Below, in pieces: positions 1 to 64,000 of a DNA stretch of 64,000 bases (positions are counted from its first letter, which is position 1; each line of letters opens with the position of its first letter). A program made the position numbers and the translations under genes. The notes below the pieces were generated by a model that made no database searches, was not told the DNA's origin, and saw only the letters and a program-made list of their open reading frames with translations. This stretch comes from Bacteroidota bacterium. GTDB taxonomy: Bacteria > Bacteroidota > Bacteroidia > UKL13-3. The DNA lies in the NCBI GenBank assembly GCA_027482225.1, contig JAIXWD010000014.1, positions 1-64,000 on the forward strand, written 5' to 3'.

Positions 1-120
1 CTGCAGCTTTTTTAGGTGCTGCTTTTTTAGGTGCTGCTTTTTTAGGAGCGGCTTTCTTAGCTGCAGCTTTTTTAGGTGCTGCTTTTTTAGGTGCTGCTTT
101 TTTAGGAGCGGCTTTCTTTG
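1..120. repeat. Tandem 60-bp repeat inside the histone-like gene
   Basis: Two consecutive 60-base units (1-60, 61-120) are identical except near the last bases (ttag versus tttg). Each encodes four AAPKK-type pentapeptides. The array may continue beyond the window edge. Confidence 0.9.
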
Positions 121-169
121 GAGCAGCAGATTTTGCTGGTGCTGCTTTTTTAGTTTTCTTAGTTGCCAT
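1..169 (-). CDS. Histone H1-like lysine/alanine-rich repeat protein (3' end cut by window)
   Basis: The ATG lies at 169-167 on the minus strand and the frame stays open to the window edge, so only the N-terminal 56 residues are visible. The protein starts MATKKTKKAAPAKSAAPKKA and then becomes a run of the pentapeptide AAPKK, with one A for P variant. Such basic, Pro/Ala/Lys-only tails are typical of bacterial histone H1-like proteins that bind and compact DNA. The DNA is also repeated: bases 1-60 and 61-120 differ only at the last bases, so the array has probably grown by unit duplication. A near-perfect promoter lies 33-63 bases upstream of the start. Function is inferred from composition only; a ribosomal or translation-factor tail is less likely because no folded domain precedes it. 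Confidence 0.75.
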   Translation of the reverse strand, partial: MATKKTKKAAPAKSAAPKKAAPKKAAPKKAAPKKAAAKKAAPKKAAPKKAAPKKAA

Positions 170-201
170 GTTTTAAAAATTTATTTGATTGATTACATGA
201 A

Positions 202-232
202 CAAATTTATATGAGTGTTTATACATTCCAAA
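202..232 (-). promoter_or_regulatory. Consensus Bacteroidota promoter of the histone-like gene
   Basis: Read on the minus strand, TTTG (232-229) is followed by exactly 19 bases and then TAAATTTG (209-202). This fits the phylum consensus TTTG-N19-TAnnTTTG exactly. Transcription should begin near 195, giving a leader of about 26 bases before the ATG at 169. Confidence 0.75.
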
Positions 233-774
233 TACATGCACACAATCAGTTACTAAAAATAGTCACGTTGTTTTGTTGATAACCATAATTTTCTTCATCA
301 AAGTATTGGTTTATCGGGCATTTTTAAGAGATATTAGTTACATTTATCACACATAAAATTGTTAGTCACAACATATTCACAAACAAATTTTAAAATCATT
401 ACTTGAAATAAAATTTAAAAATAATAATGTGCTTTAATCCCTGTTAACTACAGTAAATATAAGCATCTTCGTGTATTATATAAATTATATAATATCACAT
501 TAAACAAATAACATATTACATAATGCAACAACTACTACATTAACATAAAAATACTTTTCGTGTATATTTTTTTTTACACTTGATTCAGATTGTTTATATA
601 TCGACTTCAAAAACACAAACTTTAAAAGGCATATATTTTTCAATAGTTACAAACCAATTTATATTTTAATATTTTTAAAAAAAAGATCCTAAATATTCAA
701 TGTGGTTATTCACACTTTTTTTTATTTAATAAAAAAAATATTTTACCTATTAACCAAAAAACACAAACAGTAAC
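233..774. other. Very AT-rich intergenic region
   Basis: About 540 bases with long A and T tracts between the divergent histone-like gene and cinA. I see no ORF with coding character, no tRNA and no strong hairpin. A loose -7-like box TATTATTG (775-782) lies 21 bases before the cinA ATG, without a clear -33 partner. Confidence 0.5.
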
Positions 775-803
775 TATTATTGAAACACTAATTGAAAAAC
801 AAT

Positions 804-2048
804 ATGCGTGCAGAAATCATCACAATTGGAGATGAGATTTTAATAGGCCAAATCATAGATACGAACTCGAGTTGGCTTGGCCAAGAACTAAGTAAAATGG
901 GCATACAAGTTGTACATCGCACTTCAGTATCTGATAATGCGCAGGCCATCATAAATGCATTAAACAGTGCCAAACTTAGAGCAGATGTTATTATTACCAC
1001 AGGTGGATTAGGTCCTACTAAAGATGATATTACTAAACATACTTTTACTAATTACTTTAATACTGAACTTATTTTAAACCAAGAAGTATTAACATGGGTA
1101 CGAGATATTTTTAAACGAAGAAAATTACCTATGGTTGATAGTAATAATGCGCAAGCAATGGTACCCAAAAATTGTGAGGTACTTTTTAACAGAAGTGGAA
1201 CAGCTCCAGGAATGTGGTTTGATGAGGAAGGGAAAATTTTCATCAGTATGCCAGGGGTACCTTTTGAAATGAAAGTAATTTTTGAAGAGCAGTGTATCCC
1301 TCGCTTACACAAACGTTTTTCTTTACCTGTAATCATTCACCGTACCATTTTAACTTGTAACATAGGCGAGAGTTTTTTAGCTCAAAAAATTGAAACAATT
1401 GAAAATAATTTACCTCCACATATTAAATTAGCATACCTACCTTCTGTTGGTATGGTGAGGTTGCGACTTAGTGGTACACATTCACATTATGCAACTTTAA
1501 AAGAAGAAATAGATGAAATTATAGCTACATTATATAGCACTATAGCTGAACATATTTATGGCGAAGAAAATGATTCGTTAGAACATGTTGTTGGTGTATT
1601 ATTAAAATCATTAAACATGACTTTATCAACTGCAGAAAGTTGTACTGGTGGATATATATCACACCTTATTACTTCTATACCCGGAAGCTCATCATATTAT
1701 ATGGGAAGCATAATTAGCTACTCGAACGAAGTGAAGATAAATGAACTTGGCGTATCATCACAAATATTAAATACCAATGGTGCAGTTAGCGAAGCTTGTA
1801 TAATACAAATGGCAGAAGGGGTAAGAAAAAAATTAAACACTGATTATGCAATTGCCACAAGTGGAATTGCAGGACCAGATGGAGGCACCCCTGATAAACC
1901 AGTTGGAACTGTTTGGATAGCAGTAAGCGGAAAAAAGGGAACTATTGCAAAACAATTTAACATGGGAGACCATCGCGAAAGAACTATTCATAGAAGTGCT
2001 ATACAAGGATTGGATATGTTACGAAAAATGTTGCTCGAAGATATTTAA
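804..2048 (+). CDS. cinA: CinA family nicotinamide-nucleotide amidohydrolase / competence-damage protein
   Basis: A 414-residue two-domain CinA. The N-terminal MoCF-biosynthesis-like domain begins MRAEIITIGDEIL and carries TTGGLGPTKDD. The C-terminal PncC-type amidase domain carries STAESCTGG and ATSGIAGPDGGTPDKPVGT. In characterised members the C-terminal domain deamidates nicotinamide mononucleotide for pyridine-nucleotide recycling, and the N-terminal domain has ADP-ribose pyrophosphatase activity. A TTG codon at 792 would add four residues, but family members start at M-[RK]-A-E-I-I-T-I-G, so the ATG at 804 is chosen. Length is normal for full-length CinA. It lies 100 bases before the helicase, with a promoter-like inverted repeat between them, so the two are probably separate units. 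Confidence 0.93.
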   Translation: MRAEIITIGDEILIGQIIDTNSSWLGQELSKMGIQVVHRTSVSDNAQAIINALNSAKLRADVIITTGGLGPTKDDITKHTFTNYFNTELILNQEVLTWVRDIFKRRKLPMVDSNNAQAMVPKNCEVLFNRSGTAPGMWFDEEGKIFISMPGVPFEMKVIFEEQCIPRLHKRFSLPVIIHRTILTCNIGESFLAQKIETIENNLPPHIKLAYLPSVGMVRLRLSGTHSHYATLKEEIDEIIATLYSTIAEHIYGEENDSLEHVVGVLLKSLNMTLSTAESCTGGYISHLITSIPGSSSYYMGSIISYSNEVKINELGVSSQILNTNGAVSEACIIQMAEGVRKKLNTDYAIATSGIAGPDGGTPDKPVGTVWIAVSGKKGTIAKQFNMGDHRERTIHRSAIQGLDMLRKMLLEDI

Positions 2049-2074
2049 GCAAAAAAGTTAGTTAGCAGAATATA

Positions 2075-2108
2075 GCAAAGGTATTCCACTAATTAGCCTT
2101 ACCTTTGC
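2075..2108 (+). promoter_or_regulatory. Inverted repeat containing an exact -7 box before the helicase
   Basis: GCAAAGGTA (2075-2083) and TACCTTTGC (2100-2108) form perfect 9-base arms 16 bases apart. The right arm holds TACCTTTG, an exact TAnnTTTG box; the left arm holds the same box on the other strand. No T-run follows, so it does not look like a terminator. A second, weaker box TTACTTTG (2133-2140) is closer to the ATG at 2149. Confidence 0.45.
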
Positions 2109-2148
2109 ATGAAGTAAGATTACATATTAATTTTACTTTGTATATAAC

Positions 2149-3474
2149 ATGACATTTGACGAATTAAATTTAATTGATCCCATTTTAATAGCACTTAAAG
2201 AAGAAGGCTATACCAATCCAACTCCTATACAAGCGCAAGCTATTCCATCATTATTACAAGGAAAAGATTTATTAGGTTGTGCCCAAACCGGTACAGGTAA
2301 AACAGCAGCATTTGCAATTCCTATTTTACAATTATTGTATAACAATCGTGAACAAGAACGAAAACGCAAACTAATATCGACACTAGTACTTACCCCAACT
2401 AGAGAGTTAGCAATACAAATTGGTGATAGTTTCGAATCATATGGCAAATACACTGGACTTAAACACACCGTAATTTTTGGTGGTGTTTCTCAACATGGCC
2501 AAACCAATGCATTAAAACACGGTTTTGATATTCTAATTGCAACTCCTGGTAGGTTATTGGATTTGATGCAGCAAGGCTTTGTAGACCTAAACCATATTAA
2601 GTTATTTGTTTTAGATGAAGCAGATCGTATGCTTGATATGGGTTTTGTTCATGATGTAAAACGTGTACTTGCTAAACTACCCAAACAAAAACAATCATTG
2701 TTTTTTTCGGCAACTATGCCACCCGAAATTGTTAAGTTAGCCAACACCATTTTACACAATCCTGTAAAAGTTGAAGTAACACCAGTATCATCAACAGCAG
2801 AAAAAGTAACGCAACAATTGTACTATATTGACAAGACGAATAAAAAATCTCTGTTAATTGATTTACTCAAAAAGAAAGACATGCATAGTGTTTTGATTTT
2901 TGCACGTACCAAACATGGCGCAGATAGGATTGCAAAAGATTTAACCAAACAAGGTTTTAAAACTGCTGCCATACATGGAGACAAATCTCAAAATGCTCGT
3001 CAAAATGCATTGAACGATTTTAAAAATGGAGTAATCAGAAGTTTGGTTGCAACAGATATTGCTGCACGAGGAATTGATATTGATAATTTAAGCCACGTGA
3101 TAAATTATGAAATACCAAATCAAGCTGAAACATATGTGCATCGTATTGGGCGAACCGGGCGTGCTGCAGCAAGTGGAATTGCAATTAGTTTTTGTGATGC
3201 TGAAGAGCGAGAATACATCCGAGATATTGAAAAATTAATTGGGCAAAAAATACCTATAATTGAAAAACATCCTTACCCGATGCAAAATTTCACTCCTGCC
3301 CCAAAAAACACAAATGACAGAAGGCATCAAAAAAAGGGTGAACACCAAACAAAATCGAAAGCCACCAATAACAATAATAGTGGACGAAAATTTAAAGGTA
3401 ATGTTTCAAAAAGCGAAAACAGACCGCAAGGCGATAAAAAGTATAGCGGCAAACCTAAGTATAACTCCAATTAA
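2149..3474 (+). CDS. DEAD-box ATP-dependent RNA helicase (RhlE-like)
   Basis: A 441-residue helicase with the full DEAD-box motif set: the Q-motif region near residue 28, AQTGTGKT (45-52), PTRELA, TPGR, DEAD, SAT, then in the second RecA domain ARTKHGAD, ATDIAARGIDI and HRIGRTGRA. From about residue 380 the protein becomes a basic, Asn/Lys/Gly-rich tail of the kind that tethers RhlE/CsdA-type helicases to RNA. It unwinds short RNA duplexes, usually in ribosome assembly, mRNA decay or cold adaptation. The exact subfamily cannot be fixed from sequence alone. It stands alone between cinA and the E2 gene. A 7-bp hairpin (3587-3608) lies downstream but lacks a U-tract. Confidence 0.9.
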   Translation: MTFDELNLIDPILIALKEEGYTNPTPIQAQAIPSLLQGKDLLGCAQTGTGKTAAFAIPILQLLYNNREQERKRKLISTLVLTPTRELAIQIGDSFESYGKYTGLKHTVIFGGVSQHGQTNALKHGFDILIATPGRLLDLMQQGFVDLNHIKLFVLDEADRMLDMGFVHDVKRVLAKLPKQKQSLFFSATMPPEIVKLANTILHNPVKVEVTPVSSTAEKVTQQLYYIDKTNKKSLLIDLLKKKDMHSVLIFARTKHGADRIAKDLTKQGFKTAAIHGDKSQNARQNALNDFKNGVIRSLVATDIAARGIDIDNLSHVINYEIPNQAETYVHRIGRTGRAAASGIAISFCDAEEREYIRDIEKLIGQKIPIIEKHPYPMQNFTPAPKNTNDRRHQKKGEHQTKSKATNNNNSGRKFKGNVSKSENRPQGDKKYSGKPKYNSN

Positions 3475-3700
3475 TATTAAACAACTAAAAGGAATTTAAA
3501 ATCGGGCATTTTAAAGCATAAAGTCTTATGCAATAAACGGCTTCATAAAATATATTTGATAAGTTTAATAATCATTGGCATAAGTCGGGCAAAAAATTAA
3601 ATTTGCCCAAACATTTATTGGTGCAAAATTAGCAAACAGCACATTTTCAAAGAAATAGTACTAGGTTAATTTTCCCTAATGCATAAACTGACTAAATATT

Positions 3701-5035
3701 ATGTCTGAATTTCAATTGGTGATGCCCAAAATGGGCGAAAGTATTGCGGAAGCAACTATTATCCGCTGGATTAAAAATGAAGGCGAGATGATCGCTGCAG
3801 ATGAAACCGTATTAGAAATAGCTACAGATAAAGTAGATTCTGAGGTACCTTCACCTAAGGGTGGTAAACTAATAAAACGTTTATTTAATGAAGGAGATGT
3901 TGTACCTGTTGGCGCTACCATTGCAATTATAGCATTAGAAGGTGGAGCAACAGCAACTCCATTATCCCCTGCAACTGAAGTAAAAACTGCAGTGGTAGAG
4001 GTTGAAAAAACCATTGTTGCTGCCATTGACACCACAAGTACACCTAAACCAAATAATGCCGGAGGTGCCCGCTTTTACAGTCCTTTAGTTTTAAACATTG
4101 CTAAAGAAGAAAATGTGAGCATGGCCGAAATGGAAAATATTGAAGGCACTGGAAATGAAGGTCGAGTTACAAAACATGATATTTTAGCGTATTTACAAAA
4201 CCGCAATAGTGCAACTGTATCAGCCCCGATAAAAAATACCACAACAGTTCCTACTCCTGCTGCACAACCAGCTACACAAGCTACATCGGCACCTGCATTT
4301 AAGGCTCCAAAAGTAACTTTAATGCCAGGTGATGAAATTTTAGAGATGGATCGCATGCGCAAAATCATTGCCGAAAACATGGTAATGAGTAAGCATGTAT
4401 CTCCACACGTAACTTCATTTGTTGAGGCCGATGTAACCAACATGGTTAAATGGAGAGATAAAGCCAAGAAAGTATACGAAAAACGAGAAGGAGAAAAAAT
4501 TACTTTTACACCTATGTTTATTGAGTGTGTTGTTAAAGCCATCAAAGACTATCCGATGATTAACATTGCAGTTGATGGAACAAACATTGTAAAACGTAAA
4601 CAAATTAATATTGGAATGGCAGCCGCTTTACCAAGTGGTAACTTGATAGTACCAGTTATTAAAAACTCCGACAACATGAACCTGATTGGATTAACCAAAA
4701 CGGTTAACGATTTGGCTAATCGTGCACGTACAAATAAATTATCTCCTGATGAGATATCAGGAGGAACATTTACCTTAACCAATGTAGGTGGATTTGGAAA
4801 CGTAATGGGAACTCCTATAATTAGTCAACCTCAAGTAGCTATTATGGCAACAGGTACCATCAAAAAGAAACCTGCTGTATTAGAAACTGAAATGGGTGAT
4901 GTTATTGCCATTCGTCATATTATGTTCTTATCCTTAAGTTATGATCACCGTGTGGTTGATGGTTCGTTAGGTGGCTCTTTCTTGCGCAGGGTGGCGGACT
5001 ATATGGAACAATGGGATATTAACAGAGAAATCTAA
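3701..5035 (+). CDS. 2-oxo acid dehydrogenase E2 component (dihydrolipoamide acyltransferase)
   Basis: A 444-residue E2 in standard order. A single N-terminal lipoyl domain has the lipoylated lysine in ATDKVDSE (K44). An Ala/Pro/Thr linker leads to a peripheral-subunit-binding domain (about 125-165, with EGTGNEGRVTKHDI), a second linker and a catalytic CoA acyltransferase domain ending in SYDHRVVDG (active-site H416, D420). It transfers acyl groups from E1 to CoA in a pyruvate- or branched-chain-type complex; the substrate cannot be told from sequence. The fused E1 gene at the far end of this window has the two-in-one architecture often paired with such an E2, but the two are not adjacent. 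A strong terminator follows directly. Confidence 0.92.
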   Translation: MSEFQLVMPKMGESIAEATIIRWIKNEGEMIAADETVLEIATDKVDSEVPSPKGGKLIKRLFNEGDVVPVGATIAIIALEGGATATPLSPATEVKTAVVEVEKTIVAAIDTTSTPKPNNAGGARFYSPLVLNIAKEENVSMAEMENIEGTGNEGRVTKHDILAYLQNRNSATVSAPIKNTTTVPTPAAQPATQATSAPAFKAPKVTLMPGDEILEMDRMRKIIAENMVMSKHVSPHVTSFVEADVTNMVKWRDKAKKVYEKREGEKITFTPMFIECVVKAIKDYPMINIAVDGTNIVKRKQINIGMAAALPSGNLIVPVIKNSDNMNLIGLTKTVNDLANRARTNKLSPDEISGGTFTLTNVGGFGNVMGTPIISQPQVAIMATGTIKKKPAVLETEMGDVIAIRHIMFLSLSYDHRVVDGSLGGSFLRRVADYMEQWDINREI

Positions 5036-5055
5036 ATTATAAAATACCATTTTAC

Positions 5056-5093
5056 AAAAAGAGCCACTTACCCAAAAGTAAGTGGCTCTTTTT
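5056..5093 (+). terminator. Intrinsic terminator after the E2 gene
   Basis: GAGCCACTTA (5061-5070) pairs with TAAGTGGCTC (5079-5088) around an 8-base loop, flanked by AAAAA before and TTTTT after. It begins 20 bases after the stop codon. Confidence 0.9.
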
Positions 5094-5470
5094 ATGTATG
5101 TTTATATTAATCTCCGCATCTTTCATATTAAACTTTTCTTCCATTACGATATGATTTTATTTATCTCAATAATTGGACAACAGTTAAAAAAATCATCACT
5201 AGGCCTTTCCCGTTTAATGAACTGTTCGAAATAATTAAACTGTCCAAAATATTTAAAAATCTAGCCTTATAAAGTTATTCTGATAGAATTCATAGTTGCT
5301 AAATTTTTAGCTGATTGGATATAATCATACAACAATTATCACAAGGATCAAGAGATGAAAAGTTACATTAAAAGTAACTCACAAAAACATTACCTTAAAA
5401 ACTTACAATTATAAGAAAGTTGCTATTGTTATATTACGTTACAATAAATTAAACTGGTTTATAAGTAAAT
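5094..5470. other. Intergenic spacer between convergent genes
   Basis: About 375 AT-rich bases between the E2 and pckA terminators. I find no ORF with coding character, no repeat and no convincing RNA structure. Confidence 0.6.
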
Positions 5471-5509
5471 AAAAAAAATGCTCCCAAAAAGTTAAACCTT
5501 TTGGGAGCA
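5471..5509 (-). terminator. Intrinsic terminator after pckA
   Basis: Read on the minus strand, an 11-bp stem (TGCTCCCAAAA 5479-5489 pairing with TTTTGGGAGCA 5499-5509) is followed by eight Ts (complement of 5471-5478). It lies about 40 bases after the pckA stop. Confidence 0.92.
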
Positions 5510-5550
5510 AATAAAAGTGAGAAATTCCTAACGTAAAATGTAAATACTAA

Positions 5551-7146
5551 TTATGCATTTTGTGTTGCCTTAGGTGCAGCATTTAAAATTTCTACATCAA
5601 CACCGGCAGCATATTGTTCGAAATTTTTAACGAACATGTTTGCTAATTTATTTGCTTGTGCATCGTAAGCTAATTTATCAGCCCAAGTATTACGTGGGTT
5701 TAATAACTCAATAGGTACATTAGGACAAGCAGTTGGCATGGCATAACCAAATACTGCGTGGTTTTCGTATGCTACGTTGTTTAATTCACCATTTAAAGCA
5801 GCAGTAATCATAGCACGGGTATATGATAATTTCATACGAGAGCCTGTACCATAAGCACCACCTGTCCATCCGGTATTAATTAACCATACGTTTATATTTG
5901 GATTAGCTTTTAATTTCTCGCCTAGCATTTTGGCGTACTTACCAGGATGTAACGGTAAGAATACACGACCAAAGCAAGCTGAGAAAGTAGCTTGAGGCTC
6001 AGTAACACCAGCTTCAGTTCCTGCAACTTTAGCAGTGTAACCACTAATAAAGCTATACATGGCTTGTCCGGCATTTAATTTAGATATTGGAGGTAATACA
6101 CCAAAAGCATCAGCAGTTAAGAAGAAAATATTTTCAGGAGTTTTACCAACTGAAGGCACTGCAATATTATCAATTAAGTTTATTGGATATGCAGCACGGG
6201 TATTTTCTGTAACAGAAATGTTGGTATAATCAACCGTTGTAGTTTCTGGATAAAAGCGGGTATTTTCTAATAACGAACCAAACTGAATGGCATCAAAAAT
6301 TTGAGGCTCTTTTTCTTTGGTTAAATCAACACATTTAGCGTAGCAACCTCCTTCAAAGTTAAATACGCTGTTATCGGCCCAACCATGTTCATCATCACCA
6401 ATTAATTTACGCTCTGGATCGGCAGATAAAGTTGTTTTTCCTGTACCTGATAAACCAAAGAATATGGCAGTATCTCCATCTTTACCAATATTAGCTGAAC
6501 AATGCATTGACAACACGCCCTTTTCTTCAGGTAAAATATAATTCAACACTGTAAAGATACCTTTTTTCATTTCGCCTGTGTAGGCACTACCACCTATTAA
6601 AATAATTTTACGGGTAAAATCAATCATGGTAAAGTTATGCTGACGAGTTCCGTCTTCATTAGCAACAGCCTTAAAGCTAGGAGCATTGATGATTAACCAC
6701 TCTGGAGCAAAATCTTTTAAATCTTCTGCTGTAGGTCGTAAAAACAAGTTGTTGCAAAACAGATTGTGATAAGCTGTTTCGTTAAAAACACGAATATTTA
6801 AACGATATTTTGGGTCTGCGCATGCATAAGCATCGCGGGTGTATATGTTTTTTCCTTCAAAATGCTTAATTACTTTGTTTAATAAAGCATCAAATTTTGC
6901 AGGCTCAAACTTTTGGTTTACTTCTCCCCACCAAACCGTATTTTCTGTTTTAGCATCAGCCACACAAAATTTATCTTTTGGAGAGCGTCCTGTAAATTCA
7001 CCGGTGTCGGCCATTAATGCACCAGTATCAGTTAATACACCTTCACCATTTTTAATGGCGTGTTGCACCAATTGTGCAGGTGTTAAATTCTGGAAAGTTT
7101 GGCCAGCATTGGCCAATATCTTTTCAACTATTGAATTGGTTGTCAT
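5551..7146 (-). CDS. pckA: Phosphoenolpyruvate carboxykinase (ATP)
   Basis: A 531-residue ATP-dependent PEP carboxykinase, close to the 540 of the E. coli enzyme. Visible landmarks are the P-loop GLSGTGKTTLS, the metal-binding GDDEHGW, the early substrate-site motif TGRSPKDKF and the late NTGWTGGAYGTG. It converts oxaloacetate and ATP to PEP and CO2, the entry step of gluconeogenesis, which suits an organism growing on amino acids or peptides. The start MTTNSIVEKIL gives the usual N-terminus. It is a single-gene unit, with its own terminator and a promoter-like site upstream (7177-7204). Confidence 0.97.
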   Translation of the reverse strand: MTTNSIVEKILANAGQTFQNLTPAQLVQHAIKNGEGVLTDTGALMADTGEFTGRSPKDKFCVADAKTENTVWWGEVNQKFEPAKFDALLNKVIKHFEGKNIYTRDAYACADPKYRLNIRVFNETAYHNLFCNNLFLRPTAEDLKDFAPEWLIINAPSFKAVANEDGTRQHNFTMIDFTRKIILIGGSAYTGEMKKGIFTVLNYILPEEKGVLSMHCSANIGKDGDTAIFFGLSGTGKTTLSADPERKLIGDDEHGWADNSVFNFEGGCYAKCVDLTKEKEPQIFDAIQFGSLLENTRFYPETTTVDYTNISVTENTRAAYPINLIDNIAVPSVGKTPENIFFLTADAFGVLPPISKLNAGQAMYSFISGYTAKVAGTEAGVTEPQATFSACFGRVFLPLHPGKYAKMLGEKLKANPNINVWLINTGWTGGAYGTGSRMKLSYTRAMITAALNGELNNVAYENHAVFGYAMPTACPNVPIELLNPRNTWADKLAYDAQANKLANMFVKNFEQYAAGVDVEILNAAPKATQNA

Positions 7147-7176
7147 ATTTAAGATTAATCAAATGCGAAGTGGGAA

Positions 7177-7204
7177 CAAAAATAACGTTTCCTATAAGAG
7201 GAAA
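7177..7204 (-). promoter_or_regulatory. Candidate pckA promoter with palindrome in the spacer
   Basis: On the minus strand TATTTTTG (7184-7177) fits the -7 consensus TAnnTTTG. Immediately upstream lies an inverted repeat, TTTCCT (7188-7193) and AGGAAA (7199-7204), in the -7/-33 spacer, a typical repressor position. No clear -33 TTTG is present. Confidence 0.4.
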
Positions 7205-7369
7205 AAATATAAATTTAATTAAATGTAAATCAAAGGCTAATTTTACATTACCCCTGTTAATTATTGATTAAAATCATGTAGTAAAAATCAAAACCATCTT
7301 ATAGCTACCTAAACGGCTAAAGTAGGAATGTCAAAAAAATATAAATATAATGACTTAAAATACTGCAGT

Positions 7370-8233
7370 TTAGATTATTTCCAGAACCTTTTTAATTGTA
7401 TTTTCAATAACTAAATCTGGATTATGGCTAAAGGTGTGATTAACTCTATTGGCCAATATAGCATTAACAGAGATGGCTTGATGGCCTAACAATGTGGCCA
7501 TACCATATATAGCAGCGGTTTCCATCTCGAAATTTGTAACTCGTAGTCCGTTAACCTCAATATTTGTTAAGCGTTTAATCAAATCTTCATATTTAGCCTC
7601 TGCCCTGAGCATACGACCTTGCGGTGCATAAAAGCCGCAACAAGTAGCTGTAATACCTGAATTAAAATACTTGCCAAAATGCGAAAATAATTCACCGGGA
7701 GCCTTAAATAAATATGGATTAACAAATAGCAATTCTAATTGCTCATCAATGGTATTAAGCATGTTTGAAATCTCATCATTTTCTTCATAATCATAAAACT
7801 GCATTAAACTATCAAGACCTAGACCATATGAAGAAATAAGGGTATCATCTACATTCAATTCATTATGTAATGAGCCACTTGTTCCAATGCGAATAAGTTC
7901 TAATGATATAGGCATAGCTTTAACCTCACGTGTTTTTAAATTGATGTTGGCTAAGGCATCCAATTCGTTCAAAACGATATCTATATTATCTGTACCAATA
8001 CCAGTTGATACAACAGAAATGCGTTTGCTACCAATGTAACCCGTATGTGTAATAAACTCCCGCTTACTCTTTTTTACCTCAATTTTATCAAAGTGCTTTG
8101 ATACTTCCGCAACCCGATTTTGATCGCCAACTAAAATTATGGTTTCAGCTAACTCTTCTGGTAATAAGTGTAAATGGTATACACTACCATCATTATTTAA
8201 TACTAATTCGCTTTCGGGTATTAATGTGCTCAT
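7370..8233 (-). CDS. Nucleoside phosphorylase (uridine/purine phosphorylase family)
   Basis: A 287-residue protein of the PNP/UDP phosphorylase fold. It shows the phosphate-binding pattern near VVSTGIGTDNIDIVLNEL and RIGTSGSL, and the nucleoside-binding FEMETAAIYG close to the C-terminus. It should cleave a nucleoside with phosphate to release a base and ribose-1-phosphate. The ME-T-A form resembles uridine phosphorylase more than trimeric PNP, but substrate specificity is not certain. It lies divergent from the universal stress protein gene, 104 bases from that gene's ATG. Confidence 0.85.
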   Translation of the reverse strand: MSTLIPESELVLNNDGSVYHLHLLPEELAETIILVGDQNRVAEVSKHFDKIEVKKSKREFITHTGYIGSKRISVVSTGIGTDNIDIVLNELDALANINLKTREVKAMPISLELIRIGTSGSLHNELNVDDTLISSYGLGLDSLMQFYDYEENDEISNMLNTIDEQLELLFVNPYLFKAPGELFSHFGKYFNSGITATCCGFYAPQGRMLRAEAKYEDLIKRLTNIEVNGLRVTNFEMETAAIYGMATLLGHQAISVNAILANRVNHTFSHNPDLVIENTIKKVLEII

Positions 8234-8290
8234 GTATAAATATCATTTAATGTATTGACCAATATCATAATCTAAATAGAAATGCGGTCT

Positions 8291-8322
8291 TACATTCGTA
8301 TTGCAATTTGCAATTTGCAATT
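8291..8322 (+). promoter_or_regulatory. -7 box and 7-bp tandem repeat in the Usp leader
   Basis: TACATTCG (8291-8298) resembles the TAnnTTyG boxes seen before other genes here. It is followed by three head-to-tail copies of TGCAATT (8302-8322) just before the ATG at 8338. The repeat would lie in the 5' leader. Confidence 0.4.
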
Positions 8323-8337
8323 TACACTTTAAACATT

Positions 8338-9216
8338 ATGCAAACAACCCAGAAGAATACTATTCTTGTTCCATTAGATTTTAGCGATGTAGCTATGCAT
8401 GCATTAGACCATGCAATCGATGTAGCAAAACATTTTAACAATAATTTAGCTTTATTATATGTTATTGAAGAAGGTATACTAAGCGGATTGTTGGGTAAAA
8501 ACGAAAAACAAGAACAATTGATAAAAGAAGCTGCCACTGCAAGGATGGAAAAATTATCAATTGACATAAAAACACAGCATGGTATTGATAGTAGTACAAA
8601 TGTTCGTTTGGGTAAAATTTACAAGGTGATTACTGAGGTCGTTGAGGAGTTAAAATGCGATAGCGTAATCATGGGATCTCATGGTGCATCAGGTTTAGGT
8701 CAACTCATAGGAAGCAATTCTTCACGTACCATTATGCACAGTAAGGTACCAGTAATTGTGGTAAAATCGGCACAAACTTCGAATATTTATAAAAGCATTG
8801 TTTTCCCTTTAGATTTAGCAATTGAATCACGCCAAAAGGTTAAATGGGCTATTCACTTGGGCAAATCATATGGCTCAACCATTAGATTGTTCAGTTTTAA
8901 AAACAATGACGCATTACTGGATGCTAAAATTGAAGGAGCCCTTCACCAAATAGAGAATATGTTGAAAGATAATGGTGTAAATTACACCACGTACATCAAA
9001 GAAAAACTAGAGGGAAACTTTGCTGACGAGACCCTTGATTACGCAGAAAGTATTGATGCCGACTTATTGATGATTATGACTCAAACAGAAGATAAAGACC
9101 TTAATGAGTTGGTATTTGGAACATATGCGCAACAAATTGTAAACACATCACAACGTATCCCAGTAATGTGTATTAACCCAAATAAAACAGGTCTGATTTT
9201 AGGTTGGGGATATTAA
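8338..9216 (+). CDS. Universal stress protein, tandem UspA domains
   Basis: A 292-residue protein with two UspA domains. The first (about 4-142) begins NTILVPLDFSDVA and ends MGSHGASGLGQLIGSNSS...VPVIVV, keeping the glycine-rich ATP-binding pattern of nucleotide-binding Usps. The second (about 148-288) keeps the fold, but its corresponding region, MTQTEDKDLNELVFG, has lost the GxxG motif, so it probably does not bind ATP. The ATG at 8338 is preferred over an in-frame TTG at 8308, which lies inside the 7-bp tandem repeat. Such tandem Usps are usually cytoplasmic stress or energy-limitation proteins. Single-gene unit. Confidence 0.88.
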   Translation: MQTTQKNTILVPLDFSDVAMHALDHAIDVAKHFNNNLALLYVIEEGILSGLLGKNEKQEQLIKEAATARMEKLSIDIKTQHGIDSSTNVRLGKIYKVITEVVEELKCDSVIMGSHGASGLGQLIGSNSSRTIMHSKVPVIVVKSAQTSNIYKSIVFPLDLAIESRQKVKWAIHLGKSYGSTIRLFSFKNNDALLDAKIEGALHQIENMLKDNGVNYTTYIKEKLEGNFADETLDYAESIDADLLMIMTQTEDKDLNELVFGTYAQQIVNTSQRIPVMCINPNKTGLILGWGY

Positions 9217-9246
9217 TTACTAAACCTAATTTTAAAAGGGGGTATT

Positions 9247-9855
9247 CTAAGCCTCTTTTTGTATGCCATTTTTTTTTACTATTTTTAATAACTCATTGAT
9301 TTTAGTGTGTAATTCGCGTATCTCCTGCTCGGCTTTTAAATTAATGTTGTAATCATTTTTAGCCCTTAATCTGTCTTTAGCTTCTTGTCTATTCTGACTC
9401 ATCATAATAATTGGAGCTTGAACTGCTGCAATACAACTCAATATTAAATTTAACAAAATAAACGGATAGTTATCAAATCTTGCAGTAGTATAGGCAATTG
9501 TGTTTAATACAACCCAAGCCAAAATAAATGCAAAGAAGGAAATTATAAAAGTCCAACTTCCTCCAAACTCGGCTATTTTATCGGCAATTCGTTCTCCTAA
9601 TGTCAAACTGCTTTGGTAGTTATCCTCCAATTCATCAGCCGATAACTCAACCAAATATTCTGATTCTTGAGGTGGCTCTAATTGAAGTAAGTGATTGATA
9701 GCCTCCGCATCAACAAACCCTTTTCTATCCCATTTATGACCTTGCTTTTTTATAATTCTCACTACCTGAGGGCTGATAGCCTTGGCAGGTAACATATTTT
9801 GTGCATTACCTGATCGACCACTTATTTGACAAACATATTCGTGATGCGTGTTCAT
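9247..9855 (-). CDS. DUF1003 membrane protein
   Basis: A 202-residue protein. The hydrophilic N-terminal third contains Cys, His and Lys/Arg-rich stretches. The DUF1003 core begins LGERIADKIAEFGGSWTFI and has two transmembrane helices (about 100-122 and 128-150) separated by a short loop, then VQAPIIMMSQNRQEAKDR. A C-terminal coiled coil (about 165-198) follows. The family has no established function. It ends 30 bases from the Usp stop, convergent, and is divergent from ettA. Confidence 0.85.
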   Translation of the reverse strand: MNTHHEYVCQISGRSGNAQNMLPAKAISPQVVRIIKKQGHKWDRKGFVDAEAINHLLQLEPPQESEYLVELSADELEDNYQSSLTLGERIADKIAEFGGSWTFIISFFAFILAWVVLNTIAYTTARFDNYPFILLNLILSCIAAVQAPIIMMSQNRQEAKDRLRAKNDYNINLKAEQEIRELHTKINELLKIVKKNGIQKEA

Positions 9856-9939
9856 AGCTATTTAAAATTATCAGTCTAAATTAAACTTTATTTCAAGTAA
9901 ATACATCATTAGTTTTAAATTCGCACACTTATTAAGATT

Positions 9940-11622
9940 ATGACAGACAACAAAATTATATTTTCGATGGCTGGGGTTAGCAAAACTTTCCCTCCACAAA
10001 AACAAGTATTAAAAAACATTTACCTATCATTTTTTTATGGAGCTAAGATTGGCGTTTTAGGTTTGAATGGGTCAGGTAAATCAAGCCTTTTAAAAATCAT
10101 TGCTGGTATTGATAAAAGCTTTCAAGGTGAAGTTGTATTTGACAGTAAAAACTATAAAATAGGATTCTTAGAGCAAGAACCTAACCTTGATGAAACTAAA
10201 ACAGTTATTGAAGTTGTTAAAGAAGGTGTGGCTGAAATAATGGCTCTTCTTGATGAATACAATGCGGTGAATGAGTCTATGGGTGAGCCTGAGAATTATG
10301 AAGACGGTGACAAAATGGAAAAGTTAATGAACCGATCGGCTGAGTTGCAAGACAAAATTGATGCAGCCAATGCATGGGAAATTGATACCACATTAGAAAA
10401 AGCTATGGATGCTTTACGTTGCCCCGATCCAGAAACTCCAGTTAATATTTTAAGTGGTGGGGAACGCAGACGTGTAGCTTTATGCCGTTTAATTCTAAGC
10501 AATCCTGATATCTTATTATTAGATGAGCCAACCAACCACTTAGATGCAGAATCGGTTGATTGGTTAGAACAATTCTTAAAAAACTTTCCGGGAACTGTTA
10601 TAGCAGTGACACATGATCGTTATTTCTTAGATAATGTTGCTGGATGGATTTTAGAGCTTGACCGTGGTGAGGGAATTCCCTGGAAAGGTAATTACAGCAG
10701 CTGGTTAGATCAAAAAGCCAATCGATTAAAAGCAGAAGAGAAGGCAGATAGTAAACGTGCAAAAGCATTAGAACGTGAATTAGATTGGGTTCGCCAAGGT
10801 GCCAAAGGAAGACAAGCTAAACAAAAAGCTAGGTTAGGTGCTTACGATAAATTATTAAACGAAGAAACAAAAGAAAAAGAACAGCAACTAGAGTTATTCA
10901 TACCTGCTGGCCCTCGTTTGGGTGATATGGTTATTGAAGCCAAAAACGTAAGTAAAGCTTATGGTGATAAATTACTGTACGATAACTTAAACTTTAATTT
11001 ACCTCGTGGTGGTATTGTTGGTGTAATAGGACCAAATGGTGCAGGTAAAACTACATTGTTTAAAATGATGATGGGACTTGAAGAACCTACTAGTGGTGAT
11101 TTTAAGGTAGGCGAAACAGTGCAAGTTGCTTATGTTGATCAAAGTCATAAAGATTTATTACCTGAAAAAAGTGTATTTGAAGTAATTAGTGGTGGAACAG
11201 AAACCATGATTGTTGGCGGCAAGCAAGTAAATGCCAGAGCATACATTAGCAAATTTAATTTTGGCGGTAACGATCAAAGTAAAAAAGTTGGTGTATTAAG
11301 TGGTGGAGAACGTAATCGTGTACATTTGGCCATGACATTAAAAGAGGGTGGCAACGTGTTATTATTGGATGAGCCAACAAATGATATTGACGTTAATACA
11401 TTACGTGCTTTAGAAGAGGCGATTGAAAATTATGCAGGATGTGTAGTAGTGATATCCCATGATAGGTGGTTTATTGATAGAATTGCCACACATATATTGG
11501 CCTTTGAAGGTAATTCGCAAGTTGTGTTTTATGAAGGAGCATATAGCGACTATGAAGAGAATAAGCGCCAGCGTATGGGTAATGTTCAACCAACTCGAGT
11601 TAGGTACAAGAAAATAATTTAA
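9940..11622 (+). CDS. ettA: Energy-dependent translational throttle protein EttA (ABC-F)
   Basis: A 560-residue soluble ABC-F ATPase with two ABC cassettes and no membrane segments. Cassette 1 has [21 protein letters not shown] and [11 protein letters not shown]. The connecting P-site interaction region is rich in Lys/Arg/Ala (about 260-300). Cassette 2 has [21 protein letters not shown] and [11 protein letters not shown]. Length and linker match EttA (555 residues in E. coli), which binds the ribosomal E site and gates the first elongation step according to the ATP/ADP ratio. A -7-like TAAATTCG (9916-9923) lies 16 bases before the ATG. Confidence 0.94.
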
Positions 11623-11623
11623 C

Positions 11624-11637
11624 GTCTAAATTTAGAC
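11624..11637. repeat. Perfect 14-bp palindrome after ettA
   Basis: GTCTAAATTTAGAC begins two bases after the ettA stop codon. It has no loop and is separate from the terminator stem further on, so it is either chance or a protein-binding site. Confidence 0.6.
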
Positions 11638-11648
11638 TTAAAAAATAA

Positions 11649-11680
11649 GCCACTATACATTTTTGTATGGTGGCATTTTT
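11649..11680 (+). terminator. Intrinsic terminator after ettA
   Basis: GCCACTATAC (11649-11658) pairs with GTATGGTGGC (11665-11674), with one G-U pair, followed by a T-rich run and a second T-run at 11686-11693. Confidence 0.85.
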
Positions 11681-11737
11681 TATGCTTTTTTTTATTTCAA
11701 AACAAAACATATATTGGTATAATTATAGGCTAAACTA

Positions 11738-12865
11738 ATGCTAAGTTTCTGGGAATCAAATTCACTTATAAACTACCAATACATTATTGTAGGTGCTGGT
11801 ATAACTGGTTTAAGTACGGCTTGTGCCATAAAAGAAAAAAATCCAACAGCTACTGTACTTGTAATTGAAAAAGGGATATTACCTACAGGTGCAAGTACAA
11901 AAAATGCAGGATTTGCATGCATTGGTTCTTATACAGAAAATTGGGCCGACTATGTACGACTAGGTGAAGAGAAATTTTTGCAACTAATTGAAGACCGATG
12001 GATCGGCTTGTCCCTATTAAGAAAGAGATTAGGTGATGAGCATATCGAATATATAAACCATGGTGGTTTTGAATTAATGATGAATGAAAACGGAGCAGAG
12101 GGAAATAAAGTTGCCAAACTTAACGAGCTACTAATACCGCTTTTTAAAAAACAAGTATTTTATATTGTTCCACAATTTATCAATCAGTTTGGGTTTAATG
12201 CAGATATGGTAAGTGATATGGTTTTTAACCCATTTGAAGGACAAATTGACACAGGAAAAATGATGAACACCTTGTTAAATTACGCAGGAATTTTGCAAGT
12301 AAGAGTATTTACAGGTACTGATGTAAAACATATTGATGATACTCCAACCGGTGCTAAAGTTTACTGCGAAAATAATGGTCAGCAAATTACTTTCCATGCA
12401 GAAAAAGTAGCTATTTGTACCAATGCATTTACCAAACAATTTTTACCAGATGAAGAAATAACCCCTGGACGAGGACAGGTATTGTGCACAGCACCTATTG
12501 ATGACTTAAAGTTTACGGGTACTTTTCATTTTAATGAAGGATATTACTACTTTAGAAATTATGGTAAAAGAGTGATTTTTGGTGGTGGTAGAAATATTGA
12601 TTTTGAAACCGAAACAACAACACAACTTGATACAAACCAACGCATACAAAATCATTTAAATTATTTCCTAGAAGAGATGATATTACCCAATACGCCATAC
12701 ACTATAGAGCAACAATGGAGTGGCATTATGGCCTTTAACGAACAAAAAACACCACTTATAAAACGCATTAATCAACACATGGTAGTAGGTGCAAGATTAA
12801 ACGGAATGGGTGTGGCTCTTGCCAGTAAAATAGCCGATACGTTAGCAAATTTAATGACAAAATAA
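11738..12865 (+). CDS. FAD-dependent oxidoreductase (DAO family)
   Basis: A 375-residue flavoprotein. The dinucleotide-binding motif YIIVGAGITGLSTACAI starts near residue 15, followed by an acidic strand end (VIEKG) and GASTKNAGFA, where glycine-oxidase-type enzymes contact FAD. The C-terminus, EQQWSGIMAFNEQKTPLI then VVGARLNGMGVALASKIAD, is the closing FAD-binding segment of the D-amino-acid oxidase fold. It should oxidise a small amine or amino acid, but the substrate is unknown. It is cytoplasmic. The next gene starts 10 bases after its stop, so the two form an operon. Confidence 0.82.
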   Translation: MLSFWESNSLINYQYIIVGAGITGLSTACAIKEKNPTATVLVIEKGILPTGASTKNAGFACIGSYTENWADYVRLGEEKFLQLIEDRWIGLSLLRKRLGDEHIEYINHGGFELMMNENGAEGNKVAKLNELLIPLFKKQVFYIVPQFINQFGFNADMVSDMVFNPFEGQIDTGKMMNTLLNYAGILQVRVFTGTDVKHIDDTPTGAKVYCENNGQQITFHAEKVAICTNAFTKQFLPDEEITPGRGQVLCTAPIDDLKFTGTFHFNEGYYYFRNYGKRVIFGGGRNIDFETETTTQLDTNQRIQNHLNYFLEEMILPNTPYTIEQQWSGIMAFNEQKTPLIKRINQHMVVGARLNGMGVALASKIADTLANLMTK

Positions 12866-12875
12866 CAACCTAATT

Positions 12876-13382
12876 ATGGCAAACAAATTAACCCTATTAT
12901 TAGCTCTGCATTTTATATTTGGTTTATCACTAAAAGCACAAACAGTTGTATACAAAGCCGAATTAGAATTACATCCCGACAATAAAAACAAAAGTGGATG
13001 TATACTCTCTATTCAAGATATACACCAAAATTTTGACATGAATAACAATATAAAATGGGAGTTTAACATACAAGAATTTACACCTAAAGTTGATGCTGAA
13101 CAATACCTTGCCACAGTTATTAAAAAAGAATGGTCAATAACATTAATACACAAACAAAGCAACGAAAAATTGCAAGCGCAAAGTTTAACTAATGAAGAGT
13201 CTATAATAAATGCGGAGTGTTTATTTAATGGAATTATTATGCCTATTGATATTTTTATTCATAAGCGAAAAAGTGCTCATTCATCATTCTATAATGAACT
13301 TTCATTTTCCTTAACAGGACATCAAGTTGGAGCAAATTCTGATGATGTTTTTTTCTTTGTAATGAAGCTAACTCCTCAATAA
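12876..13382 (+). CDS. Small exported protein of unknown function
   Basis: A 168-residue protein with an N-terminal signal peptide (about 1-21, LLALHFIFGLSLKAQ, cleavage after AQ or before it). The mature part is hydrophilic and predicted to be mainly beta, with no cysteine motif beyond two single cysteines and no recognisable catalytic motif. I do not recognise the family. It is co-transcribed with the FAD oxidoreductase and ends at a bidirectional terminator. A periplasmic or surface location is likely. Confidence 0.7.
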   Translation: MANKLTLLLALHFIFGLSLKAQTVVYKAELELHPDNKNKSGCILSIQDIHQNFDMNNNIKWEFNIQEFTPKVDAEQYLATVIKKEWSITLIHKQSNEKLQAQSLTNEESIINAECLFNGIIMPIDIFIHKRKSAHSSFYNELSFSLTGHQVGANSDDVFFFVMKLTPQ

Positions 13383-13404
13383 ATATTTAAAATTTCATAC
13401 AATG

Positions 13405-13438
13405 AAAAAGCCATCGAGAAAATAACCGATGGCTTTTT
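13405..13438. terminator. Bidirectional terminator between convergent genes
   Basis: AAAAAGCCATCG (13405-13416) and CGATGGCTTTTT (13427-13438) form a perfect 12-bp stem with an A-run before and a T-run after, serving both the + unit and the permease gene from the other side. Confidence 0.93.
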
Positions 13439-13466
13439 TATATCATTATAAAAAAACTTAATTAGC

Positions 13467-15041
13467 TTAATTATCCTTATGTAATTTACTGTTTCGTTTA
13501 CCATATCCAAAGTAAACCAACAAACCAAATACCATCCAAATTACAGCAACCTTAAGTGTTTGAAAATCTAACGCCACTATCATACCAGTGCAAACCAAAA
13601 CACCTAAAATAGGAATTAAAGGGACTAATGGCGTTTTGAATGGACGTTCAATTTCAGGTGATTTGACACGCATAATCCAAACACCCGCACTTACTAGTAC
13701 AAATGCAAAGAGAGTCCCAAAACTGGTTAAATCTCCTGCTACACTTCCAGGCACAAAAGCAGCAAATAGTCCAACAAAAATAAATAAGATAATATTGGCC
13801 TTGTATGGAGTTTTAAATTTAGGATGCAATTCGCTAAATGCCTTTGGCATTAAACCATCATTGCTCATACTAAAAAATACACGGCTTTGGCCCATTAACA
13901 TTACCAATATAACCGAACTAAAACCAGCTAAAATAGCCACTGTTACACTTGTGCCCAACCACTCATAACCAACCATGTAATTTTTAATGGTGTAAGCAAC
14001 AGAAGCCTCTTTACCACTTGTTTTAAACTCTTGCCAATTGGTAACACCGGTTAACACGTGGCCAAATAAAATATATAAAATGGTACAAATTACCAATGAG
14101 CCTAATATACCAATTGGCATATCACGTTTCGGATTTTTAGCTTCTTGAGCTGCTGTACTAACTGCATCAAAACCAATAAAGGCAAAAAACACAATAGCAG
14201 CACCACCAACTACGCCACCCCAACCCCACTTAAAAAAACCTTCATGGCCAGGTGTACCTTCAGGTATAAGATATGGCATGTGATTTTCGGGCTTAATGAA
14301 TTGCCAACCTATTGCTATAAACAATAATACTATAGCTACTTTAATAAATACGATAATAGCGTTGAACATGGCACTTTCCTGTGTACCTTTTATCAAAACC
14401 AAGGTAATTATAAAAAGAATAGCCAACGCAGGTAGGTTTACATAACCATTAGTTATTGACACCAATCCAACTAAATTTTGGGGTAACATAGCAAACTGCT
14501 CATCACTTAAAATTAATGTGCCATTTTTAATCATTGATGCTAGCTCTGGTTTAAAAGCTACAATTTGAGCAACGTTGTTAGAAGCAACTTGATGTATACT
14601 CTCGAAAGGGCTATGACACCATTCGTATGGTATTGCCCCTCCAAGCAAATTATTTAAGTATTCACTCCAAGCAATACTAACAGTTGCAGCACCTAATGCA
14701 TATTCCATCATTAAAGCCCAACCAATTATCCATGCTACCAATTCGCCCATAGTTACATAACTGTAAGCGTATGCACTACCTGCAATCGGAATCATGGCAG
14801 CAAACTCTGCATAACAAATGCCTGCAAATGCGCAACCAATTGCGGCAACAATAAAAGATAAAGTTACTGCCGGACCAGATGCTTCGGCAGCAGCGGCTGC
14901 TGTTCGTACAAATAATCCTGCACCAATAATTGCCCCAACACCTAAACCTATTAAATTACCAGCGCCTAAAGTACGCTTCAATTGGTGCCCTTCAGACTCC
15001 TTCAATAAATGGTCAATATTTTTTCGAGAAAATGATCCCAT
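13467..15041 (-). CDS. APC-family amino acid permease
   Basis: A 524-residue polytopic membrane protein with about 12-14 hydrophobic helices. The APC signature GVGAIIGAGLFV lies in the first helix, followed by FAGICYAEFAAMIPIAGSAYAY. The large size, the loop between helices 3 and 5 and the motif FFAFIGFDAVSTAAQEAKNP resemble cationic amino acid transporters of the CAT/YfnA group. It probably imports amino acids by proton symport or exchange. The start MGSFSRKNIDHLL is the only good one. A long perfect inverted repeat sits over its presumed promoter. Confidence 0.88.
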   Translation of the reverse strand: MGSFSRKNIDHLLKESEGHQLKRTLGAGNLIGLGVGAIIGAGLFVRTAAAAAEASGPAVTLSFIVAAIGCAFAGICYAEFAAMIPIAGSAYAYSYVTMGELVAWIIGWALMMEYALGAATVSIAWSEYLNNLLGGAIPYEWCHSPFESIHQVASNNVAQIVAFKPELASMIKNGTLILSDEQFAMLPQNLVGLVSITNGYVNLPALAILFIITLVLIKGTQESAMFNAIIVFIKVAIVLLFIAIGWQFIKPENHMPYLIPEGTPGHEGFFKWGWGGVVGGAAIVFFAFIGFDAVSTAAQEAKNPKRDMPIGILGSLVICTILYILFGHVLTGVTNWQEFKTSGKEASVAYTIKNYMVGYEWLGTSVTVAILAGFSSVILVMLMGQSRVFFSMSNDGLMPKAFSELHPKFKTPYKANIILFIFVGLFAAFVPGSVAGDLTSFGTLFAFVLVSAGVWIMRVKSPEIERPFKTPLVPLIPILGVLVCTGMIVALDFQTLKVAVIWMVFGLLVYFGYGKRNSKLHKDN

Positions 15042-15070
15042 ACTGTTATTATTTACTTATTAAGAGACGG

Positions 15071-15103
15071 CTAATATAACTATGTTTTGCTCATTGCAAA
15101 ACA
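15071..15103 (-). promoter_or_regulatory. Promoter-operator of the amino acid permease
   Basis: TGTTTTGC (15083-15090) and GCAAAACA (15096-15103) are perfect 8-base arms around TCATT. On the minus strand TTTG (15100-15097) within the arm is 17 bases upstream of TATATTAG (15079-15072), one mismatch from the -7 consensus. A protein bound to the palindrome would cover the -33. Confidence 0.5.
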
Positions 15104-15158
15104 CAATTTATACCTCGTGAGGATAAAAAAGAAATGTTTGATTTTTAGTTAGCGATTT

Positions 15159-16166
15159 TTAAAGAATCCGGAGTAATACCTCCTTCAATAATTCATCATG
15201 AGAGGTAGAGGCATTATTTAGACCTTTACTTTTTAAGTCGTACTCATGTATTATTCTGATACAACGCTCCAGTTCATCTGTACTGTACCTAGTTGCTGCA
15301 TTCATGTAATCTTTTGCTTGATAGTAGTTTAAGCCAAATTTACGTTGTAATTGCGCTTGATCTTTAATGTTACTTTGCTTCACCATATAGGTTTTACTAA
15401 AGAAACTATTCATGTTAATTAAAGCTGCAATTATGCTAAAATCCTTATTTTTACCCATATGATGAGCAATGTGCATGGCCCTTCCACTGTTTTTGAGTGC
15501 CACAGCTCCCATTAATTCAAAAATATTAAACTCTTTACTTATCCCAATTTTTAATTCAACATCAGTATCAGTAATTTGGGTATCGCCATCCTTATTAATC
15601 ATTAATTTTTCTAACTCGTTGGCAATTTTACCTAAATCACTACCTAAACTATCTGCAATTAAACCTGCACTACGCATACTGATACTAAACCCTTTTAATT
15701 TTAAATAACGCTCTATCCATGCGGGTAATTCATTATCATATAGTTTTTTAGATTCGAAAACTACATGTTTACTGAGTGTTTTGTATACACGTGTACGTTT
15801 ATCTAGCTTATCTTTTTTATAACAAATGATTAAAATGGTACTTGGTACAGGGTTTTCAAAATAAGCTTCAAAATCTTCTAAACTTTTTAAGTTTTGCGCT
15901 TCTTTAACAATAATAACCTGGTAATCGGCCATCATTGGAAAACGTTTTGCATGATTAATAATGGTTGCAACGTCACTATCTTTACCGTATAACACCACTT
16001 GATTAAACCCTTTCTCCCCTTCGTTTAAAATGTTTTGCTCAGCATAATGGCTTAATTCATCAATGTAATAGTGCTCTGCTCCAAACAAAAAATATACTGG
16101 TGCAAATTTTCTTGCTTTAAGTCCTAATAGTATTTTATTAAAATCTGAGCTATTTTCGGCAGCCAT
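15159..16166 (-). CDS. holA: DNA polymerase III subunit delta
   Basis: A 335-residue clamp-loader delta subunit. It shows the N-terminal AAA-like fold without a P-loop (PVYFLFGAEHYYIDELSHYAEQ), TIINHAKRFPMMADYQVIIVKEAQNL, the lid region with GLIADSLGSDLGKIANELEKL and the helical collar domain at the C-terminus. It opens the beta clamp during loading. Length is normal. It is divergent from the HsdR_N-type gene, with only 21 bases between the start codons. Confidence 0.92.
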   Translation of the reverse strand: MAAENSSDFNKILLGLKARKFAPVYFLFGAEHYYIDELSHYAEQNILNEGEKGFNQVVLYGKDSDVATIINHAKRFPMMADYQVIIVKEAQNLKSLEDFEAYFENPVPSTILIICYKKDKLDKRTRVYKTLSKHVVFESKKLYDNELPAWIERYLKLKGFSISMRSAGLIADSLGSDLGKIANELEKLMINKDGDTQITDTDVELKIGISKEFNIFELMGAVALKNSGRAMHIAHHMGKNKDFSIIAALINMNSFFSKTYMVKQSNIKDQAQLQRKFGLNYYQAKDYMNAATRYSTDELERCIRIIHEYDLKSKGLNNASTSHDELLKEVLLRIL

Positions 16167-16187
16167 TTACTTAGTATTGAATTATTA

Positions 16188-16634
16188 ATGCAGCTAAACT
16201 TTCCTACATACAATTTTAAGGTTAAAAAGGTTGAAAACAGAAATTATATTTTCGACATTATTCGGAAAAAGTATGTGCTGTTAACACCAGAAGAATGGGT
16301 AAGGCAACATTTGGTGCATTATTTATTGGATCAATGCGGTTGTACAACCTCACTAATGGCTGTGGAAAAAGGTTTAACAGTAAATGGACTACAAAAAAGG
16401 TTTGATGTGTTGGTTTATGATAATACCGGTAAAGCTATTTTACTTGTAGAGTGTAAAGCGCCTGATATCCAACTATCTGAAAGCACATTTTTACAAGCTG
16501 CAGTTTATAACAAATCTTTGGGCGTAAGCAGGTTAGTTATTACTAATGGCTTAGAGTTAAGATATTGCGAATACAACAACAACTTTACAGGCTATCAAAT
16601 TACCAACGATATTCCAAAATATCCGTTTACGTAA
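16188..16634 (+). CDS. Stand-alone HsdR N-terminal-type nuclease-fold protein
   Basis: A 148-residue protein resembling only the N-terminal endonuclease part of type I restriction subunit R. The PD-(D/E)xK elements are in order: D73 in RFDVLVYD, E88-x-K90 in LLVECKAPD, and the Q103-xxx-Y107 motif that follows in HsdR/RecB-like nucleases. No helicase, methylase or specificity gene is nearby, so it is not part of a restriction system here. Such short proteins beside holA are familiar in Bacteroidota, and a housekeeping DNA-metabolism role is an inference from that position. It stands between holA (divergent, 21-base gap) and the TIGR00266 gene. Confidence 0.8.
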   Translation: MQLNFPTYNFKVKKVENRNYIFDIIRKKYVLLTPEEWVRQHLVHYLLDQCGCTTSLMAVEKGLTVNGLQKRFDVLVYDNTGKAILLVECKAPDIQLSESTFLQAAVYNKSLGVSRLVITNGLELRYCEYNNNFTGYQITNDIPKYPFT

Positions 16635-16691
16635 AAAAAGATAAGCGATTATAAATGCCCAATTATATTTACAAAATAAATTACATACACC

Positions 16692-17486
16692 ATGATTAGC
16701 AATCACGAAATAGATTATCGCATTTTAGGCAACGAAATGCAATGCGTTGAAATTGAACTTGACCCTCAAGAAACAGTAGTTGCCGAGCCTGGCAGCTTTA
16801 TGATGATGGATAACGGAATTGAAATGCAAACAATTTTTGGAGATGGAGCCCAACAACAAAGTGGCATTTTAGGAAAATTATTTTCGGCTGGCAAACGATT
16901 ATTAACTGGCGAGAATTTATTTATGACGGCATACACCAATATTGGTCAAGGTAAAAAACAAGTGAGTTTTGCATCGCCCTACCCAGGTAGAATTATCCCA
17001 TTAGATTTATACCACTTAGGGGGTAAAATTATTTGTCAAAAAGATTCGTTTTTATGCGCAGCAAAAGGTGTTAGTGTAGGAATTGAGTTTCAACGTAAAT
17101 TAGGTACAGGATTGTTTGGCGGGGAGGGTTTTATTATGCAAAAGCTAGAAGGTGATGGATTGGCTTTTGTACATAGCGGAGGCCATGTAATTGAACGTAA
17201 TTTACTACCAGGCGAATTGCTTAAGGTTGATACTGGATGCATTGTAGCGTTTACGCATGATGTAAATTACGATATACAATTTGTGGGTGGAATTAAAAAT
17301 ACTTTATTCGGTGGAGAGGGCGTATTTTATGCATCTTTATCGGGCCCTGGTAAAGTTTGGATTCAAACATTACCAATAAGCCGCCTAGCTGGTAGATTAA
17401 TGTCGTACGCCACATTTAATAGAAAAGAAGAAGGCAGTGTGCTTGGTGGCTTAGGAAATCTATTAGATGGTGATGGCAGATGGTAA
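16692..17486 (+). CDS. TIGR00266 / AIM24 family protein
   Basis: A 264-residue protein of the AIM24 family (TIGR00266), recognised from the PGSFMMMDNGIEMQT start, GENLFMTAYTN, the repeated glycine-rich strands GTGLFGGEGFIMQKLEGDG and the closing TLPISRLAGRL. The family forms a double beta-sandwich; its molecular role in bacteria is not established. No signal peptide or membrane helix is present. It is followed by a terminator shared with the convergent gene. Confidence 0.85.
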   Translation: MISNHEIDYRILGNEMQCVEIELDPQETVVAEPGSFMMMDNGIEMQTIFGDGAQQQSGILGKLFSAGKRLLTGENLFMTAYTNIGQGKKQVSFASPYPGRIIPLDLYHLGGKIICQKDSFLCAAKGVSVGIEFQRKLGTGLFGGEGFIMQKLEGDGLAFVHSGGHVIERNLLPGELLKVDTGCIVAFTHDVNYDIQFVGGIKNTLFGGEGVFYASLSGPGKVWIQTLPISRLAGRLMSYATFNRKEEGSVLGGLGNLLDGDGRW

Positions 17487-17504
17487 TTAGAATTTTATAA
17501 AAAT

Positions 17505-17543
17505 AAAAGTGGTGTGCAATATACTTTTGTACACCACTTTTTT
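17505..17543. terminator. Bidirectional terminator
   Basis: AAAAGTGGTGTGC (17505-17517) pairs with GTACACCACTTTT (17529-17541) with one G-U pair, with A-rich and T-rich flanks. It serves both the TIGR00266 gene and the convergent beta-barrel candidate. Confidence 0.88.
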
Positions 17544-17550
17544 GGATTGG

Positions 17551-18078
17551 TTATTTCATAGAAAAGTTTCTTCCAATACTCACACCGAACCAACTCTCAT
17601 ACTTTCCATCACGAATAAAAGGTGTGTAGCTCATCCTAAAACATACTTTATTGGTTTCAATCACCCTAAATCCTATAACTGCTGTTGGAACAATTTCTCG
17701 CTCATTTACACTTTTATTGATCAACGTAAATCCAATTCCAAGCTCTATCTTTTCTTTTCGTTCTCTACTTCCCAAAAGAAATGACGTAGTAAATGGTGAT
17801 AAAACTGCTCCCTTATCCATATCAATTTTATTTAGCAAACGGCCATCAGAAAAACTATATGCCACACCTACCCTACCAACCCAACCTAATGAGGTACTTT
17901 TGTATAGTATTTTTTCATAGTTTAATGAATAAAAAAATGCTGCACCACCCAAATCTACATACCAGTTGTTTAAACCATCAGGTTCGCGATAGGGTTTCTC
18001 TTGTGCAAGAATTTTTAATGGAATAATACATATACTTAACCATAAACAAATAGTAACTTTGGTGATGTAGTTGTGCAT
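17551..18078 (-). CDS. Small exported protein, outer-membrane beta-barrel candidate
   Basis: A 175-residue protein with a signal peptide (about 1-25, ending ILAQ). The mature part alternates short amphipathic strands with turns (GGAAFFYSLNYEKIL, GRVGVAYSFSDGRL, KIELGIGFTLINK, CFRMSYTPFI) and ends WFGVSIGRNFSMK; the aromatic near the C-terminus fits outer-membrane barrels. Length suits an 8-strand barrel. Function is unknown. Its start codon overlaps that of the next gene on the opposite strand, sharing CATG at 18076-18079. Confidence 0.65.
   Translation of the reverse strand: MHNYITKVTICLWLSICIIPLKILAQEKPYREPDGLNNWYVDLGGAAFFYSLNYEKILYKSTSLGWVGRVGVAYSFSDGRLLNKIDMDKGAVLSPFTTSFLLGSRERKEKIELGIGFTLINKSVNEREIVPTAVIGFRVIETNKVCFRMSYTPFIRDGKYESWFGVSIGRNFSMK
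18054..18061 (+). promoter_or_regulatory. -7 box for the UbiA-like gene inside the opposite CDS
   Basis: TAACTTTG is an exact TAnnTTTG box, 15 bases before the ATG at 18077. It lies within codons 6-9 of the divergent beta-barrel gene. No clear -33 was found. Confidence 0.4.
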
Positions 18079-18937
18079 GAAATTAATACTAAATAAGCTT
18101 TTGCAATATTATCAAATATTTTGCAACCTTAGCCTAGATGTTATGGGTGGGGTTATTTGTAATATGCTTGCTTTAACATTCTGCTTTAACATCAACGCCC
18201 CAAAAGCTTGGTATATTGCTTTACCATTAGGCACATGGCTCATTTATTTGGTTGATCATATAGTGGATGTAATGCGAACTAATAAGGATTATCCCACACC
18301 AAGACATCAATTTATTAAAAAGTACCTTAATAAAATAATTACCTTAAGTGTTTTCATTTTGCTTCTCATCATTGCCACTAGCCTCTTATTTTTTGATGAG
18401 CAATTAATAACCATTGGTTTTATAATGATAGGTGTAATTATTGTTCACTTATTATTGACCAAACAAAATCCGCAATCAAAAAGTATTATTAATAATAAAG
18501 AGTTTGGTGTTGCATTTATATATGCTACTTCTATTTTTTTTTATCCATTGTTTAACTGTTTTTTAACACTTTGGTTTGATTCAATGTTTTACCTCTTCAT
18601 CTTTTTCTTGTTAATAACTTACCAAAGTTTATTGCTTTGCTCTATAATAGAATACCCAATTGATGTGCTGATGAACAATAGTAGTTTTATCAGAACAATG
18701 GGACTGCAGAAAGGCATAGTTGTTTTTCAAGGCATCACCTTTTCTGCTTTAATTTTATTGTTATTTATCATTATTAGGCTAAATTTTTACAACCCTGTCC
18801 TACCAGCATTTTATTTTTTGATACTTGCCGGTAATTACCTTATTTACCAGAACAGAGATAAACTACAGCAACACTTCATGTACCGTAAAATTGCTGAGCT
18901 ACTTTTTTGGTTGCCTGCTTTAGCGTTGTTGTATTGA
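18077..18937 (+). CDS. Polytopic membrane protein, UbiA-like
   Basis: A 286-residue protein, almost entirely hydrophobic, with about 8-9 helices. After the second helix it has YLVDHIVDVMR, a DxxxD arrangement followed by Arg as in the first aspartate motif of UbiA prenyltransferases, and later EYPIDVLMN in the position of the second. The canonical Asn before the first motif is missing, so it is at best a distant UbiA-superfamily member. The ATG at 18077 is chosen over a TTG at 18071. No prenyl or quinone genes are nearby. Confidence 0.5.
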   Translation: MKLILNKLLQYYQIFCNLSLDVMGGVICNMLALTFCFNINAPKAWYIALPLGTWLIYLVDHIVDVMRTNKDYPTPRHQFIKKYLNKIITLSVFILLLIIATSLLFFDEQLITIGFIMIGVIIVHLLLTKQNPQSKSIINNKEFGVAFIYATSIFFYPLFNCFLTLWFDSMFYLFIFFLLITYQSLLLCSIIEYPIDVLMNNSSFIRTMGLQKGIVVFQGITFSALILLLFIIIRLNFYNPVLPAFYFLILAGNYLIYQNRDKLQQHFMYRKIAELLFWLPALALLY

Positions 18938-19251
18938 AGTAATTTTTTACCACGAAGTTCACAACGTTTATTCAAAAGGTACACAAGGTATTTCCATTAG
19001 CAGAAAACTTAGAATAAGATAGAAACGTTGAGCGTTGTATACTTAATTTAAGAACAACAAGCTTCATATTACACCCATTTTGGTTGGGGTATGCATAGGG
19101 ATTTGAAGGGTACATTTTTTACAGCTAACCACTGTTAGCGTTAACTCTCTTGCAGCAGACAAATGATGTGGTTTTAGTGTTTCGCTTGTAATCGCTGTGG
19201 TTTTATAACCATAGTTGTTGTTCAACAGAAACTCGCTGTGATTAAATTAAC
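18938..19251. other. Intergenic region with short inverted repeats
   Basis: About 310 bases without a coding ORF. It contains GCTAAC-CACT-GTTAGC and TGGTT-TTAT-AACCA stems, both short and without U-tracts. A stretch near 18950-18995 (ccacgaagttcac, then ggtacacaagg) resembles a degraded copy of a widespread intergenic sequence. Nothing here supports a gene. Confidence 0.45.
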
Positions 19252-19287
19252 AAAAAACCGCTTTAAAATTTCTTCTAAAGCGGTTTT
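19252..19287 (-). terminator. Intrinsic terminator after yidC
   Basis: AAAACCGCTTTA (19254-19265) and TAAAGCGGTTTT (19276-19287) form a perfect 12-bp stem; on the minus strand it runs into a T-tract, 22 bases after the yidC stop. Confidence 0.92.
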
Positions 19288-19308
19288 AAAATTATTAAAG
19301 ATTGTTTT

Positions 19309-21135
19309 TTATTTCTTTCTAATTGGTTTTTTAATATCAACACCACGTGCTTTCGTCATTTCTTCTAATTTCTGTTGAAATTTACTTTGGGTAACTGGCT
19401 TCTTTTTATTCTCCTGAATTTGTGCGTGCATTTTAGCATCATCAACAAAAGCTCTAATTAACAACTGTTGACCGATGGTAAACAAATTACTTACAAAATA
19501 GTAATAGTTTAAACCTGCTGCAAAACTGTTTAGCATAAACAAGAAAATTACTGGCATAAAATAACTCATCCATTTCATTTGCCCAGTCATACCACTTTGC
19601 TCGTTATTATATACCGCATATACAACAGATGAAATTGTCATGAGCAATGCAAACAAACTTACATGGCTTCCGTAACCTGGGATACTAAATCCGAAATCCA
19701 AAACGCTATCATAAGTACTTAAATCTGGTGCCCATAAAAACGCTTGTTGACGTAATTCGAATGCACTAGGAAAAAACTGAAACATGGCAACCAATATTGG
19801 CATTTGCAACAATACAGGAACACAACCACCTAAAGGATTAACACCTGCTTGGCGATACATTTTCATGTTCTCTTGTTGTATTTTGGTCATGTCATCGCCA
19901 AACTTTTCTTTAATTTCATCCAACTCTGGTTTTAACACACGCATTTTTGCGGTTGACAAATACGACTTGTAAACCAATGGGAACAAGATGGTTTTAACAA
20001 TCAACGTTAATAAGAAAATTATTAAACCAAAACTACTGATGTATTGACTTAAGAAATAAAATACGTTTACCGTTAAATATTTATTTACCCAACGGAAAAT
20101 ACCCCAACCCATTGGCACAATGCGCTCCAATTGGCTTTCGTCTAACTTAGCCAACGTTTTATAATGGTTAGGACCAAAATAAAACTTCATATCAAAAGAT
20201 TCATTTGGCGTATGGTTATAAGGCACTACTAAACTAGCAGTAAGTTGCTTTATGTATTGTTTAGTAGCATCATTTTTAGTTTCAACTTTTGCACTTATAA
20301 ATTCTTTTTCTGCAATTAAACTTGCGTTGAAATATTGCTGCTTAAATGATACCCATTTTACTGGAGTAGTTAAATCAACTGTTTCTTCTTTGGTTTCCGA
20401 AATATAATCAGGCTCTTCAGCTGTAGTTTTGTAATAAACAGTGGTGGTGCGGTGTTCGGCATCAAATGTTTTTTCTTGCTGACGAATTTTAGCCGACCAA
20501 TTCATATCAATAAATTTAGCTGTAGCTGCAATGCTTTTATCCATTCCAACCAAGTTTAACTTGTAGCTAACCATATTGGTTTTATCGCTAAAAGTATAAT
20601 ACTGCTCAATGTATTGGTTTGCACCAATTTCTAATTTCATGCTCAACCCCTTACCATCAGCATCAGGTTGTGGGGTAAAATACAAATCACTGGTATTAAT
20701 TAGTTTGCCATCTTTGGTTTTAAAGCTGTAGTTTAATTCCTCATTTGTACCATCAAATAATACAAGTTCAGTAGCATCATATTTTTTATGATTTTTAAGT
20801 ACCACCTTTTTTAAAGCTCCACCTTTGTTACTAAAGGTTAGTAGCATATCGTTATTTTCTATGGTTGTAAACGATTCTTTACCAACGGCAGCAGTTGCAA
20901 ATGTGCCATAAGATGCTTTAATAGTCGAACTATCGTTAGCTTGTATACTATCTGCTTTTGCTTTTAACGCCAATTGCGCTTTAGCCTCATTATCTTTTTG
21001 TTGTTGAACCTGTAGAATCGAATCTTTTTGTTGTTGCAACGTTTTAAGTTCGGCATCACTAGGTTGATTAATCCAGGCAAAAGTTACCAAGATTACAAAA
21101 ATTAAGCCCAGGCCTATAATTGAATTTCTATCCAT
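19309..21135 (-). CDS. yidC: Membrane protein insertase YidC/Oxa1
   Basis: A 608-residue YidC of the Gram-negative type. A first transmembrane helix (about 5-20, IIGLGLIFVILVTFAWIN) is followed by a charged, Gln/Lys-rich region. The large periplasmic beta domain (about 70-340) comes next, then the conserved Oxa1 core with helices from about 355, including YKSYLSTAKMRVLKPELDEIKEKFGDD and QMPILVAMFQFFPSAFELRQQ, ending in a basic tail. It inserts inner-membrane proteins alone or with Sec; SecDF is encoded later in the window. Confidence 0.95.
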   Translation of the reverse strand: MDRNSIIGLGLIFVILVTFAWINQPSDAELKTLQQQKDSILQVQQQKDNEAKAQLALKAKADSIQANDSSTIKASYGTFATAAVGKESFTTIENNDMLLTFSNKGGALKKVVLKNHKKYDATELVLFDGTNEELNYSFKTKDGKLINTSDLYFTPQPDADGKGLSMKLEIGANQYIEQYYTFSDKTNMVSYKLNLVGMDKSIAATAKFIDMNWSAKIRQQEKTFDAEHRTTTVYYKTTAEEPDYISETKEETVDLTTPVKWVSFKQQYFNASLIAEKEFISAKVETKNDATKQYIKQLTASLVVPYNHTPNESFDMKFYFGPNHYKTLAKLDESQLERIVPMGWGIFRWVNKYLTVNVFYFLSQYISSFGLIIFLLTLIVKTILFPLVYKSYLSTAKMRVLKPELDEIKEKFGDDMTKIQQENMKMYRQAGVNPLGGCVPVLLQMPILVAMFQFFPSAFELRQQAFLWAPDLSTYDSVLDFGFSIPGYGSHVSLFALLMTISSVVYAVYNNEQSGMTGQMKWMSYFMPVIFLFMLNSFAAGLNYYYFVSNLFTIGQQLLIRAFVDDAKMHAQIQENKKKPVTQSKFQQKLEEMTKARGVDIKKPIRKK

Positions 21136-21298
21136 TGTAATTAATTGTGCTTCTTTAAACAGCGTGCAAAAGTACTAATTTTTAAGTAGCTACCACACAA
21201 ATACCCTTTGTTTGGCTGTTTTTTAGATGAAGTGCTATTTTACAGCAACTTAAGCACTTTATTTAAGCATACTTGAGTCATACTACATACAATTATCT

Positions 21299-21306
21299 TA
21301 GCTTTG
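21299..21306 (+). promoter_or_regulatory. -7 box four bases before the miaE ATG
   Basis: TAGCTTTG is an exact TAnnTTTG box; only CGGC separates it from the ATG at 21311. If used, transcription would start at or next to the start codon. Confidence 0.5.
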
Positions 21307-21310
21307 CGGC

Positions 21311-21892
21311 ATGTTAGGATTAAAATTAGTTACCGACCCTCGTTGGGCAAATGCAGCAGAAAAATCGTTAGAAGAAATTTTGATTGACCATGCATACTGT
21401 GAGCAAAAAGCGGCCACAACAGGAATATCGCTAATTGTGCAATACCCCGAGTTTGAGAAAATGGTAAAAACTTGCACCGCCATAGTTGCCGAAGAATGGG
21501 GACATTTTAGAAAAGTACTAAAAGAGTTAGATAAACGTGGGTTTAAATTTGGACCACAACGTAAAGATGCCTATGTAAATGAGTTGATGAAACTAATAAC
21601 ACGTGGTGGCGATAGAAACGAACAAGTAGCAGAACGTTTGTTGTTATTGGCCATGATTGAAGCACGCAGTTGTGAGCGTTTCAGGGTGTTATCATTAAAC
21701 ATGAGCGACCATGATTTACGTGAATTTTACCACGAGTTTATGGTAAGTGAAGCCGGACATTACGTAACTTTTATTGATTTGGCCAAAGAATACAAAGGCG
21801 AAGCATACGTAAAAAAACGCTGGCAAGAAATTTTAGATGGCGAAGCGGAGATCATTAAAAATATGACCCCGAGTGGGGAAAGGATACATTAG
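21311..21892 (+). CDS. miaE: tRNA-(ms2io6A)-hydroxylase
   Basis: A 193-residue ferritin-like diiron protein. The metal ligands appear in order: EILIDHAYCEQKAA, EEWGHFRKVL, EARSCERFRVL and SEAGHYVTFIDLA. This Glu/His pattern and the length match MiaE, which hydroxylates the isopentenyl group of ms2i6A37 in tRNAs reading U-starting codons, using O2. The start MLGLKLVTDPRWAN is the family-typical N-terminus. No other mia genes are in the window. The gene probably has its own promoter with a very short leader. Confidence 0.92.
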   Translation: MLGLKLVTDPRWANAAEKSLEEILIDHAYCEQKAATTGISLIVQYPEFEKMVKTCTAIVAEEWGHFRKVLKELDKRGFKFGPQRKDAYVNELMKLITRGGDRNEQVAERLLLLAMIEARSCERFRVLSLNMSDHDLREFYHEFMVSEAGHYVTFIDLAKEYKGEAYVKKRWQEILDGEAEIIKNMTPSGERIH

Positions 21893-21930
21893 TTGGTTGG
21901 TATGAACATTTGGTATTTACTCATTCATTA

Positions 21931-22857
21931 TTAATGAGAGAGCAACCATTTTATTGTTTGCTCAGTATCCATAATAGACCATGAATGTGGATTTCTTTTA
22001 CCTGTAAGTTTTCTATATCCTATACCTGATGTTATAACAAGTTGTGCTTTACTGTTACCTAATAATCTCAATGAGTTAATTACAAGTGAACAGTCTAATG
22101 TATTAAGATCATACATACTTCTATTTCGTTCTTCCATTTGCCATATCATGTCCGGTTCAGATATTAGCATGATTGGGCAGTTCAACAACGTCTTAATATT
22201 TGTTTGGTTGGTGTCACTATAAGAATAAGGTGAAATCCTTTGAAACGGTTTATTGTCAATTTGGGGAGTACTTTGAAATTCGTACTGTAGTCTTTTGATA
22301 AAGTAATCTGCCTCGCGTTTAGAAATTTCTACATTACTGTTTCTAACTGTGTATTCTAAACTATAATACATTTTTTCGAAATCAAGAGGAGGGTCAACTG
22401 CAAAAATGGCGCTCGGCTTGATTAAATCAGTTCTTGAGTATGCCCTTTCTGCATATTTAACAACTCCTGAACCTCCAAGAGAAAAACCTCCTAAATAAAA
22501 TGGTTGATTGGTTAGTTTATAACGTTTTTGAAGATTAGGTATTAGTTCATCAAGATATGCTTGTGATAAACTATCAATAAAAAATGTTTGTGTACCATAT
22601 TGTAAGCTTGCAAATATGGTTACTAAACCTTCCTTATTCGCTTTAGTTGCAATGTCTGTTTCATTAGAAGCAATTTGAGGTGTTTCTCCAAACGAAGTTA
22701 AAAGAAGTAAAAGTCCTTTGGGCTGACCTAACGGTTTAAATGCGATATAATAATTTGTTGAGAAATCCTTTGGACTTAAGTAAACTACTTCTCTTGATTG
22801 TCCGAATGAACAAACTGAAGTAAGAAAAGTAATTAATAGTATGATTAAATTTTTCAA
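21931..22857 (-). CDS. Exported alpha/beta-hydrolase-like protein
   Basis: A 308-residue protein with a signal peptide (about 1-19, ending CSFGQ). GFSLGGSG near residue 125 is a nucleophile-elbow motif (G-x-S-x-G), suggesting an alpha/beta hydrolase with Ser as nucleophile. Candidates for the acid and base lie in the C-terminal half (LISEPDMIW; the late RNPHSWSIMD, with a His). It might be an esterase or peptidase, but the substrate is unknown. It ends 36 bases from miaE, convergently, without an obvious terminator between. Confidence 0.65.
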   Translation of the reverse strand: MKNLIILLITFLTSVCSFGQSREVVYLSPKDFSTNYYIAFKPLGQPKGLLLLLTSFGETPQIASNETDIATKANKEGLVTIFASLQYGTQTFFIDSLSQAYLDELIPNLQKRYKLTNQPFYLGGFSLGGSGVVKYAERAYSRTDLIKPSAIFAVDPPLDFEKMYYSLEYTVRNSNVEISKREADYFIKRLQYEFQSTPQIDNKPFQRISPYSYSDTNQTNIKTLLNCPIMLISEPDMIWQMEERNRSMYDLNTLDCSLVINSLRLLGNSKAQLVITSGIGYRKLTGKRNPHSWSIMDTEQTIKWLLSH

Positions 22858-22942
22858 GTTGGTTTACTTTTATAGTTACGTTAAAATGAATTTAAAAAGC
22901 AATATAATTTTCTTCCATGATCAAACCAAAACCTCCAACACG

Positions 22943-22969
22943 AAAAAAGCCGAACATTGCTGCTCGGCA
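22943..22969 (-). terminator. Intrinsic terminator after pyrG
   Basis: On the minus strand GCCGA pairs with TCGGC around a 10-base loop, followed by six Ts (complement of 22943-22948). It begins 13 bases after the pyrG stop. Confidence 0.8.
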
Positions 22970-22981
22970 TTTTGCTTAATA

Positions 22982-24598
22982 TTATGAATTGCTGTAATCC
23001 ATTGCGGCTTTTACAAACCGCACAAACAACGGATGTGGTGTAAGTACCGTACTCTTGTATTCCGGGTGAAACTGCACACCCACAAAATACGGATGATCTT
23101 TTATTTCTACAATCTCGGCCAACTTGGTAACTGGGTTAATACCTGTTATGCTCATTCCTGCTTTTTCAAACTCTTTGGCAAACTTGTTATTAAACTCATA
23201 ACGGTGGCGATGACGCTCGGTTATTTTTATTTTCTCGTAGGCTTTGTAAGCCTTACTGTCTTTAATTATTTCGCATACATAAGAACCCAAACGCATGGTT
23301 CCGCCTTTAGCAGTAATTTTCTTTTGCTCAGGCATCATATCAATAACAGGATGCTTGGTTCTGGCATTCATCTCTGTACTATGGGCATCTTTGTATCCCA
23401 ATACATGACGGGCAAATTCTATTACACAGGTTTGCATGCCTAAACAAATTCCGAAAAATGGTACTTTGTTTTCACGTACATATTTAACTGCAGCAATCTT
23501 CCCGTCAATACCTCTATCACCAAAACCAGGGGCAACCAACACGCCATCCAAATGCCCTAATTTATTTTTAGCATTTTCATCAGTTATTAATTCGCTATGT
23601 ATGTATTCTAATTTTACTTTACACTCTTTACTTGCACCTGCATGTATAAAGGCTTCGGCAATACTTTTGTAAGCATCAGGCAACTCAACATATTTACCAA
23701 CTAATCCAATTTTAACTTCGTGTTTAGGATTTTTATGGCGGGTTAAAAAGTTTAACCAACTATCCATGTTGGGTTCATTCTTAGCGGAAAGTTTAAGTTT
23801 GTTTAAAACCGTTTTGTCTAACTTTTCTTTAAGCATGGCCATAGGCACATCGTATATAGTTTGCAAATCCAACGCTTCGATAACCGAGTTTGGCGTTACG
23901 TTACAGAACAATGCAATTTTCTTTTTAATGTCTTTATTAATTGGATGCTCCGAGCGGCACACCAATACATCAGGTTGTATTCCCGATTCCAACAACAATT
24001 TTACAGAGTGCTGGGTAGGTTTGGTTTTTAACTCGTGTGCTGCACTTAAATAAGGCAACAACGTCAAATGCACCACCATACAATCTTCTGGTTTTAATTC
24101 CCATTTTAATTGACGAACAGCTTCAATATATGGCAACGATTCAATATCACCAACGGTTCCACCAAGCTCAGTGATAATAATTTCGTATTTACCCTTATCA
24201 CCAATAAGCTTCATTCTACGCTTAATTTCATCAGTAATATGAGGAATTACCTGAACGGTTTTACCCAGATAAGCACCTTCACGCTCTTTTTCAATTACGT
24301 ATTGGTAAATACGTCCGGTGGTAACATTATTTTCTTGAGAGGTAGGTACATTTAAAAAACGCTCATAATGACCTAAATCTAAATCAGTTTCTGCACCATC
24401 ATCAGTAACAAAACACTCACCGTGCTCGTATGGATTTAATGTTCCTGGATCCACGTTAATGTATGGATCAAACTTTTGAATAGTAACAGAGTAGCCACGT
24501 GCTTGAAGCAATTTGGCCAATGAAGCGGCAATAATTCCTTTCCCTAAAGAAGAAGTTACACCACCGGTAACGAAAATATATTTTGGATTGTGCGTCAT
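22982..24598 (-). CDS. pyrG: CTP synthase
   Basis: A 538-residue CTP synthase. The synthetase domain starts KYIFVTGGVTSSLGKGI and contains DPYINVDPGTLNPYEHGE; the C-terminal class I glutaminase has the nucleophile in PFFGICLGMQ, with the His and Glu in GVQFHPEYKS. It converts UTP, ATP and glutamine to CTP. An in-frame ATG at 24670 would add 24 residues, but these are not family-like and cover a hairpin leader, so MTHNPKYIF at 24598 is chosen. The leader may regulate the gene (see 24667-24703). Confidence 0.96.
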   Translation of the reverse strand: MTHNPKYIFVTGGVTSSLGKGIIAASLAKLLQARGYSVTIQKFDPYINVDPGTLNPYEHGECFVTDDGAETDLDLGHYERFLNVPTSQENNVTTGRIYQYVIEKEREGAYLGKTVQVIPHITDEIKRRMKLIGDKGKYEIIITELGGTVGDIESLPYIEAVRQLKWELKPEDCMVVHLTLLPYLSAAHELKTKPTQHSVKLLLESGIQPDVLVCRSEHPINKDIKKKIALFCNVTPNSVIEALDLQTIYDVPMAMLKEKLDKTVLNKLKLSAKNEPNMDSWLNFLTRHKNPKHEVKIGLVGKYVELPDAYKSIAEAFIHAGASKECKVKLEYIHSELITDENAKNKLGHLDGVLVAPGFGDRGIDGKIAAVKYVRENKVPFFGICLGMQTCVIEFARHVLGYKDAHSTEMNARTKHPVIDMMPEQKKITAKGGTMRLGSYVCEIIKDSKAYKAYEKIKITERHRHRYEFNNKFAKEFEKAGMSITGINPVTKLAEIVEIKDHPYFVGVQFHPEYKSTVLTPHPLFVRFVKAAMDYSNS

Positions 24599-24666
24599 GT
24601 TTTTACTGCGAGTTAAAAGCAAAAGCTGGCTTTCAGTTATTGGGTGCGAGGCACTTAACTTGCAAA

Positions 24667-24703
24667 CCATATAGCATTTTTAACTATATGGGATACAAAA
24701 GTA
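24667..24703 (-). promoter_or_regulatory. pyrG -7 box and 5'-terminal hairpin
   Basis: On the minus strand TACTTTTG (24703-24696) is an exact TAnnTTTG box. Four bases further, CCATATAG (24691-24684) and CTATATGG (24674-24667) form a perfect 8-bp stem with a 9-base loop. The hairpin would lie at the very 5' end of an mRNA leader of about 95 bases. Confidence 0.5.
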
Positions 24704-24824
24704 ACAAATAATTAGTTGCTAAAAAGTATTTAGTTCGTTACCGTTCAAAGTATTTTTCAACACAAACGTGGGTAAGTAGCTAAGCGCTGTTTGGATAGCA
24801 CTATACAAAAGCATAAAAGGCAAC

Positions 24825-25556
24825 TTACTGAATAAATTTAGCTAAAACTTTAGCCAAATCATCTGGTGAATCTATGGCAATTGTTTCCATATCGGTTTCC
24901 TTCAATATTATTTTATACCCATTTTCAACCCAACGCAATTGCTCTAAACTCTCCGCTTGCTCAAGATTGCTAACACTCAATTGGGTTATTTCGGCCAAAA
25001 TTTGTTTCCTGTAACCATAAATACCAACATGTTTAAAATAGTTAATTTCTATACCTGGATTTCTGCGATAAGGTATAGGTGAACGAGAAAAATAAATGGC
25101 TTGGTTAAATTTATTGGCAATCACTTTAACCACGTTGGGGTTACGTAATTCATCTTCGCCACTAATTTTTTTAATGAGGGTAGCTATTTGGGTTGATTCA
25201 TCAATAAAAGCAGACGCTAATAACTCAATTTGTTTTGGATCTATAAAGGGTTCATCACCTTGTATATTAATTACGGCATCACATTTACCATCGTATTTCA
25301 TTACCACTTCGGCACATCGATCTGTACCACTTTGGTGTGTAACAGCTGTCATCATTACTTTCCCACCAAATGCAACAACATGGTCTGCAATACGCTGGTC
25401 GTCTGTCGCTACAATCACATCACTTAATACAGAAGTTTTTACGCACTGCTCATACACCCTTTGTATCATGCTTTTACCAACAATATCTATAAGTGGTTTA
25501 CCCGGAAATCGAGTTGATGCATAACGTGCAGGTATTACTCCAATAATGTGTATCAT
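24825..25556 (-). CDS. kdsB: 3-deoxy-manno-octulosonate cytidylyltransferase
   Basis: A 243-residue CMP-KDO synthetase. The N-terminal IIGVIPARYASTRFPGKPL is the CTP-binding signature, followed by VIVATDDQRIADHV, VINIQGDEPFI and YFSRSPIPYRR. It activates KDO with CTP for lipopolysaccharide inner-core synthesis, showing that the organism makes LPS. It lies 154 bases from the CTP synthase start, in the same direction, so its CTP supplier is encoded directly downstream. It is divergent from rsmE with 66 bases between; a minus-strand -7 box TATTTTTG is at 25589-25582. Confidence 0.95.
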   Translation of the reverse strand: MIHIIGVIPARYASTRFPGKPLIDIVGKSMIQRVYEQCVKTSVLSDVIVATDDQRIADHVVAFGGKVMMTAVTHQSGTDRCAEVVMKYDGKCDAVINIQGDEPFIDPKQIELLASAFIDESTQIATLIKKISGEDELRNPNVVKVIANKFNQAIYFSRSPIPYRRNPGIEINYFKHVGIYGYRKQILAEITQLSVSNLEQAESLEQLRWVENGYKIILKETDMETIAIDSPDDLAKVLAKFIQ

Positions 25557-25611
25557 AATGTTTGATGCTAAAAATGCTTTTCAAAAATAGCTGAAAAAAA
25601 CGGAAGTCAAT

Positions 25612-25619
25612 TATATTCG
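25612..25619 (+). promoter_or_regulatory. -7-like box three bases before the rsmE ATG
   Basis: TATATTCG, then CAC, then the ATG at 25623. The next gene has the same ATTATATTCG string four bases before its own ATG. Confidence 0.45.
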
Positions 25620-25622
25620 CAC

Positions 25623-26345
25623 ATGCATGTTTTTTATCAACCCAATTTAAATCAAAACCAACTTTCACTTAGCGAAGACGAATCGAAACACTGTGTGCGT
25701 GTTTTGCGTTTAAAAAAAGGTGATGAAGTGGATTTAGCCGATGGCAAAGGAACGCATGCGAAAGCTTTAATTATTGATGATCACCCTAAAAAATGTGTAT
25801 TACAAATAACACAAAGCACCCTGCACACGCAAGCTGAATCGAGTGGCCGAAATTATTACTTACATATGGTGGTGGCTCCTACCAAAAATTTTGATCGCAT
25901 GGAATGGTTTATAGAAAAAGCCACCGAAGCCGGCATTGATGAAATTACTTTTGTTGAAACCGCAAACAGTGAACGTGCAAAAGTAAATTTAGAACGATGC
26001 GAAAAAATTGCAGTTAGTGCCATGAAACAAAGTAAACAATGGTATTTACCTAAAATAAATGCACTACAAAAATTTACTGATGTAATAAAACAAGTTTTAC
26101 CGGGCGATAAATTAATGGCTTGGTGTGAGGTTGATTCTACCGCACTCATCAACCAAAAAATAAGCCAACTAACAAGTAACCACATTACCATTTTAATAGG
26201 ACCAGAAGGTGATTTTACAGAAGCTGAAGTAAAGATTGCACAACAACATCATTTTATTCCTATATCTCTTGGCAAAACTATACTACGTACCGAAACCGCT
26301 GCGTTGTATGCTTGTTTCACTGTTAAGGCAATCCTAACTAAGTAA
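25623..26345 (+). CDS. rsmE: 16S rRNA (uracil1498-N3)-methyltransferase
   Basis: A 240-residue SPOUT methyltransferase. The N-terminal PUA-like domain includes ESKHCVRVLRLKKGD. The catalytic domain carries TEAGIDEITFVETANSERAK, AMKQSKQWYLPKI, and the SAM-binding trefoil knot ILIGPEGDFTEAEV and SLGKTILRTETAALYA. It methylates U1498 of 16S rRNA. Length is normal. The DUF4159 gene follows 13 bases later, and each gene has its own promoter-like box. Confidence 0.94.
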   Translation: MHVFYQPNLNQNQLSLSEDESKHCVRVLRLKKGDEVDLADGKGTHAKALIIDDHPKKCVLQITQSTLHTQAESSGRNYYLHMVVAPTKNFDRMEWFIEKATEAGIDEITFVETANSERAKVNLERCEKIAVSAMKQSKQWYLPKINALQKFTDVIKQVLPGDKLMAWCEVDSTALINQKISQLTSNHITILIGPEGDFTEAEVKIAQQHHFIPISLGKTILRTETAALYACFTVKAILTK

Positions 26346-26346
26346 T

Positions 26347-26354
26347 TATATTCG
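26347..26354 (+). promoter_or_regulatory. -7-like box four bases before the DUF4159 gene
   Basis: TATATTCG, then TACC, then the ATG at 26359. The box overlaps the end of the rsmE stop region. Confidence 0.45.
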
Positions 26355-26358
26355 TACC

Positions 26359-27015
26359 ATGTTAAAAAAGCTAACATTTATCTTTTTAGTTGCTCTCACT
26401 TTTGCATTTGCACCACCCACCATAAAAATGGGTAAATTAAAATACAATGGTGGTGGAGATTGGTATGCTAATAAAACTTCATTGCCAAATTTAATCAGGT
26501 TTTGTAATCAAAATATAGGAACAAACTTTACCCCCGAAGAAGATGTGGTAGAGGCAGGAAGCCCAGATTTATTAAATTATCCTTTTGTACACTTAACAGG
26601 GCATGGTAATATTGTGTTAAGTAATGCAGAAGCCGACAACCTACGTAACTACTTAGTTGCAGGTGGTTTTTTACATGCAGATGATAACTACGGCATGGAC
26701 AAATTTTTCAGGCGTGAAATGAAGAAAGTTTTTCCTGAATTAGACTTTATAGAGTTGCCGTTTAACCATCCAATTTATCATCAGAAGTTTAATTTCAATA
26801 ATGGTTTACCTAAAGTGCACGAGCACGATGGAAAACCTGCTCAAGGTTTTGGATTGATTTATAAGGGCCGCTTGGTGTGTTTTTACAGTTACGAGTGCGA
26901 TTTAGGCAATGGATGGGAAGATGCAGATGTGCACAATGACCCTGAAGTGGTAAGACAAAAGGCTTTACAAATGGGGGCTAATATTATACAGTATGTTTTT
27001 GCGAAGGGCAACTAA
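26359..27015 (+). CDS. DUF4159 domain exported protein
   Basis: A 218-residue protein with a signal peptide (about 1-18). The mature part is the DUF4159 domain: KLKYNGGGDWYANKTSLPNL, FVHLTGHGNIVLS, LVAGGFLHADDNYGMDKFFRREM and NHPIYH. The fold resembles a glutamine-amidotransferase-like Rossmann domain, but no catalytic Cys is visible in the usual place; two cysteines lie near residues 176 and 181. Function is unknown. It follows rsmE by 13 bases and ends two bases before the convergent M28 peptidase gene. Confidence 0.82.
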   Translation: MLKKLTFIFLVALTFAFAPPTIKMGKLKYNGGGDWYANKTSLPNLIRFCNQNIGTNFTPEEDVVEAGSPDLLNYPFVHLTGHGNIVLSNAEADNLRNYLVAGGFLHADDNYGMDKFFRREMKKVFPELDFIELPFNHPIYHQKFNFNNGLPKVHEHDGKPAQGFGLIYKGRLVCFYSYECDLGNGWEDADVHNDPEVVRQKALQMGANIIQYVFAKGN

Positions 27016-27017
27016 GT

Positions 27018-28187
27018 TTACCTTTTCATAAAACGTTTACGGCTAATACCTTTTTCTTGGGTAAATATTTCTATGATATAAATACCTCTTTGAAGTTCTT
27101 GAACTGAAATAGGTGAATTGTTACTGGTTTGGAATGATGAAACCAAATTGCCATACATGTTATATATATTAACCTGCATACTGATGGATGCATCGTTATC
27201 AATAAGCAATACATCTTCAACCGGATTAGGATAAACTGCAAAATTATCGTTGATGGATTGATGCATCAAACCAACTAAATTTAAACTATCCATTGCTTCA
27301 TGTAACAAAGTAGTTAAACCTAACTTAGCAACAGATACAAAGTAAGGAATATTCATGGTGGCAAGCGAATCACTTGGGCGATGCCAATGGGGATTCATTA
27401 AAGGACCATCATAAATTTCGTTAATACCAACTGCAGTTAAATTGTTTTGCCAAAAAGCCCCATGATCTGTATTGGGGTTACCCGGATTCATTAATTTGGG
27501 TTTAAGTGGCACATTGTACAAATTCATAATATTAATTACACGTTGAGCCAGTTCAATAGAATGGCCCGATGATGCAGTATGTATTTCAACTACACTGTCG
27601 TTATTTAAACTCCATCCAATCATATCGTGGTTTATGTATCCAACGAGTTTATTCATGTAATCTGGTGCAGAATATTTGCTACCCACTAAATTTTGCTCTT
27701 CTTCATCCCAAAAAGCTAAATGCAAAGAAACCGGAAATTGATATTGGGCACATACCCTTGCAGCCTCTAGTAAAGCTGCTGTTCCACTCGCATTATCATC
27801 AGCACCCGGATAAAAAACTGTAATATCAGGATTAGCAGTTCCAACAGCATCAAAATGTGCGCCCATCATCATTACTCTGTCTGTTCTTCGACCAGGAATT
27901 TTTGCGATAATATTTTTACCGGTTGAACTGAAAATAACCTCATCAAAAGCTACACCCCAACTGGTTAATTTTTGTTTAATAAATTCTTCTGTTTGGGTAT
28001 TACCTGTTGTACCTCTGTATCTGGTTTTAATAATATCTGAATCAATAGGGAGCAAACCAGTAAGTTGTTTTACATAAGTAACCAGGGAGTCTTGATTAAC
28101 CTGTTGAGCGATTTGTTGCACAATAGCATGTTGGGCAAAAACATTACTTGCAATTAAAAATACGACTACAAAAACCAGCTTTTTCAT
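27018..28187 (-). CDS. Secreted M28 family zinc aminopeptidase with T9SS C-terminal domain
   Basis: A 389-residue secreted peptidase. The signal peptide is MKKLVFVVVFLIASNVFAQ; the ATG at 28187 is preferred over one five codons upstream. The M28 domain has the two-zinc ligands in GAHFDAVG, PGADDNASG, FWDEEEQ (catalytic Glu) and TDHGAFW, plus a late His. The last 75 residues, from NFAVYPNPVEDVLLI to GISRKRFMKR, form a type A sorting domain, so the protein should leave the cell through the type IX secretion system and be anchored or released at the surface. It probably releases amino acids from peptides, feeding the catabolic genes nearby. Confidence 0.9.
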   Translation of the reverse strand: MKKLVFVVVFLIASNVFAQHAIVQQIAQQVNQDSLVTYVKQLTGLLPIDSDIIKTRYRGTTGNTQTEEFIKQKLTSWGVAFDEVIFSSTGKNIIAKIPGRRTDRVMMMGAHFDAVGTANPDITVFYPGADDNASGTAALLEAARVCAQYQFPVSLHLAFWDEEEQNLVGSKYSAPDYMNKLVGYINHDMIGWSLNNDSVVEIHTASSGHSIELAQRVINIMNLYNVPLKPKLMNPGNPNTDHGAFWQNNLTAVGINEIYDGPLMNPHWHRPSDSLATMNIPYFVSVAKLGLTTLLHEAMDSLNLVGLMHQSINDNFAVYPNPVEDVLLIDNDASISMQVNIYNMYGNLVSSFQTSNNSPISVQELQRGIYIIEIFTQEKGISRKRFMKR

Positions 28188-28230
28188 GATACTAAGATAC
28201 ATTTATGTTGATTAAAGATGCATACTAAAC

Positions 28231-29733
28231 TTATTTAAGTTTTTGTAACTCTTTGTTCGATTTTACTTTGATACTCTCGTGATACTCCGCTTTGGTATAC
28301 AATTCAACCCTACTAAAATGCGATTTTGCTATTTGGCCAAACCCCATTTTTTGATAAATATACCCCATGTGCAAACAAGCATAAGGAGCAAAATAATATG
28401 TAGTATTTAAGGGTGCATTTTTAATAACATAATTATAATAATCTATAGCTTTGTTGTATTTGTTTTGTTCATGCAAAATGCGGGCATAGCGGTAATTGTA
28501 TTCCAATTTTTGATAATCTGTTTTAAGTTGATCAGGATTACGTTGTTTAATAGTTTCTTCTGCCCGCTGAAAATATCCACCATCAAACAATAAACGAGCT
28601 TTTAAAATTACCAAATCATTCGTAAATCCTAATTCAGATTCACGCAAAATATTTTTATCTTCTTCACTATTGGCGGTGCCGTATCTTTTACTCAGTTCAC
28701 GATAAATTTTAAACTTATCCAAATCGTTTTTTAATAAATAATACCAGCTAATTCTTCGGTATGCATCTTTCATATACAACTTGCCTTTGTAAAAAGAAAC
28801 AAAACGCTTTAAACTTTGCTCGGCATTATCATCTAGTCTATTTAGCTTAAACACACCCAAGTAATAATCCAAAGCATAAAATGGCTCGTAATCTGAAAAT
28901 TTAGGTCGATGCTGAAGTACTTGAATGGCCTCATCGTTATTTCCCGTTTTACTCGCAGTATATGCCCTTAAATATACACTCAACAAATTGCTATTATGAT
29001 CCATTGTATGTTCGTTACAAAATGCCCATGCTTTTTGCTTATCACCAAAATTGAGCATAAACAACGTGTAATAAAACTCAGTATTTTGTTTATCAAGAAT
29101 AAACTCTTGATGGGTATCACCTCTGAAATAACGTTGTAACAATTGCATTCCGTTATCAAAATCACCACTTAAACCAGTTACACCTAATACCCATTTATAG
29201 TTATTAGGAATGGTTCCTAATAAAGTCCTGAACATTCCCACTGTTTTCATACTTGGTTTAAAATCAGGGTATTTTTCAAAATTTTCTTTAGCCAATTGGT
29301 AGGCAATTCTAAAATCAAGCATTGCGCCCAAATACTCTTGATTAAAACTTTTCATAAATCCCCATTGTAAATACATTTCACTTTGGGCATACAAATAATA
29401 CGGAGAGCTCGTAGAGATTTTACGAACAGCTTTTAATCGTGCATCTTTAAACTGTTCTATTTTTTTAAAATCGCTATAATCCTGAGAAGTTATTGTACGA
29501 TAATAATCAATATAGTTTTCTAAAAAAGGAATAGCAACATTATCAGGGTGAAGTTTTTTTTCGGCCGATAACATTTGCTTGGCTTTATTTAACCTTAAGG
29601 CTGCAATATGTTTTTGTGCTTCTATGCAAACAGGCGAAAAGTAGAAATGATGTTGTGTATCAGCTTCAACAAATTGACATAAAAAAAGGAGCACCAAGGT
29701 AAAAACCAAACGTGCTCCTTTAATACATATCAT
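28231..29733 (-). CDS. Exported TPR-repeat protein
   Basis: A 500-residue protein. The signal peptide MICIKGARLVFTLVLLFLCQ ends near VEA-DT. The rest is alpha-helical with degenerate tetratricopeptide repeats, clearest in the C-terminal third (YRYARILHEQNKYNKAIDYYNYVIKNAPLNTTYYFAPYACLHMGYIYQK is about two helices pairs, near 425-475). Function is unknown; such periplasmic TPR proteins usually scaffold envelope complexes. The signal-peptide codons coincide with a strong terminator-like hairpin (29681-29721), so expression may be attenuated, or the true start may be downstream. A -7-like TTACTTTG (29767-29760) lies in the end of the preceding gene. Confidence 0.75.
   Translation of the reverse strand: MICIKGARLVFTLVLLFLCQFVEADTQHHFYFSPVCIEAQKHIAALRLNKAKQMLSAEKKLHPDNVAIPFLENYIDYYRTITSQDYSDFKKIEQFKDARLKAVRKISTSSPYYLYAQSEMYLQWGFMKSFNQEYLGAMLDFRIAYQLAKENFEKYPDFKPSMKTVGMFRTLLGTIPNNYKWVLGVTGLSGDFDNGMQLLQRYFRGDTHQEFILDKQNTEFYYTLFMLNFGDKQKAWAFCNEHTMDHNSNLLSVYLRAYTASKTGNNDEAIQVLQHRPKFSDYEPFYALDYYLGVFKLNRLDDNAEQSLKRFVSFYKGKLYMKDAYRRISWYYLLKNDLDKFKIYRELSKRYGTANSEEDKNILRESELGFTNDLVILKARLLFDGGYFQRAEETIKQRNPDQLKTDYQKLEYNYRYARILHEQNKYNKAIDYYNYVIKNAPLNTTYYFAPYACLHMGYIYQKMGFGQIAKSHFSRVELYTKAEYHESIKVKSNKELQKLK
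29681..29721 (-). terminator. Terminator-like hairpin inside the TPR signal-peptide codons
   Basis: On the minus strand AAAGGAGCAC (29721-29712) pairs perfectly with GTGCTCCTTT (29694-29685), and the run continues to seven Ts in total (29687-29681). It lies 36 bases after the zinc-ribbon gene's stop, at codons 5-18 of the TPR ORF. Confidence 0.75.
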
Positions 29734-29756
29734 AGTATAAAAACTATAATAATAAT

Positions 29757-30509
29757 TTACAAAGTAATTTCTTCTGCTAGTTGCGGGTCAACCAAAACAC
29801 GGCCACAATGTTCGCAAACCAAAATCTTTTTGCGTTGACGAATATCCGCTTGACGCTGAGGTGGTATTTTAGAGAAACAACCGCCACAAGAATTACGTTC
29901 AATGATAGCAATACCAATACCATTTTTAACATTTGCGCGAATACCGTTGTAACCATTTAACAAACGCTCTTCAATGCCTTTCACAGCCTTGTCGCGCATG
30001 TCAATTAAACCCTTTTCTTCTTTTTCGGTTTCATCAACAATGGTATCTAATTCGCCTTTTTTATTCTTAAGGTCAACCTTACGGCCATCTAATTCTGCCA
30101 ATAAAGCTTCTTTAGTAACTTTCTTCTGCTCAATATCAAATTGTAAATTTTTAATACGTTTCTCAGCAGCTTGAACTTCTAAACCAGCAATTTCAATTTC
30201 TTTGTTTAAAGCATCGAACTCACGGTTATTTTTTACGTTCTCTAACTGTTTTTCGTATTTTTTAATGTTGGCTTTGGCATCCATTATTTGGGTTTTATTA
30301 GCCGAAATAGATGCCTCCATTTGTTTTACTTCTGCCTCCAAATTTTCGCTGCGTGTTTCTAAACCAGCTAATTCATCTTCCAAATCTGCAACTTCCATTG
30401 GCAATTCGCCACGTACCGATCTTAATTTGTCTATTTTCGAGTCGATAACCTGAAGCTTGTATAGTGCTTGAAGTTTCTGTTCTACGGTTAACTCTGTGTT
30501 AGCAGCCAT
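29757..30509 (-). CDS. Coiled-coil protein with C-terminal C4 zinc ribbon
   Basis: A 250-residue protein. Residues about 10-180 form a long antiparallel coiled coil rich in Glu, Lys and Leu. The C-terminus has NSCGGCFSKIPPQ then LVCEHCGRVLVD: two CxxC pairs forming a zinc ribbon (zf-RING_7 type, formerly DUF164-like). The family is thought to bind nucleic acids. It starts three bases after the Nif3-like stop, so the two are translationally linked, a pairing that recurs in many bacteria. A terminator follows inside the next gene. Confidence 0.88.
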   Translation of the reverse strand: MAANTELTVEQKLQALYKLQVIDSKIDKLRSVRGELPMEVADLEDELAGLETRSENLEAEVKQMEASISANKTQIMDAKANIKKYEKQLENVKNNREFDALNKEIEIAGLEVQAAEKRIKNLQFDIEQKKVTKEALLAELDGRKVDLKNKKGELDTIVDETEKEEKGLIDMRDKAVKGIEERLLNGYNGIRANVKNGIGIAIIERNSCGGCFSKIPPQRQADIRQRKKILVCEHCGRVLVDPQLAEEITL

Positions 30510-30512
30510 AAT

Positions 30513-31610
30513 TTAATTATAATAGTTTATTGGATTCGTGTTAATCTCTGATAAAATGACCGCGAAAGTAGGGAATTTTTTTAAAATTTCATCAGCTAAT
30601 AAGTTAATTGTGAAAATTTCACTCTCATAATGACCAATATCTGCAATCATTAAGCGACTTTCAGCATCAAAAAATTCGTGGTACTTGAAATCTCCCGTTA
30701 CAAATGCATCAGCATGAGCACCAATTGCATTTCTGAGCAAAAAGCTACCTGATCCACCACAAACAGCCACCTTTTTTACTTTATTAGAGTAAGGTGTAAA
30801 CCTAATTACATTTAGGTTCATGGCTATTTTTAGGTGTTTTAAAAATGCTTCTGTTGATAATGCTTCAGTTAATTCCCCTATCATTCCGCTACCTATGGTA
30901 GCATTGGAATTTAAAATAGCATATACATCATATGCCACTTCCTCGTATGGATGGGCTGTGAGCATGGCCGATATAACATTATTCAATTTGATATCATCAA
31001 CCAAAACCTCTAGCTTAAATTCAGGTTCTTGGTGTTGTTTACCCACCTCACCCACAAAAGCATTACTTTTTTCGTTGCCTTTAAATGTACCCATACCAGT
31101 TGAGTAAAAACTGCATTCGCTGTAATTACCAATATTACCCGCACCTTCATTAAACATAGCTTCTTGCACCACTTGCAAATGCGTTTGTGGTATAAATACA
31201 CTCACCTTTTTTAGTGTGTTGGTTTTAGGAACCAAAATTTTGGTATTTATCAACCCTAACTTTTCGCAAATCTTGGCATTTACACCATGTTGCACGTTAT
31301 CTAAGTTGGTATGAATGGCATAAATCGCTATATCGTTTTTAATGGCTTTGATAACGGTACGTTCCACATAGTTTTTACCGTTAAGATTTTTTAATCCTCC
31401 AAAAATAATGGGATGATGCGCTACAATTAAATTACAACCTTTGGTAATGGCTTCATCAACCACAGCTTCAGTGCAATCCAAAGTCACGAGAATTTTGGTA
31501 AGTTCCCAATCTGCACTGCCTGTAAGTAATCCGCAGTTGTCGTAACTTTCCTGATAAATAGGAGGAGCCAATTGCTCCAAATATTGTATAAGTTGTTTTA
31601 TGGTGCCCAT
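30513..31610 (-). CDS. Nif3-like dinuclear metal-centre protein (DUF34)
   Basis: A 365-residue Nif3/YbgI-family protein. Metal ligands are seen in VAHHPIIFGG, HTNLDN and IGHYESE. Between the two halves is the PII/CutA1-like insert (about 125-235, containing HPYEEVAYDVY), typical of the longer Bacillus-type members. The family forms hexameric toroids with a dinuclear metal site and has been linked to GTP cyclohydrolase-like or metal-insertion roles; no reaction can be assigned here. It lies 12 bases after the WD40 gene and 3 before the zinc-ribbon gene, so the three form an operon. Confidence 0.92.
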   Translation of the reverse strand: MGTIKQLIQYLEQLAPPIYQESYDNCGLLTGSADWELTKILVTLDCTEAVVDEAITKGCNLIVAHHPIIFGGLKNLNGKNYVERTVIKAIKNDIAIYAIHTNLDNVQHGVNAKICEKLGLINTKILVPKTNTLKKVSVFIPQTHLQVVQEAMFNEGAGNIGNYSECSFYSTGMGTFKGNEKSNAFVGEVGKQHQEPEFKLEVLVDDIKLNNVISAMLTAHPYEEVAYDVYAILNSNATIGSGMIGELTEALSTEAFLKHLKIAMNLNVIRFTPYSNKVKKVAVCGGSGSFLLRNAIGAHADAFVTGDFKYHEFFDAESRLMIADIGHYESEIFTINLLADEILKKFPTFAVILSEINTNPINYYN

Positions 31611-31622
31611 TTTAATTGCAAT

Positions 31623-32540
31623 TTACATTTTTTCTGTTTCCAACTTCCACATCATAATGGTTCTATCATCACTACCGGTTAAAAGCGTATCTTCATCCAT
31701 CCAATGGCATTTATTTACGCTGCTCAAATGTCCATCCAATTTCGCTTTATCAATTACTTTTAACAATTGAAATTTTTCTGTAGCCCAAATTTTAATGGTT
31801 TTATCCATGCTTACTGTAGCAAATAATTTTCCGCTTGGGTTAAAATCAATTTGATTAATGTGTAACTTGTGTGCAGCCACATCTAAATCTAATCGGTAAT
31901 TTTCATTTATCACCCAACTGCGCAACATCACGTCTCTTCCTCCGCTTAATAACTCCTTACCGTCTTTAGTAAAAGCAACTGTAAATACAGAGTTAGTATG
32001 TGCATCAAGGGTGTTTAACAAACTAAAATCGGCCAACTGATACATGCGTATTTTATGATCGCTATAACCTACAGCTAAAATATTTTGTGCGGTATGATAG
32101 GCCAAACTACGCGCACTTTTGGTACTTTCTTGATGGTGGTGTAATAATGTTAAAGCGGGCAAACTCCATACTTTTAAAGCACCGTCACCACCGCAAGTTA
32201 TCAGTTCGTTGTTTACTATTTTAATATCAAAAATACCTAAGCTGTGCGCCTCAATATTTCTAATTTCTTTTCCAGCAATTAAATCAACCACATGCAAATT
32301 GCCACTGGCCGCACCACAAAAAAGTAAGTTACGCTGTGCATCCAAACATAGGGCATAAACCGGCCTGTTAACTTGCACTAAAAGTTTTCCATCACCTTTA
32401 GTTTCGGTATCCCAAAGCACCACATAACCATCGTTTCCACCACTGTAAAATTGTTTTGGGTTGATGGCATTACACAACGAATAAATTGGACCATTATGTC
32501 CGCTAAAATGTGCTACTTTCGTAACGTTAATTACTCTCAT
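31623..32540 (-). CDS. WD40-repeat protein
   Basis: A 305-residue protein made almost entirely of WD40 repeats. About seven blades can be counted, from HFSGHNGPIYSLCNA (blade 1) through DAHTNSVFTVAFTKDGKELLSGGRD to HLSSVNKCHWMDEDTLLTGSDDRTIMMWKL. There is no signal peptide, so it is a cytoplasmic beta-propeller, probably a protein-interaction scaffold; its partner is unknown. Its ATG (32540-32538) shares CATG with the ATG of the divergent phosphopantetheinyl transferase gene. A minus-strand -7-like TATTTTCG (32575-32568) lies inside that gene. Confidence 0.88.
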   Translation of the reverse strand: MRVINVTKVAHFSGHNGPIYSLCNAINPKQFYSGGNDGYVVLWDTETKGDGKLLVQVNRPVYALCLDAQRNLLFCGAASGNLHVVDLIAGKEIRNIEAHSLGIFDIKIVNNELITCGGDGALKVWSLPALTLLHHHQESTKSARSLAYHTAQNILAVGYSDHKIRMYQLADFSLLNTLDAHTNSVFTVAFTKDGKELLSGGRDVMLRSWVINENYRLDLDVAAHKLHINQIDFNPSGKLFATVSMDKTIKIWATEKFQLLKVIDKAKLDGHLSSVNKCHWMDEDTLLTGSDDRTIMMWKLETEKM

Positions 32541-33156
32541 GGCAATAGTTAAAACTTTTACTCCGGGCGAAAATACCTTTTTATTGGTTTGGAAAATTAC
32601 CGAAGATGCTGAAACCTTAAATAATTATTTACACAACATTAGCGATCATCAAACCACTACACCAAAAACAAACCTGCATTGGCTTGCCAGTCGTGCTGCA
32701 TTAAGCACACACTTTGGCTTAGATGCTGTTATTGTGATTAACAAAGATATTTATAACCGACCAAGTATGACAGTTAACGGTGAAAAATATCATTTATCCA
32801 TTACACACAGCAGTAACTACGCAGCTGTTTTGTTTAGTATTTTAAGAAATGTGGCGCTTGATTTGGAAAAAGTTGATGCGCGTGTTGGGCGCGTTGCTCA
32901 CAAGTTTATTAATAGTGCCGAAGAAGAAATGTTGCAACAAACCAAAAACCTAATTCACGATCAAACCTTAATTTGGAGTGCTAAAGAAACACTTTATAAG
33001 TTTTACGGACAAAAAGAGTTAGACTTTAAAAAACACATGACTATTTTTACCCAACAACCTGAATTAAGAGGCTGTTTACACATAAATACACCCATTTTTT
33101 ACAAAATGTATGATGAATTGTTGGATGGTTTTATTTTAACCTATATGATCGAATAA
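32539..33156 (+). CDS. 4'-phosphopantetheinyl transferase (Sfp/AcpT superfamily)
   Basis: A 205-residue PPTase. It shows LSITHSSNYAAV (86-97), the Mg-binding D108-x-E110 in VALDLEKVD and the W-S-A-K149-E150 motif in LIWSAKETLYKFYG. It transfers phosphopantetheine from CoA to acyl-carrier proteins. The family size and a second short N-terminal region suggest the Sfp-like two-half type, but with a reduced N-terminal half. No carrier protein or synthase lies nearby, so it may serve the housekeeping ACP. It is divergent from the WD40 gene with overlapping starts; TACTTTCG (32514-32521) is a possible -7 box. Confidence 0.88.
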   Translation: MAIVKTFTPGENTFLLVWKITEDAETLNNYLHNISDHQTTTPKTNLHWLASRAALSTHFGLDAVIVINKDIYNRPSMTVNGEKYHLSITHSSNYAAVLFSILRNVALDLEKVDARVGRVAHKFINSAEEEMLQQTKNLIHDQTLIWSAKETLYKFYGQKELDFKKHMTIFTQQPELRGCLHINTPIFYKMYDELLDGFILTYMIE

Positions 33157-33175
33157 ATTAAATTAACATAATGTA

Positions 33176-33206
33176 TTTTTTAGATTAGTCTAAATTTATA
33201 TTTTTG
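33176..33206 (+). promoter_or_regulatory. TonB-receptor promoter overlapped by a DtxR-family-like palindrome
   Basis: A -7 box TATTTTTG (33199-33206) lies 11 bases before the ATG, with TTTT 19 bases upstream (33176-33179). The inverted repeat TTTAGA-TTAG-TCTAAA occupies 33179-33194, exactly the spacer. It resembles DtxR/MntR-family boxes (TTAGGnnnnCCTAA) with a symmetric G to A change. Confidence 0.55.
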
Positions 33207-33217
33207 CCAATATAATT

Positions 33218-35467
33218 ATGAAAACTAAATTATGTTGGTTAATGATATGGATTTTGTTTGCGTTTAATGCCCAGGCGCAACAAACCATCATTAAAGGTAA
33301 AATAATGCATGGCCAAGAAGCTGTTGGTTTTGCCAATATTGGTATAAAAGGAACCACGCAAGGTGCAGTTGCCAATACCAATGGAGAATACAGTTTAAAA
33401 CTAAACAATGAAAGTACATACACTTTGGTTATTTCTGCTTTAGGATATGAAACCGTATACAAGCGAGTAGTTACCAAAAACAATGAAAATATTTTATTAA
33501 ATATAAACTTAGATGTTTCTCAAACAGCATTAAGTGAAGTTACGGTTACAGGCACTTTAAAAGAAGTAAGTAAGTTAAACAGCCCAGTTCCAGTTGAAAT
33601 ATATTCACCCAAGTTTTTTCAAAAAAATGTTTCTAATAATTTGTTTGATGCACTATCAATGGTAAACGGAGTGCAACCTACGATGAACTGCAATGTGTGC
33701 AACACAGGCGATATTCACATTAATGGAATGGAAGGCCCGTACACATTAATATTGATTGATGGCATGCCTATAGTAAGTTCGTTGAGTACGGTTTATGGCA
33801 TGATGGGTATACCCAATAGTATGATTGATAGAATTGAAATTGTAAAAGGACCAGCAAGCACATTATACGGAAGTGAAGCTGTTGCAGGAGTTATTAATAT
33901 CATTACAAAAAATCCTAAAAAAGCACCGCTATTGTCTTTCGATCAATTTGCTACAAGTTATGGTGAGTATAATACAGATGCATCTATAAAATGGGGCAAT
34001 AAAAAAGTATCATCATTGCTTAGTGCAAACTATTTTAACTTTAACAACCGGATTGATAAAAACAAGGATGGGTTTACCGATGTGACGTTACAAAACCGTA
34101 TTTCGGTATTTAATAAATATGCCTTTACCCGAAAAAATAACAGAGAGGCAAACTTAGCTGCGCGTTTATTTTACGAGGACCGTTGGGGTGGACAAACACA
34201 ATGGCAAAGAAAGTTTAGAGGTGGTGATAGTGTTTATGGTGAAAGTATTTTTACCCAACGTGCTGAATTAATTGGCAATTATGAATTACCAACAACACAA
34301 AAAATAAAGTTGATGTATAGTTACAATTACCATCATCAAAACTCATACTACGGAATAACAGCATACTTGGCCAAGCAGCACGTTGGTTTTGCGCAATTGG
34401 TGCATAACCGCAAAATGGGTTTAAGGCATGATGTAATGATGGGCGCAGGATTACGTTACACTTATTATGATGATAACACACCTGCTACTGCTGATATAAG
34501 TTTAAACAACAAACCATCGATAATTTATTTACCCGGAATTTTTGTTCAAGATGAGGTTGCATTATCATCAACCCAAACTATATTGTTGGGTGCACGATAC
34601 GATTACTACAAACAACATGGTTCTATTTTTTCGCCAAGGGTTAACTATAAAATTCAACCCAATAAATTTAACACATTGCGTTTAAGTATTGGCAATGGAT
34701 TTAGGGTGGTGAATTTATTTACAGAAGATCATGCTGCATTAACGGGTGCAAGACAAGTGGTGATACAATCGGCATTAAAGCCAGAACAAAGTTGGAACGG
34801 AAACTTAAACTATACCCGTTTTATTAGCAAAGGAAAAGGATTTGCAAACATTGATGCTTCTGCATTTTACACATACTTTAGTAACCGTATTATTGCCGAT
34901 TACGATACCGACCCAAACAAAATTATTTACGATAATTTAGATGGTTATGCAGTAAGTAGAGGATTGAGTTTAAACACCGACATTACATTTGGTTTTCCAT
35001 TAAAGTTAAATATTGGTGCAACTTGGATGAATGTTTTTAAAACAGAAAAAGACAGCAACAACATCAACCAAAAAACAGAGCAAATACATGCGCCAAAATT
35101 TAGTGGAACGTTTCAATTAAGTTATACTTTCCGCAAAACTAATTTAACTGTGGACTATACCGGACAAGTATATAGCCCCATGCGTTTACCAGTTTTGCCT
35201 AATGATTTCAGACCAGAATATTCGCCATGGTTTACTTTACAAAATGTACAACTCACCAAAAAGATTAAAAACAATTGGCAAGTATATTTAGGTATAAAAA
35301 ACGTATTTAACTTTATGCCGCAAAACCCCATTATGCGTACCTTCGATCCGTTTGATAAACGCGTAAACGAAAACAACCCGAATGGCTACACATTCGACCC
35401 AAGTTATAACTATGCCCCATTACAAGCCCGAAGGGTAATTTTAGGGGTGCGGTATTTGTTGTTTTAG
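33218..35467 (+). CDS. TonB-dependent outer-membrane receptor with carboxypeptidase-like N-terminal domain
   Basis: A 749-residue receptor. A signal peptide (1-20, NAQAQ) is followed by a CarboxypepD_reg-like domain (about 22-105: KGKIMHGQEAVGFANIGIKGT). The plug (about 115-230) contains INGMEGPYTLILIDGMPIVS and VKGPASTLYGSEAVAGVINIIT, preceded by an unusual C-N-V-C pair. A 22-strand barrel runs to the C-terminal LLF. It imports a scarce ligand, energised by TonB; the metal-regulator-like box at its promoter suggests iron, manganese or haem. No SusD partner follows, so it is not a glycan-uptake pair. Confidence 0.9.
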   Translation: MKTKLCWLMIWILFAFNAQAQQTIIKGKIMHGQEAVGFANIGIKGTTQGAVANTNGEYSLKLNNESTYTLVISALGYETVYKRVVTKNNENILLNINLDVSQTALSEVTVTGTLKEVSKLNSPVPVEIYSPKFFQKNVSNNLFDALSMVNGVQPTMNCNVCNTGDIHINGMEGPYTLILIDGMPIVSSLSTVYGMMGIPNSMIDRIEIVKGPASTLYGSEAVAGVINIITKNPKKAPLLSFDQFATSYGEYNTDASIKWGNKKVSSLLSANYFNFNNRIDKNKDGFTDVTLQNRISVFNKYAFTRKNNREANLAARLFYEDRWGGQTQWQRKFRGGDSVYGESIFTQRAELIGNYELPTTQKIKLMYSYNYHHQNSYYGITAYLAKQHVGFAQLVHNRKMGLRHDVMMGAGLRYTYYDDNTPATADISLNNKPSIIYLPGIFVQDEVALSSTQTILLGARYDYYKQHGSIFSPRVNYKIQPNKFNTLRLSIGNGFRVVNLFTEDHAALTGARQVVIQSALKPEQSWNGNLNYTRFISKGKGFANIDASAFYTYFSNRIIADYDTDPNKIIYDNLDGYAVSRGLSLNTDITFGFPLKLNIGATWMNVFKTEKDSNNINQKTEQIHAPKFSGTFQLSYTFRKTNLTVDYTGQVYSPMRLPVLPNDFRPEYSPWFTLQNVQLTKKIKNNWQVYLGIKNVFNFMPQNPIMRTFDPFDKRVNENNPNGYTFDPSYNYAPLQARRVILGVRYLLF

Positions 35468-35489
35468 TTTGCATCAAAATGGATGAAAT

Positions 35490-35519
35490 AAAAAAAGCCT
35501 TCGAAAATTCCGAAGGCTT
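35490..35519 (-). terminator. Intrinsic terminator after the desaturase gene
   Basis: AAGCCTTCG (35495-35503) and CGAAGGCTT (35511-35519) form a 9-bp stem, followed on the minus strand by a T-run. On the plus strand no T-run follows, so it serves mainly the minus-strand gene. Confidence 0.85.
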
Positions 35520-35540
35520 CATGTTGTTATGAAAGTATTT

Positions 35541-36287
35541 TTATTTACCTGTTGATTTAAGCGGAATCAATTTAATCATTCCAATTGCAGCAAATAATTT
35601 GATGAATGGATAAACAGGATCAAACTCCCACCATTTAGCAGCGAAGTTAGGACGAGCACCTGCGTGGTGATGATTGTTTTGGAATAATTCACCCAACATT
35701 AAAAAGTCGATAATTAAAGTATTTTTAGAGTGATCTTTTTCGTCATCAAAATTACGATACCCGTATTTATGGCCTGCCCAATTAACTACAGCACCCTGAA
35801 TAGGCGCAATTAAAAAATGTATTGGCAACAATAAATATTGCCAAGGCGAAGTGGCAAATTGTACATAAAATGCAATGTACAATGCAGCAAAACCTAAACG
35901 AGAAAACCAGCTATCAGCAATTTTATCAATTACTGGGTAAATTGGATAGTTTTTATCAAACTTCTCTTCTATTTGTAAAGTACCACGTAAAACACCATTG
36001 TAAACACCACGTGTGTGCCACATCATGGTAAATACTTCTTTAAAAAATTGTGGTGTATGCGGGTCTTTTTCGGTATCGCTGTATGCATGGTGCATACGAT
36101 GTAAAATAGCGTAGGCACGCGCATTTAAATAAGAGGTTCCTTGTGATACCCATGAAAAAACGTACCAAAATTTTTCCCAAAAAGGATTCATGGTAAACAT
36201 TTTGTGTGCTGAATAGCGATGTAAATAAAACGTTTGGCAAAACAAAGAGATGTACCAATGTGCAATTAAAAATACGATGATGATCAT
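35541..36287 (-). CDS. Acyl desaturase (membrane fatty-acid desaturase)
   Basis: A 248-residue membrane di-iron desaturase. The three histidine clusters are present: HRYSAH near 24, HRMHHAYSDTEKDPH near 63 and NNHHHAGARPNF near 208, with about four hydrophobic helices between. It introduces a double bond into a fatty acyl chain, usually delta-9, needing O2 and an electron donor. It is shorter than typical acyl-CoA desaturases but keeps all ligands. It is a single-gene unit with a clear terminator; on the minus strand TATGTTCG near 36320 could be its -7 box. Confidence 0.9.
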   Translation of the reverse strand: MIIIVFLIAHWYISLFCQTFYLHRYSAHKMFTMNPFWEKFWYVFSWVSQGTSYLNARAYAILHRMHHAYSDTEKDPHTPQFFKEVFTMMWHTRGVYNGVLRGTLQIEEKFDKNYPIYPVIDKIADSWFSRLGFAALYIAFYVQFATSPWQYLLLPIHFLIAPIQGAVVNWAGHKYGYRNFDDEKDHSKNTLIIDFLMLGELFQNNHHHAGARPNFAAKWWEFDPVYPFIKLFAAIGMIKLIPLKSTGK

Positions 36288-36358
36288 TTATAGTTTATAA
36301 AAATTCAAGGGGCGAACATATCTATTTGTAGGTATTACGCCAAATGTTTTGTGTCATT

Positions 36359-36676
36359 TTAACCTTGCTTGTACTTAATTCGGGTTTCGGCTTTTCTCAA
36401 CTCCCTATCAATAATCAACTTAGCCAATTCAGGAGCAATAAGTTTGGGGTCGTTTTGTGCAAAAGCAGCTTTGGTATCTTTTTCAAATACATCAACCCTA
36501 TAAAGCACCTGTAGCAACAACTCCATTTTGTGCAACAACAAATAAACAATTAACTCGGTTAAACGCTCGTGTAATTGCTCATACGAAAAAGACCTAGTTA
36601 TGCTTTCATCTTCAAAATACTCACCCAACTTTTGTGCTGAGTTTTGAACCAACAAAGGTAAATTATCATTATTCAT
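36359..36676 (-). CDS. Small conserved helical protein of unknown function
   Basis: A 105-residue, soluble, mostly alpha-helical protein with a run of hydrophobic and charged heptads (LTELIVYLLLHKMELLLQVLYRVDVFEKD). There is no cysteine, signal peptide or known motif. Its start overlaps the end of the M48 peptidase gene by eight bases, so the two are translationally coupled and probably act together. I do not recognise the family with certainty. Confidence 0.7.
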   Translation of the reverse strand: MNNDNLPLLVQNSAQKLGEYFEDESITRSFSYEQLHERLTELIVYLLLHKMELLLQVLYRVDVFEKDTKAAFAQNDPKLIAPELAKLIIDRELRKAETRIKYKQG

Positions 36677-37751
36677 TCCAGTTGCTGTTTAATTGATTAA
36701 AGTATACATTTAACGAGTCATTGGATTTGATTTTATAATGATGTTTACTAACGTAATCTTGAACATTTTTTATTCTGCTATCCAAATCAGGGTGTGTGCT
36801 GATGAGCTCGTTTACTTGCAAACCATTACTTTCTTTTTTGAGTAACTCAAACAAATCAATCATGCCTTGGTTACTGATGTTATTTTGTTCTAAAATTTTC
36901 AATCCATGATTATCCGCTTCGGTTTCCAAATCGCGGTTATAACTTAAGTTTCTTAGTTCATGTGCATTTTCAATCAATACACCTCCTACTCCACTCATGT
37001 CACCAAAAATAATCGATAGAAATAAGTACCCCGATAAGGTTCTGAATAAATTTCTTGTAGCGTGTTTTAGTTCAACATGCGAGTACTCGTGTGCCAATAA
37101 TGCTGCCAATTCCTCGGGCGATTTCATATTATTTAAAATGGCATCATACACCACAATACCACCACCCGGCATGGCAAATGCGTTGATTACGTTTGATTTT
37201 ACAACCGTAATTTTTGTTGGGTAGCTTTTATCTATTTTAAGTTGGTTGAAAAACTGGTTGATAAGCAGTGTTTTTGATGAGTCTATTTCTTCGCCTTCTA
37301 AAACAGAAGCGTACATTTTTTGTCCTAATTCAATCTCATAATCTTTAGGAAAAACCTTTGCGCCATAGGTAGCAATAGCTGGCAATAACCAAACATACGA
37401 AGTCCATAAAACCAATAGTAACAACAGTAACGAAATTGACACAACACCCACAGCCGAGATGTTTAAACGTTGCGCAAAAGTGCGCGGATAAGCTTTTTTG
37501 TATCTTTTAATAAAATCTTGATCGGTAATATCTAATTGCTGGGCAGGAAACGCATCGCCATAACGCAAACTTAACAGTCCGTTTTTTAGTTCGTGCTCCG
37601 CCACATGTTGTTTTTGCCAAGTTATTTTAGTCAGTTCGCCAGTATCTTTTAAAAACTGAATAACCCAAACATCATCGTGCCACAACACATCAACTTGTTG
37701 CGGTTTACCTGAGTATCCATCAAAATACCTTGCTTTATATACCAGTTCCAT
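36669..37751 (-). CDS. M48 family membrane metallopeptidase
   Basis: A 360-residue protein. An N-terminal domain (about 1-95) lies before a single strong transmembrane helix (about 100-125, VGVVSISLLLLLLVLWTSYVWLL). The M48 peptidase domain has HEYSH near residue 220 (HExxH zinc site) and NRDLETEADNHG with the third ligand. The catalytic region resembles the BepA/LoiP and Oma1 type that cleaves misfolded envelope proteins. The N-terminal domain of this subgroup has no known function. The HAIFYS-like activity is inferred; the zinc site is seen directly. Coupled with the 105-residue gene downstream. Confidence 0.88.
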   Translation of the reverse strand: MELVYKARYFDGYSGKPQQVDVLWHDDVWVIQFLKDTGELTKITWQKQHVAEHELKNGLLSLRYGDAFPAQQLDITDQDFIKRYKKAYPRTFAQRLNISAVGVVSISLLLLLLVLWTSYVWLLPAIATYGAKVFPKDYEIELGQKMYASVLEGEEIDSSKTLLINQFFNQLKIDKSYPTKITVVKSNVINAFAMPGGGIVVYDAILNNMKSPEELAALLAHEYSHVELKHATRNLFRTLSGYLFLSIIFGDMSGVGGVLIENAHELRNLSYNRDLETEADNHGLKILEQNNISNQGMIDLFELLKKESNGLQVNELISTHPDLDSRIKNVQDYVSKHHYKIKSNDSLNVYFNQLNSNWNE

Positions 37752-37849
37752 AATTGTAATGGTACAATATTAAGCTAATAGCATCAATAATACCTTGCAT
37801 ACAAAAAGCAAACAGTTATTAGATTCGGCTATAATCTATTAATCATAAA

Positions 37850-38284
37850 CTATTTTTTAGAGAGATTAAACAACAAATCAAAACTGTCTTTACTTTGTGC
37901 AGTAACCTCCAGTAAATACACTAACTTATCTCCCCTTTTTTCTAAAATAGTTGGTCCCGAAAAACCAACATTGGTATGATTGATTAAATCAAGCGAATCG
38001 AAATAAATTTTGTTGCTTTTTATGGGTGTACTTTTGTTGTTGGTTATGATGTACAAACCCGGGATAAATTGCAGCGAGTCCATTTCGTTTTTCACCATTC
38101 TTCGGCACGACTCACAACCGGTGTAGGTTGAATAAAAAAGAATTCGTTCACCATCTTTTATGGTTTCAAAATCTACATATTGCGCCAATATTTCTTGTGC
38201 CCCCACAAATCGGTAATCTTTGTTTTTGTTGCACGAAAACAAAAACAAAACACAAATCAAAAAATAGATTTTATTCCAATTCAT
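37850..38284 (-). CDS. Lipoprotein with thioredoxin-like CxxC motif
   Basis: A 144-residue lipoprotein. The signal ends LFSC-N (lipobox), so the mature protein should be acylated in the envelope. STYTGCESCRRM near residue 55 is a CxxC redox or metal site in a thioredoxin-like setting, followed by short strands and FSGPTILEKRGDKLV, where a cis-Pro is expected. It overlaps the preceding beta-propeller-like gene by 14 bases. It probably acts as a small thiol-disulphide or thiol-sensing protein, with a partner in the same operon. Confidence 0.65.
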   Translation of the reverse strand: MNWNKIYFLICVLFLFSCNKNKDYRFVGAQEILAQYVDFETIKDGERILFYSTYTGCESCRRMVKNEMDSLQFIPGLYIITNNKSTPIKSNKIYFDSLDLINHTNVGFSGPTILEKRGDKLVYLLEVTAQSKDSFDLLFNLSKK

Positions 38285-39335
38285 ATTCGTGTAAAATAAG
38301 TTTGTTTTTAGTATCTAAATCATCAGGAGCCACCACCAATGCAAATCCTTTGCGTGTTGGGATGGTACGAGTAAAAAGATACTTCATTGGTTCACATAAA
38401 ATCTCGTACTTAACTTTTGGCTTATCATCCGACACAACTATACTCCATGTGTTGGCAAATGGGATTTTATTTACCACACCTTCTTGAGAATGATAGTTAC
38501 TCCTGTAAAGTTCTTTTCGAATTGGATTATAAACTAAGGCCATAAAAGTACTGCCTTCCAAACCATATCTGTACTCATCATCTGATAATTTTAACGAATC
38601 CAAATCAGGCATTTTCACAAAATAATTGCTGTTCATATTAACCTTCTGCACATTTTTATTTTGTACATAATAAATCTCAGGAGATTGACTAAACGAATAA
38701 TAAGCCCGCTTGGGGGTAACACATATAACAACGTATGATAAATCAATATTTAGCGAATTTTCATAACCTTTCGGATAGTTCATTTGCATCATTTTTATAT
38801 ACATCGAATCGCCTTCAAACTTTACAAGTGCATCAACAGGATTATTAAAAAATGCTTTTAATAAATGAGCCTTAACTAGCACATCAGTACCCATTATGTT
38901 TACATGTAGGCCGTCAGGCTCAACATTTAAATAATTACCCAATCCCATTTCACCAACTGGCAAAAAATAAAAGTGATAACCATTAGGATTATTTAAAGGT
39001 TGAGTTGCTATACCATATGGATATATTAATGCAAAAAAGGTGTCGTTATGAACAGCATAATCATCTATTTTACCAATACTTTTGCTCAACCTATATGTTT
39101 GGGTAACCTTAGCAGAATCAAAATCATAAACACACAAGACACCTGTTTTTTCGCGGTGGGTAAAGTAGGTTGCATTCCTATTTTCCACTTGCTTAAAAAT
39201 GGTTTTATGAATATTTACTTCGTTAATGGGTAAAAGATGTTCTTTGTATACTTTAGGAAGGGAGATTTCTTTGTTTTTGGTGCAAGCAAAAAGAAAAAAC
39301 AAACTTAATAACAATAGGCTTTTGCGATATTCCAT
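38271..39335 (-). CDS. DUF4221-like lipoprotein (beta-propeller-type)
   Basis: A 354-residue lipoprotein. The signal ends LFLFAC-T (lipobox). The mature part is built of repeating beta-rich stretches with aromatic and Asp/Asn turns (TGVLCVYDFDSAKVTQTYRL, KIDDYAVHNDTFFALIYPYGIA, GSTFMALVYNPIRKELYRS) and resembles DUF4221 / six-bladed-propeller proteins of Bacteroidota, which occur beside small secreted peptides and thioredoxin-like lipoproteins. Function is unknown. It is the middle gene of a three-gene lipoprotein operon, 55 bases after the first gene and overlapping the next by 14. Confidence 0.6.
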   Translation of the reverse strand: MEYRKSLLLLSLFFLFACTKNKEISLPKVYKEHLLPINEVNIHKTIFKQVENRNATYFTHREKTGVLCVYDFDSAKVTQTYRLSKSIGKIDDYAVHNDTFFALIYPYGIATQPLNNPNGYHFYFLPVGEMGLGNYLNVEPDGLHVNIMGTDVLVKAHLLKAFFNNPVDALVKFEGDSMYIKMMQMNYPKGYENSLNIDLSYVVICVTPKRAYYSFSQSPEIYYVQNKNVQKVNMNSNYFVKMPDLDSLKLSDDEYRYGLEGSTFMALVYNPIRKELYRSNYHSQEGVVNKIPFANTWSIVVSDDKPKVKYEILCEPMKYLFTRTIPTRKGFALVVAPDDLDTKNKLILHEYELE

Positions 39336-39390
39336 CTTTATTGATTATTAAATTAAAGCAGGAATATAACTATTCCCGCTTTAATGGCTA

Positions 39391-39915
39391 CTAATCTACA
39401 ACAACTATGTCATCTTCAATTATAAATTCAAAAACATACTTAGGTTCTTGCTCGTTTGTTACACTAGCATCCTTTACTAATAAAAATTTATGTCCGCTTA
39501 TTGGGTTAGTTTCTTCTTCAAAGTAATAATTACCAGATTTAAGATCGTTCAATGCAGATGAGTATGCTGCATCAAGTAAACCCGGCATAAACGAGTGCCA
39601 ATAAGTTCCACTAAAATAACGACCAACAACAGTGGCACCACCAGATATGCAAGTTGTGATATCAGCATATTTAGTTGGTGTTATAACAACATCATCAAAG
39701 CATGACTCTTTTGGAGCTGCGCAGTCCTTAGTACTTTTATAGAATTTCCGGTGTATCCCCCAACCCTGCGGTGAGGTGGCTGCTGAAGTTGCTTTTGAAT
39801 TAGATTTAGATTGTTTCACAGTAGGTGATTGTAACATTTCCGAGCTGTCGTCCTTTTGACAAGAGGTTAATGAAATTAAAGCTGTAACTCCTAGCATTAA
39901 TAATTTACTTTTCAT
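39391..39915 (-). CDS. Cysteine-containing lipoprotein heading the cluster
   Basis: A 174-residue lipoprotein with lipobox LTSC-Q (Cys19). A low-complexity Ser/Lys/Thr linker (about 23-48) leads to a small domain with three cysteines (C65, C72, C89) and a C-terminal acidic tail ending IIEDDIVVVD. I know no family for it. Its place at the head of an operon with a propeller-type and a CxxC lipoprotein suggests that it is the substrate or ligand of the other two. It is divergent from an orphan response regulator, across twin palindromes. Confidence 0.6.
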   Translation of the reverse strand: MKSKLLMLGVTALISLTSCQKDDSSEMLQSPTVKQSKSNSKATSAATSPQGWGIHRKFYKSTKDCAAPKESCFDDVVITPTKYADITTCISGGATVVGRYFSGTYWHSFMPGLLDAAYSSALNDLKSGNYYFEEETNPISGHKFLLVKDASVTNEQEPKYVFEFIIEDDIVVVD

Positions 39916-40061
39916 TCTTTTTGCGGTTTATAAATCAAAACCTGCTGAAAACTTTAAGTTAAAAATAAAATAATTATTTAAATTACCAATAACCTTTAAG
40001 CGCTGTGGGGTGGTTGGTTAATTTGTAATACAAGGTTCAAGCAAAAAACCATGGTAAACAA

Positions 40062-40103
40062 TAGAACATATTCTAACCTAAAAGAAAAATAGAATATATT
40101 CTA
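40062..40103 (+). promoter_or_regulatory. Twin palindromic operator TAGAAyATATTCTA
   Basis: TAGAACATATTCTA (40062-40075) and TAGAATATATTCTA (40090-40103) are two copies of one palindrome, differing at one base, 28 bases apart centre to centre. The second is perfect and extends to 16 bases (40089-40104). They lie between the lipoprotein operon and the response regulator; a possible -7 box, CAATTTTG (40119-40126), follows the second copy. Confidence 0.7.
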
Positions 40104-40147
40104 TTGATAAAGTCATAACAATTTTGCATAATTGATGTAGCCAATTT

Positions 40148-40813
40148 ATGAAATCAATAACCATTATAGACGATAGCCATATGGATGTTGCACTAATTAG
40201 TTCATGGCTAATTAGCGACAACTATTATCATATCAGTAATCAATTTAACAGCGGTGTTGACGCTATCAATCAAATACAGGAAATAACCTCAGATTATTGT
40301 ATAATTGATGTTCGAATGCCGATATTAAACGGATTCGATACTTGTACACTATTGTTGGAGAAAGAATACAAGGGTAAGATTGTGATTGTGAGTCATGCAT
40401 ACAGCAAGGATTATCTTTTTTGCAGCCAAAAAGCTGGTTCACACGCTTATTGTCGCAAAGCCAAAGAAACAATATTAACCACTTTAGGTAAATTAGTAGA
40501 ATACGACAATTGCTTTAACTGCTCTGACCATGAAATTTGGGAAAACAATACTCATGAAAAAAATCTTCATGAAAAAGATAACGACAAGAGAATGTTTCTG
40601 TTGAATCCAGTCCAAAAGAAAATATTGCTTTACAGCGCAAAGGGTTACACAGCCGCTGAAATTGGTATAAAAATGAGCTTTAAAAAACACACAATTGATC
40701 AGTATCGTTATGATATGCTGCAACAACTTGGCTTCAAAAATATCACCCAAGCAGTTGCTTGGGCTCTGGCAAATCATATTATTAATCATAGCGAGATAGT
40801 AACACAACAGTAG
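40148..40813 (+). CDS. LuxR-type response regulator with Cys/His-rich linker
   Basis: A 221-residue protein. The receiver domain has the acidic pair D8-D9, phospho-acceptor D54 in IIDVRMP, S82 and K104. The LuxR-type helix-turn-helix (about 152-212) contains KKILLYSAKGYTAAEIGIKM and KKHTIDQYRYDML. The linker between them (120-150) is unusual: C122-FN-C125, then H128, H136 and H141, which could bind a metal or form a disulphide. No histidine kinase is adjacent. It faces the lipoprotein operon across a twin palindrome that it could bind. Confidence 0.85.
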   Translation: MKSITIIDDSHMDVALISSWLISDNYYHISNQFNSGVDAINQIQEITSDYCIIDVRMPILNGFDTCTLLLEKEYKGKIVIVSHAYSKDYLFCSQKAGSHAYCRKAKETILTTLGKLVEYDNCFNCSDHEIWENNTHEKNLHEKDNDKRMFLLNPVQKKILLYSAKGYTAAEIGIKMSFKKHTIDQYRYDMLQQLGFKNITQAVAWALANHIINHSEIVTQQ

Positions 40814-41120
40814 TCTAGATATCAAGGGAGTCAACATTTCAAAGGTTCACCATACCCGTTTAATGAGTCAAAAATTACAGAATGACTTTTAGCTTTGAAA
40901 CTACAACACGACTTCCTAATTTTTCCGAGAAACTTGTTTTATGAAAATACCTTTATAAAAATCTGCCACATTTTCAATCAAAAATACATAACCGCAATTA
41001 AGTATAGTCTGGTAATAAATGGCCTTTCAAATTAGAATGGTTATAAATCACATCACTCCAAAAACAAGCGCATGAAAACCAATACTTTATTAGCAAATTA
41101 TATTTTTACAAAAAGTGGCA
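40814..41120. other. Intergenic region before aconitase
   Basis: About 300 bases without a coding ORF. One exact -7 box, TAGCTTTG (40890-40897), stands alone without a -33. No terminator for the response regulator was found. Confidence 0.4.
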
Positions 41121-41163
41121 ATAGGCCTATATTATTTGTAAATTGCGGCCCAATTTAGTGTTG
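41121..41163 (+). promoter_or_regulatory. Aconitase promoter with upstream palindrome
   Basis: TTTG (41135-41138), 17 bases, then TAGTGTTG (41156-41163), one mismatch from the -7 consensus, 25 bases before the ATG. A perfect 10-base palindrome ATAGGCCTAT (41121-41130) sits just upstream of the -33. Confidence 0.45.
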
Positions 41164-41188
41164 CACTTTAATAAATAACTCAAATAAT

Positions 41189-43453
41189 ATGTTCGATTTA
41201 GAAATGATTAAAGCAGTTTACGCTCGTATGGATGAGCGCATTGCTGCTGCACGTAAAGTGGTAAATCGCCCACTTACTTTAACCGAAAAAATATTATACA
41301 GCCACTTAACAGCAGGTAATGCAGCTGCAGCTTACAACCGTGGTAAAGATTATGTAGATTTTAATCCTGATCGTGTTGCGATGCAAGATGCTACCGCACA
41401 AATGGCCCTATTACAGTTTATGCAAGCTGGCAGGCCAAAAGTGGCTGTGCCTTCAACAGTACATTGCGATCACTTAATTACCGCAAAATCGGGTGCTGCA
41501 GATGATTTAGCTTTTGCCAATAAAGAAAGTAAAGAAGTTTACGATTTCCTTGCTTCGGTATCTAACAAATACGGTATCGGATTTTGGAAGCCAGGTGCAG
41601 GTATTATTCACCAAGTAGTTTTAGAAAACTATGCATTTCCGGGTGGTATGATGATTGGAACCGACTCGCACACTGTTAACGCAGGTGGTTTGGGTATGGT
41701 TGCCATTGGTGTTGGTGGAGCTGATGCTTGCGATGTAATGGCAGGTTTACCTTGGGAACTAAAATTCCCTAAATTGATTGGTGTAAAACTTACAGGAAAA
41801 TTAAACGGTTGGGCTTCGGCTAAAGATGTGATTTTAAAAGTTGCAGGTATCTTAACAGTAAAAGGTGGTACTGGTGCAATTGTTGAATATTTTGGTGATG
41901 GTGCCACCAGCTTAAGCTGTACAGGTAAAGGTACCATTTGTAACATGGGTGCAGAGATTGGTGCAACTACATCAACATTCGGTTATGATGAGAGCATGGA
42001 GCGTTATTTACGCGCTACTGGTCGTGCTGAAGTTGCTGATGCTGCCAACGCAATCAAACATCACTTAACTGCTGATGCTGAAGTATATGCAAACCCTGAA
42101 GCATACTTCGATCAAATCATTGAAATTAACTTAGATACTTTAGAGCCACACTTAAACGGTCCGTTTACTCCGGATTTGGCTACTCCTATCAGCAAAATGA
42201 AAGACGAAGCTGTTAAAAACAGCTGGCCTTTAACTGTGGAGTGGGGTTTGATTGGCTCATGTACCAACTCATCATACGAAGATTTAGCTCGTGCGGCATC
42301 TATTGCAAAACAAGCTGTTGAAAAAGGTTTAAAAACCAAAGCACAATTTGGTATTAACCCTGGCTCAGAGCAAGTGCGTTATACTGCCGATAGAGATGGT
42401 TTATTAAAAACTTTCACCGATTTAAATGCAAAAATATTTACCAATGCTTGCGGACCATGCATTGGTATGTGGGACAGAGAAGGTGCTGAAAAAGCAGAAA
42501 AGAACACCATCGTTCACTCGTTTAACCGCAACTTTGCAAAACGTGCTGATGGTAACCCTAACACGTTTGCATTTGTAACTTCACCTGAAATGGTCGCTGC
42601 AATTGCCATATCTGGTGATTTAGGTTTCAACCCAATTACTGATACTTTAATTAACAATAAAGGCGAAGCTGTAAAATTAGATCCTCCAACAGGTGATGAA
42701 TTACCAGCTAAAGGTTTTGCTGTTGAAGATGCGGGTTACCAAGCACCGGCTGTTGATGGTTCGGGTGTTACTGTTGCTGTTTCTCCAACATCAGATCGTT
42801 TACAATTATTAGATCCGTTTGCTGCTTGGGAAGGCACTAACTTAACAGGTTTAAAGCTGTTAATAAAAGCCAAAGGTAAATGTACTACCGATCATATTTC
42901 AATGGCTGGTCCATGGTTAAAATACCGTGGTCACTTAGATAACATTTCAAACAACATGTTAATTGGTGCGGTTAACTTCTTTAACGAAAAAACCGATTCA
43001 GTAAAAAATCAATTAACTGGTGAATACCAAGCTGTACCTAAAGTACAACGTGCATACAAAGCACAAGGTATTGGCAGTATAGTTGTGGGTGATGAAAACT
43101 ACGGTGAAGGTTCAAGCCGCGAGCATGCTGCAATGGAGCCTCGTCATTTAGGTGTACGTGCTGTATTGGTAAAATCGTTTGCCCGTATTCACGAAACGAA
43201 CTTGAAAAAACAAGGTATGTTAGCTTTAACTTTTGCAGATAAAGAAGACTACAACAAAATTCAAGAAGATGATGTAGTAGATATTTTAGGATTGACAGAA
43301 TTTGCACCAAATACACCATTAACATTGGTGTTAACACACAAAGATGGTAGCAAAGAAAACATCACTGTTAATCATACATACAACGAACAACAAATTGAGT
43401 GGTTTAAAGCCGGTGGTGCATTAAACATTATTAGAGCAAGCGTAGGTAAATAA
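41189..43453 (+). CDS. acn: Aconitate hydratase (mitochondrial type)
   Basis: A 754-residue aconitase. Iron-sulphur ligands are in [11 protein letters not shown] and ACGPCIG; substrate-binding sites in GTDSHT near residue 155 and the swivelling domain signature [14 protein letters not shown]. It is the size of mitochondrial-type aconitase (about 750), not the longer AcnA or AcnB. It interconverts citrate and isocitrate in the TCA cycle. It is a single-gene unit ended by a strong terminator. Confidence 0.96.
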
Positions 43454-43476
43454 CCAACAATCACATTACTTTATAC

Positions 43477-43512
43477 AAAGCGTCCCGAATGTTAACTTGG
43501 GGACGTTTTTTT
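43477..43512 (+). terminator. Intrinsic terminator after aconitase
   Basis: AAGCGTCCC and GGGACGTTT (CGTCCC 43481-43486, GGGACG 43500-43505) form a stem followed by eight Ts. It overlaps an upstream extension of the next ORF, supporting a start at 43540 for that gene. Confidence 0.88.
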
Positions 43513-43539
43513 TATTGGGTTGATGACCTATATTGTGTT

Positions 43540-44382
43540 ATGAAAAAACCATTATCAGTGTTCCTGTTGTTTGTTCTAACAACATCAACACTGCAGCTAG
43601 TAGCCCAAACAAATTCAGATTCTATTTATCGAAAGGTAGATGTTAAACCACAATTTACTGGTGGTTTACAAGCCTTAGAAAATTTCATTGCTACTCAAAC
43701 TAAATACCCACAAGAGGCATTAAACAAAAAACAAGAAGGCATTATTGAAGTAAATATAGTGGTATTAAAAGATGGGAAAATAAGCAATACCAACTGCACC
43801 AATAATAAATACCCGGAGTTGTGTAATGAAGTAAAAAGAGTAATTGCCTTAATGCCCAAATGGACACCAGCAAAAGTAAAAGGACAAGCTGTAAATACGT
43901 ATCATAAAATTGCCATTGGTTTTAAGTTATACAACAAACAAATTACACACGTAATTATTCCTGATGAAATGAATTTGGGTTTAGAAAACATAAATAATGA
44001 AAATCTCATAGTTGAAGGAGATCCTAATGGTGCTGATTCAAAATTATTGATTGAATATGAAAGGCGGTCAGATGAGGACATTTTGACTTTTGCAGAACAA
44101 ATGCCGGAATTTAAAGGCGATTTAAGCGAATACCTATCGAAAAATATTTCATACCCAAAGATTGCTGCAGAAAATAATATTGAAGGGAAAGTTATCGCAC
44201 AATTTATTGTTGAACAAGATGGAAGTATCTCCAATGCATCTGTTTTAAGAAAAATGGGATGGGGAATGGACGAAGAGGCCATAAGAGTAATTCGCAAGAT
44301 GCCCAATTGGAAACCTGGAAAACAAAACGGAAAACCGGTAAGGATTAGATATACTTTGCCTGTAAACTTCAAACTTAAATAA
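43540..44382 (+). CDS. Exported protein with two TonB C-terminal domains
   Basis: A 280-residue protein. A signal peptide (about 1-22, LQLVAQ) is followed by two TonB-C domains: residues about 28-130 (YPQEALNKKQEGIIEVNIVVLKDGKI, ending IAIGFKL) and about 185-280 (YPKIAAENNIEGKVIAQFIV, ending LPVNFKL). Both keep the family's final strand. The usual N-terminal inner-membrane anchor is absent, so it is not a standard TonB; it may bind TonB boxes or peptidoglycan in the periplasm. The ATG at 43540 is chosen because an upstream start would cover the aconitase terminator. It is followed two bases later by the next gene. Confidence 0.82.
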   Translation: MKKPLSVFLLFVLTTSTLQLVAQTNSDSIYRKVDVKPQFTGGLQALENFIATQTKYPQEALNKKQEGIIEVNIVVLKDGKISNTNCTNNKYPELCNEVKRVIALMPKWTPAKVKGQAVNTYHKIAIGFKLYNKQITHVIIPDEMNLGLENINNENLIVEGDPNGADSKLLIEYERRSDEDILTFAEQMPEFKGDLSEYLSKNISYPKIAAENNIEGKVIAQFIVEQDGSISNASVLRKMGWGMDEEAIRVIRKMPNWKPGKQNGKPVRIRYTLPVNFKLK

Positions 44383-44384
44383 CT

Positions 44385-44801
44385 ATGAATCTTAAAGACA
44401 TTCCATTTGCTAAATTACTTGAGTTGAAAGAAAGTCAAGGTGAATTTTTATTTGAACTTATTGATGACACTAATTACACCAATCATTTAGGAACAGTTGC
44501 TGCAGCTGCACAATTTTCTCTTGCAGAGTTTACCTCAGGGCAGTGGCTTTTAAATACTTTTCCCAATATTGCTCCAAATGTAATTCCTATGCTTCGGAAA
44601 TCGGAAGTAAAATTTAAAAAGCCTGCATATGGTAGAATAAGGGCTAAGGCCAACGTAAACCGAGAGACCCAAGAAGAATTTTTACATGTATTTAATAATC
44701 ATGAGCGTGGTTTAATTAAAATTAACATTGTTCTTGTTAACGACAATAATGAAGAAGTAATGAACGGAATATATGAATGGTTTATTCAGTTAAAAAAATA
44801 G
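44385..44801 (+). CDS. DUF4442-like hotdog-fold protein
   Basis: A 138-residue protein that looks like a hotdog-fold thioesterase relative: NHLGTVAAAAQFSLAEFTSGQWLL (central helix) and strands with KPAYGRIRAKANV and VNDNNEEVMNGIYEWFI. In the hotdog fold the catalytic residue lies at the start of the central helix, here near E68. The substrate is unknown. It is tightly spaced between the TonB-C gene (2 bases) and the DUF2238 gene (5 bases), so they form an operon. Confidence 0.72.
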   Translation: MNLKDIPFAKLLELKESQGEFLFELIDDTNYTNHLGTVAAAAQFSLAEFTSGQWLLNTFPNIAPNVIPMLRKSEVKFKKPAYGRIRAKANVNRETQEEFLHVFNNHERGLIKINIVLVNDNNEEVMNGIYEWFIQLKK

Positions 44802-44806
44802 AAATC

Positions 44807-45445
44807 ATGAGATTAACCACTACTTCATCAACCCAAAGAGTTACGTTAATAGAAAATAATTTACTTAAATTATACTTAGTTTCCTTTTTTGTATTTTGGG
44901 CCTATACCCTATTTTTTACAGCCGATTTGGCAAATTGGATGATTGAAAATATATTCACCCTAATAGGTTTAACAACCATCATATTAACCTACAAAAAATT
45001 TAAATTTAGTGATTTAAGTTATACCTTAATTTTTATATACATCATGCTACACATTTATGGTGCAATGTATACCTATTCCGAAAACCCATTAGGATTTTGG
45101 ATAAAAGATGTGTTTAATTTAGAAAGGAATCACTACGACAGAATTGTGCATTTTAGTTATGGATTTTTATTGGGTTACCCGTTACGAGATTATTTTAAAA
45201 ACTGGTTTAATTGGCCAAATTGGGTTTGTTGGGTTTTACCTGTTGAAATTACCATGAGTTTAAGTGGCGCTTACGAGATAATTGAATGGCTTGTTGCTGA
45301 TGTATTTTTTAAAGCACAAGGTACAGCATATTTAGGCACACAGGGTGATGTTTGGGATTCGCAAAAAGACATGGCATTGGCATTGATAGGTGCGGTATTG
45401 GTGATGTTAATTGCTGCATTTTCGAAGAAATTACTGCGTAAATAG
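44807..45445 (+). CDS. DUF2238 membrane protein (YjdF-like)
   Basis: A 212-residue inner-membrane protein with about six helices. YDRIVHFSYGFLLGYPLRDYF and the later GTQGDVWDSQKDMALALIGAV are typical of DUF2238/YjdF; the Asp-His and D-x-W-D-x-Q-x-D motifs are conserved polar residues facing the same side. Function is unknown. The ATG at 44807 is preferred over 44777, which would overlap the upstream gene by 25 bases and has a different N-terminus. It ends before the terminator at 45466. Confidence 0.82.
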   Translation: MRLTTTSSTQRVTLIENNLLKLYLVSFFVFWAYTLFFTADLANWMIENIFTLIGLTTIILTYKKFKFSDLSYTLIFIYIMLHIYGAMYTYSENPLGFWIKDVFNLERNHYDRIVHFSYGFLLGYPLRDYFKNWFNWPNWVCWVLPVEITMSLSGAYEIIEWLVADVFFKAQGTAYLGTQGDVWDSQKDMALALIGAVLVMLIAAFSKKLLRK

Positions 45446-45465
45446 ATTGCCAAGACCATGCGCAC

Positions 45466-45496
45466 AAAAAAGGCCATGAGCAATGCTCACGGCCTT
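45466..45496 (-). terminator. Intrinsic terminator after the S8 protease
   Basis: AAGGCCATGAGCA (45470-45482) and TGCTCACGGCCTT (45484-45496) pair with one mismatch, followed on the minus strand by a T-run (complement of the A-run at 45466-45471). Confidence 0.85.
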
Positions 45497-45514
45497 ATAT
45501 TTTATACAATAGAA

Positions 45515-47104
45515 TTACTTTTTATTTTGAATTTTTACTTCTGCTAATTTTACTGCCTCATATAAATTTACAATTCCGCCAGATACACAAAGGTCATTCA
45601 TTTTAACTTTTTTCTTAGTACCTGGTATTAAAACTTTACCTTTTACCTTAATAGCTGATTGCATTATAATTTCCTTAACCTCTGCAGCAGATAAGGCAGG
45701 ATAATAACTGCGTAATACTGCAGCAACACCAGCTGTAACTGGACTTGCCATACTGGTACCGTTAAAACTTTCATATTTGTTATCAGGTATACACGAATTT
45801 ATGTCAACACCAGGAGCAAATACATCAACACTTTGTTTGCCATAATTACTAAAGTCTGCTGGAATTAATTTTTTGTTTTTCCAGCTAGATGCACCAACTT
45901 CAATCCAATTAGAGGCATTGTAATTAGTAACTTTATCATTAGGATAGTTGTTCTCAATTTCCAAGTTTTTATGGTCGTTGCCAGCTGCATGCACCAACAA
46001 TACATCTTTTGATAGTGCATATAAAACTGCTTCATCAACCACATTTTTATATGGAGAAAATGCTTTACCAAAACTCATATTAATTACTTTAGCTCCATTA
46101 TCAACAGCATAACGAATGGCATTGGCAACATCTTTATCACGTTCATCACCATCTGGTACTACACGTAAAACCATAATTTCAGCTTGATCAGAAACACCCT
46201 TTATACCTAGCCCATTATTTCTATCAGCTGCAATAATACCTGCAACATGTGTTCCATGTTCACCATTTGGTTCACTCACTTTATTGTTACCATAAAATCT
46301 TTCGGTTGCTACCTCATAATTATCACCAACAATATTGCGCGAATCAAAATCTAAGTTATAATGGTAATCAACAAACTTACTAATTTGCTCTTTTGCTCCT
46401 TGTAGGCCTTTACTAAACTTACTAATTACCACATAGTTTTTCTTGCTTGCAGAAAACGATTTACTGATGCTGTTATGAGCCATAGACTCATTCATATCAA
46501 CAGGTTTATATGATTTAAATTCTGCCATACTCAAAGAGTCTTTACCAAGGTTAGTTGATAATGATGTAACTCCTTTTTCTAGAGAAGTATAAATGTTATT
46601 ATACATGGCATACTCGCTGTAACCTTTTGTATAAGTGGCCTTTACTTTTTTATAAAAAGCATAATTATCTTTTTCTACTCCATCTAAACTATTGGTATCT
46701 ACTTTTTCGTAACGAGCCTTGAGTTGTTTATATAAACGAGTTACCTCCAAATTATCTTCAGCTACATTCTGTTGTTGTCCACCAATAAAATTCCAACCGT
46801 TTATATCATCTACATATCCGTTGTTGTCATCATCAATTTTATTATTGGGTATTTCACGCATGTTTATCCAAATCAATCTTTTTAAGTCCTCATGAACAAC
46901 ATCAGTACCTCCATCAATAACTGCTACAATAACCTTTTGGCTACTTTTTCCAGCTAATAATTCGTTGTAAGTTCTTTCGGTACTTACGCCATTTACTTTA
47001 TTTATTTTCGGGTCGAGATTAAACCAATTTGCTGGGGCAGCATTTTGTCCATAAACAAGAATGCTTTGGGCTGCAAGGGTTATTATTATGATGCTTTTTT
47101 TCAT
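45515..47104 (-). CDS. Secreted subtilisin-like S8 serine peptidase
   Basis: A 529-residue protein with a signal peptide (1-20). The catalytic triad is D64 (AVIDGGTDVVHED), H283 (NGEHGTHVAGIIA) and S451 (SFNGTSMASPVTAG), with the oxyanion Asn in VHAAGNDHKN. Between D64 and H283 is an insertion of about 170 residues, rich in Lys, Tyr and Ser, not present in small subtilisins. No type IX sorting domain is visible, so it may stay in the periplasm or be anchored otherwise. A -7 box TATATTTG (47144-47137) lies upstream. Confidence 0.9.
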   Translation of the reverse strand: MKKSIIIITLAAQSILVYGQNAAPANWFNLDPKINKVNGVSTERTYNELLAGKSSQKVIVAVIDGGTDVVHEDLKRLIWINMREIPNNKIDDDNNGYVDDINGWNFIGGQQQNVAEDNLEVTRLYKQLKARYEKVDTNSLDGVEKDNYAFYKKVKATYTKGYSEYAMYNNIYTSLEKGVTSLSTNLGKDSLSMAEFKSYKPVDMNESMAHNSISKSFSASKKNYVVISKFSKGLQGAKEQISKFVDYHYNLDFDSRNIVGDNYEVATERFYGNNKVSEPNGEHGTHVAGIIAADRNNGLGIKGVSDQAEIMVLRVVPDGDERDKDVANAIRYAVDNGAKVINMSFGKAFSPYKNVVDEAVLYALSKDVLLVHAAGNDHKNLEIENNYPNDKVTNYNASNWIEVGASSWKNKKLIPADFSNYGKQSVDVFAPGVDINSCIPDNKYESFNGTSMASPVTAGVAAVLRSYYPALSAAEVKEIIMQSAIKVKGKVLIPGTKKKVKMNDLCVSGGIVNLYEAVKLAEVKIQNKK

Positions 47105-47195
47105 ATCTTTAATAATTTCAATTATAATAATTTAATCAAATATAAATTTAAGGTTTATGTAATAAGTATATGATTACATAAAAGGTTAAATTCCA

Positions 47196-47537
47196 TTATA
47201 AAATGTCTAGAATAAGTTGAGGCGGCCTACCAATAACTGCCTTATTACCTTTAACTACAATTGGACGTTCTATAAGAATTGGATACTTTACCATTAATTC
47301 AATGCATTGTGCATCCGATAATTCTTTATTTTTAAATTCCTTAAAAACTTCTTCTTTCACCCTTATTATTTGTATGGGTTTTAGGTTAAGTATGGTTAGT
47401 AAGTTTTTGATATCTTTTTCTGTTGGGGTATCTTTAAGGTATTCAATAATTTTAACATCTTGATTTTGTTCTTTTAACAAAATCAAAGCCTCTCTACTTT
47501 TGCCACATCTGGGGTTATGAAATATTACAGTTTTCAT
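47196..47537 (-). CDS. ArsC-family protein (arsenate reductase-like)
   Basis: A 113-residue thioredoxin-fold protein of the ArsC/Spx family. The active-site Cys is C11 in HNPRCGKSREAL; the ArsC-type arginine is in ERPIVVKGNKAVIGRPPQ. Lacking a second CxxC, it would use glutathione- or mycothiol-like thiols, or act as an Spx-like factor. The ATG at 47537 is preferred to an upstream start at 47627, which would run through a GC-rich hairpin. No arsenic transporter or regulator is adjacent, so a role in arsenic resistance is uncertain. Confidence 0.82.
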   Translation of the reverse strand: MKTVIFHNPRCGKSREALILLKEQNQDVKIIEYLKDTPTEKDIKNLLTILNLKPIQIIRVKEEVFKEFKNKELSDAQCIELMVKYPILIERPIVVKGNKAVIGRPPQLILDIL

Positions 47538-47593
47538 TTGGTATAAAATAAAGCTGTTCATAATAGAAATGTAAGAAATAAACAGCCCCTTAT

Positions 47594-47622
47594 AAAAAGC
47601 GAAACCCCGGATTTCTCCGGGG
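47594..47622 (-). terminator. GC-rich terminator-like hairpin upstream of the ArsC gene
   Basis: Minus-strand CCCCGG-AGAAAT-CCGGGG with a perfect 6-bp GC stem, followed by TTTCGC and five Ts. The T-run is not immediate, so termination could be partial or conditional. Confidence 0.6.
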
Positions 47623-47710
47623 CTCACCCTAGCCTATGAAACAAATTGCACCTCTACTCAAAGATGCAATATTTTAAATCAATTTATTTGCGTTTATTAA
47701 CTAAAAAAAC
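47594..47710 (-). ncRNA. Candidate structured RNA with own promoter and terminator-like hairpin
   Basis: Read on the minus strand, a perfect promoter is followed by an AT-rich leader, a first hairpin (TTGCATC pairing with GGTGCAA around a 10-base loop, 47668-47645), an unpaired stretch with GGCT-AGGGTG-AGCC, and a GC-rich hairpin CCCCGG/CCGGGG (47622-47605) ending in TTTCGCTTTTT. The GGCT/AGCC stem overlaps the GC-rich hairpin, so the two compete. No ORF fits. It is either an independent small RNA of about 115 bases or a riboswitch-like leader of the ArsC-like gene. Confidence 0.55.
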
Positions 47711-47716
47711 GAATAA

Positions 47717-47747
47717 CAAAGATATAATTAATAATTAGTCTTTCAAA
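47717..47747 (-). promoter_or_regulatory. Perfect Bacteroidota promoter driving the structured RNA
   Basis: On the minus strand TTTG (47747-47744), exactly 19 bases, then TATCTTTG (47724-47717). No protein start follows for about 180 bases. Confidence 0.8.
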
Positions 47748-47826
47748 CAATCGTTAATATTTTTAATGAATGTTATGACCTAAAAAATACATTTTTTTCA
47801 ACAATACTTAATTAAATTTTACAACA

Positions 47827-50800
47827 TTATTTCACTTCACGTTTAGCTTTTAGCTTTAACTTCAAACCTTCAGATAGGTATAACATAACTGGTACTAAAA
47901 TTAGTGTTAAGAATGTTGCAAATGCCAATCCAAATATCATGGTCCATGATAATGGACCCCAAAATGCAACACTGTCTCCACCAAAAAATATTTTAGGATT
48001 ACCAGTTGATATTAACGAAGCAAAGTCGATGTTTAAACCTACCGCCAAAGGTACCAAACCTAACATGGTTGCAGTTGCTGTTAGTAAAACTGGAGTCATA
48101 CGTGTACGACCAGCATCAATAATAGCCTCTCTTAATGGGACACCGTCTTTTATCAAAATCTCAGTAAACTCAACCAATAAAATACCATTCCGCACTACAA
48201 TACCAGCCAAAGCAATAATACCTACACCGGTCATCATTACCGAAATTTCCATATTGAAAATGGTAAAGCCTAAAAACACACCAATCAAACTTAAGAGGAT
48301 TTCACTTAAAATGATTATTGGTTTTGATATTGAGTTGAACTGAGTTACCAAAATCAAGAAGATTAAACCAAATGAAATTAAAAGTGCGGCACCTAAGAAA
48401 GCACCTGTTTCTGCCTGCTCTTCTTGCTCGCCTCCCATTTTTGCAGTAACGCCTGTTGGGAAGTCGTATCTTTTAATTGCCTTCGCCATTTTACCAACAA
48501 TATCATTTGCATTATAACCGCTTAATACATTTGATGAAAGTGTAACAATAGGTTGGTCATCAAGACGCTTAATACCACCAAAAGTATTACCATATTTTAC
48601 AGATGCTACAGATGATAATGGTATTTGACGAATTTGACCGCCCATATTCATATCACGATAAGTAATCTTTAAATTCATGATGGCGTCTATGCTATTTCTT
48701 TGATTTTCTTTGTAACGCACTTGAATAGGGTACTCATCATTTGCATCTTTAAATTTACTAACCTCTTTACCAAATATAGCCGTACGTAATTCGCCTCCAA
48801 TTTGCGCTGTACTAATACCCTCGCGATTTGCACGCTCTCTGTCAATTACCACCATTAATTCTGGCTTATTACTTTGCACATCTGATTTTAACTCTTCTAC
48901 CCCCGGAAAAGCAAGCGAATCAAGATATCGTTTTATGTCGGCACTCACCTGCGTTAGCTGGTAAATATCATCGCCTTTAATTTCAATAGCAATAGGTTTA
49001 CCTGTTGGTGGTCCACTACTTTCTTGGTCAACAATTACCTCTGCACCAGGAATACCTTTGGTTGCTTCACGCACTAAATCTAAATATTTAGCTGTTGATT
49101 CTCCATTACGTTTACCAAACTCTACAAAAGCTACTGTTACTTTACCTAAGTGTGGTGTAGGACTAAAATTATATTCGAACTGCGAAGGATCATTTGCACC
49201 AACAGCTACGTTTGAAATGATAGACTCTACAATTGGATTATCGTTACCCACAACCTTAGTAACTCGTTCTTCTATAATTTGTGTGATAGAATCAGTGTAA
49301 GCAGCAGATGTACCTGTAGGTAAAGTAATGTAAGTATAAATAAAGTTTGGATCGGCTTTAGGAAAAAATACGACTTTAGGTTTTACGATAGCTACCAACA
49401 AAAATGTAAAAATAAATAACCCAAAAGTACCTACCAACAACCAAATTGGTCTGCGTTTTTGTAAACACCAATCAATAAATTCTTTGTAAAAATCCTGGAA
49501 ACGAGGCCAAATATTTTCTTGGAATTTTTGAATCCATTTCCATAATACAAATCGATTTAAAGAGTATAAACCAAACATGATAACAGCAAAATTACCTAAA
49601 CCAATATTACCTGATAGGTATGATAACAATGCAATAACACCAAACACTATCGCAGTAATTTTATAGCCTTTTTTATTCTCGCGGTTCTTTTGCTCTTCCT
49701 CATGTGTTTTCATAAAATCAACTGCAAAAACCGGATTGATGATATATGCCACAACTAAAGAAGCCAACAAAGTAACAATTAAAGTAATAGGTAAATAGAA
49801 CATAAATTTACCTATTACACCTTGCCAAAATGCAAGCGGTATAAATGGGGCAAGGGTTGTCATTGTTCCTGATAATACTGGTAAAAACACTTCCCCTGCT
49901 GCAAGTTTAGCAGCCTTTTTAATAGGCATTTTCCCATTTGCAAAAATACGGTGTGTATTTTCAACTACCACAATGGCATCATCAACAACAATACCTAAAG
50001 CTAATAAGAAAGAGAATAATACGATAAAATTTAACTTAAATCCGATAGCAGGAAAAACCATAAATGCAACCGCACATGATAATGGAACCGACATGGCAAC
50101 GAAAATGGCGTTTGTTGTTCCCATAAAGAACATTAGAATTACCGTTACCAATATAAAACCAATTATGATGGTATTAATCAAATCGTGTAGGGTAACGCGT
50201 GTTTTTTCTGATTGATCACCAGTGATAGTTACTTTTAAATCGGGAGGAAATTTCTCTTTACTTAGTTTGTCTGATATGTCTCTAATTTTATCAGATGCAG
50301 AAATCAAGTTTTCTCCACTACGTTTAATTACGTTTAAACTAATTACGTTTTTACCTTCTAAGCGCGCGTAGCTTTCTTTCTCTTCGTATGCGTCTTTGAT
50401 CTCTGCAATATCTTTTAAATAAACCACAGCTCCTGTTGAGCCACGCACAACAATATCACCAATTTTACTGGGATCTTTATATTCACCTTTTACACTAATA
50501 GCCCGCTTCAAACCATCCATATCAATCAAACCGCTACTAATGGTCATGTTTTCATATTTAACCGCATTTTCAATATCCATAAATGTGATATTGGCAACTT
50601 GCGCTTTGTACATATCAACATTAATTTGAATTTCACGCTCTAGTGCACCAACAAGTTTGGCTTCACTAATTTCCTTTAAACCTTCTATCTCATCTTGTAA
50701 ATCTTCTGCATAACGTTTTAATTTATCAAGAGGATAATCACCACTAACGTGTACTTGCATAATTGGCATTTGTGATACATCTATATCACGCACCTGTGGA

Positions 50801-51198
50801 TCTTCAGGTAAGTTATTAGGTAAATCGTTCTTCGCTTTATCTACCGCATCTTTTACCCGCTGCAAAGCCAAATCAACATTTTGATCGGTATTAAATTCAA
50901 CATTAATTACTGAAAAATCCTGAACTGAATTACTTTTAACTTTCTTTACACCAACAATGGTTTTAATCTGCTTTTCGATTTGTTTGGTTACCAACTGCTC
51001 CATATCCGTAGGTGATGTACCGGGATAGATGGTAGTAATTAGAATACTTGGAAACTTAACCTCAGGAAACTGTTCCTTAGGAAGTTTATTATATGAAAAC
51101 AATCCAGCAAGTGTGATGATAATAGTAATAATATAAATACTTGTTTTATTATCAATACTCCAGCTAGATGGTTTAAACTCTTTATTTGTATCATGCAT
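47827..51198 (-). CDS. RND efflux pump permease (HAE1/AcrB-like)
   Basis: An 1123-residue RND transporter. Key landmarks are the first helix (about 18-38), the pore domain VRDIDVSQMPIMQVHVSGDYP, the central helix pair with LALGIVVDDAIVVVENTHRI (proton-relay Asp pair) and the second half with a matching GIIALAGIVVRNGILLVEF. Between TM6 and TM7 (about 495-552) is an extra segment with two predicted helices (TAIVFGVIALLSYL, FAVIMFGLYSLNRF), absent from AcrB. It exports drugs, detergents or lipids by proton antiport with the adaptor and TolC genes in the same operon. It is the last gene of the operon; no strong terminator directly follows. Confidence 0.95.
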   Translation of the reverse strand: MHDTNKEFKPSSWSIDNKTSIYIITIIITLAGLFSYNKLPKEQFPEVKFPSILITTIYPGTSPTDMEQLVTKQIEKQIKTIVGVKKVKSNSVQDFSVINVEFNTDQNVDLALQRVKDAVDKAKNDLPNNLPEDPQVRDIDVSQMPIMQVHVSGDYPLDKLKRYAEDLQDEIEGLKEISEAKLVGALEREIQINVDMYKAQVANITFMDIENAVKYENMTISSGLIDMDGLKRAISVKGEYKDPSKIGDIVVRGSTGAVVYLKDIAEIKDAYEEKESYARLEGKNVISLNVIKRSGENLISASDKIRDISDKLSKEKFPPDLKVTITGDQSEKTRVTLHDLINTIIIGFILVTVILMFFMGTTNAIFVAMSVPLSCAVAFMVFPAIGFKLNFIVLFSFLLALGIVVDDAIVVVENTHRIFANGKMPIKKAAKLAAGEVFLPVLSGTMTTLAPFIPLAFWQGVIGKFMFYLPITLIVTLLASLVVAYIINPVFAVDFMKTHEEEQKNRENKKGYKITAIVFGVIALLSYLSGNIGLGNFAVIMFGLYSLNRFVLWKWIQKFQENIWPRFQDFYKEFIDWCLQKRRPIWLLVGTFGLFIFTFLLVAIVKPKVVFFPKADPNFIYTYITLPTGTSAAYTDSITQIIEERVTKVVGNDNPIVESIISNVAVGANDPSQFEYNFSPTPHLGKVTVAFVEFGKRNGESTAKYLDLVREATKGIPGAEVIVDQESSGPPTGKPIAIEIKGDDIYQLTQVSADIKRYLDSLAFPGVEELKSDVQSNKPELMVVIDRERANREGISTAQIGGELRTAIFGKEVSKFKDANDEYPIQVRYKENQRNSIDAIMNLKITYRDMNMGGQIRQIPLSSVASVKYGNTFGGIKRLDDQPIVTLSSNVLSGYNANDIVGKMAKAIKRYDFPTGVTAKMGGEQEEQAETGAFLGAALLISFGLIFLILVTQFNSISKPIIILSEILLSLIGVFLGFTIFNMEISVMMTGVGIIALAGIVVRNGILLVEFTEILIKDGVPLREAIIDAGRTRMTPVLLTATATMLGLVPLAVGLNIDFASLISTGNPKIFFGGDSVAFWGPLSWTMIFGLAFATFLTLILVPVMLYLSEGLKLKLKAKREVK

Positions 51199-51236
51199 AA
51201 TACTAACTTTTATTGCTTATTTACTTTGGTAAAACA

Positions 51237-52376
51237 CTAAAATTTAATTGCTTGTCCATCTGTTAAATCTTGAAAACCTGTGGTAATTAAATGGTCTCCT
51301 TCATTTAATCCGCTTAAAATTTCGGCACTTGTACCATAAGTTTTACCAACTGTTATTGTAACTTTTTTGGCTATGGTTTCATTCTTCAGGTTTTTGGTTG
51401 ATATGTATACTAATTTCTCTCCATCTATTTCTTGGATTGTATTAATTGGAACAACCAATGCATTTTTGTTTTCATAGTCAACAATTTTTAACTCTGCAAC
51501 CATATTGGGATGTAAATCATTATCATTTGGCAAAGCTACTTCTACATTAAATGTACGTGTTAATGCATTAATTGATTTTGATGAATAAGTTACAGTTGCT
51601 TTAACTGATTTATTAATATCAGGGAAATTAATTAATACTGAATTTCCTTGCTTCACAATATTTGCATACGACTCAGATAAATCTGCTTTAATTTTTAAAG
51701 CAGCAGGATTAACCACACTAACTGCAGGTAATCCAGGGGCAACACCTTGGCCAACTTTAATACTCACTAAATCAACCGTACCACTGTATTCTGACTTGAT
51801 TAAATACATAACCAAATTTTCTTTTGCAGAAGCAATTTGTTTTTCAATACTTTCTTTTTGATTTTTAGCTTGCAAAAACTCTATTTCGCTACCTACTTTT
51901 TGCTCCCACAATGTCTTTCGTTTTTCGTAAACTGTGTTAGCCAATTCTAATCCTTTTCTTAATGTTTCAATTTGAGCTTTTACCACATCTGCATCCAACT
52001 CAACCAACACTTGACCAGCAGAAACTTTATCGCCAGCTTTTACATTAACACGTTTAACTACAGCTGGTAGCTTGGCACTGTAAGTAATATTTTCGTCACC
52101 ATCAACACGGCCCTGCACATCAACTGCATGTAAAAATACTTGTTTGGTTACTGCAGCTACTGCCACAATTTTTATACGGCTATTCTCTGCATTTGTAGTA
52201 TCTCCCATTGTTGCTATTTCTTCTTGTAACGAGGCAATTTGGGAGGCAATTTCTGTTTGTTGCGTTTTTAATTTTTCAAGTTCTGCTTTCTTGGATTCAA
52301 TATTATTTTCACCACCGCAAGATGCCAACAAAGCAACTACACCTGTTGCTAATAAAATTGTTTTTATGTTATTCAT
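51237..52376 (-). CDS. RND efflux periplasmic adaptor (MFP) lipoprotein
   Basis: A 379-residue membrane-fusion protein with lipobox LLASC-G. A short N-terminal coiled coil (about 26-58) is followed by a barrel-sandwich/lipoyl half (VKRVNVKAGDKVSAGQVLVELDADV), an alpha-hairpin (about 135-180), the second lipoyl half (SEYSGTVDLVSIKVGQGV), a beta-barrel domain and the membrane-proximal domain ending TTGFQDLTDGQAIKF. It bridges the RND pump and TolC. It lies 38 bases before the permease gene and 14 after TolC. Confidence 0.94.
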   Translation of the reverse strand: MNNIKTILLATGVVALLASCGGENNIESKKAELEKLKTQQTEIASQIASLQEEIATMGDTTNAENSRIKIVAVAAVTKQVFLHAVDVQGRVDGDENITYSAKLPAVVKRVNVKAGDKVSAGQVLVELDADVVKAQIETLRKGLELANTVYEKRKTLWEQKVGSEIEFLQAKNQKESIEKQIASAKENLVMYLIKSEYSGTVDLVSIKVGQGVAPGLPAVSVVNPAALKIKADLSESYANIVKQGNSVLINFPDINKSVKATVTYSSKSINALTRTFNVEVALPNDNDLHPNMVAELKIVDYENKNALVVPINTIQEIDGEKLVYISTKNLKNETIAKKVTITVGKTYGTSAEILSGLNEGDHLITTGFQDLTDGQAIKF

Positions 52377-52390
52377 ATGTGTTGTTATTA

Positions 52391-53731
52391 TTATTTATTT
52401 AAATCTCCTAAGGCTTTACGTAAATCAAGTTGTGCAACAAAATAATCGTACATGGTATTTAAGTATGATGCACGAGCATTTTCTAAATCTTTTTGAGCAT
52501 TTGTTAGTTCTAAACTTGATGTTAAACCGTTTTTAAACTTTAATTCAGTTCTATTATAAATGTCTTGAGCAAGATCTAGGTTCTTTTTTTGCACTACTAA
52601 TTGCTTTGCAGAAAGGTCAAATGCAGTTCTGGCAATAAATACTTCCTGCTCTATTAAATTACTTAGCATCTTTTTATCGTTCTCGGCTTTTTTAATGTTT
52701 ATGGATGCTTGTTGAATTTGAGCTGATTTCTTAAATCCATCAAAAATCGGAATATTAAGATTTAAACCCCATAATGAACCTCCAAACCATTCTTTACCTA
52801 ATTCGTTAAAGTTTTGACCGAAAGAGTTTTGTTGGGTTGAAAACACACCAACTAAACTTGGTGCATAGCCAAATTGGTATCTTCTTTTATCTAATGTATT
52901 TAAAGCAATAGATTGATTAACTAATTGATATTCTAACCTGTTATTGTAATCTACTTTTGAAGATAAAACAGTAGTTTTTGATGACTCGTACATCTTCGTT
53001 AAATCATCAGTTAACTCAATATTTTCGTTAAAATCTAAACCCAATTGAATTTTAAGAACCATCATCAATGATTTTTGTTGATCGATTAATTTATCACGTT
53101 GTATTTCTAGAGATGAGTATTGTAAGTTAACCTTATCAAAATCAACCCTATCTAAAAAACCATTTTGAACCAACTTTTCTAAATCGTACTTAGTTTTACC
53201 CAAAGCATCCATGTTGGCATTTAGCATGTTTAATGAGGTTTGTGCAAGCAAGATTCCGTAATAGGTTTTACTAACTGCAACTTCTGTTTCTGCTTCAGTG
53301 CGTTTAAGATTAATTTTAGCCAATTGAACATATTCCTTTGATGCTTTAACTCCCATTAAAAATCCACCATCGAAAAGTAACTGGGTTGCTGCAATACTTC
53401 CTGTAGCCGAAAATGGAATTCCAAAACGAATAATTTGACGCTGTCCACCAAATTCTATTACACTAGATGGCACTACGATGTAATTATTGAAACCACCACT
53501 TGCATTCACATTTGGTAATCCAGATGCTAAAACCTCTTTTACTTTTTTCTCAGCAGCCAATACATCAAGTGCACTATTTTTTAGTGTACCGTTATACTTT
53601 TTAGCGTGTGCAACTGCGTCTTGTAAAGAAAACTTTTTTGTCTCGCTTTGTTGTTGTGCACTTGTGATAAATGCAGTCCAAAAGAACAGCATAAATAAAT
53701 TAGTGTATTTCATTGTCTTAAATATGTTCAT
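52391..53731 (-). CDS. TolC-family outer-membrane efflux protein
   Basis: A 446-residue TolC-like channel. Two repeats of long helices and barrel strands can be seen (VAHAKKYNGTLKNSALDVLAAEKKVKEVLA and a matching SLELTNAQKDLENARASYLNTMYDYFVAQLDLRKALG). The start is uncertain: 53767 (overlapping TetR), 53731 or 53713 (MKYTNLFMLFFWTAFITSAQ, the best signal peptide). 53731 is listed. Two copies of aagacaATG lie at 53731 and 53713. It completes the tripartite pump. Confidence 0.9.
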   Translation of the reverse strand: MNIFKTMKYTNLFMLFFWTAFITSAQQQSETKKFSLQDAVAHAKKYNGTLKNSALDVLAAEKKVKEVLASGLPNVNASGGFNNYIVVPSSVIEFGGQRQIIRFGIPFSATGSIAATQLLFDGGFLMGVKASKEYVQLAKINLKRTEAETEVAVSKTYYGILLAQTSLNMLNANMDALGKTKYDLEKLVQNGFLDRVDFDKVNLQYSSLEIQRDKLIDQQKSLMMVLKIQLGLDFNENIELTDDLTKMYESSKTTVLSSKVDYNNRLEYQLVNQSIALNTLDKRRYQFGYAPSLVGVFSTQQNSFGQNFNELGKEWFGGSLWGLNLNIPIFDGFKKSAQIQQASINIKKAENDKKMLSNLIEQEVFIARTAFDLSAKQLVVQKKNLDLAQDIYNRTELKFKNGLTSSLELTNAQKDLENARASYLNTMYDYFVAQLDLRKALGDLNK

Positions 53732-53738
53732 TGTCTTA

Positions 53739-54356
53739 TTAATTTTTTGTAGCTGATAATTTTTCATCTAATAACTCAATACCTTTGGCAGTACAAATAC
53801 TGCGTAAATGGTATTTTACAATTTCTAAATGCATCACCTTAATGTCCATTTCCTCTTTATCATAATTATCTGGATTGATTAAAAAACTAACCAAATAAAT
53901 ATAAATCCTACTCACTACCTCTGCATCCAAATCCTTTCGGTATAATCCTTTTTTAATTCCAAACAAAATGTTATCATGTATCAATTTTCTTATAAAACTT
54001 ATCCTGTCGGCCTCCAGTTTATCCCAAGCACTTTTAAAATACTTTTTTAAATCAAACATGCTGCTGGGGTTTATATGCCTGATGGCGGAATTAATTTGAT
54101 CAGAAATTTGTAGCAATACACTTATCGCATCCAATTCCTTGTTATCAACCACATTACTACATAGCATGTTCATGTTAGCCAAATAATGCGCCACGCATTG
54201 GTTAACCAAATCATTTTTATCTGTAAAAAACTGATAAAGTGTTTTCTTAGATACACCCAGTTCTCGCGCAACGTCATCCATGGTTATGCTTTTAAAACCA
54301 TAACGCATAAAAAGCTGCTCAGCTTCTGTTAAAATTTTATCTTTAATTTCAGTCAT
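53739..54356 (-). CDS. TetR/AcrR-family repressor of the efflux operon
   Basis: A 205-residue regulator. The N-terminal helix-turn-helix ITMDDVARELGVSKKTLYQFFTDKNDLV (about 21-48) is typical of TetR. The C-terminal ligand-binding domain is variable, with no assignable ligand. It is the first gene of the operon, followed by TolC, adaptor and permease genes. It should repress the whole operon through the inverted repeat upstream and be released by an exported compound. Confidence 0.93.
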   Translation of the reverse strand: MTEIKDKILTEAEQLFMRYGFKSITMDDVARELGVSKKTLYQFFTDKNDLVNQCVAHYLANMNMLCSNVVDNKELDAISVLLQISDQINSAIRHINPSSMFDLKKYFKSAWDKLEADRISFIRKLIHDNILFGIKKGLYRKDLDAEVVSRIYIYLVSFLINPDNYDKEEMDIKVMHLEIVKYHLRSICTAKGIELLDEKLSATKN

Positions 54357-54374
54357 TTTAAAAAAAATCGGATG

Positions 54375-54430
54375 CGAAGATACTTTATTTTTTTACTTTG
54401 GAAACTAATTTTACATTAAAAGTTTCCAAA
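54375..54430 (-). promoter_or_regulatory. Promoter-operator of the TetR-efflux operon
   Basis: TTTGGAAACT (54397-54406) and AGTTTCCAAA (54421-54430) are perfect 10-base arms, 14 bases apart. On the minus strand the near arm contains TTTC, which is 18 bases upstream of TATCTTCG (54382-54375), a -7-like box. A bound repressor would block the -33. Confidence 0.75.
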
Positions 54431-54555
54431 ACTTAAAATGTTTATTGGGTATTAATTTTATTGATAAAAAAACCAATAATTGTATAATATACTTGTTATA
54501 TTTCAATCAAAGTGGCTAATTGCAAGCTGTATTTAAAGGTTAATAGACTTAAAAC

Positions 54556-55197
54556 ATGAACAAACCTTATTTAGTAGGTATTACAGGAGGTAGCGCTAGT
54601 GGTAAAACAAGTTTTTTGCGTGAAATCGGTAATTTATTTGGCCCAAATGAAGTATGTATTCTCTCACAGGACAACTATTATAGGCCTGCTAAAGAGCAAG
54701 CAAAAGATGAAAACGGTCATATAAACTATGATCTTCCAGATTGTATTGATTTGGACGCATTCAAAGATGATATTATTAAATTATCTCTAGGTAAAACCGT
54801 TAGAAGAAGAGAATACCGTTTTCAACACGAGGAGCAAATGGGCGATTGGCTTGAATTTGAATCAGCTCCTATAGTAATAATAGAGGGGTTATTTATATTT
54901 TATAGAGAGGATATATCGTCTCACTTTAACCTGAAACTTTTTATAGAAGCAAACGAGTATTTACAATTGCAGCGAAGGTTAAAGCGAGATACTTTAGAAA
55001 GGAATATTCCGGCTGATTTTGTTCAATACCAATGGAATAACCATGTTATGCCCGCTTTTAGGAAATACCTTGAGCCTTATAAAGAGCAAGCAGATATTAT
55101 CATTATCAACAATGCGCATTTTAACAACAGTTTAAAAGTTGTTGAAGACCATTTCAGGTGGAAATTAAATAACCAACCAAGTAGCATAAACCCTTAA
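54556..55197 (+). CDS. udk: Uridine kinase-like P-loop kinase
   Basis: A 213-residue kinase. Walker A GITGGSASGKTS (9-19), then CILSQDNYYRPA as in uridine kinases, DLPDCIDLDAF, a Walker-B-like IVIIEGLFIFY and RLKRDTLER with lid arginines. It should phosphorylate uridine or cytidine with ATP or GTP in pyrimidine salvage. The nucleoside phosphorylase at 7.4 kb supplies the reverse step. Members of this group also include kinases of related nucleosides or acids, so the substrate is not certain. It is divergent from the TetR operon. Confidence 0.82.
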   Translation: MNKPYLVGITGGSASGKTSFLREIGNLFGPNEVCILSQDNYYRPAKEQAKDENGHINYDLPDCIDLDAFKDDIIKLSLGKTVRRREYRFQHEEQMGDWLEFESAPIVIIEGLFIFYREDISSHFNLKLFIEANEYLQLQRRLKRDTLERNIPADFVQYQWNNHVMPAFRKYLEPYKEQADIIIINNAHFNNSLKVVEDHFRWKLNNQPSSINP

Positions 55198-55237
55198 ACT
55201 AACTGTTAATCAATACTTAAATTGTTTTTTAATAAAG

Positions 55238-55269
55238 GTTGTAAAAATATGACTGAGCGGTTATATTTG
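55238..55269 (+). promoter_or_regulatory. secDF promoter
   Basis: GTTG (55238-55241), 20 bases, then TATATTTG (55262-55269), an exact TAnnTTTG box. Transcription should start near 55276, about 50 bases before the ATG. Confidence 0.6.
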
Positions 55270-55326
55270 CCCACTTCGCAATATTACAAATACGAGCAAA
55301 TTAAATTATAACACTAACATAGAAAG

Positions 55327-58272
55327 ATGAAAAGTAAAGGCGCAATTAAGTTATTCGCAATCGCACTTACAGTGGTATGTTTATTCCAGTTATCATTTAC
55401 CTGGTTTACCTACCGTGCAGAACAAGCGGCAAAAGAGTTTGCCAATGGCGATGTTGTTAAAGAAAGAGCATATTTAGATTCTATTGCTCGCGAGCCATTA
55501 GTAAACTTGGGCTTTAAAAAATTTACCTACTTAGAGTGTAAAGAGCGTGAGTTAAACTTAGGCTTAGACTTACAAGGCGGTATGAACGTAACGTTAGAAG
55601 TTTCGATAGGAGATTTGATTAAATCATTATCAAACAACAATACTGATGCTACATTTAACAAAGCCATTGATGTAACAAACGAAAAAATCAAAACTAGTCA
55701 AAAAGATTACGTTACATTATTTGGTGAAACATACGCTGAATTAGCTCCTGAGGGAAAATTAGCTGCTGTATTTGCAAATCAAACCAACAAAGAAAAAGTA
55801 AAACCTTCATCAACAAATGCTGAAGTTATTTCTTACATCAGAGAGGAAGCAAATCAAGCAATAGATCGTTCGTTCCAAATTTTGCGTGCACGTATCGATA
55901 AATTTGGTGTAACACAGCCTAATATTCAAAAATTAGAAGGTAGCGGCCGTATTTTGGTTGAGCTACCTGGTGTTGATAATCCAGTTCGCGTGCGTAAATT
56001 ATTACAAGGATCTGCTAAATTAGAGTTCTACGAAACGTTTACTAATCCTGAAGCATTTAAATATTTATCTGATGCAAATACCGTTCTTGCAAAAGCAAAT
56101 GGATCAGGATCTGCATCAACAGAGGTTGATAGCAATAGTACAGATACAACACAAAAAAGCAGTGCATTAGCTGGATTATCTAGTTCTAAGAAATCATCAG
56201 ATACCACTGCAAGCGCAGGTGCTGATTCAACCCAAAAGAAAATTGAAAACTTTACTAAAGAAAACCCATTATTTGCTGTGCTACGTCCTAACGCTGACGA
56301 AAAAGGAATGTTAGCTGAACGCGGTTCTATTTGCGGTATGTCTTCAATTAGAGATACTGCAAAAGTAAATGCATTATTAGATCGTGCAGAAGTTCGTAAT
56401 TCATTACCTAATAACATAAAATTTTTATGGGAAAGTAAAGCCATTGGCGACAATGGTGATGTAGTAATGTTACATGCCGTGAAAACATCAATGAATGGTG
56501 GTGCACAATTAGAAGGCGATAAAGTAATTGATGCACGCAGAGACATTGGACAGAACGGAGAAATAGAAGTAAGCATGAGCATGAACGCTGATGGTGCTCG
56601 CATTTGGAAAAACTTAACCAAAGCAAACATCGGTCGTTCTATTGCAATTGTATTAGACGATTTAGTTTATTCATCGCCAAACGTACAAAATGAAATTCCA
56701 AATGGCCGTTCTTCAATTAATGGTAACTTTACCAGCGAAGAGGCAGGCGATTTAGCAAATATTTTAAAAGCAGGTAAATTACCTGCCCCTACTCGAATTG
56801 TTGAAGAAGCAGTAGTAGGTCCAACTTTAGGTGCTGAAAGTATCAACCAAGGTTTGTGGAGTATGGTAATAGCAACCATTGTAATTTTAATATTCATGGT
56901 GGTATATTATGGCAATAGCGGTTACATAGCCGATATCGCGGTATTGGCAAACGTGTTTTTTATCATAGGTGTGTTAGCCAGCTTAGGTGCGGCACTAACA
57001 TTACCCGGAATTGCCGGTATCGTGTTAACCATTGGTATGGCAGTAGATGCAAACGTGTTAATTAACGAACGTATAAAAGAAGAATTGGCTCATAACTCAC
57101 GTAGTTTGAAAAATGCAGTTGCTGATGGGTATGCTCATGCTGCATCTTCAATTATAGATGCAAACTTAACAACCTTATTGGCAGGTTTTGTTTTGTATAG
57201 TTTTGGTACAGGACCAGTTCAAGGATTTGCCATTACTTTAATTATTGGTATTTTATCTTCTATGTTTACCGCTGTGTTGTTGTCTCGTGTCATTACAGAG
57301 TGGCAATTAGAAAAAGGTAAAATAATTAATTATGTTACTGGATTCTCAAAAGGTTTATTCCAAAACTTAAATTACAACTTTGTTGGTAACCGCTCTAAGT
57401 TCTACATCTTTTCTAGTGTATTAATTTTAGCAGGTTTGATTTCTATATTCACCAAAGGATTTACCCTAGGTGTTGATTTTAAAGGTGGATGGACTTATGT
57501 GGTGGAGTTTGATAAATCAGTTGGCCAAAATGAAATTCGTGAAAAGTTAACAGCTCCTTTTGGAAATGCACCAGAAGTTAAAACTTATGGCAGCGATACC
57601 AAATATAAAATTACGACCACCTATTTAATTAACGAAACAGGTGCAAACACAAGTGAAATTGTAGAATCAAAATTAAATGAAGGTTTAACAGCATTAGGCG
57701 TAACTAGTAAAATATTAAGTTCTGCCAAAGTGGGACCAACCATAGCAAATGATATTAAGGTAGCCTCTTTCTGGGCAGCAATTATAGCCTTGTTAGGTAT
57801 TGGTTTGTATGTATTGATTCGCTTCCGCAAATGGCAATATGCTTTGGGAGCAATTATCGCATTAGCACATGACGTATTGATGATGTTAGGTTTATACTCA
57901 ATTTTTGATGGCATCTTGCCATTCCCAATGGAAGTAGATCAAAACTTTATTGCAGCCATATTAACCATTATTGGTTTCTCTATTAATGATACGGTGGTTG
58001 TGTTCGATCGTATTCGCGAAAACTTAGCTGAAAACAAAACCGAAAAACAAGGTATTGTAATTAATAATGCGCTTAATATTACCTTAAGCCGTACAATCAT
58101 TACATCATTAACCGTGTTTATGGTTGCAGTGGTACTGTTTATATTTGGTGGTGAAGTTATTAAAGGCTTTACCTTTGCTTTATTGGTTGGTATCTTGTTT
58201 GGTACTTACTCTTCTATTGCAATTGCTACACCTATTGTAATTGATTTCGATAAAAAAAATAAGGCTGAATAA
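55327..58272 (+). CDS. secDF: Fused SecD-SecF protein translocase subunit
   Basis: A 981-residue fusion of SecD and SecF. SecD starts with one helix (about 7-28), then GLDLQGGMNVTLEV and the P1 periplasmic domain, then five helices with GMAVDANVLINERIKEEL. SecF follows with GVDFKGGWTYVVEF and FSINDTVVVFDRIRENL. Between about 257 and 308 in the P1 domain lies a low-complexity Ser/Thr/Asp-rich insertion. It pulls exported proteins through SecYEG using the proton gradient. Fusion of the two subunits is common in Bacteroidota. Confidence 0.96.
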   Translation: MKSKGAIKLFAIALTVVCLFQLSFTWFTYRAEQAAKEFANGDVVKERAYLDSIAREPLVNLGFKKFTYLECKERELNLGLDLQGGMNVTLEVSIGDLIKSLSNNNTDATFNKAIDVTNEKIKTSQKDYVTLFGETYAELAPEGKLAAVFANQTNKEKVKPSSTNAEVISYIREEANQAIDRSFQILRARIDKFGVTQPNIQKLEGSGRILVELPGVDNPVRVRKLLQGSAKLEFYETFTNPEAFKYLSDANTVLAKANGSGSASTEVDSNSTDTTQKSSALAGLSSSKKSSDTTASAGADSTQKKIENFTKENPLFAVLRPNADEKGMLAERGSICGMSSIRDTAKVNALLDRAEVRNSLPNNIKFLWESKAIGDNGDVVMLHAVKTSMNGGAQLEGDKVIDARRDIGQNGEIEVSMSMNADGARIWKNLTKANIGRSIAIVLDDLVYSSPNVQNEIPNGRSSINGNFTSEEAGDLANILKAGKLPAPTRIVEEAVVGPTLGAESINQGLWSMVIATIVILIFMVVYYGNSGYIADIAVLANVFFIIGVLASLGAALTLPGIAGIVLTIGMAVDANVLINERIKEELAHNSRSLKNAVADGYAHAASSIIDANLTTLLAGFVLYSFGTGPVQGFAITLIIGILSSMFTAVLLSRVITEWQLEKGKIINYVTGFSKGLFQNLNYNFVGNRSKFYIFSSVLILAGLISIFTKGFTLGVDFKGGWTYVVEFDKSVGQNEIREKLTAPFGNAPEVKTYGSDTKYKITTTYLINETGANTSEIVESKLNEGLTALGVTSKILSSAKVGPTIANDIKVASFWAAIIALLGIGLYVLIRFRKWQYALGAIIALAHDVLMMLGLYSIFDGILPFPMEVDQNFIAAILTIIGFSINDTVVVFDRIRENLAENKTEKQGIVINNALNITLSRTIITSLTVFMVAVVLFIFGGEVIKGFTFALLVGILFGTYSSIAIATPIVIDFDKKNKAE

Positions 58273-58298
58273 TACTTAGCTCAATAATAAATTCATTT

Positions 58299-58325
58299 AA
58301 AAGCCCCGCAAATTGCGGGGCTTTT
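58299..58325 (+). terminator. Intrinsic terminator after secDF
   Basis: AAAAGCCCCGCA pairs with TGCGGGGCTTTT around a 3-base loop, followed by T-rich sequence. Confidence 0.93.
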
Positions 58326-58430
58326 TGTTTTTGTTCACTATGCTATACAACAGCTTTTATTTGCGAATAACTCGCATGTGCTAAACCCAATATTTAGTTG
58401 AATTTTGCATTTTAAATTTTAAGTGCAAGC

Positions 58431-59387
58431 ATGAAAAAAATAATTATAATAACCTTAGCCATATCGGCTATCTTTTTTAGCAAAAATGTTTTCGGCCAAA
58501 TCGATGAGCCTAAATCTATTTACAAAAAGCCAAAAACGTTTAAAGAAAAATCATATAATTTCTTTACATCTAAACGCTTAAAAAAATCGTTAAACCAACG
58601 CGATTCGTTGAACGACTTAACTGTGGCATTTAATAAGGACACCACACAACGTGGTATAGAGTATCGCTACCTAGATTCGTTATATAAAGCTTTAACAGCT
58701 AAGTATAATGATTGTACTGCAAAAAACAACGACCTTAAAGCACAGTATGCGGAGCTTAATGCCAAGTACAACGATTTAATGAAAAAGAGCTTGAATGATG
58801 CTGAACGCTTTAATAACGCACTTAAAATTAAAGCCGAAGAACTGGAAGCCAGAGAAAAACGTTTAGCAGAATTACAAGCGATTATTAATAAGCAAGATTC
58901 GTTATTAAATGCGCTAAATAACACGGTTAAACGTGCATTATTGGCCTTTAAATCTGATGAGATTAGTGTTGAAATGAAGAATGGTAAAGTGTATGTTTCT
59001 CTTAGTGATAAATTATTATTTAAATCGGGAAGTGCAGCCATTGAAGAAAAAGGCTTAGACGCGATTAAAACATTAGCAGATGTATTAAACAAAAATGCAG
59101 ATATTGATGTGTTAATCGAAGGACACACTGATAATATTCCTATTAAAACAACTAAGTACGAAGACAATTGGGCATTAAGTGCTGATAGGGCTCTAAGTAT
59201 TGTACGTTTATTAAGCAATGAACACGGTGTTAATCCTAAGCGATTAGAAGCAGCTGGAAGAGCAGAGTTTTACCCTAAGGCAAGCAACGAAACAGTTGAA
59301 GGCCGAGCTAAAAACCGCAGAACAGAAATTATCCTTTCTCCAAAATTGGATGAATTGTATAAATTGATTGAGAAAAACAGAAGATAA
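58431..59387 (+). CDS. OmpA-family protein with periplasmic coiled coil
   Basis: A 318-residue protein. A signal peptide (about 1-23, FGQ) is followed by a basic stretch, then a long coiled coil (about 75-165: YNDCTAKNNDLKAQYAEL to EKRLAELQAIINKQDSLLN). The C-terminal OmpA-like domain (about 180-305) contains VLIEGHTDNIP and ENWALSADRALSIVRLL-like NxxLSxxRA, the peptidoglycan-binding residues. It has no barrel, so it is a periplasmic or lipid-free peptidoglycan tether. It follows secDF as a separate unit and ends at a strong terminator. Confidence 0.88.
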   Translation: MKKIIIITLAISAIFFSKNVFGQIDEPKSIYKKPKTFKEKSYNFFTSKRLKKSLNQRDSLNDLTVAFNKDTTQRGIEYRYLDSLYKALTAKYNDCTAKNNDLKAQYAELNAKYNDLMKKSLNDAERFNNALKIKAEELEAREKRLAELQAIINKQDSLLNALNNTVKRALLAFKSDEISVEMKNGKVYVSLSDKLLFKSGSAAIEEKGLDAIKTLADVLNKNADIDVLIEGHTDNIPIKTTKYEDNWALSADRALSIVRLLSNEHGVNPKRLEAAGRAEFYPKASNETVEGRAKNRRTEIILSPKLDELYKLIEKNRR

Positions 59388-59410
59388 TTTTCTTCTTTTC
59401 TCAACACAAC

Positions 59411-59450
59411 AAAAAAGACTTGATGAACCATGTTTTATCAAGTCTTTTTT
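59411..59450 (+). terminator. Intrinsic terminator after the OmpA-family gene
   Basis: AAAAAAGACTTGAT (59411-59424) and ATCAAGTCTTTTTT (59437-59450) form a perfect 14-bp stem; the A- and T-runs make it work in both directions. Confidence 0.93.
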
Positions 59451-59490
59451 ATTTCATACAATAACCAATTAAGTACGCCTAATACAAGGT

Positions 59491-59521
59491 TTTTAAATGC
59501 GGCTTAATTGGCCTATTTTTG
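59491..59521 (+). promoter_or_regulatory. rocD promoter placed directly before the start codon
   Basis: TTTT (59491-59494), exactly 19 bases, then TATTTTTG (59514-59521), four bases before the ATG at 59526. Transcription would start at the initiation codon. Confidence 0.55.
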
Positions 59522-59525
59522 ATGC

Positions 59526-60773
59526 ATGAATACGGTTAATGAGATGATTAATAAAGCACAATATTATATTGATTTAGAAGATCAATTTGGAGCACACAAC
59601 TATCACCCAATTCCAGTAGTGATAGAACGTGGTGAAGGAATATATATGTATGATGTAAATGGTAAACAATACTTCGACTTCCTTTCTGCATATAGTGCAG
59701 TAAACCAAGGTCATTGCCATCCACGCATTATCAAAGCTTTAACAGAACAAGCACAAAAACTCACGTTAACCAGTCGTGCTTTTCATAATAACTTATTAGG
59801 CGAGTACGAAAAATACATCACCAACTATTTTGGTTACGACAAAGTATTGCCAATGAATACAGGTGTTGAAGGTGGTGAAACAGCTTTAAAATTAGCCAGA
59901 CGATGGGGCTATACAGTAAAAGGGATTGCCGAAAATCAAGCACATATTTTATTTGTAGAAGGCAACTTTTGGGGACGTACCATGGCTGCTATTTCATCAA
60001 GCAACGACCCGAGTAGTTTTTTAAACTTTGGACCATTTATGCCAGGATTTAGTTTGATTCCATACAATGATTTAACTGCTTTAGAAAATGCATTTAAAGC
60101 AAATCCTAATATTTCTGCATTTATGTTTGAGCCCATACAAGGTGAGGCAGGCGTTGTAGTTCCGGATGACGGATACATAGCAGGTATAAGAGCTCTGTGT
60201 GATAAGTACAAGGTATTGATGATTGCAGATGAAGTGCAAACTGGGTTATGCCGCACAGGTAAAATGTTGGCTTGCGATTATGCAGGTGTTAAACCCGATT
60301 TAGTTATTTTAGGAAAAGCCCTTTCGGGTGGTGTATTACCCGTATCGGTTGTATTGGCAAATAACGAAGTGATGCTTACCATAAAACCTGGCGAACATGG
60401 AAGTACATACGGTGGTAATCCACTGGCTTGTGCAGTAGCTATGGAAGCGTTAAAAGTATTGGTTGATGAAAAACTTGCCGAGAATGCATTTAACATGGGC
60501 GAAATTTTCCGTAACCGTATGAAACATCTTCAAACCAAAACCTACTTAATTGAATTGGTAAGGGGAAAAGGATTATTAAATGCCATTGTAATTAAACCTT
60601 TTGGTGATGGAAAAACAGCTTATGATGTATGCTTAGCCATGAAAGAAAATGGCTTATTGGCAAAACAAACCCATGGAGATATTATAAGATTTGCACCACC
60701 GTTAACCATTAACGAAAAGCAACTTAACGAAGCTTGCGATATTATTGAAAAAACAATTTTAGCTTTAGCATAA
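59526..60773 (+). CDS. rocD: Ornithine aminotransferase
   Basis: A 415-residue class III aminotransferase. [17 protein letters not shown] and the later [17 protein letters not shown] match ornithine aminotransferases; PLP is held by the Asp in [13 protein letters not shown] and the Schiff-base lysine near 264 in [14 protein letters not shown]. It converts ornithine and 2-oxoglutarate to glutamate semialdehyde and glutamate. The histidine ammonia-lyase gene starts 14 bases later, so both are likely one amino-acid catabolic operon. A -7 box lies four bases before the ATG. Confidence 0.94.
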
Positions 60774-60787
60774 TTACATTTAGCATC

Positions 60788-62275
60788 ATGCATCATTACA
60801 TTACCGAGCAACTAACATTAGCCGATATACAAAGTATTTTAAAAGAAGATAAAAAGCTTGCTTTATCTCAGGAAGCATCCAATCGCATAAAAAAATGCAG
60901 GGCTTATTTGGACGAAAAAATGAGTAAAAAAGATGCTGTTTTTTATGGTGTCAATACTGGTTTTGGCTCTTTGTGCAATACACAAATTTCGCATGATGAA
61001 TTAACACAATTACAAGAAAACTTGTTGTTGTCTCATGCATGCGGAATCGGAGATGTAGTGCCAAGAGAAGTGGTAAAATTGATGTTGTTGTTAAAAGTGC
61101 AATCGTTGAGTTACGGCCACAGTGGTGTTCAACTGTTAACTGTAGAGCGTTTAATCTCATTTTTTAACAATGATATTTTACCGGTAGTATACCAACAAGG
61201 TTCTTTGGGTGCAAGTGGTGATTTAGCACCATTAGCACATTTATGTTTACCGCTTTTAGGCAAAGGTGAAGTATGGAAAAATACAGATGGAAACTGGAAA
61301 GCGGTTGCCAGTATCGATGTGTTAAACCATCACCAAATTACGCCAATTGAATTACAGTCTAAAGAAGGTTTAGCCTTAATTAATGGTACACAATTTATGT
61401 TGGCTTATGCAGTACACAATATTATAAGTGCCCAACAACTATACACTAATGCCAATAAAGTAGCCGCTGTTTCTATTGATGCGTTTGATGCTAAATTGGA
61501 ACCGTTTTCACATCAATTGCATGATGTACGTGCACACAAAGGTCAGATTGAAACAGCCAAACAAATTAGAGAACTGTTAGCAGAAAGTGAAATTATAAAA
61601 CAACCAAAAGTACAAGTACAAGACCCATATGCATTCCGTTGTATACCACAAGTACATGGTGCCAGTTTCGATACCTTTCAATACGTGTCATCTGTAGTTG
61701 AGACAGAAATGAATTCGGTGACAGACAATCCGAACATTTTTGTTGAAGATGATTTGATTTTATCGGGCGGTAATTTTCACGGACAACCATTGGCTTTGGT
61801 ATTGGATTTTTTAGCCATAGCCGTTGCCGAGTTAGGCAGCATCAGCGAGCGAAGAACATATCAATTAATATCGGGCTTACGTAATTTACCTGCATTTTTA
61901 ACAGCTAATCCGGGGTTAAATTCAGGAATGATGATTCCGCAATACACCGCTGCAAGTATTGTAAGCCAAAGTAAACAGTTATGTACCCCTGCAAGTGTTG
62001 ATAGCATTGTTAGTAGCAACGGACAAGAAGACCACGTAAGCATGGGAGCAAATGCTGCCACAAAGTGTTTTAAAGTGATTGAGAATACTCAACGTGTATT
62101 GGCCATAGAATTACTAAATGCAGCACAAGCACTGGAATTCCGTAGACCTTTAAAATCATCAAATGCAGTTGAACAACTTGTAGCTGATTACAGAAAAGTT
62201 GTAACTTACAACACCGTTGATAGAGCTTTGTATTTGGATATTGAGGCTTCTGTTCAATTCATTCAACAGCATTAA
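60788..62275 (+). CDS. hutH: Histidine ammonia-lyase
   Basis: A 495-residue aromatic-amino-acid lyase. The MIO cofactor forms from A142-S143-G144 in GSLGASGDLAPLAHL, matching the position in known HutH. Other landmarks are YGVNTGFGSL (catalytic Tyr), the substrate-site region SVTDNPNIF and FHGQPLALVLDFLAIAVAEL. It deaminates histidine to urocanate. Phenylalanine or tyrosine lyases share the fold; the length and motifs favour HAL. No other hut genes are in the window. Confidence 0.9.
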   Translation: MHHYITEQLTLADIQSILKEDKKLALSQEASNRIKKCRAYLDEKMSKKDAVFYGVNTGFGSLCNTQISHDELTQLQENLLLSHACGIGDVVPREVVKLMLLLKVQSLSYGHSGVQLLTVERLISFFNNDILPVVYQQGSLGASGDLAPLAHLCLPLLGKGEVWKNTDGNWKAVASIDVLNHHQITPIELQSKEGLALINGTQFMLAYAVHNIISAQQLYTNANKVAAVSIDAFDAKLEPFSHQLHDVRAHKGQIETAKQIRELLAESEIIKQPKVQVQDPYAFRCIPQVHGASFDTFQYVSSVVETEMNSVTDNPNIFVEDDLILSGGNFHGQPLALVLDFLAIAVAELGSISERRTYQLISGLRNLPAFLTANPGLNSGMMIPQYTAASIVSQSKQLCTPASVDSIVSSNGQEDHVSMGANAATKCFKVIENTQRVLAIELLNAAQALEFRRPLKSSNAVEQLVADYRKVVTYNTVDRALYLDIEASVQFIQQH

Positions 62276-62296
62276 CTTATCAAATCATATTCATAA

Positions 62297-62334
62297 AAAA
62301 TCCCCGACTGAAAAAATTCATTCGGGGATTTTAT
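62297..62334. terminator. Bidirectional terminator between hutH and the E1 gene
   Basis: AAAATCCCCGA (62297-62307) and TCGGGGATTTT (62322-62332) form a perfect stem with A- and T-rich flanks. Confidence 0.92.
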
Positions 62335-62351
62335 TTATTTAGTGATTTTAA

Positions 62352-64000
62352 TTAATAGTTCAACAAAGCTTCTAGTTTAACAGCTACCTTATCTGCATTA
62401 GGTAACATCTCGGCTTCAAGTCCCATGTTTAATGGTACTGCCGGAATATTTCTAGCACCAATGGTAAACACAGGTGCATCTAAATATTTAAAACAATCTT
62501 GTGAAATTCGTCCTGCCAAACTTTCGGCAAACGAATTTAATAACGCCTCCTCAGTAACAATTAAACATTTACCATGACGTTTAACAGCGGCTTGTATGTA
62601 TTCTTCATCTAATGGTTGAAGCGTGCGCAAATCAACTACTTCTACCCTTCCTTCAAAACGTTTTGCAGCAGCTAAACTCCAATATACGCCCATACCCCAA
62701 GTGATGATGCAGCAACTTTCGCCATTTTCCATGGCTTCATCACTTGCCTGTAAAACCGTGTTGGCTTTACCTAATGGTAAAATATAGTCTTCATCAGGCT
62801 CTATGCAACGTGCTAATTCTGTACCCGGATTTTTACTCCAATACAAACCTTTATGTTCTAACATAATTACCGGATTGCCATCGTAGTAGGCTGCTTTCAT
62901 CAAACCTTTCATATCTGCAGCGTTACTTGGGTAGGCAATTTTTATTCCTTTAAGGGTAAGTAAAGTTGACTCAATACTTCCACTATGATAAGGACCACCA
63001 CCACCATAAGCACCAATTGGAATACGTATAATTGCACTTACAGGATACTTACCCATGGTTAGGTATGATGATTTGGTGATTTCGCAAACCAATTGATTTA
63101 CACCTGTCCACACATAATCGGCAAACTGAATTTCAACAATTGGTTTTACACCAACCGCACTCATACCTACTGTTGAACCAACAATATATGCTTCTTGAAT
63201 TGGTGTATTAAATACTCGATCGTTACCGTATTTTACTGCTAAAGTTGCAGCTTCTCTAAACACACCACCTAATCTTGCACCCACATCTTGTCCGTAAAAC
63301 ATACATTCAGGATGTTTGGTCATTAACTCATCTACTGCATGTAAAGCGGCATCAACCATAACACTTGGTTCTTTGCCTTCAGGTATGCGGTTACCCAATT
63401 CTTCGGTAGCTCCACTTGGTGCAAAAATATGTTCTTCTACAGTTGATGGATCCGGGTCTTCACTTTCTACTGCTTGTTTAAATTGTTGTTCAACTTTATA
63501 GGTAGCATCTTTTTCTATCTCCAACAATTCATCTTCACTTACACCAATTTCAAGCAATAATTTTTTAAGTTTTGGATGAGGATCATCTTTACTATGAGTG
63601 GTCAAATCGTCATCAGTTCTGTACCATTCTTTACGCACACCACTGGTATGGTGACCCAACAATGGCACTTTTGCATGAACCAATATTGGCTTACGGTTGT
63701 TGCGCACATAATCTATTGCCTCAGCAAAACCTTTGTAACTTTCAACAAAATCGCTACCATTTAAACGCATACGTTTTAGGCCTTTAAAACCTGCTGCATA
63801 CTCGTATGCATCCATGGCACGCATTTCATCACCACTGGCACTTATTCCCCAATCGTTATCCTGTACCAAATAAATAATAGGCAACTGCTTGAGTACAGCC
63901 ATTTGAAATGCCTCTGCAACTTCTCCTTCGGTAATAGAACCATCTCCAAAACTACATACCACCACCGGGTATTCGCCTTTTTTATTAAGTCGCTGACTTT
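62352..64000 (-). CDS. 2-oxo acid dehydrogenase E1, fused alpha-beta subunits (5' end cut by window)
   Basis: The frame is open to the window edge, so only the last 549 residues are seen. The visible part begins in the thiamine-diphosphate site of the alpha half (FGDGSITEGEVAEAF ... QDNDWGIS), then a linker with acidic residues, then the beta half from about SVMVDAALHAVDELM, with GQDVGARLGGVF and the C-terminal transketolase domain ending VKLEALLNY. The alpha and beta subunits are fused in one chain. It decarboxylates a 2-oxo acid and passes the acyl group to the lipoyl domain of an E2, such as the one at 3.7 kb. Pyruvate and branched-chain substrates cannot be told apart. Confidence 0.93.
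   Translation of the reverse strand, partial: SQRLNKKGEYPVVVCSFGDGSITEGEVAEAFQMAVLKQLPIIYLVQDNDWGISASGDEMRAMDAYEYAAGFKGLKRMRLNGSDFVESYKGFAEAIDYVRNNRKPILVHAKVPLLGHHTSGVRKEWYRTDDDLTTHSKDDPHPKLKKLLLEIGVSEDELLEIEKDATYKVEQQFKQAVESEDPDPSTVEEHIFAPSGATEELGNRIPEGKEPSVMVDAALHAVDELMTKHPECMFYGQDVGARLGGVFREAATLAVKYGNDRVFNTPIQEAYIVGSTVGMSAVGVKPIVEIQFADYVWTGVNQLVCEITKSSYLTMGKYPVSAIIRIPIGAYGGGGPYHSGSIESTLLTLKGIKIAYPSNAADMKGLMKAAYYDGNPVIMLEHKGLYWSKNPGTELARCIEPDEDYILPLGKANTVLQASDEAMENGESCCIITWGMGVYWSLAAAKRFEGRVEVVDLRTLQPLDEEYIQAAVKRHGKCLIVTEEALLNSFAESLAGRISQDCFKYLDAPVFTIGARNIPAVPLNMGLEAEMLPNADKVAVKLEALLNY

Follow-up and report, generated by a model that had tools for sequence, protein, structure and literature searches.

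A candidate multi-copy small RNA family behind an RND efflux operon in one family of uncultured Bacteroidota

The locus and its elements

The window, which is the whole stretch of 64,000 nucleotides analysed from contig JAIXWD010000014.1 of a Bacteroidota bacterium, carries on its minus strand a pump operon with the gene order tetR, tolC-like, hlyD-like and RND, followed by an ArsC-family gene (Table 1). Between the last two genes, an earlier note on this DNA had described a promoter of the form TTTG-N19-TATCTTTG, a 5' hairpin and a GC-rich stem, and all three were recovered at that place on the minus strand. TTTG lies at 47747-47744 and, after a spacer of 19 nucleotides, TATCTTTG at 47724-47717; transcription is predicted from the sequence to start near 47711. 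In the window copy, hairpin 1 has the arms TTGCATC and GGTGCAA, the linker behind it is largely unpaired in the centroid fold, and the terminator consists of a CCCCGG/CCGGGG stem followed by TTTCGCTTTTT, at about 47629-47594. The distance from the promoter to the U run is about 118 nt, and the conserved core is about 77 nt long.

Table 1. Genes and RNA elements at the locus, in coordinates of the window.
Feature	Position	Strand	Basis or remark
TetR-type regulator, pump operon	53739-54356	-	
TolC-like outer membrane protein, pump operon	52391-53767	-	
HlyD-type membrane-fusion protein, pump operon	51237-52376	-	operon part 51237..54356
RND efflux transporter gene, AcrB/AcrD/AcrF family	47827..51198	-	Pfam PF00873, E 7e-191
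Putative promoter, Bacteroidota-type, TTTG-N19-TATCTTTG	47717..47747	-	sequence; same-genus recurrence
5' leader of the predicted transcript, A/T-rich, poorly conserved, without consistent fold	47671..47711	-	
Hairpin 1, UUGCAUCUUUGAGUAGAGGUGCAA	47646..47669	-	covarying stem, conserved apical GRGUAGA
Linker UUUGUUUCAUAGGCUA, unpaired, near-invariant, proposed seed	47630..47645	-	copy comparison; centroid fold
Intrinsic terminator, GC-rich hairpin GGGUGAGCCCCGGAGAAAUCCGGGGUUUCGC and U run	47594..47629	-	fold, terminator search
ArsC-family gene, downstream of the RNA	47196..47537	-	Pfam PF03960

The predicted transcript of 127 nt folds with an energy of -36.3 kcal/mol, compared with -23.7 +/- 3.4 kcal/mol in dinucleotide shuffles (z = -3.7), and none of the 200 shuffles was equally stable. 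Two terminator-like sites were found, while the shuffles gave a mean of 0.2. The promoter motif alone is weak evidence, since TTG-N19-TAnnTTTG occurs four times in the window with 2.75 occurrences expected, which is not above chance. In six of the nine same-genus genomes TTG-N18-21-TAnnTTTG recurs about 90-100 nt before the TAGAGG motif, a position equivalent to that in the window. A leader hairpin at the 5' end was not consistent when compared within the genus.

No true match was obtained when Rfam was scanned with the whole window at the gathering score and with the region at E values up to 10, and the loci of eight relatives gave tRNAs only. The Pseudomonas rnk leader (RF01772) gave the best Rfam score of the region, 21.1 bits, where the gathering score is 55; the likeness comes from the terminator hairpin and U run and is a chance resemblance of terminators. 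The RNA family is previously uncatalogued.

Distribution and conservation

In the host genome there is one copy of the 151-bp stretch. By DNA similarity it was found in 25 of 58 relatives, namely in all nine genomes of the genus that were compared and in many of the family, and it was absent from the other families of the class that were sampled. A covariance model covering hairpin and linker, a home-made model whose E-values are rough, located 69 copies of the RNA, in 50 of the 64 genomes that represent the host's family. Over 395 genomes of the class, no convincing match was obtained outside this family; weak matches there (E 2.6e-4 to 1e-3; L069-L075) were rejected as chance or coding sequence, having neither a terminator nor a conserved context. 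The viral contigs searched gave no match to the RNA. The order, as sampled, contains the host's family alone, and families and genera are designated by numbered handles. Among the carriers is a genome matching Bacteroidetes bacterium UKL13-3 (CP012155), a member of an Upper Klamath Lake co-culture, with two copies of the RNA near 2,690,590-2,690,840, and the named carrier records are mainly metagenome-assembled Bacteroidetes/Bacteroidia genomes. The label "freshwater" comes from the paper describing UKL13-3 (PMC5248499) and from the sample names that the records give, which is not a systematic check. Paralogs are present at up to five copies per genome, with a single copy in the genome of the window; the fifth copy in G353 (L265) was encountered during the search for target sites.

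Alignment of the copies shows a sharply bounded conserved core, composed of the hairpin, the unpaired UUUGUUUCAUAGGCUA and a GC-rich terminator that varies between genera. The hairpin loop is near-invariant, reading GAGUAGA or GGGUAGA (GRGUAGA). The most invariant part of the RNA is the single-stranded linker: the unpaired stretch GUUUCAUAGGCUA is near-invariant, and its core GUUUCAUA is identical in 21 of 21 diverse copies, including paralogs that share only the loop besides. The terminator keeps its fold in every copy while its sequence varies widely. An intramolecular pseudoknot between loop and linker was considered and found not to be conserved.

Within a set of close copies, three of the seven stem pairs have changed on both sides with pairing kept. 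Across 35 distinct hairpins the arms pair with their own partners at a mean of -9.4 kcal/mol, compared with -5.5 kcal/mol for mixed arms, and in an arm-shuffling test, which ignores relatedness, none of 5000 permutations reached the observed pairing energy. The stems of unlinked paralogs are wholly different yet paired (CUUGGAAGG/CCUUUCAAG, CCUGAAAAG/CUUUUCAGG and GGCUUGGCA/UGCCAGGCU), and it is these mutually unrelated stems that carry the case for covariation despite the relatedness-blind permutation. Conservation and covariation across the copies, with stem sequences replaced and pairing kept, bear out the proposal that the locus encodes a structured RNA. Of the two mutually exclusive stems proposed at the same time, the GGCT/AGCC stem is present in the window copy but is not a conserved feature: among the copies with an intact GGCTA, only nine have AGCC within the next 14 nt.

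Short open frames are present in the window copy, on the minus strand (...IASLSRGAICFIG) and on the plus strand (MKQIAPLLKDAIF), so that a short protein-coding gene was considered. One-base length differences between the copies and the wholesale replacement of stems break both frames; we therefore conclude that no peptide is encoded and give the coding explanation a negligible probability.

Genomic context

Using the pump protein of the window in tblastn searches, we found that in 44 of the 54 usable copies the RND pump gene has the same orientation as the RNA and ends 39-522 nt before its loop; nine copies were unlinked and one lay at a contig edge. ArsC was found downstream in a third of the copies (18/54); the genes otherwise found there include those for an ABC transporter ATPase, an ABC-F-like protein and an S8 peptidase. 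Because of these counts, the conserved partner of the RNA is the upstream pump gene and not the downstream gene.

This bears directly on the suggestion of the earlier note that the RNA is a riboswitch or attenuator controlling the ArsC-like gene. The placement of the terminator about 60 nt before this gene in the window would suit such a role, as would the 18 copies with ArsC downstream. However, most copies are followed by other genes, in L009 even by an antisense neighbor, the alternative stem is confined to a minority of copies, Rfam gave no riboswitch match, and the existence of unlinked copies and of double and triple tandem copies weakens this reading further. Control of ArsC is thus largely refuted and, in our assessment, very improbable.

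Tandem arrays of two or three copies stand behind the pump gene at L010, L014, L095, L097, L110 and L118. In the triple arrays at L095:2638-2991 and L110:3855-4216, each RNA has its own terminator. The nine unlinked copies (L021, L027, L077-L079, L082, L099, L165 and L265) include one that directly follows a same-strand tRNA gene (L165:2016 and 2113-2185) and a second with tRNA genes in its locus (L099); these tRNA neighbors hint at how the copies have spread.

In six of the nine unlinked copies a TAnnTTTG box is found 27-28 nt before GTAGA, ending about 20 nt before it and thus directly at the hairpin. Transcription would therefore start at the foot of the hairpin, implying that these copies are discrete transcripts of 75-80 nt made up of hairpin, linker and terminator. 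The evidence thus favors the other option raised in the earlier note, a free small RNA, for which the note gave about 115 nt, close to the 118 nt or so in the window; the unlinked paralogs are shorter. Promoter, conserved structured body, terminator and lack of coding capacity, the features of a bacterial sRNA, were all found, as far as sequence can tell, and we consider it very likely that the RNA is a discrete structured sRNA.

The pump linkage also allows a simpler explanation, namely that the RNA is a cis-acting element of the 3' UTR, a conserved terminator and stabilizer of the pump mRNA that has no role in trans. It accords with the 44 copies behind the pump gene, which in many genera lie 39-66 nt from the stop codon, and with the strong terminator that ends all copies. 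In g2, g5 and g7, where the first copy starts about 20-40 nt past the pump stop codon, this copy may indeed be merely 3' UTR or may be released from the pump mRNA. Such an element does not account for unlinked paralogs whose hairpin is directly preceded by a promoter box, for a separate terminator in each tandem copy or for the putative promoters of several same-genus copies, and a terminator has no need of an invariant unpaired 13-mer. We regard a purely cis-acting element as quite improbable.

A small RNA directly behind an operon and having the operon's terminator in common, as here, is familiar from Proteobacteria, where CpxQ and OppZ are 3' UTR-derived, envelope-linked sRNAs. We know of no sequence relation between the new RNA and CpxQ or OppZ, and Hfq-dependence is not expected.

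Possible mode of action

The complement of the linker, UAGCCUAUGAAACAAA, contains AUGAAA, and start contexts of the form AUGAAAC could base-pair with the unpaired strand; UAUGAAAC, the complement of the core GUUUCAUA, is itself a start-codon context. In Bacteroidota, a phylum without Shine-Dalgarno initiation, GibS and the FopS family are translational repressors that bind mRNAs around the start codon (PMC7366714, PMC11697453). The Rfam consensus of GibS (RF04182) begins with GUGUUUUUCAUAGUAUUAG, which has UUUCAUAG in common with the linker UUUGUUUCAUAGGCUA. The region scored 19.3 bits (E 1.8), below the gathering score of 115, and the Rfam alignment does not superpose the two UUUCAUAG stretches, so that no homology is shown. 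Like RNAs of the GibS/FopS type, the new RNA has UUUCAUAG in an unpaired stretch that complements start contexts reading AUGAAA, but it does not have their layout of a seed in an unstructured 5' end followed by a terminator, since its linker lies 3' of the covarying hairpin.

The FopS sRNAs of Bacteroides thetaiotaomicron (PMC11697453) are likewise multi-copy paralogs with a Rho-independent terminator; one FopS copy is derived from a 3' UTR, and the host encodes an RRM protein in both cases. Their conserved unpaired seed has been shown to act near start codons, a role that is proposed for the linker of the new RNA, and it is located at the single-stranded 5' end, whereas in the new RNA the covarying hairpin with its conserved loop comes first, followed by the linker and then the terminator. 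Moreover, FopS is tied to polysaccharide loci and the new RNA to an efflux pump, in a different taxon and without a sequence match in Rfam.

Since the unpaired, invariant linker complements the start context and GibS and FopS provide a precedent, we favor a trans-acting sRNA directed at start codons. The commonest gene copy follows the RND-TolC-HlyD-TetR operon, in its 3' UTR or in the intergenic space, and ends in the intrinsic terminator; its expression may be coupled to that of the operon. The transcript would present the GRGUAGA loop on the covarying hairpin, followed by the single-stranded linker UUUGUUUCAUAGGCUA and, last, the terminator. The linker would then act as a seed that pairs in trans with translation start regions of mRNAs and keeps translation from initiating, in the manner of GibS and FopS in Bacteroides, possibly with an RRM protein of RbpB's kind as a partner. 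A single small RRM protein was identified in the host (L338, G000:C7:426908-427120); it has a frame of 134 codons and an RG/GGY-rich tail and is a possible partner of the sRNA. Overall, we judge it reasonably probable that the RNA represents a new family of trans-acting, multi-copy, start-codon-directed sRNAs in one family of uncultured Bacteroidota; for start-codon pairing as the main mode of action, the balance tips modestly in favor.

The weak point of the start-codon reading is that target searches gave no candidate and that a pure seed does not explain the conservation of the GRGUAGA loop. In the host genome, anti-seed 9-mers occurred 18 times, compared with 23 for the reversed control, and no enriched or conserved target sites were found with 9-mer, 12-mer, 14-mer or 16-mer anti-seed patterns. 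The recurrent 14-mer sites with one mismatch that relatives contain were not shared start sites; most of them fell within genes or lay antisense to them. No strong pairing that would indicate autoregulation of the own operon was observed at the tetR, tolC, hlyD and RND starts. The site with the best energy (L356, -21.7) was rejected as a target, being antisense to a coding gene.

The main rival is docking of a protein by loop and linker. The GRGUAGA loop and the GUUUCAUAGGCUA linker would form a recognition site, the RNA would sequester the protein or be stabilized by it, and multiple copies would raise the dose. The invariance of loop and linker across paralogs with unrelated stems, the multi-copy and tandem arrangement, the RRM protein encoded by the host and the lack of enrichment of pairing sites all point in this direction. 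Against it, the invariant core of the linker is the exact complement of a start-codon context, the linker has a stretch in common with the consensus of a known sRNA whose seed is directed at start codons, and no protein partner is genetically linked. We consider protein binding unlikely. More speculatively, the hairpin with its GRGUAGA loop and the invariant GUUUCAUAGGCUA strand might form a joint docking site, for a protein or for a protein plus a start codon, and the RNA might have multiplied from the pump-linked copy into a network of pump-coupled riboregulators, which would constitute a new class of regulatory RNA; we hold this to be possible, if doubtful.

Start-codon pairing, the mode of action that we prefer, has a built-in natural experiment. 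In a subclade of g5 (L068, L158, L159, L160 and L162; genomes G033, G435, G436, G438 and G439) the linker reads UUGUUUCAUAUACUA and the loop GGGUAAA. If the linker pairs with its targets, the start regions should read UAGCCUAUGAAAC in other genera and UAGUAUAUGAAAC in the g5 subclade.

Few Bacteroidota sRNAs have been characterized, mostly from gut Bacteroides. If an independent covarying family in environmental Bacteroidota has a seed-like strand with UUUCAUAG, this would suggest that sRNAs aimed at start codons are a phylum-wide solution in the absence of Shine-Dalgarno sequences. Through the family, a connection between multidrug efflux and post-transcriptional control also becomes testable, and its covariance model can be included in RNA libraries.

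Divergent copies

In G006, a genome of the same genus, the copy at L006:1567-1600 has the linker UUGUUUUAUAGCCUA and an altered -7 box, while the pump and ArsC genes are intact, and this copy looks decayed. In g13, where the RNA is absent according to the model, a small hairpin with GGUAA in its loop is located behind the pump gene (L310:2992-3110 and L311:2992-3110). Its stem is CAGAG/CUCUG in one case and CAGGG/CCCUG in the other, followed by UUGUUUCUCAUAUAAUAGG and a terminator, and the element may be this RNA in a diverged form.
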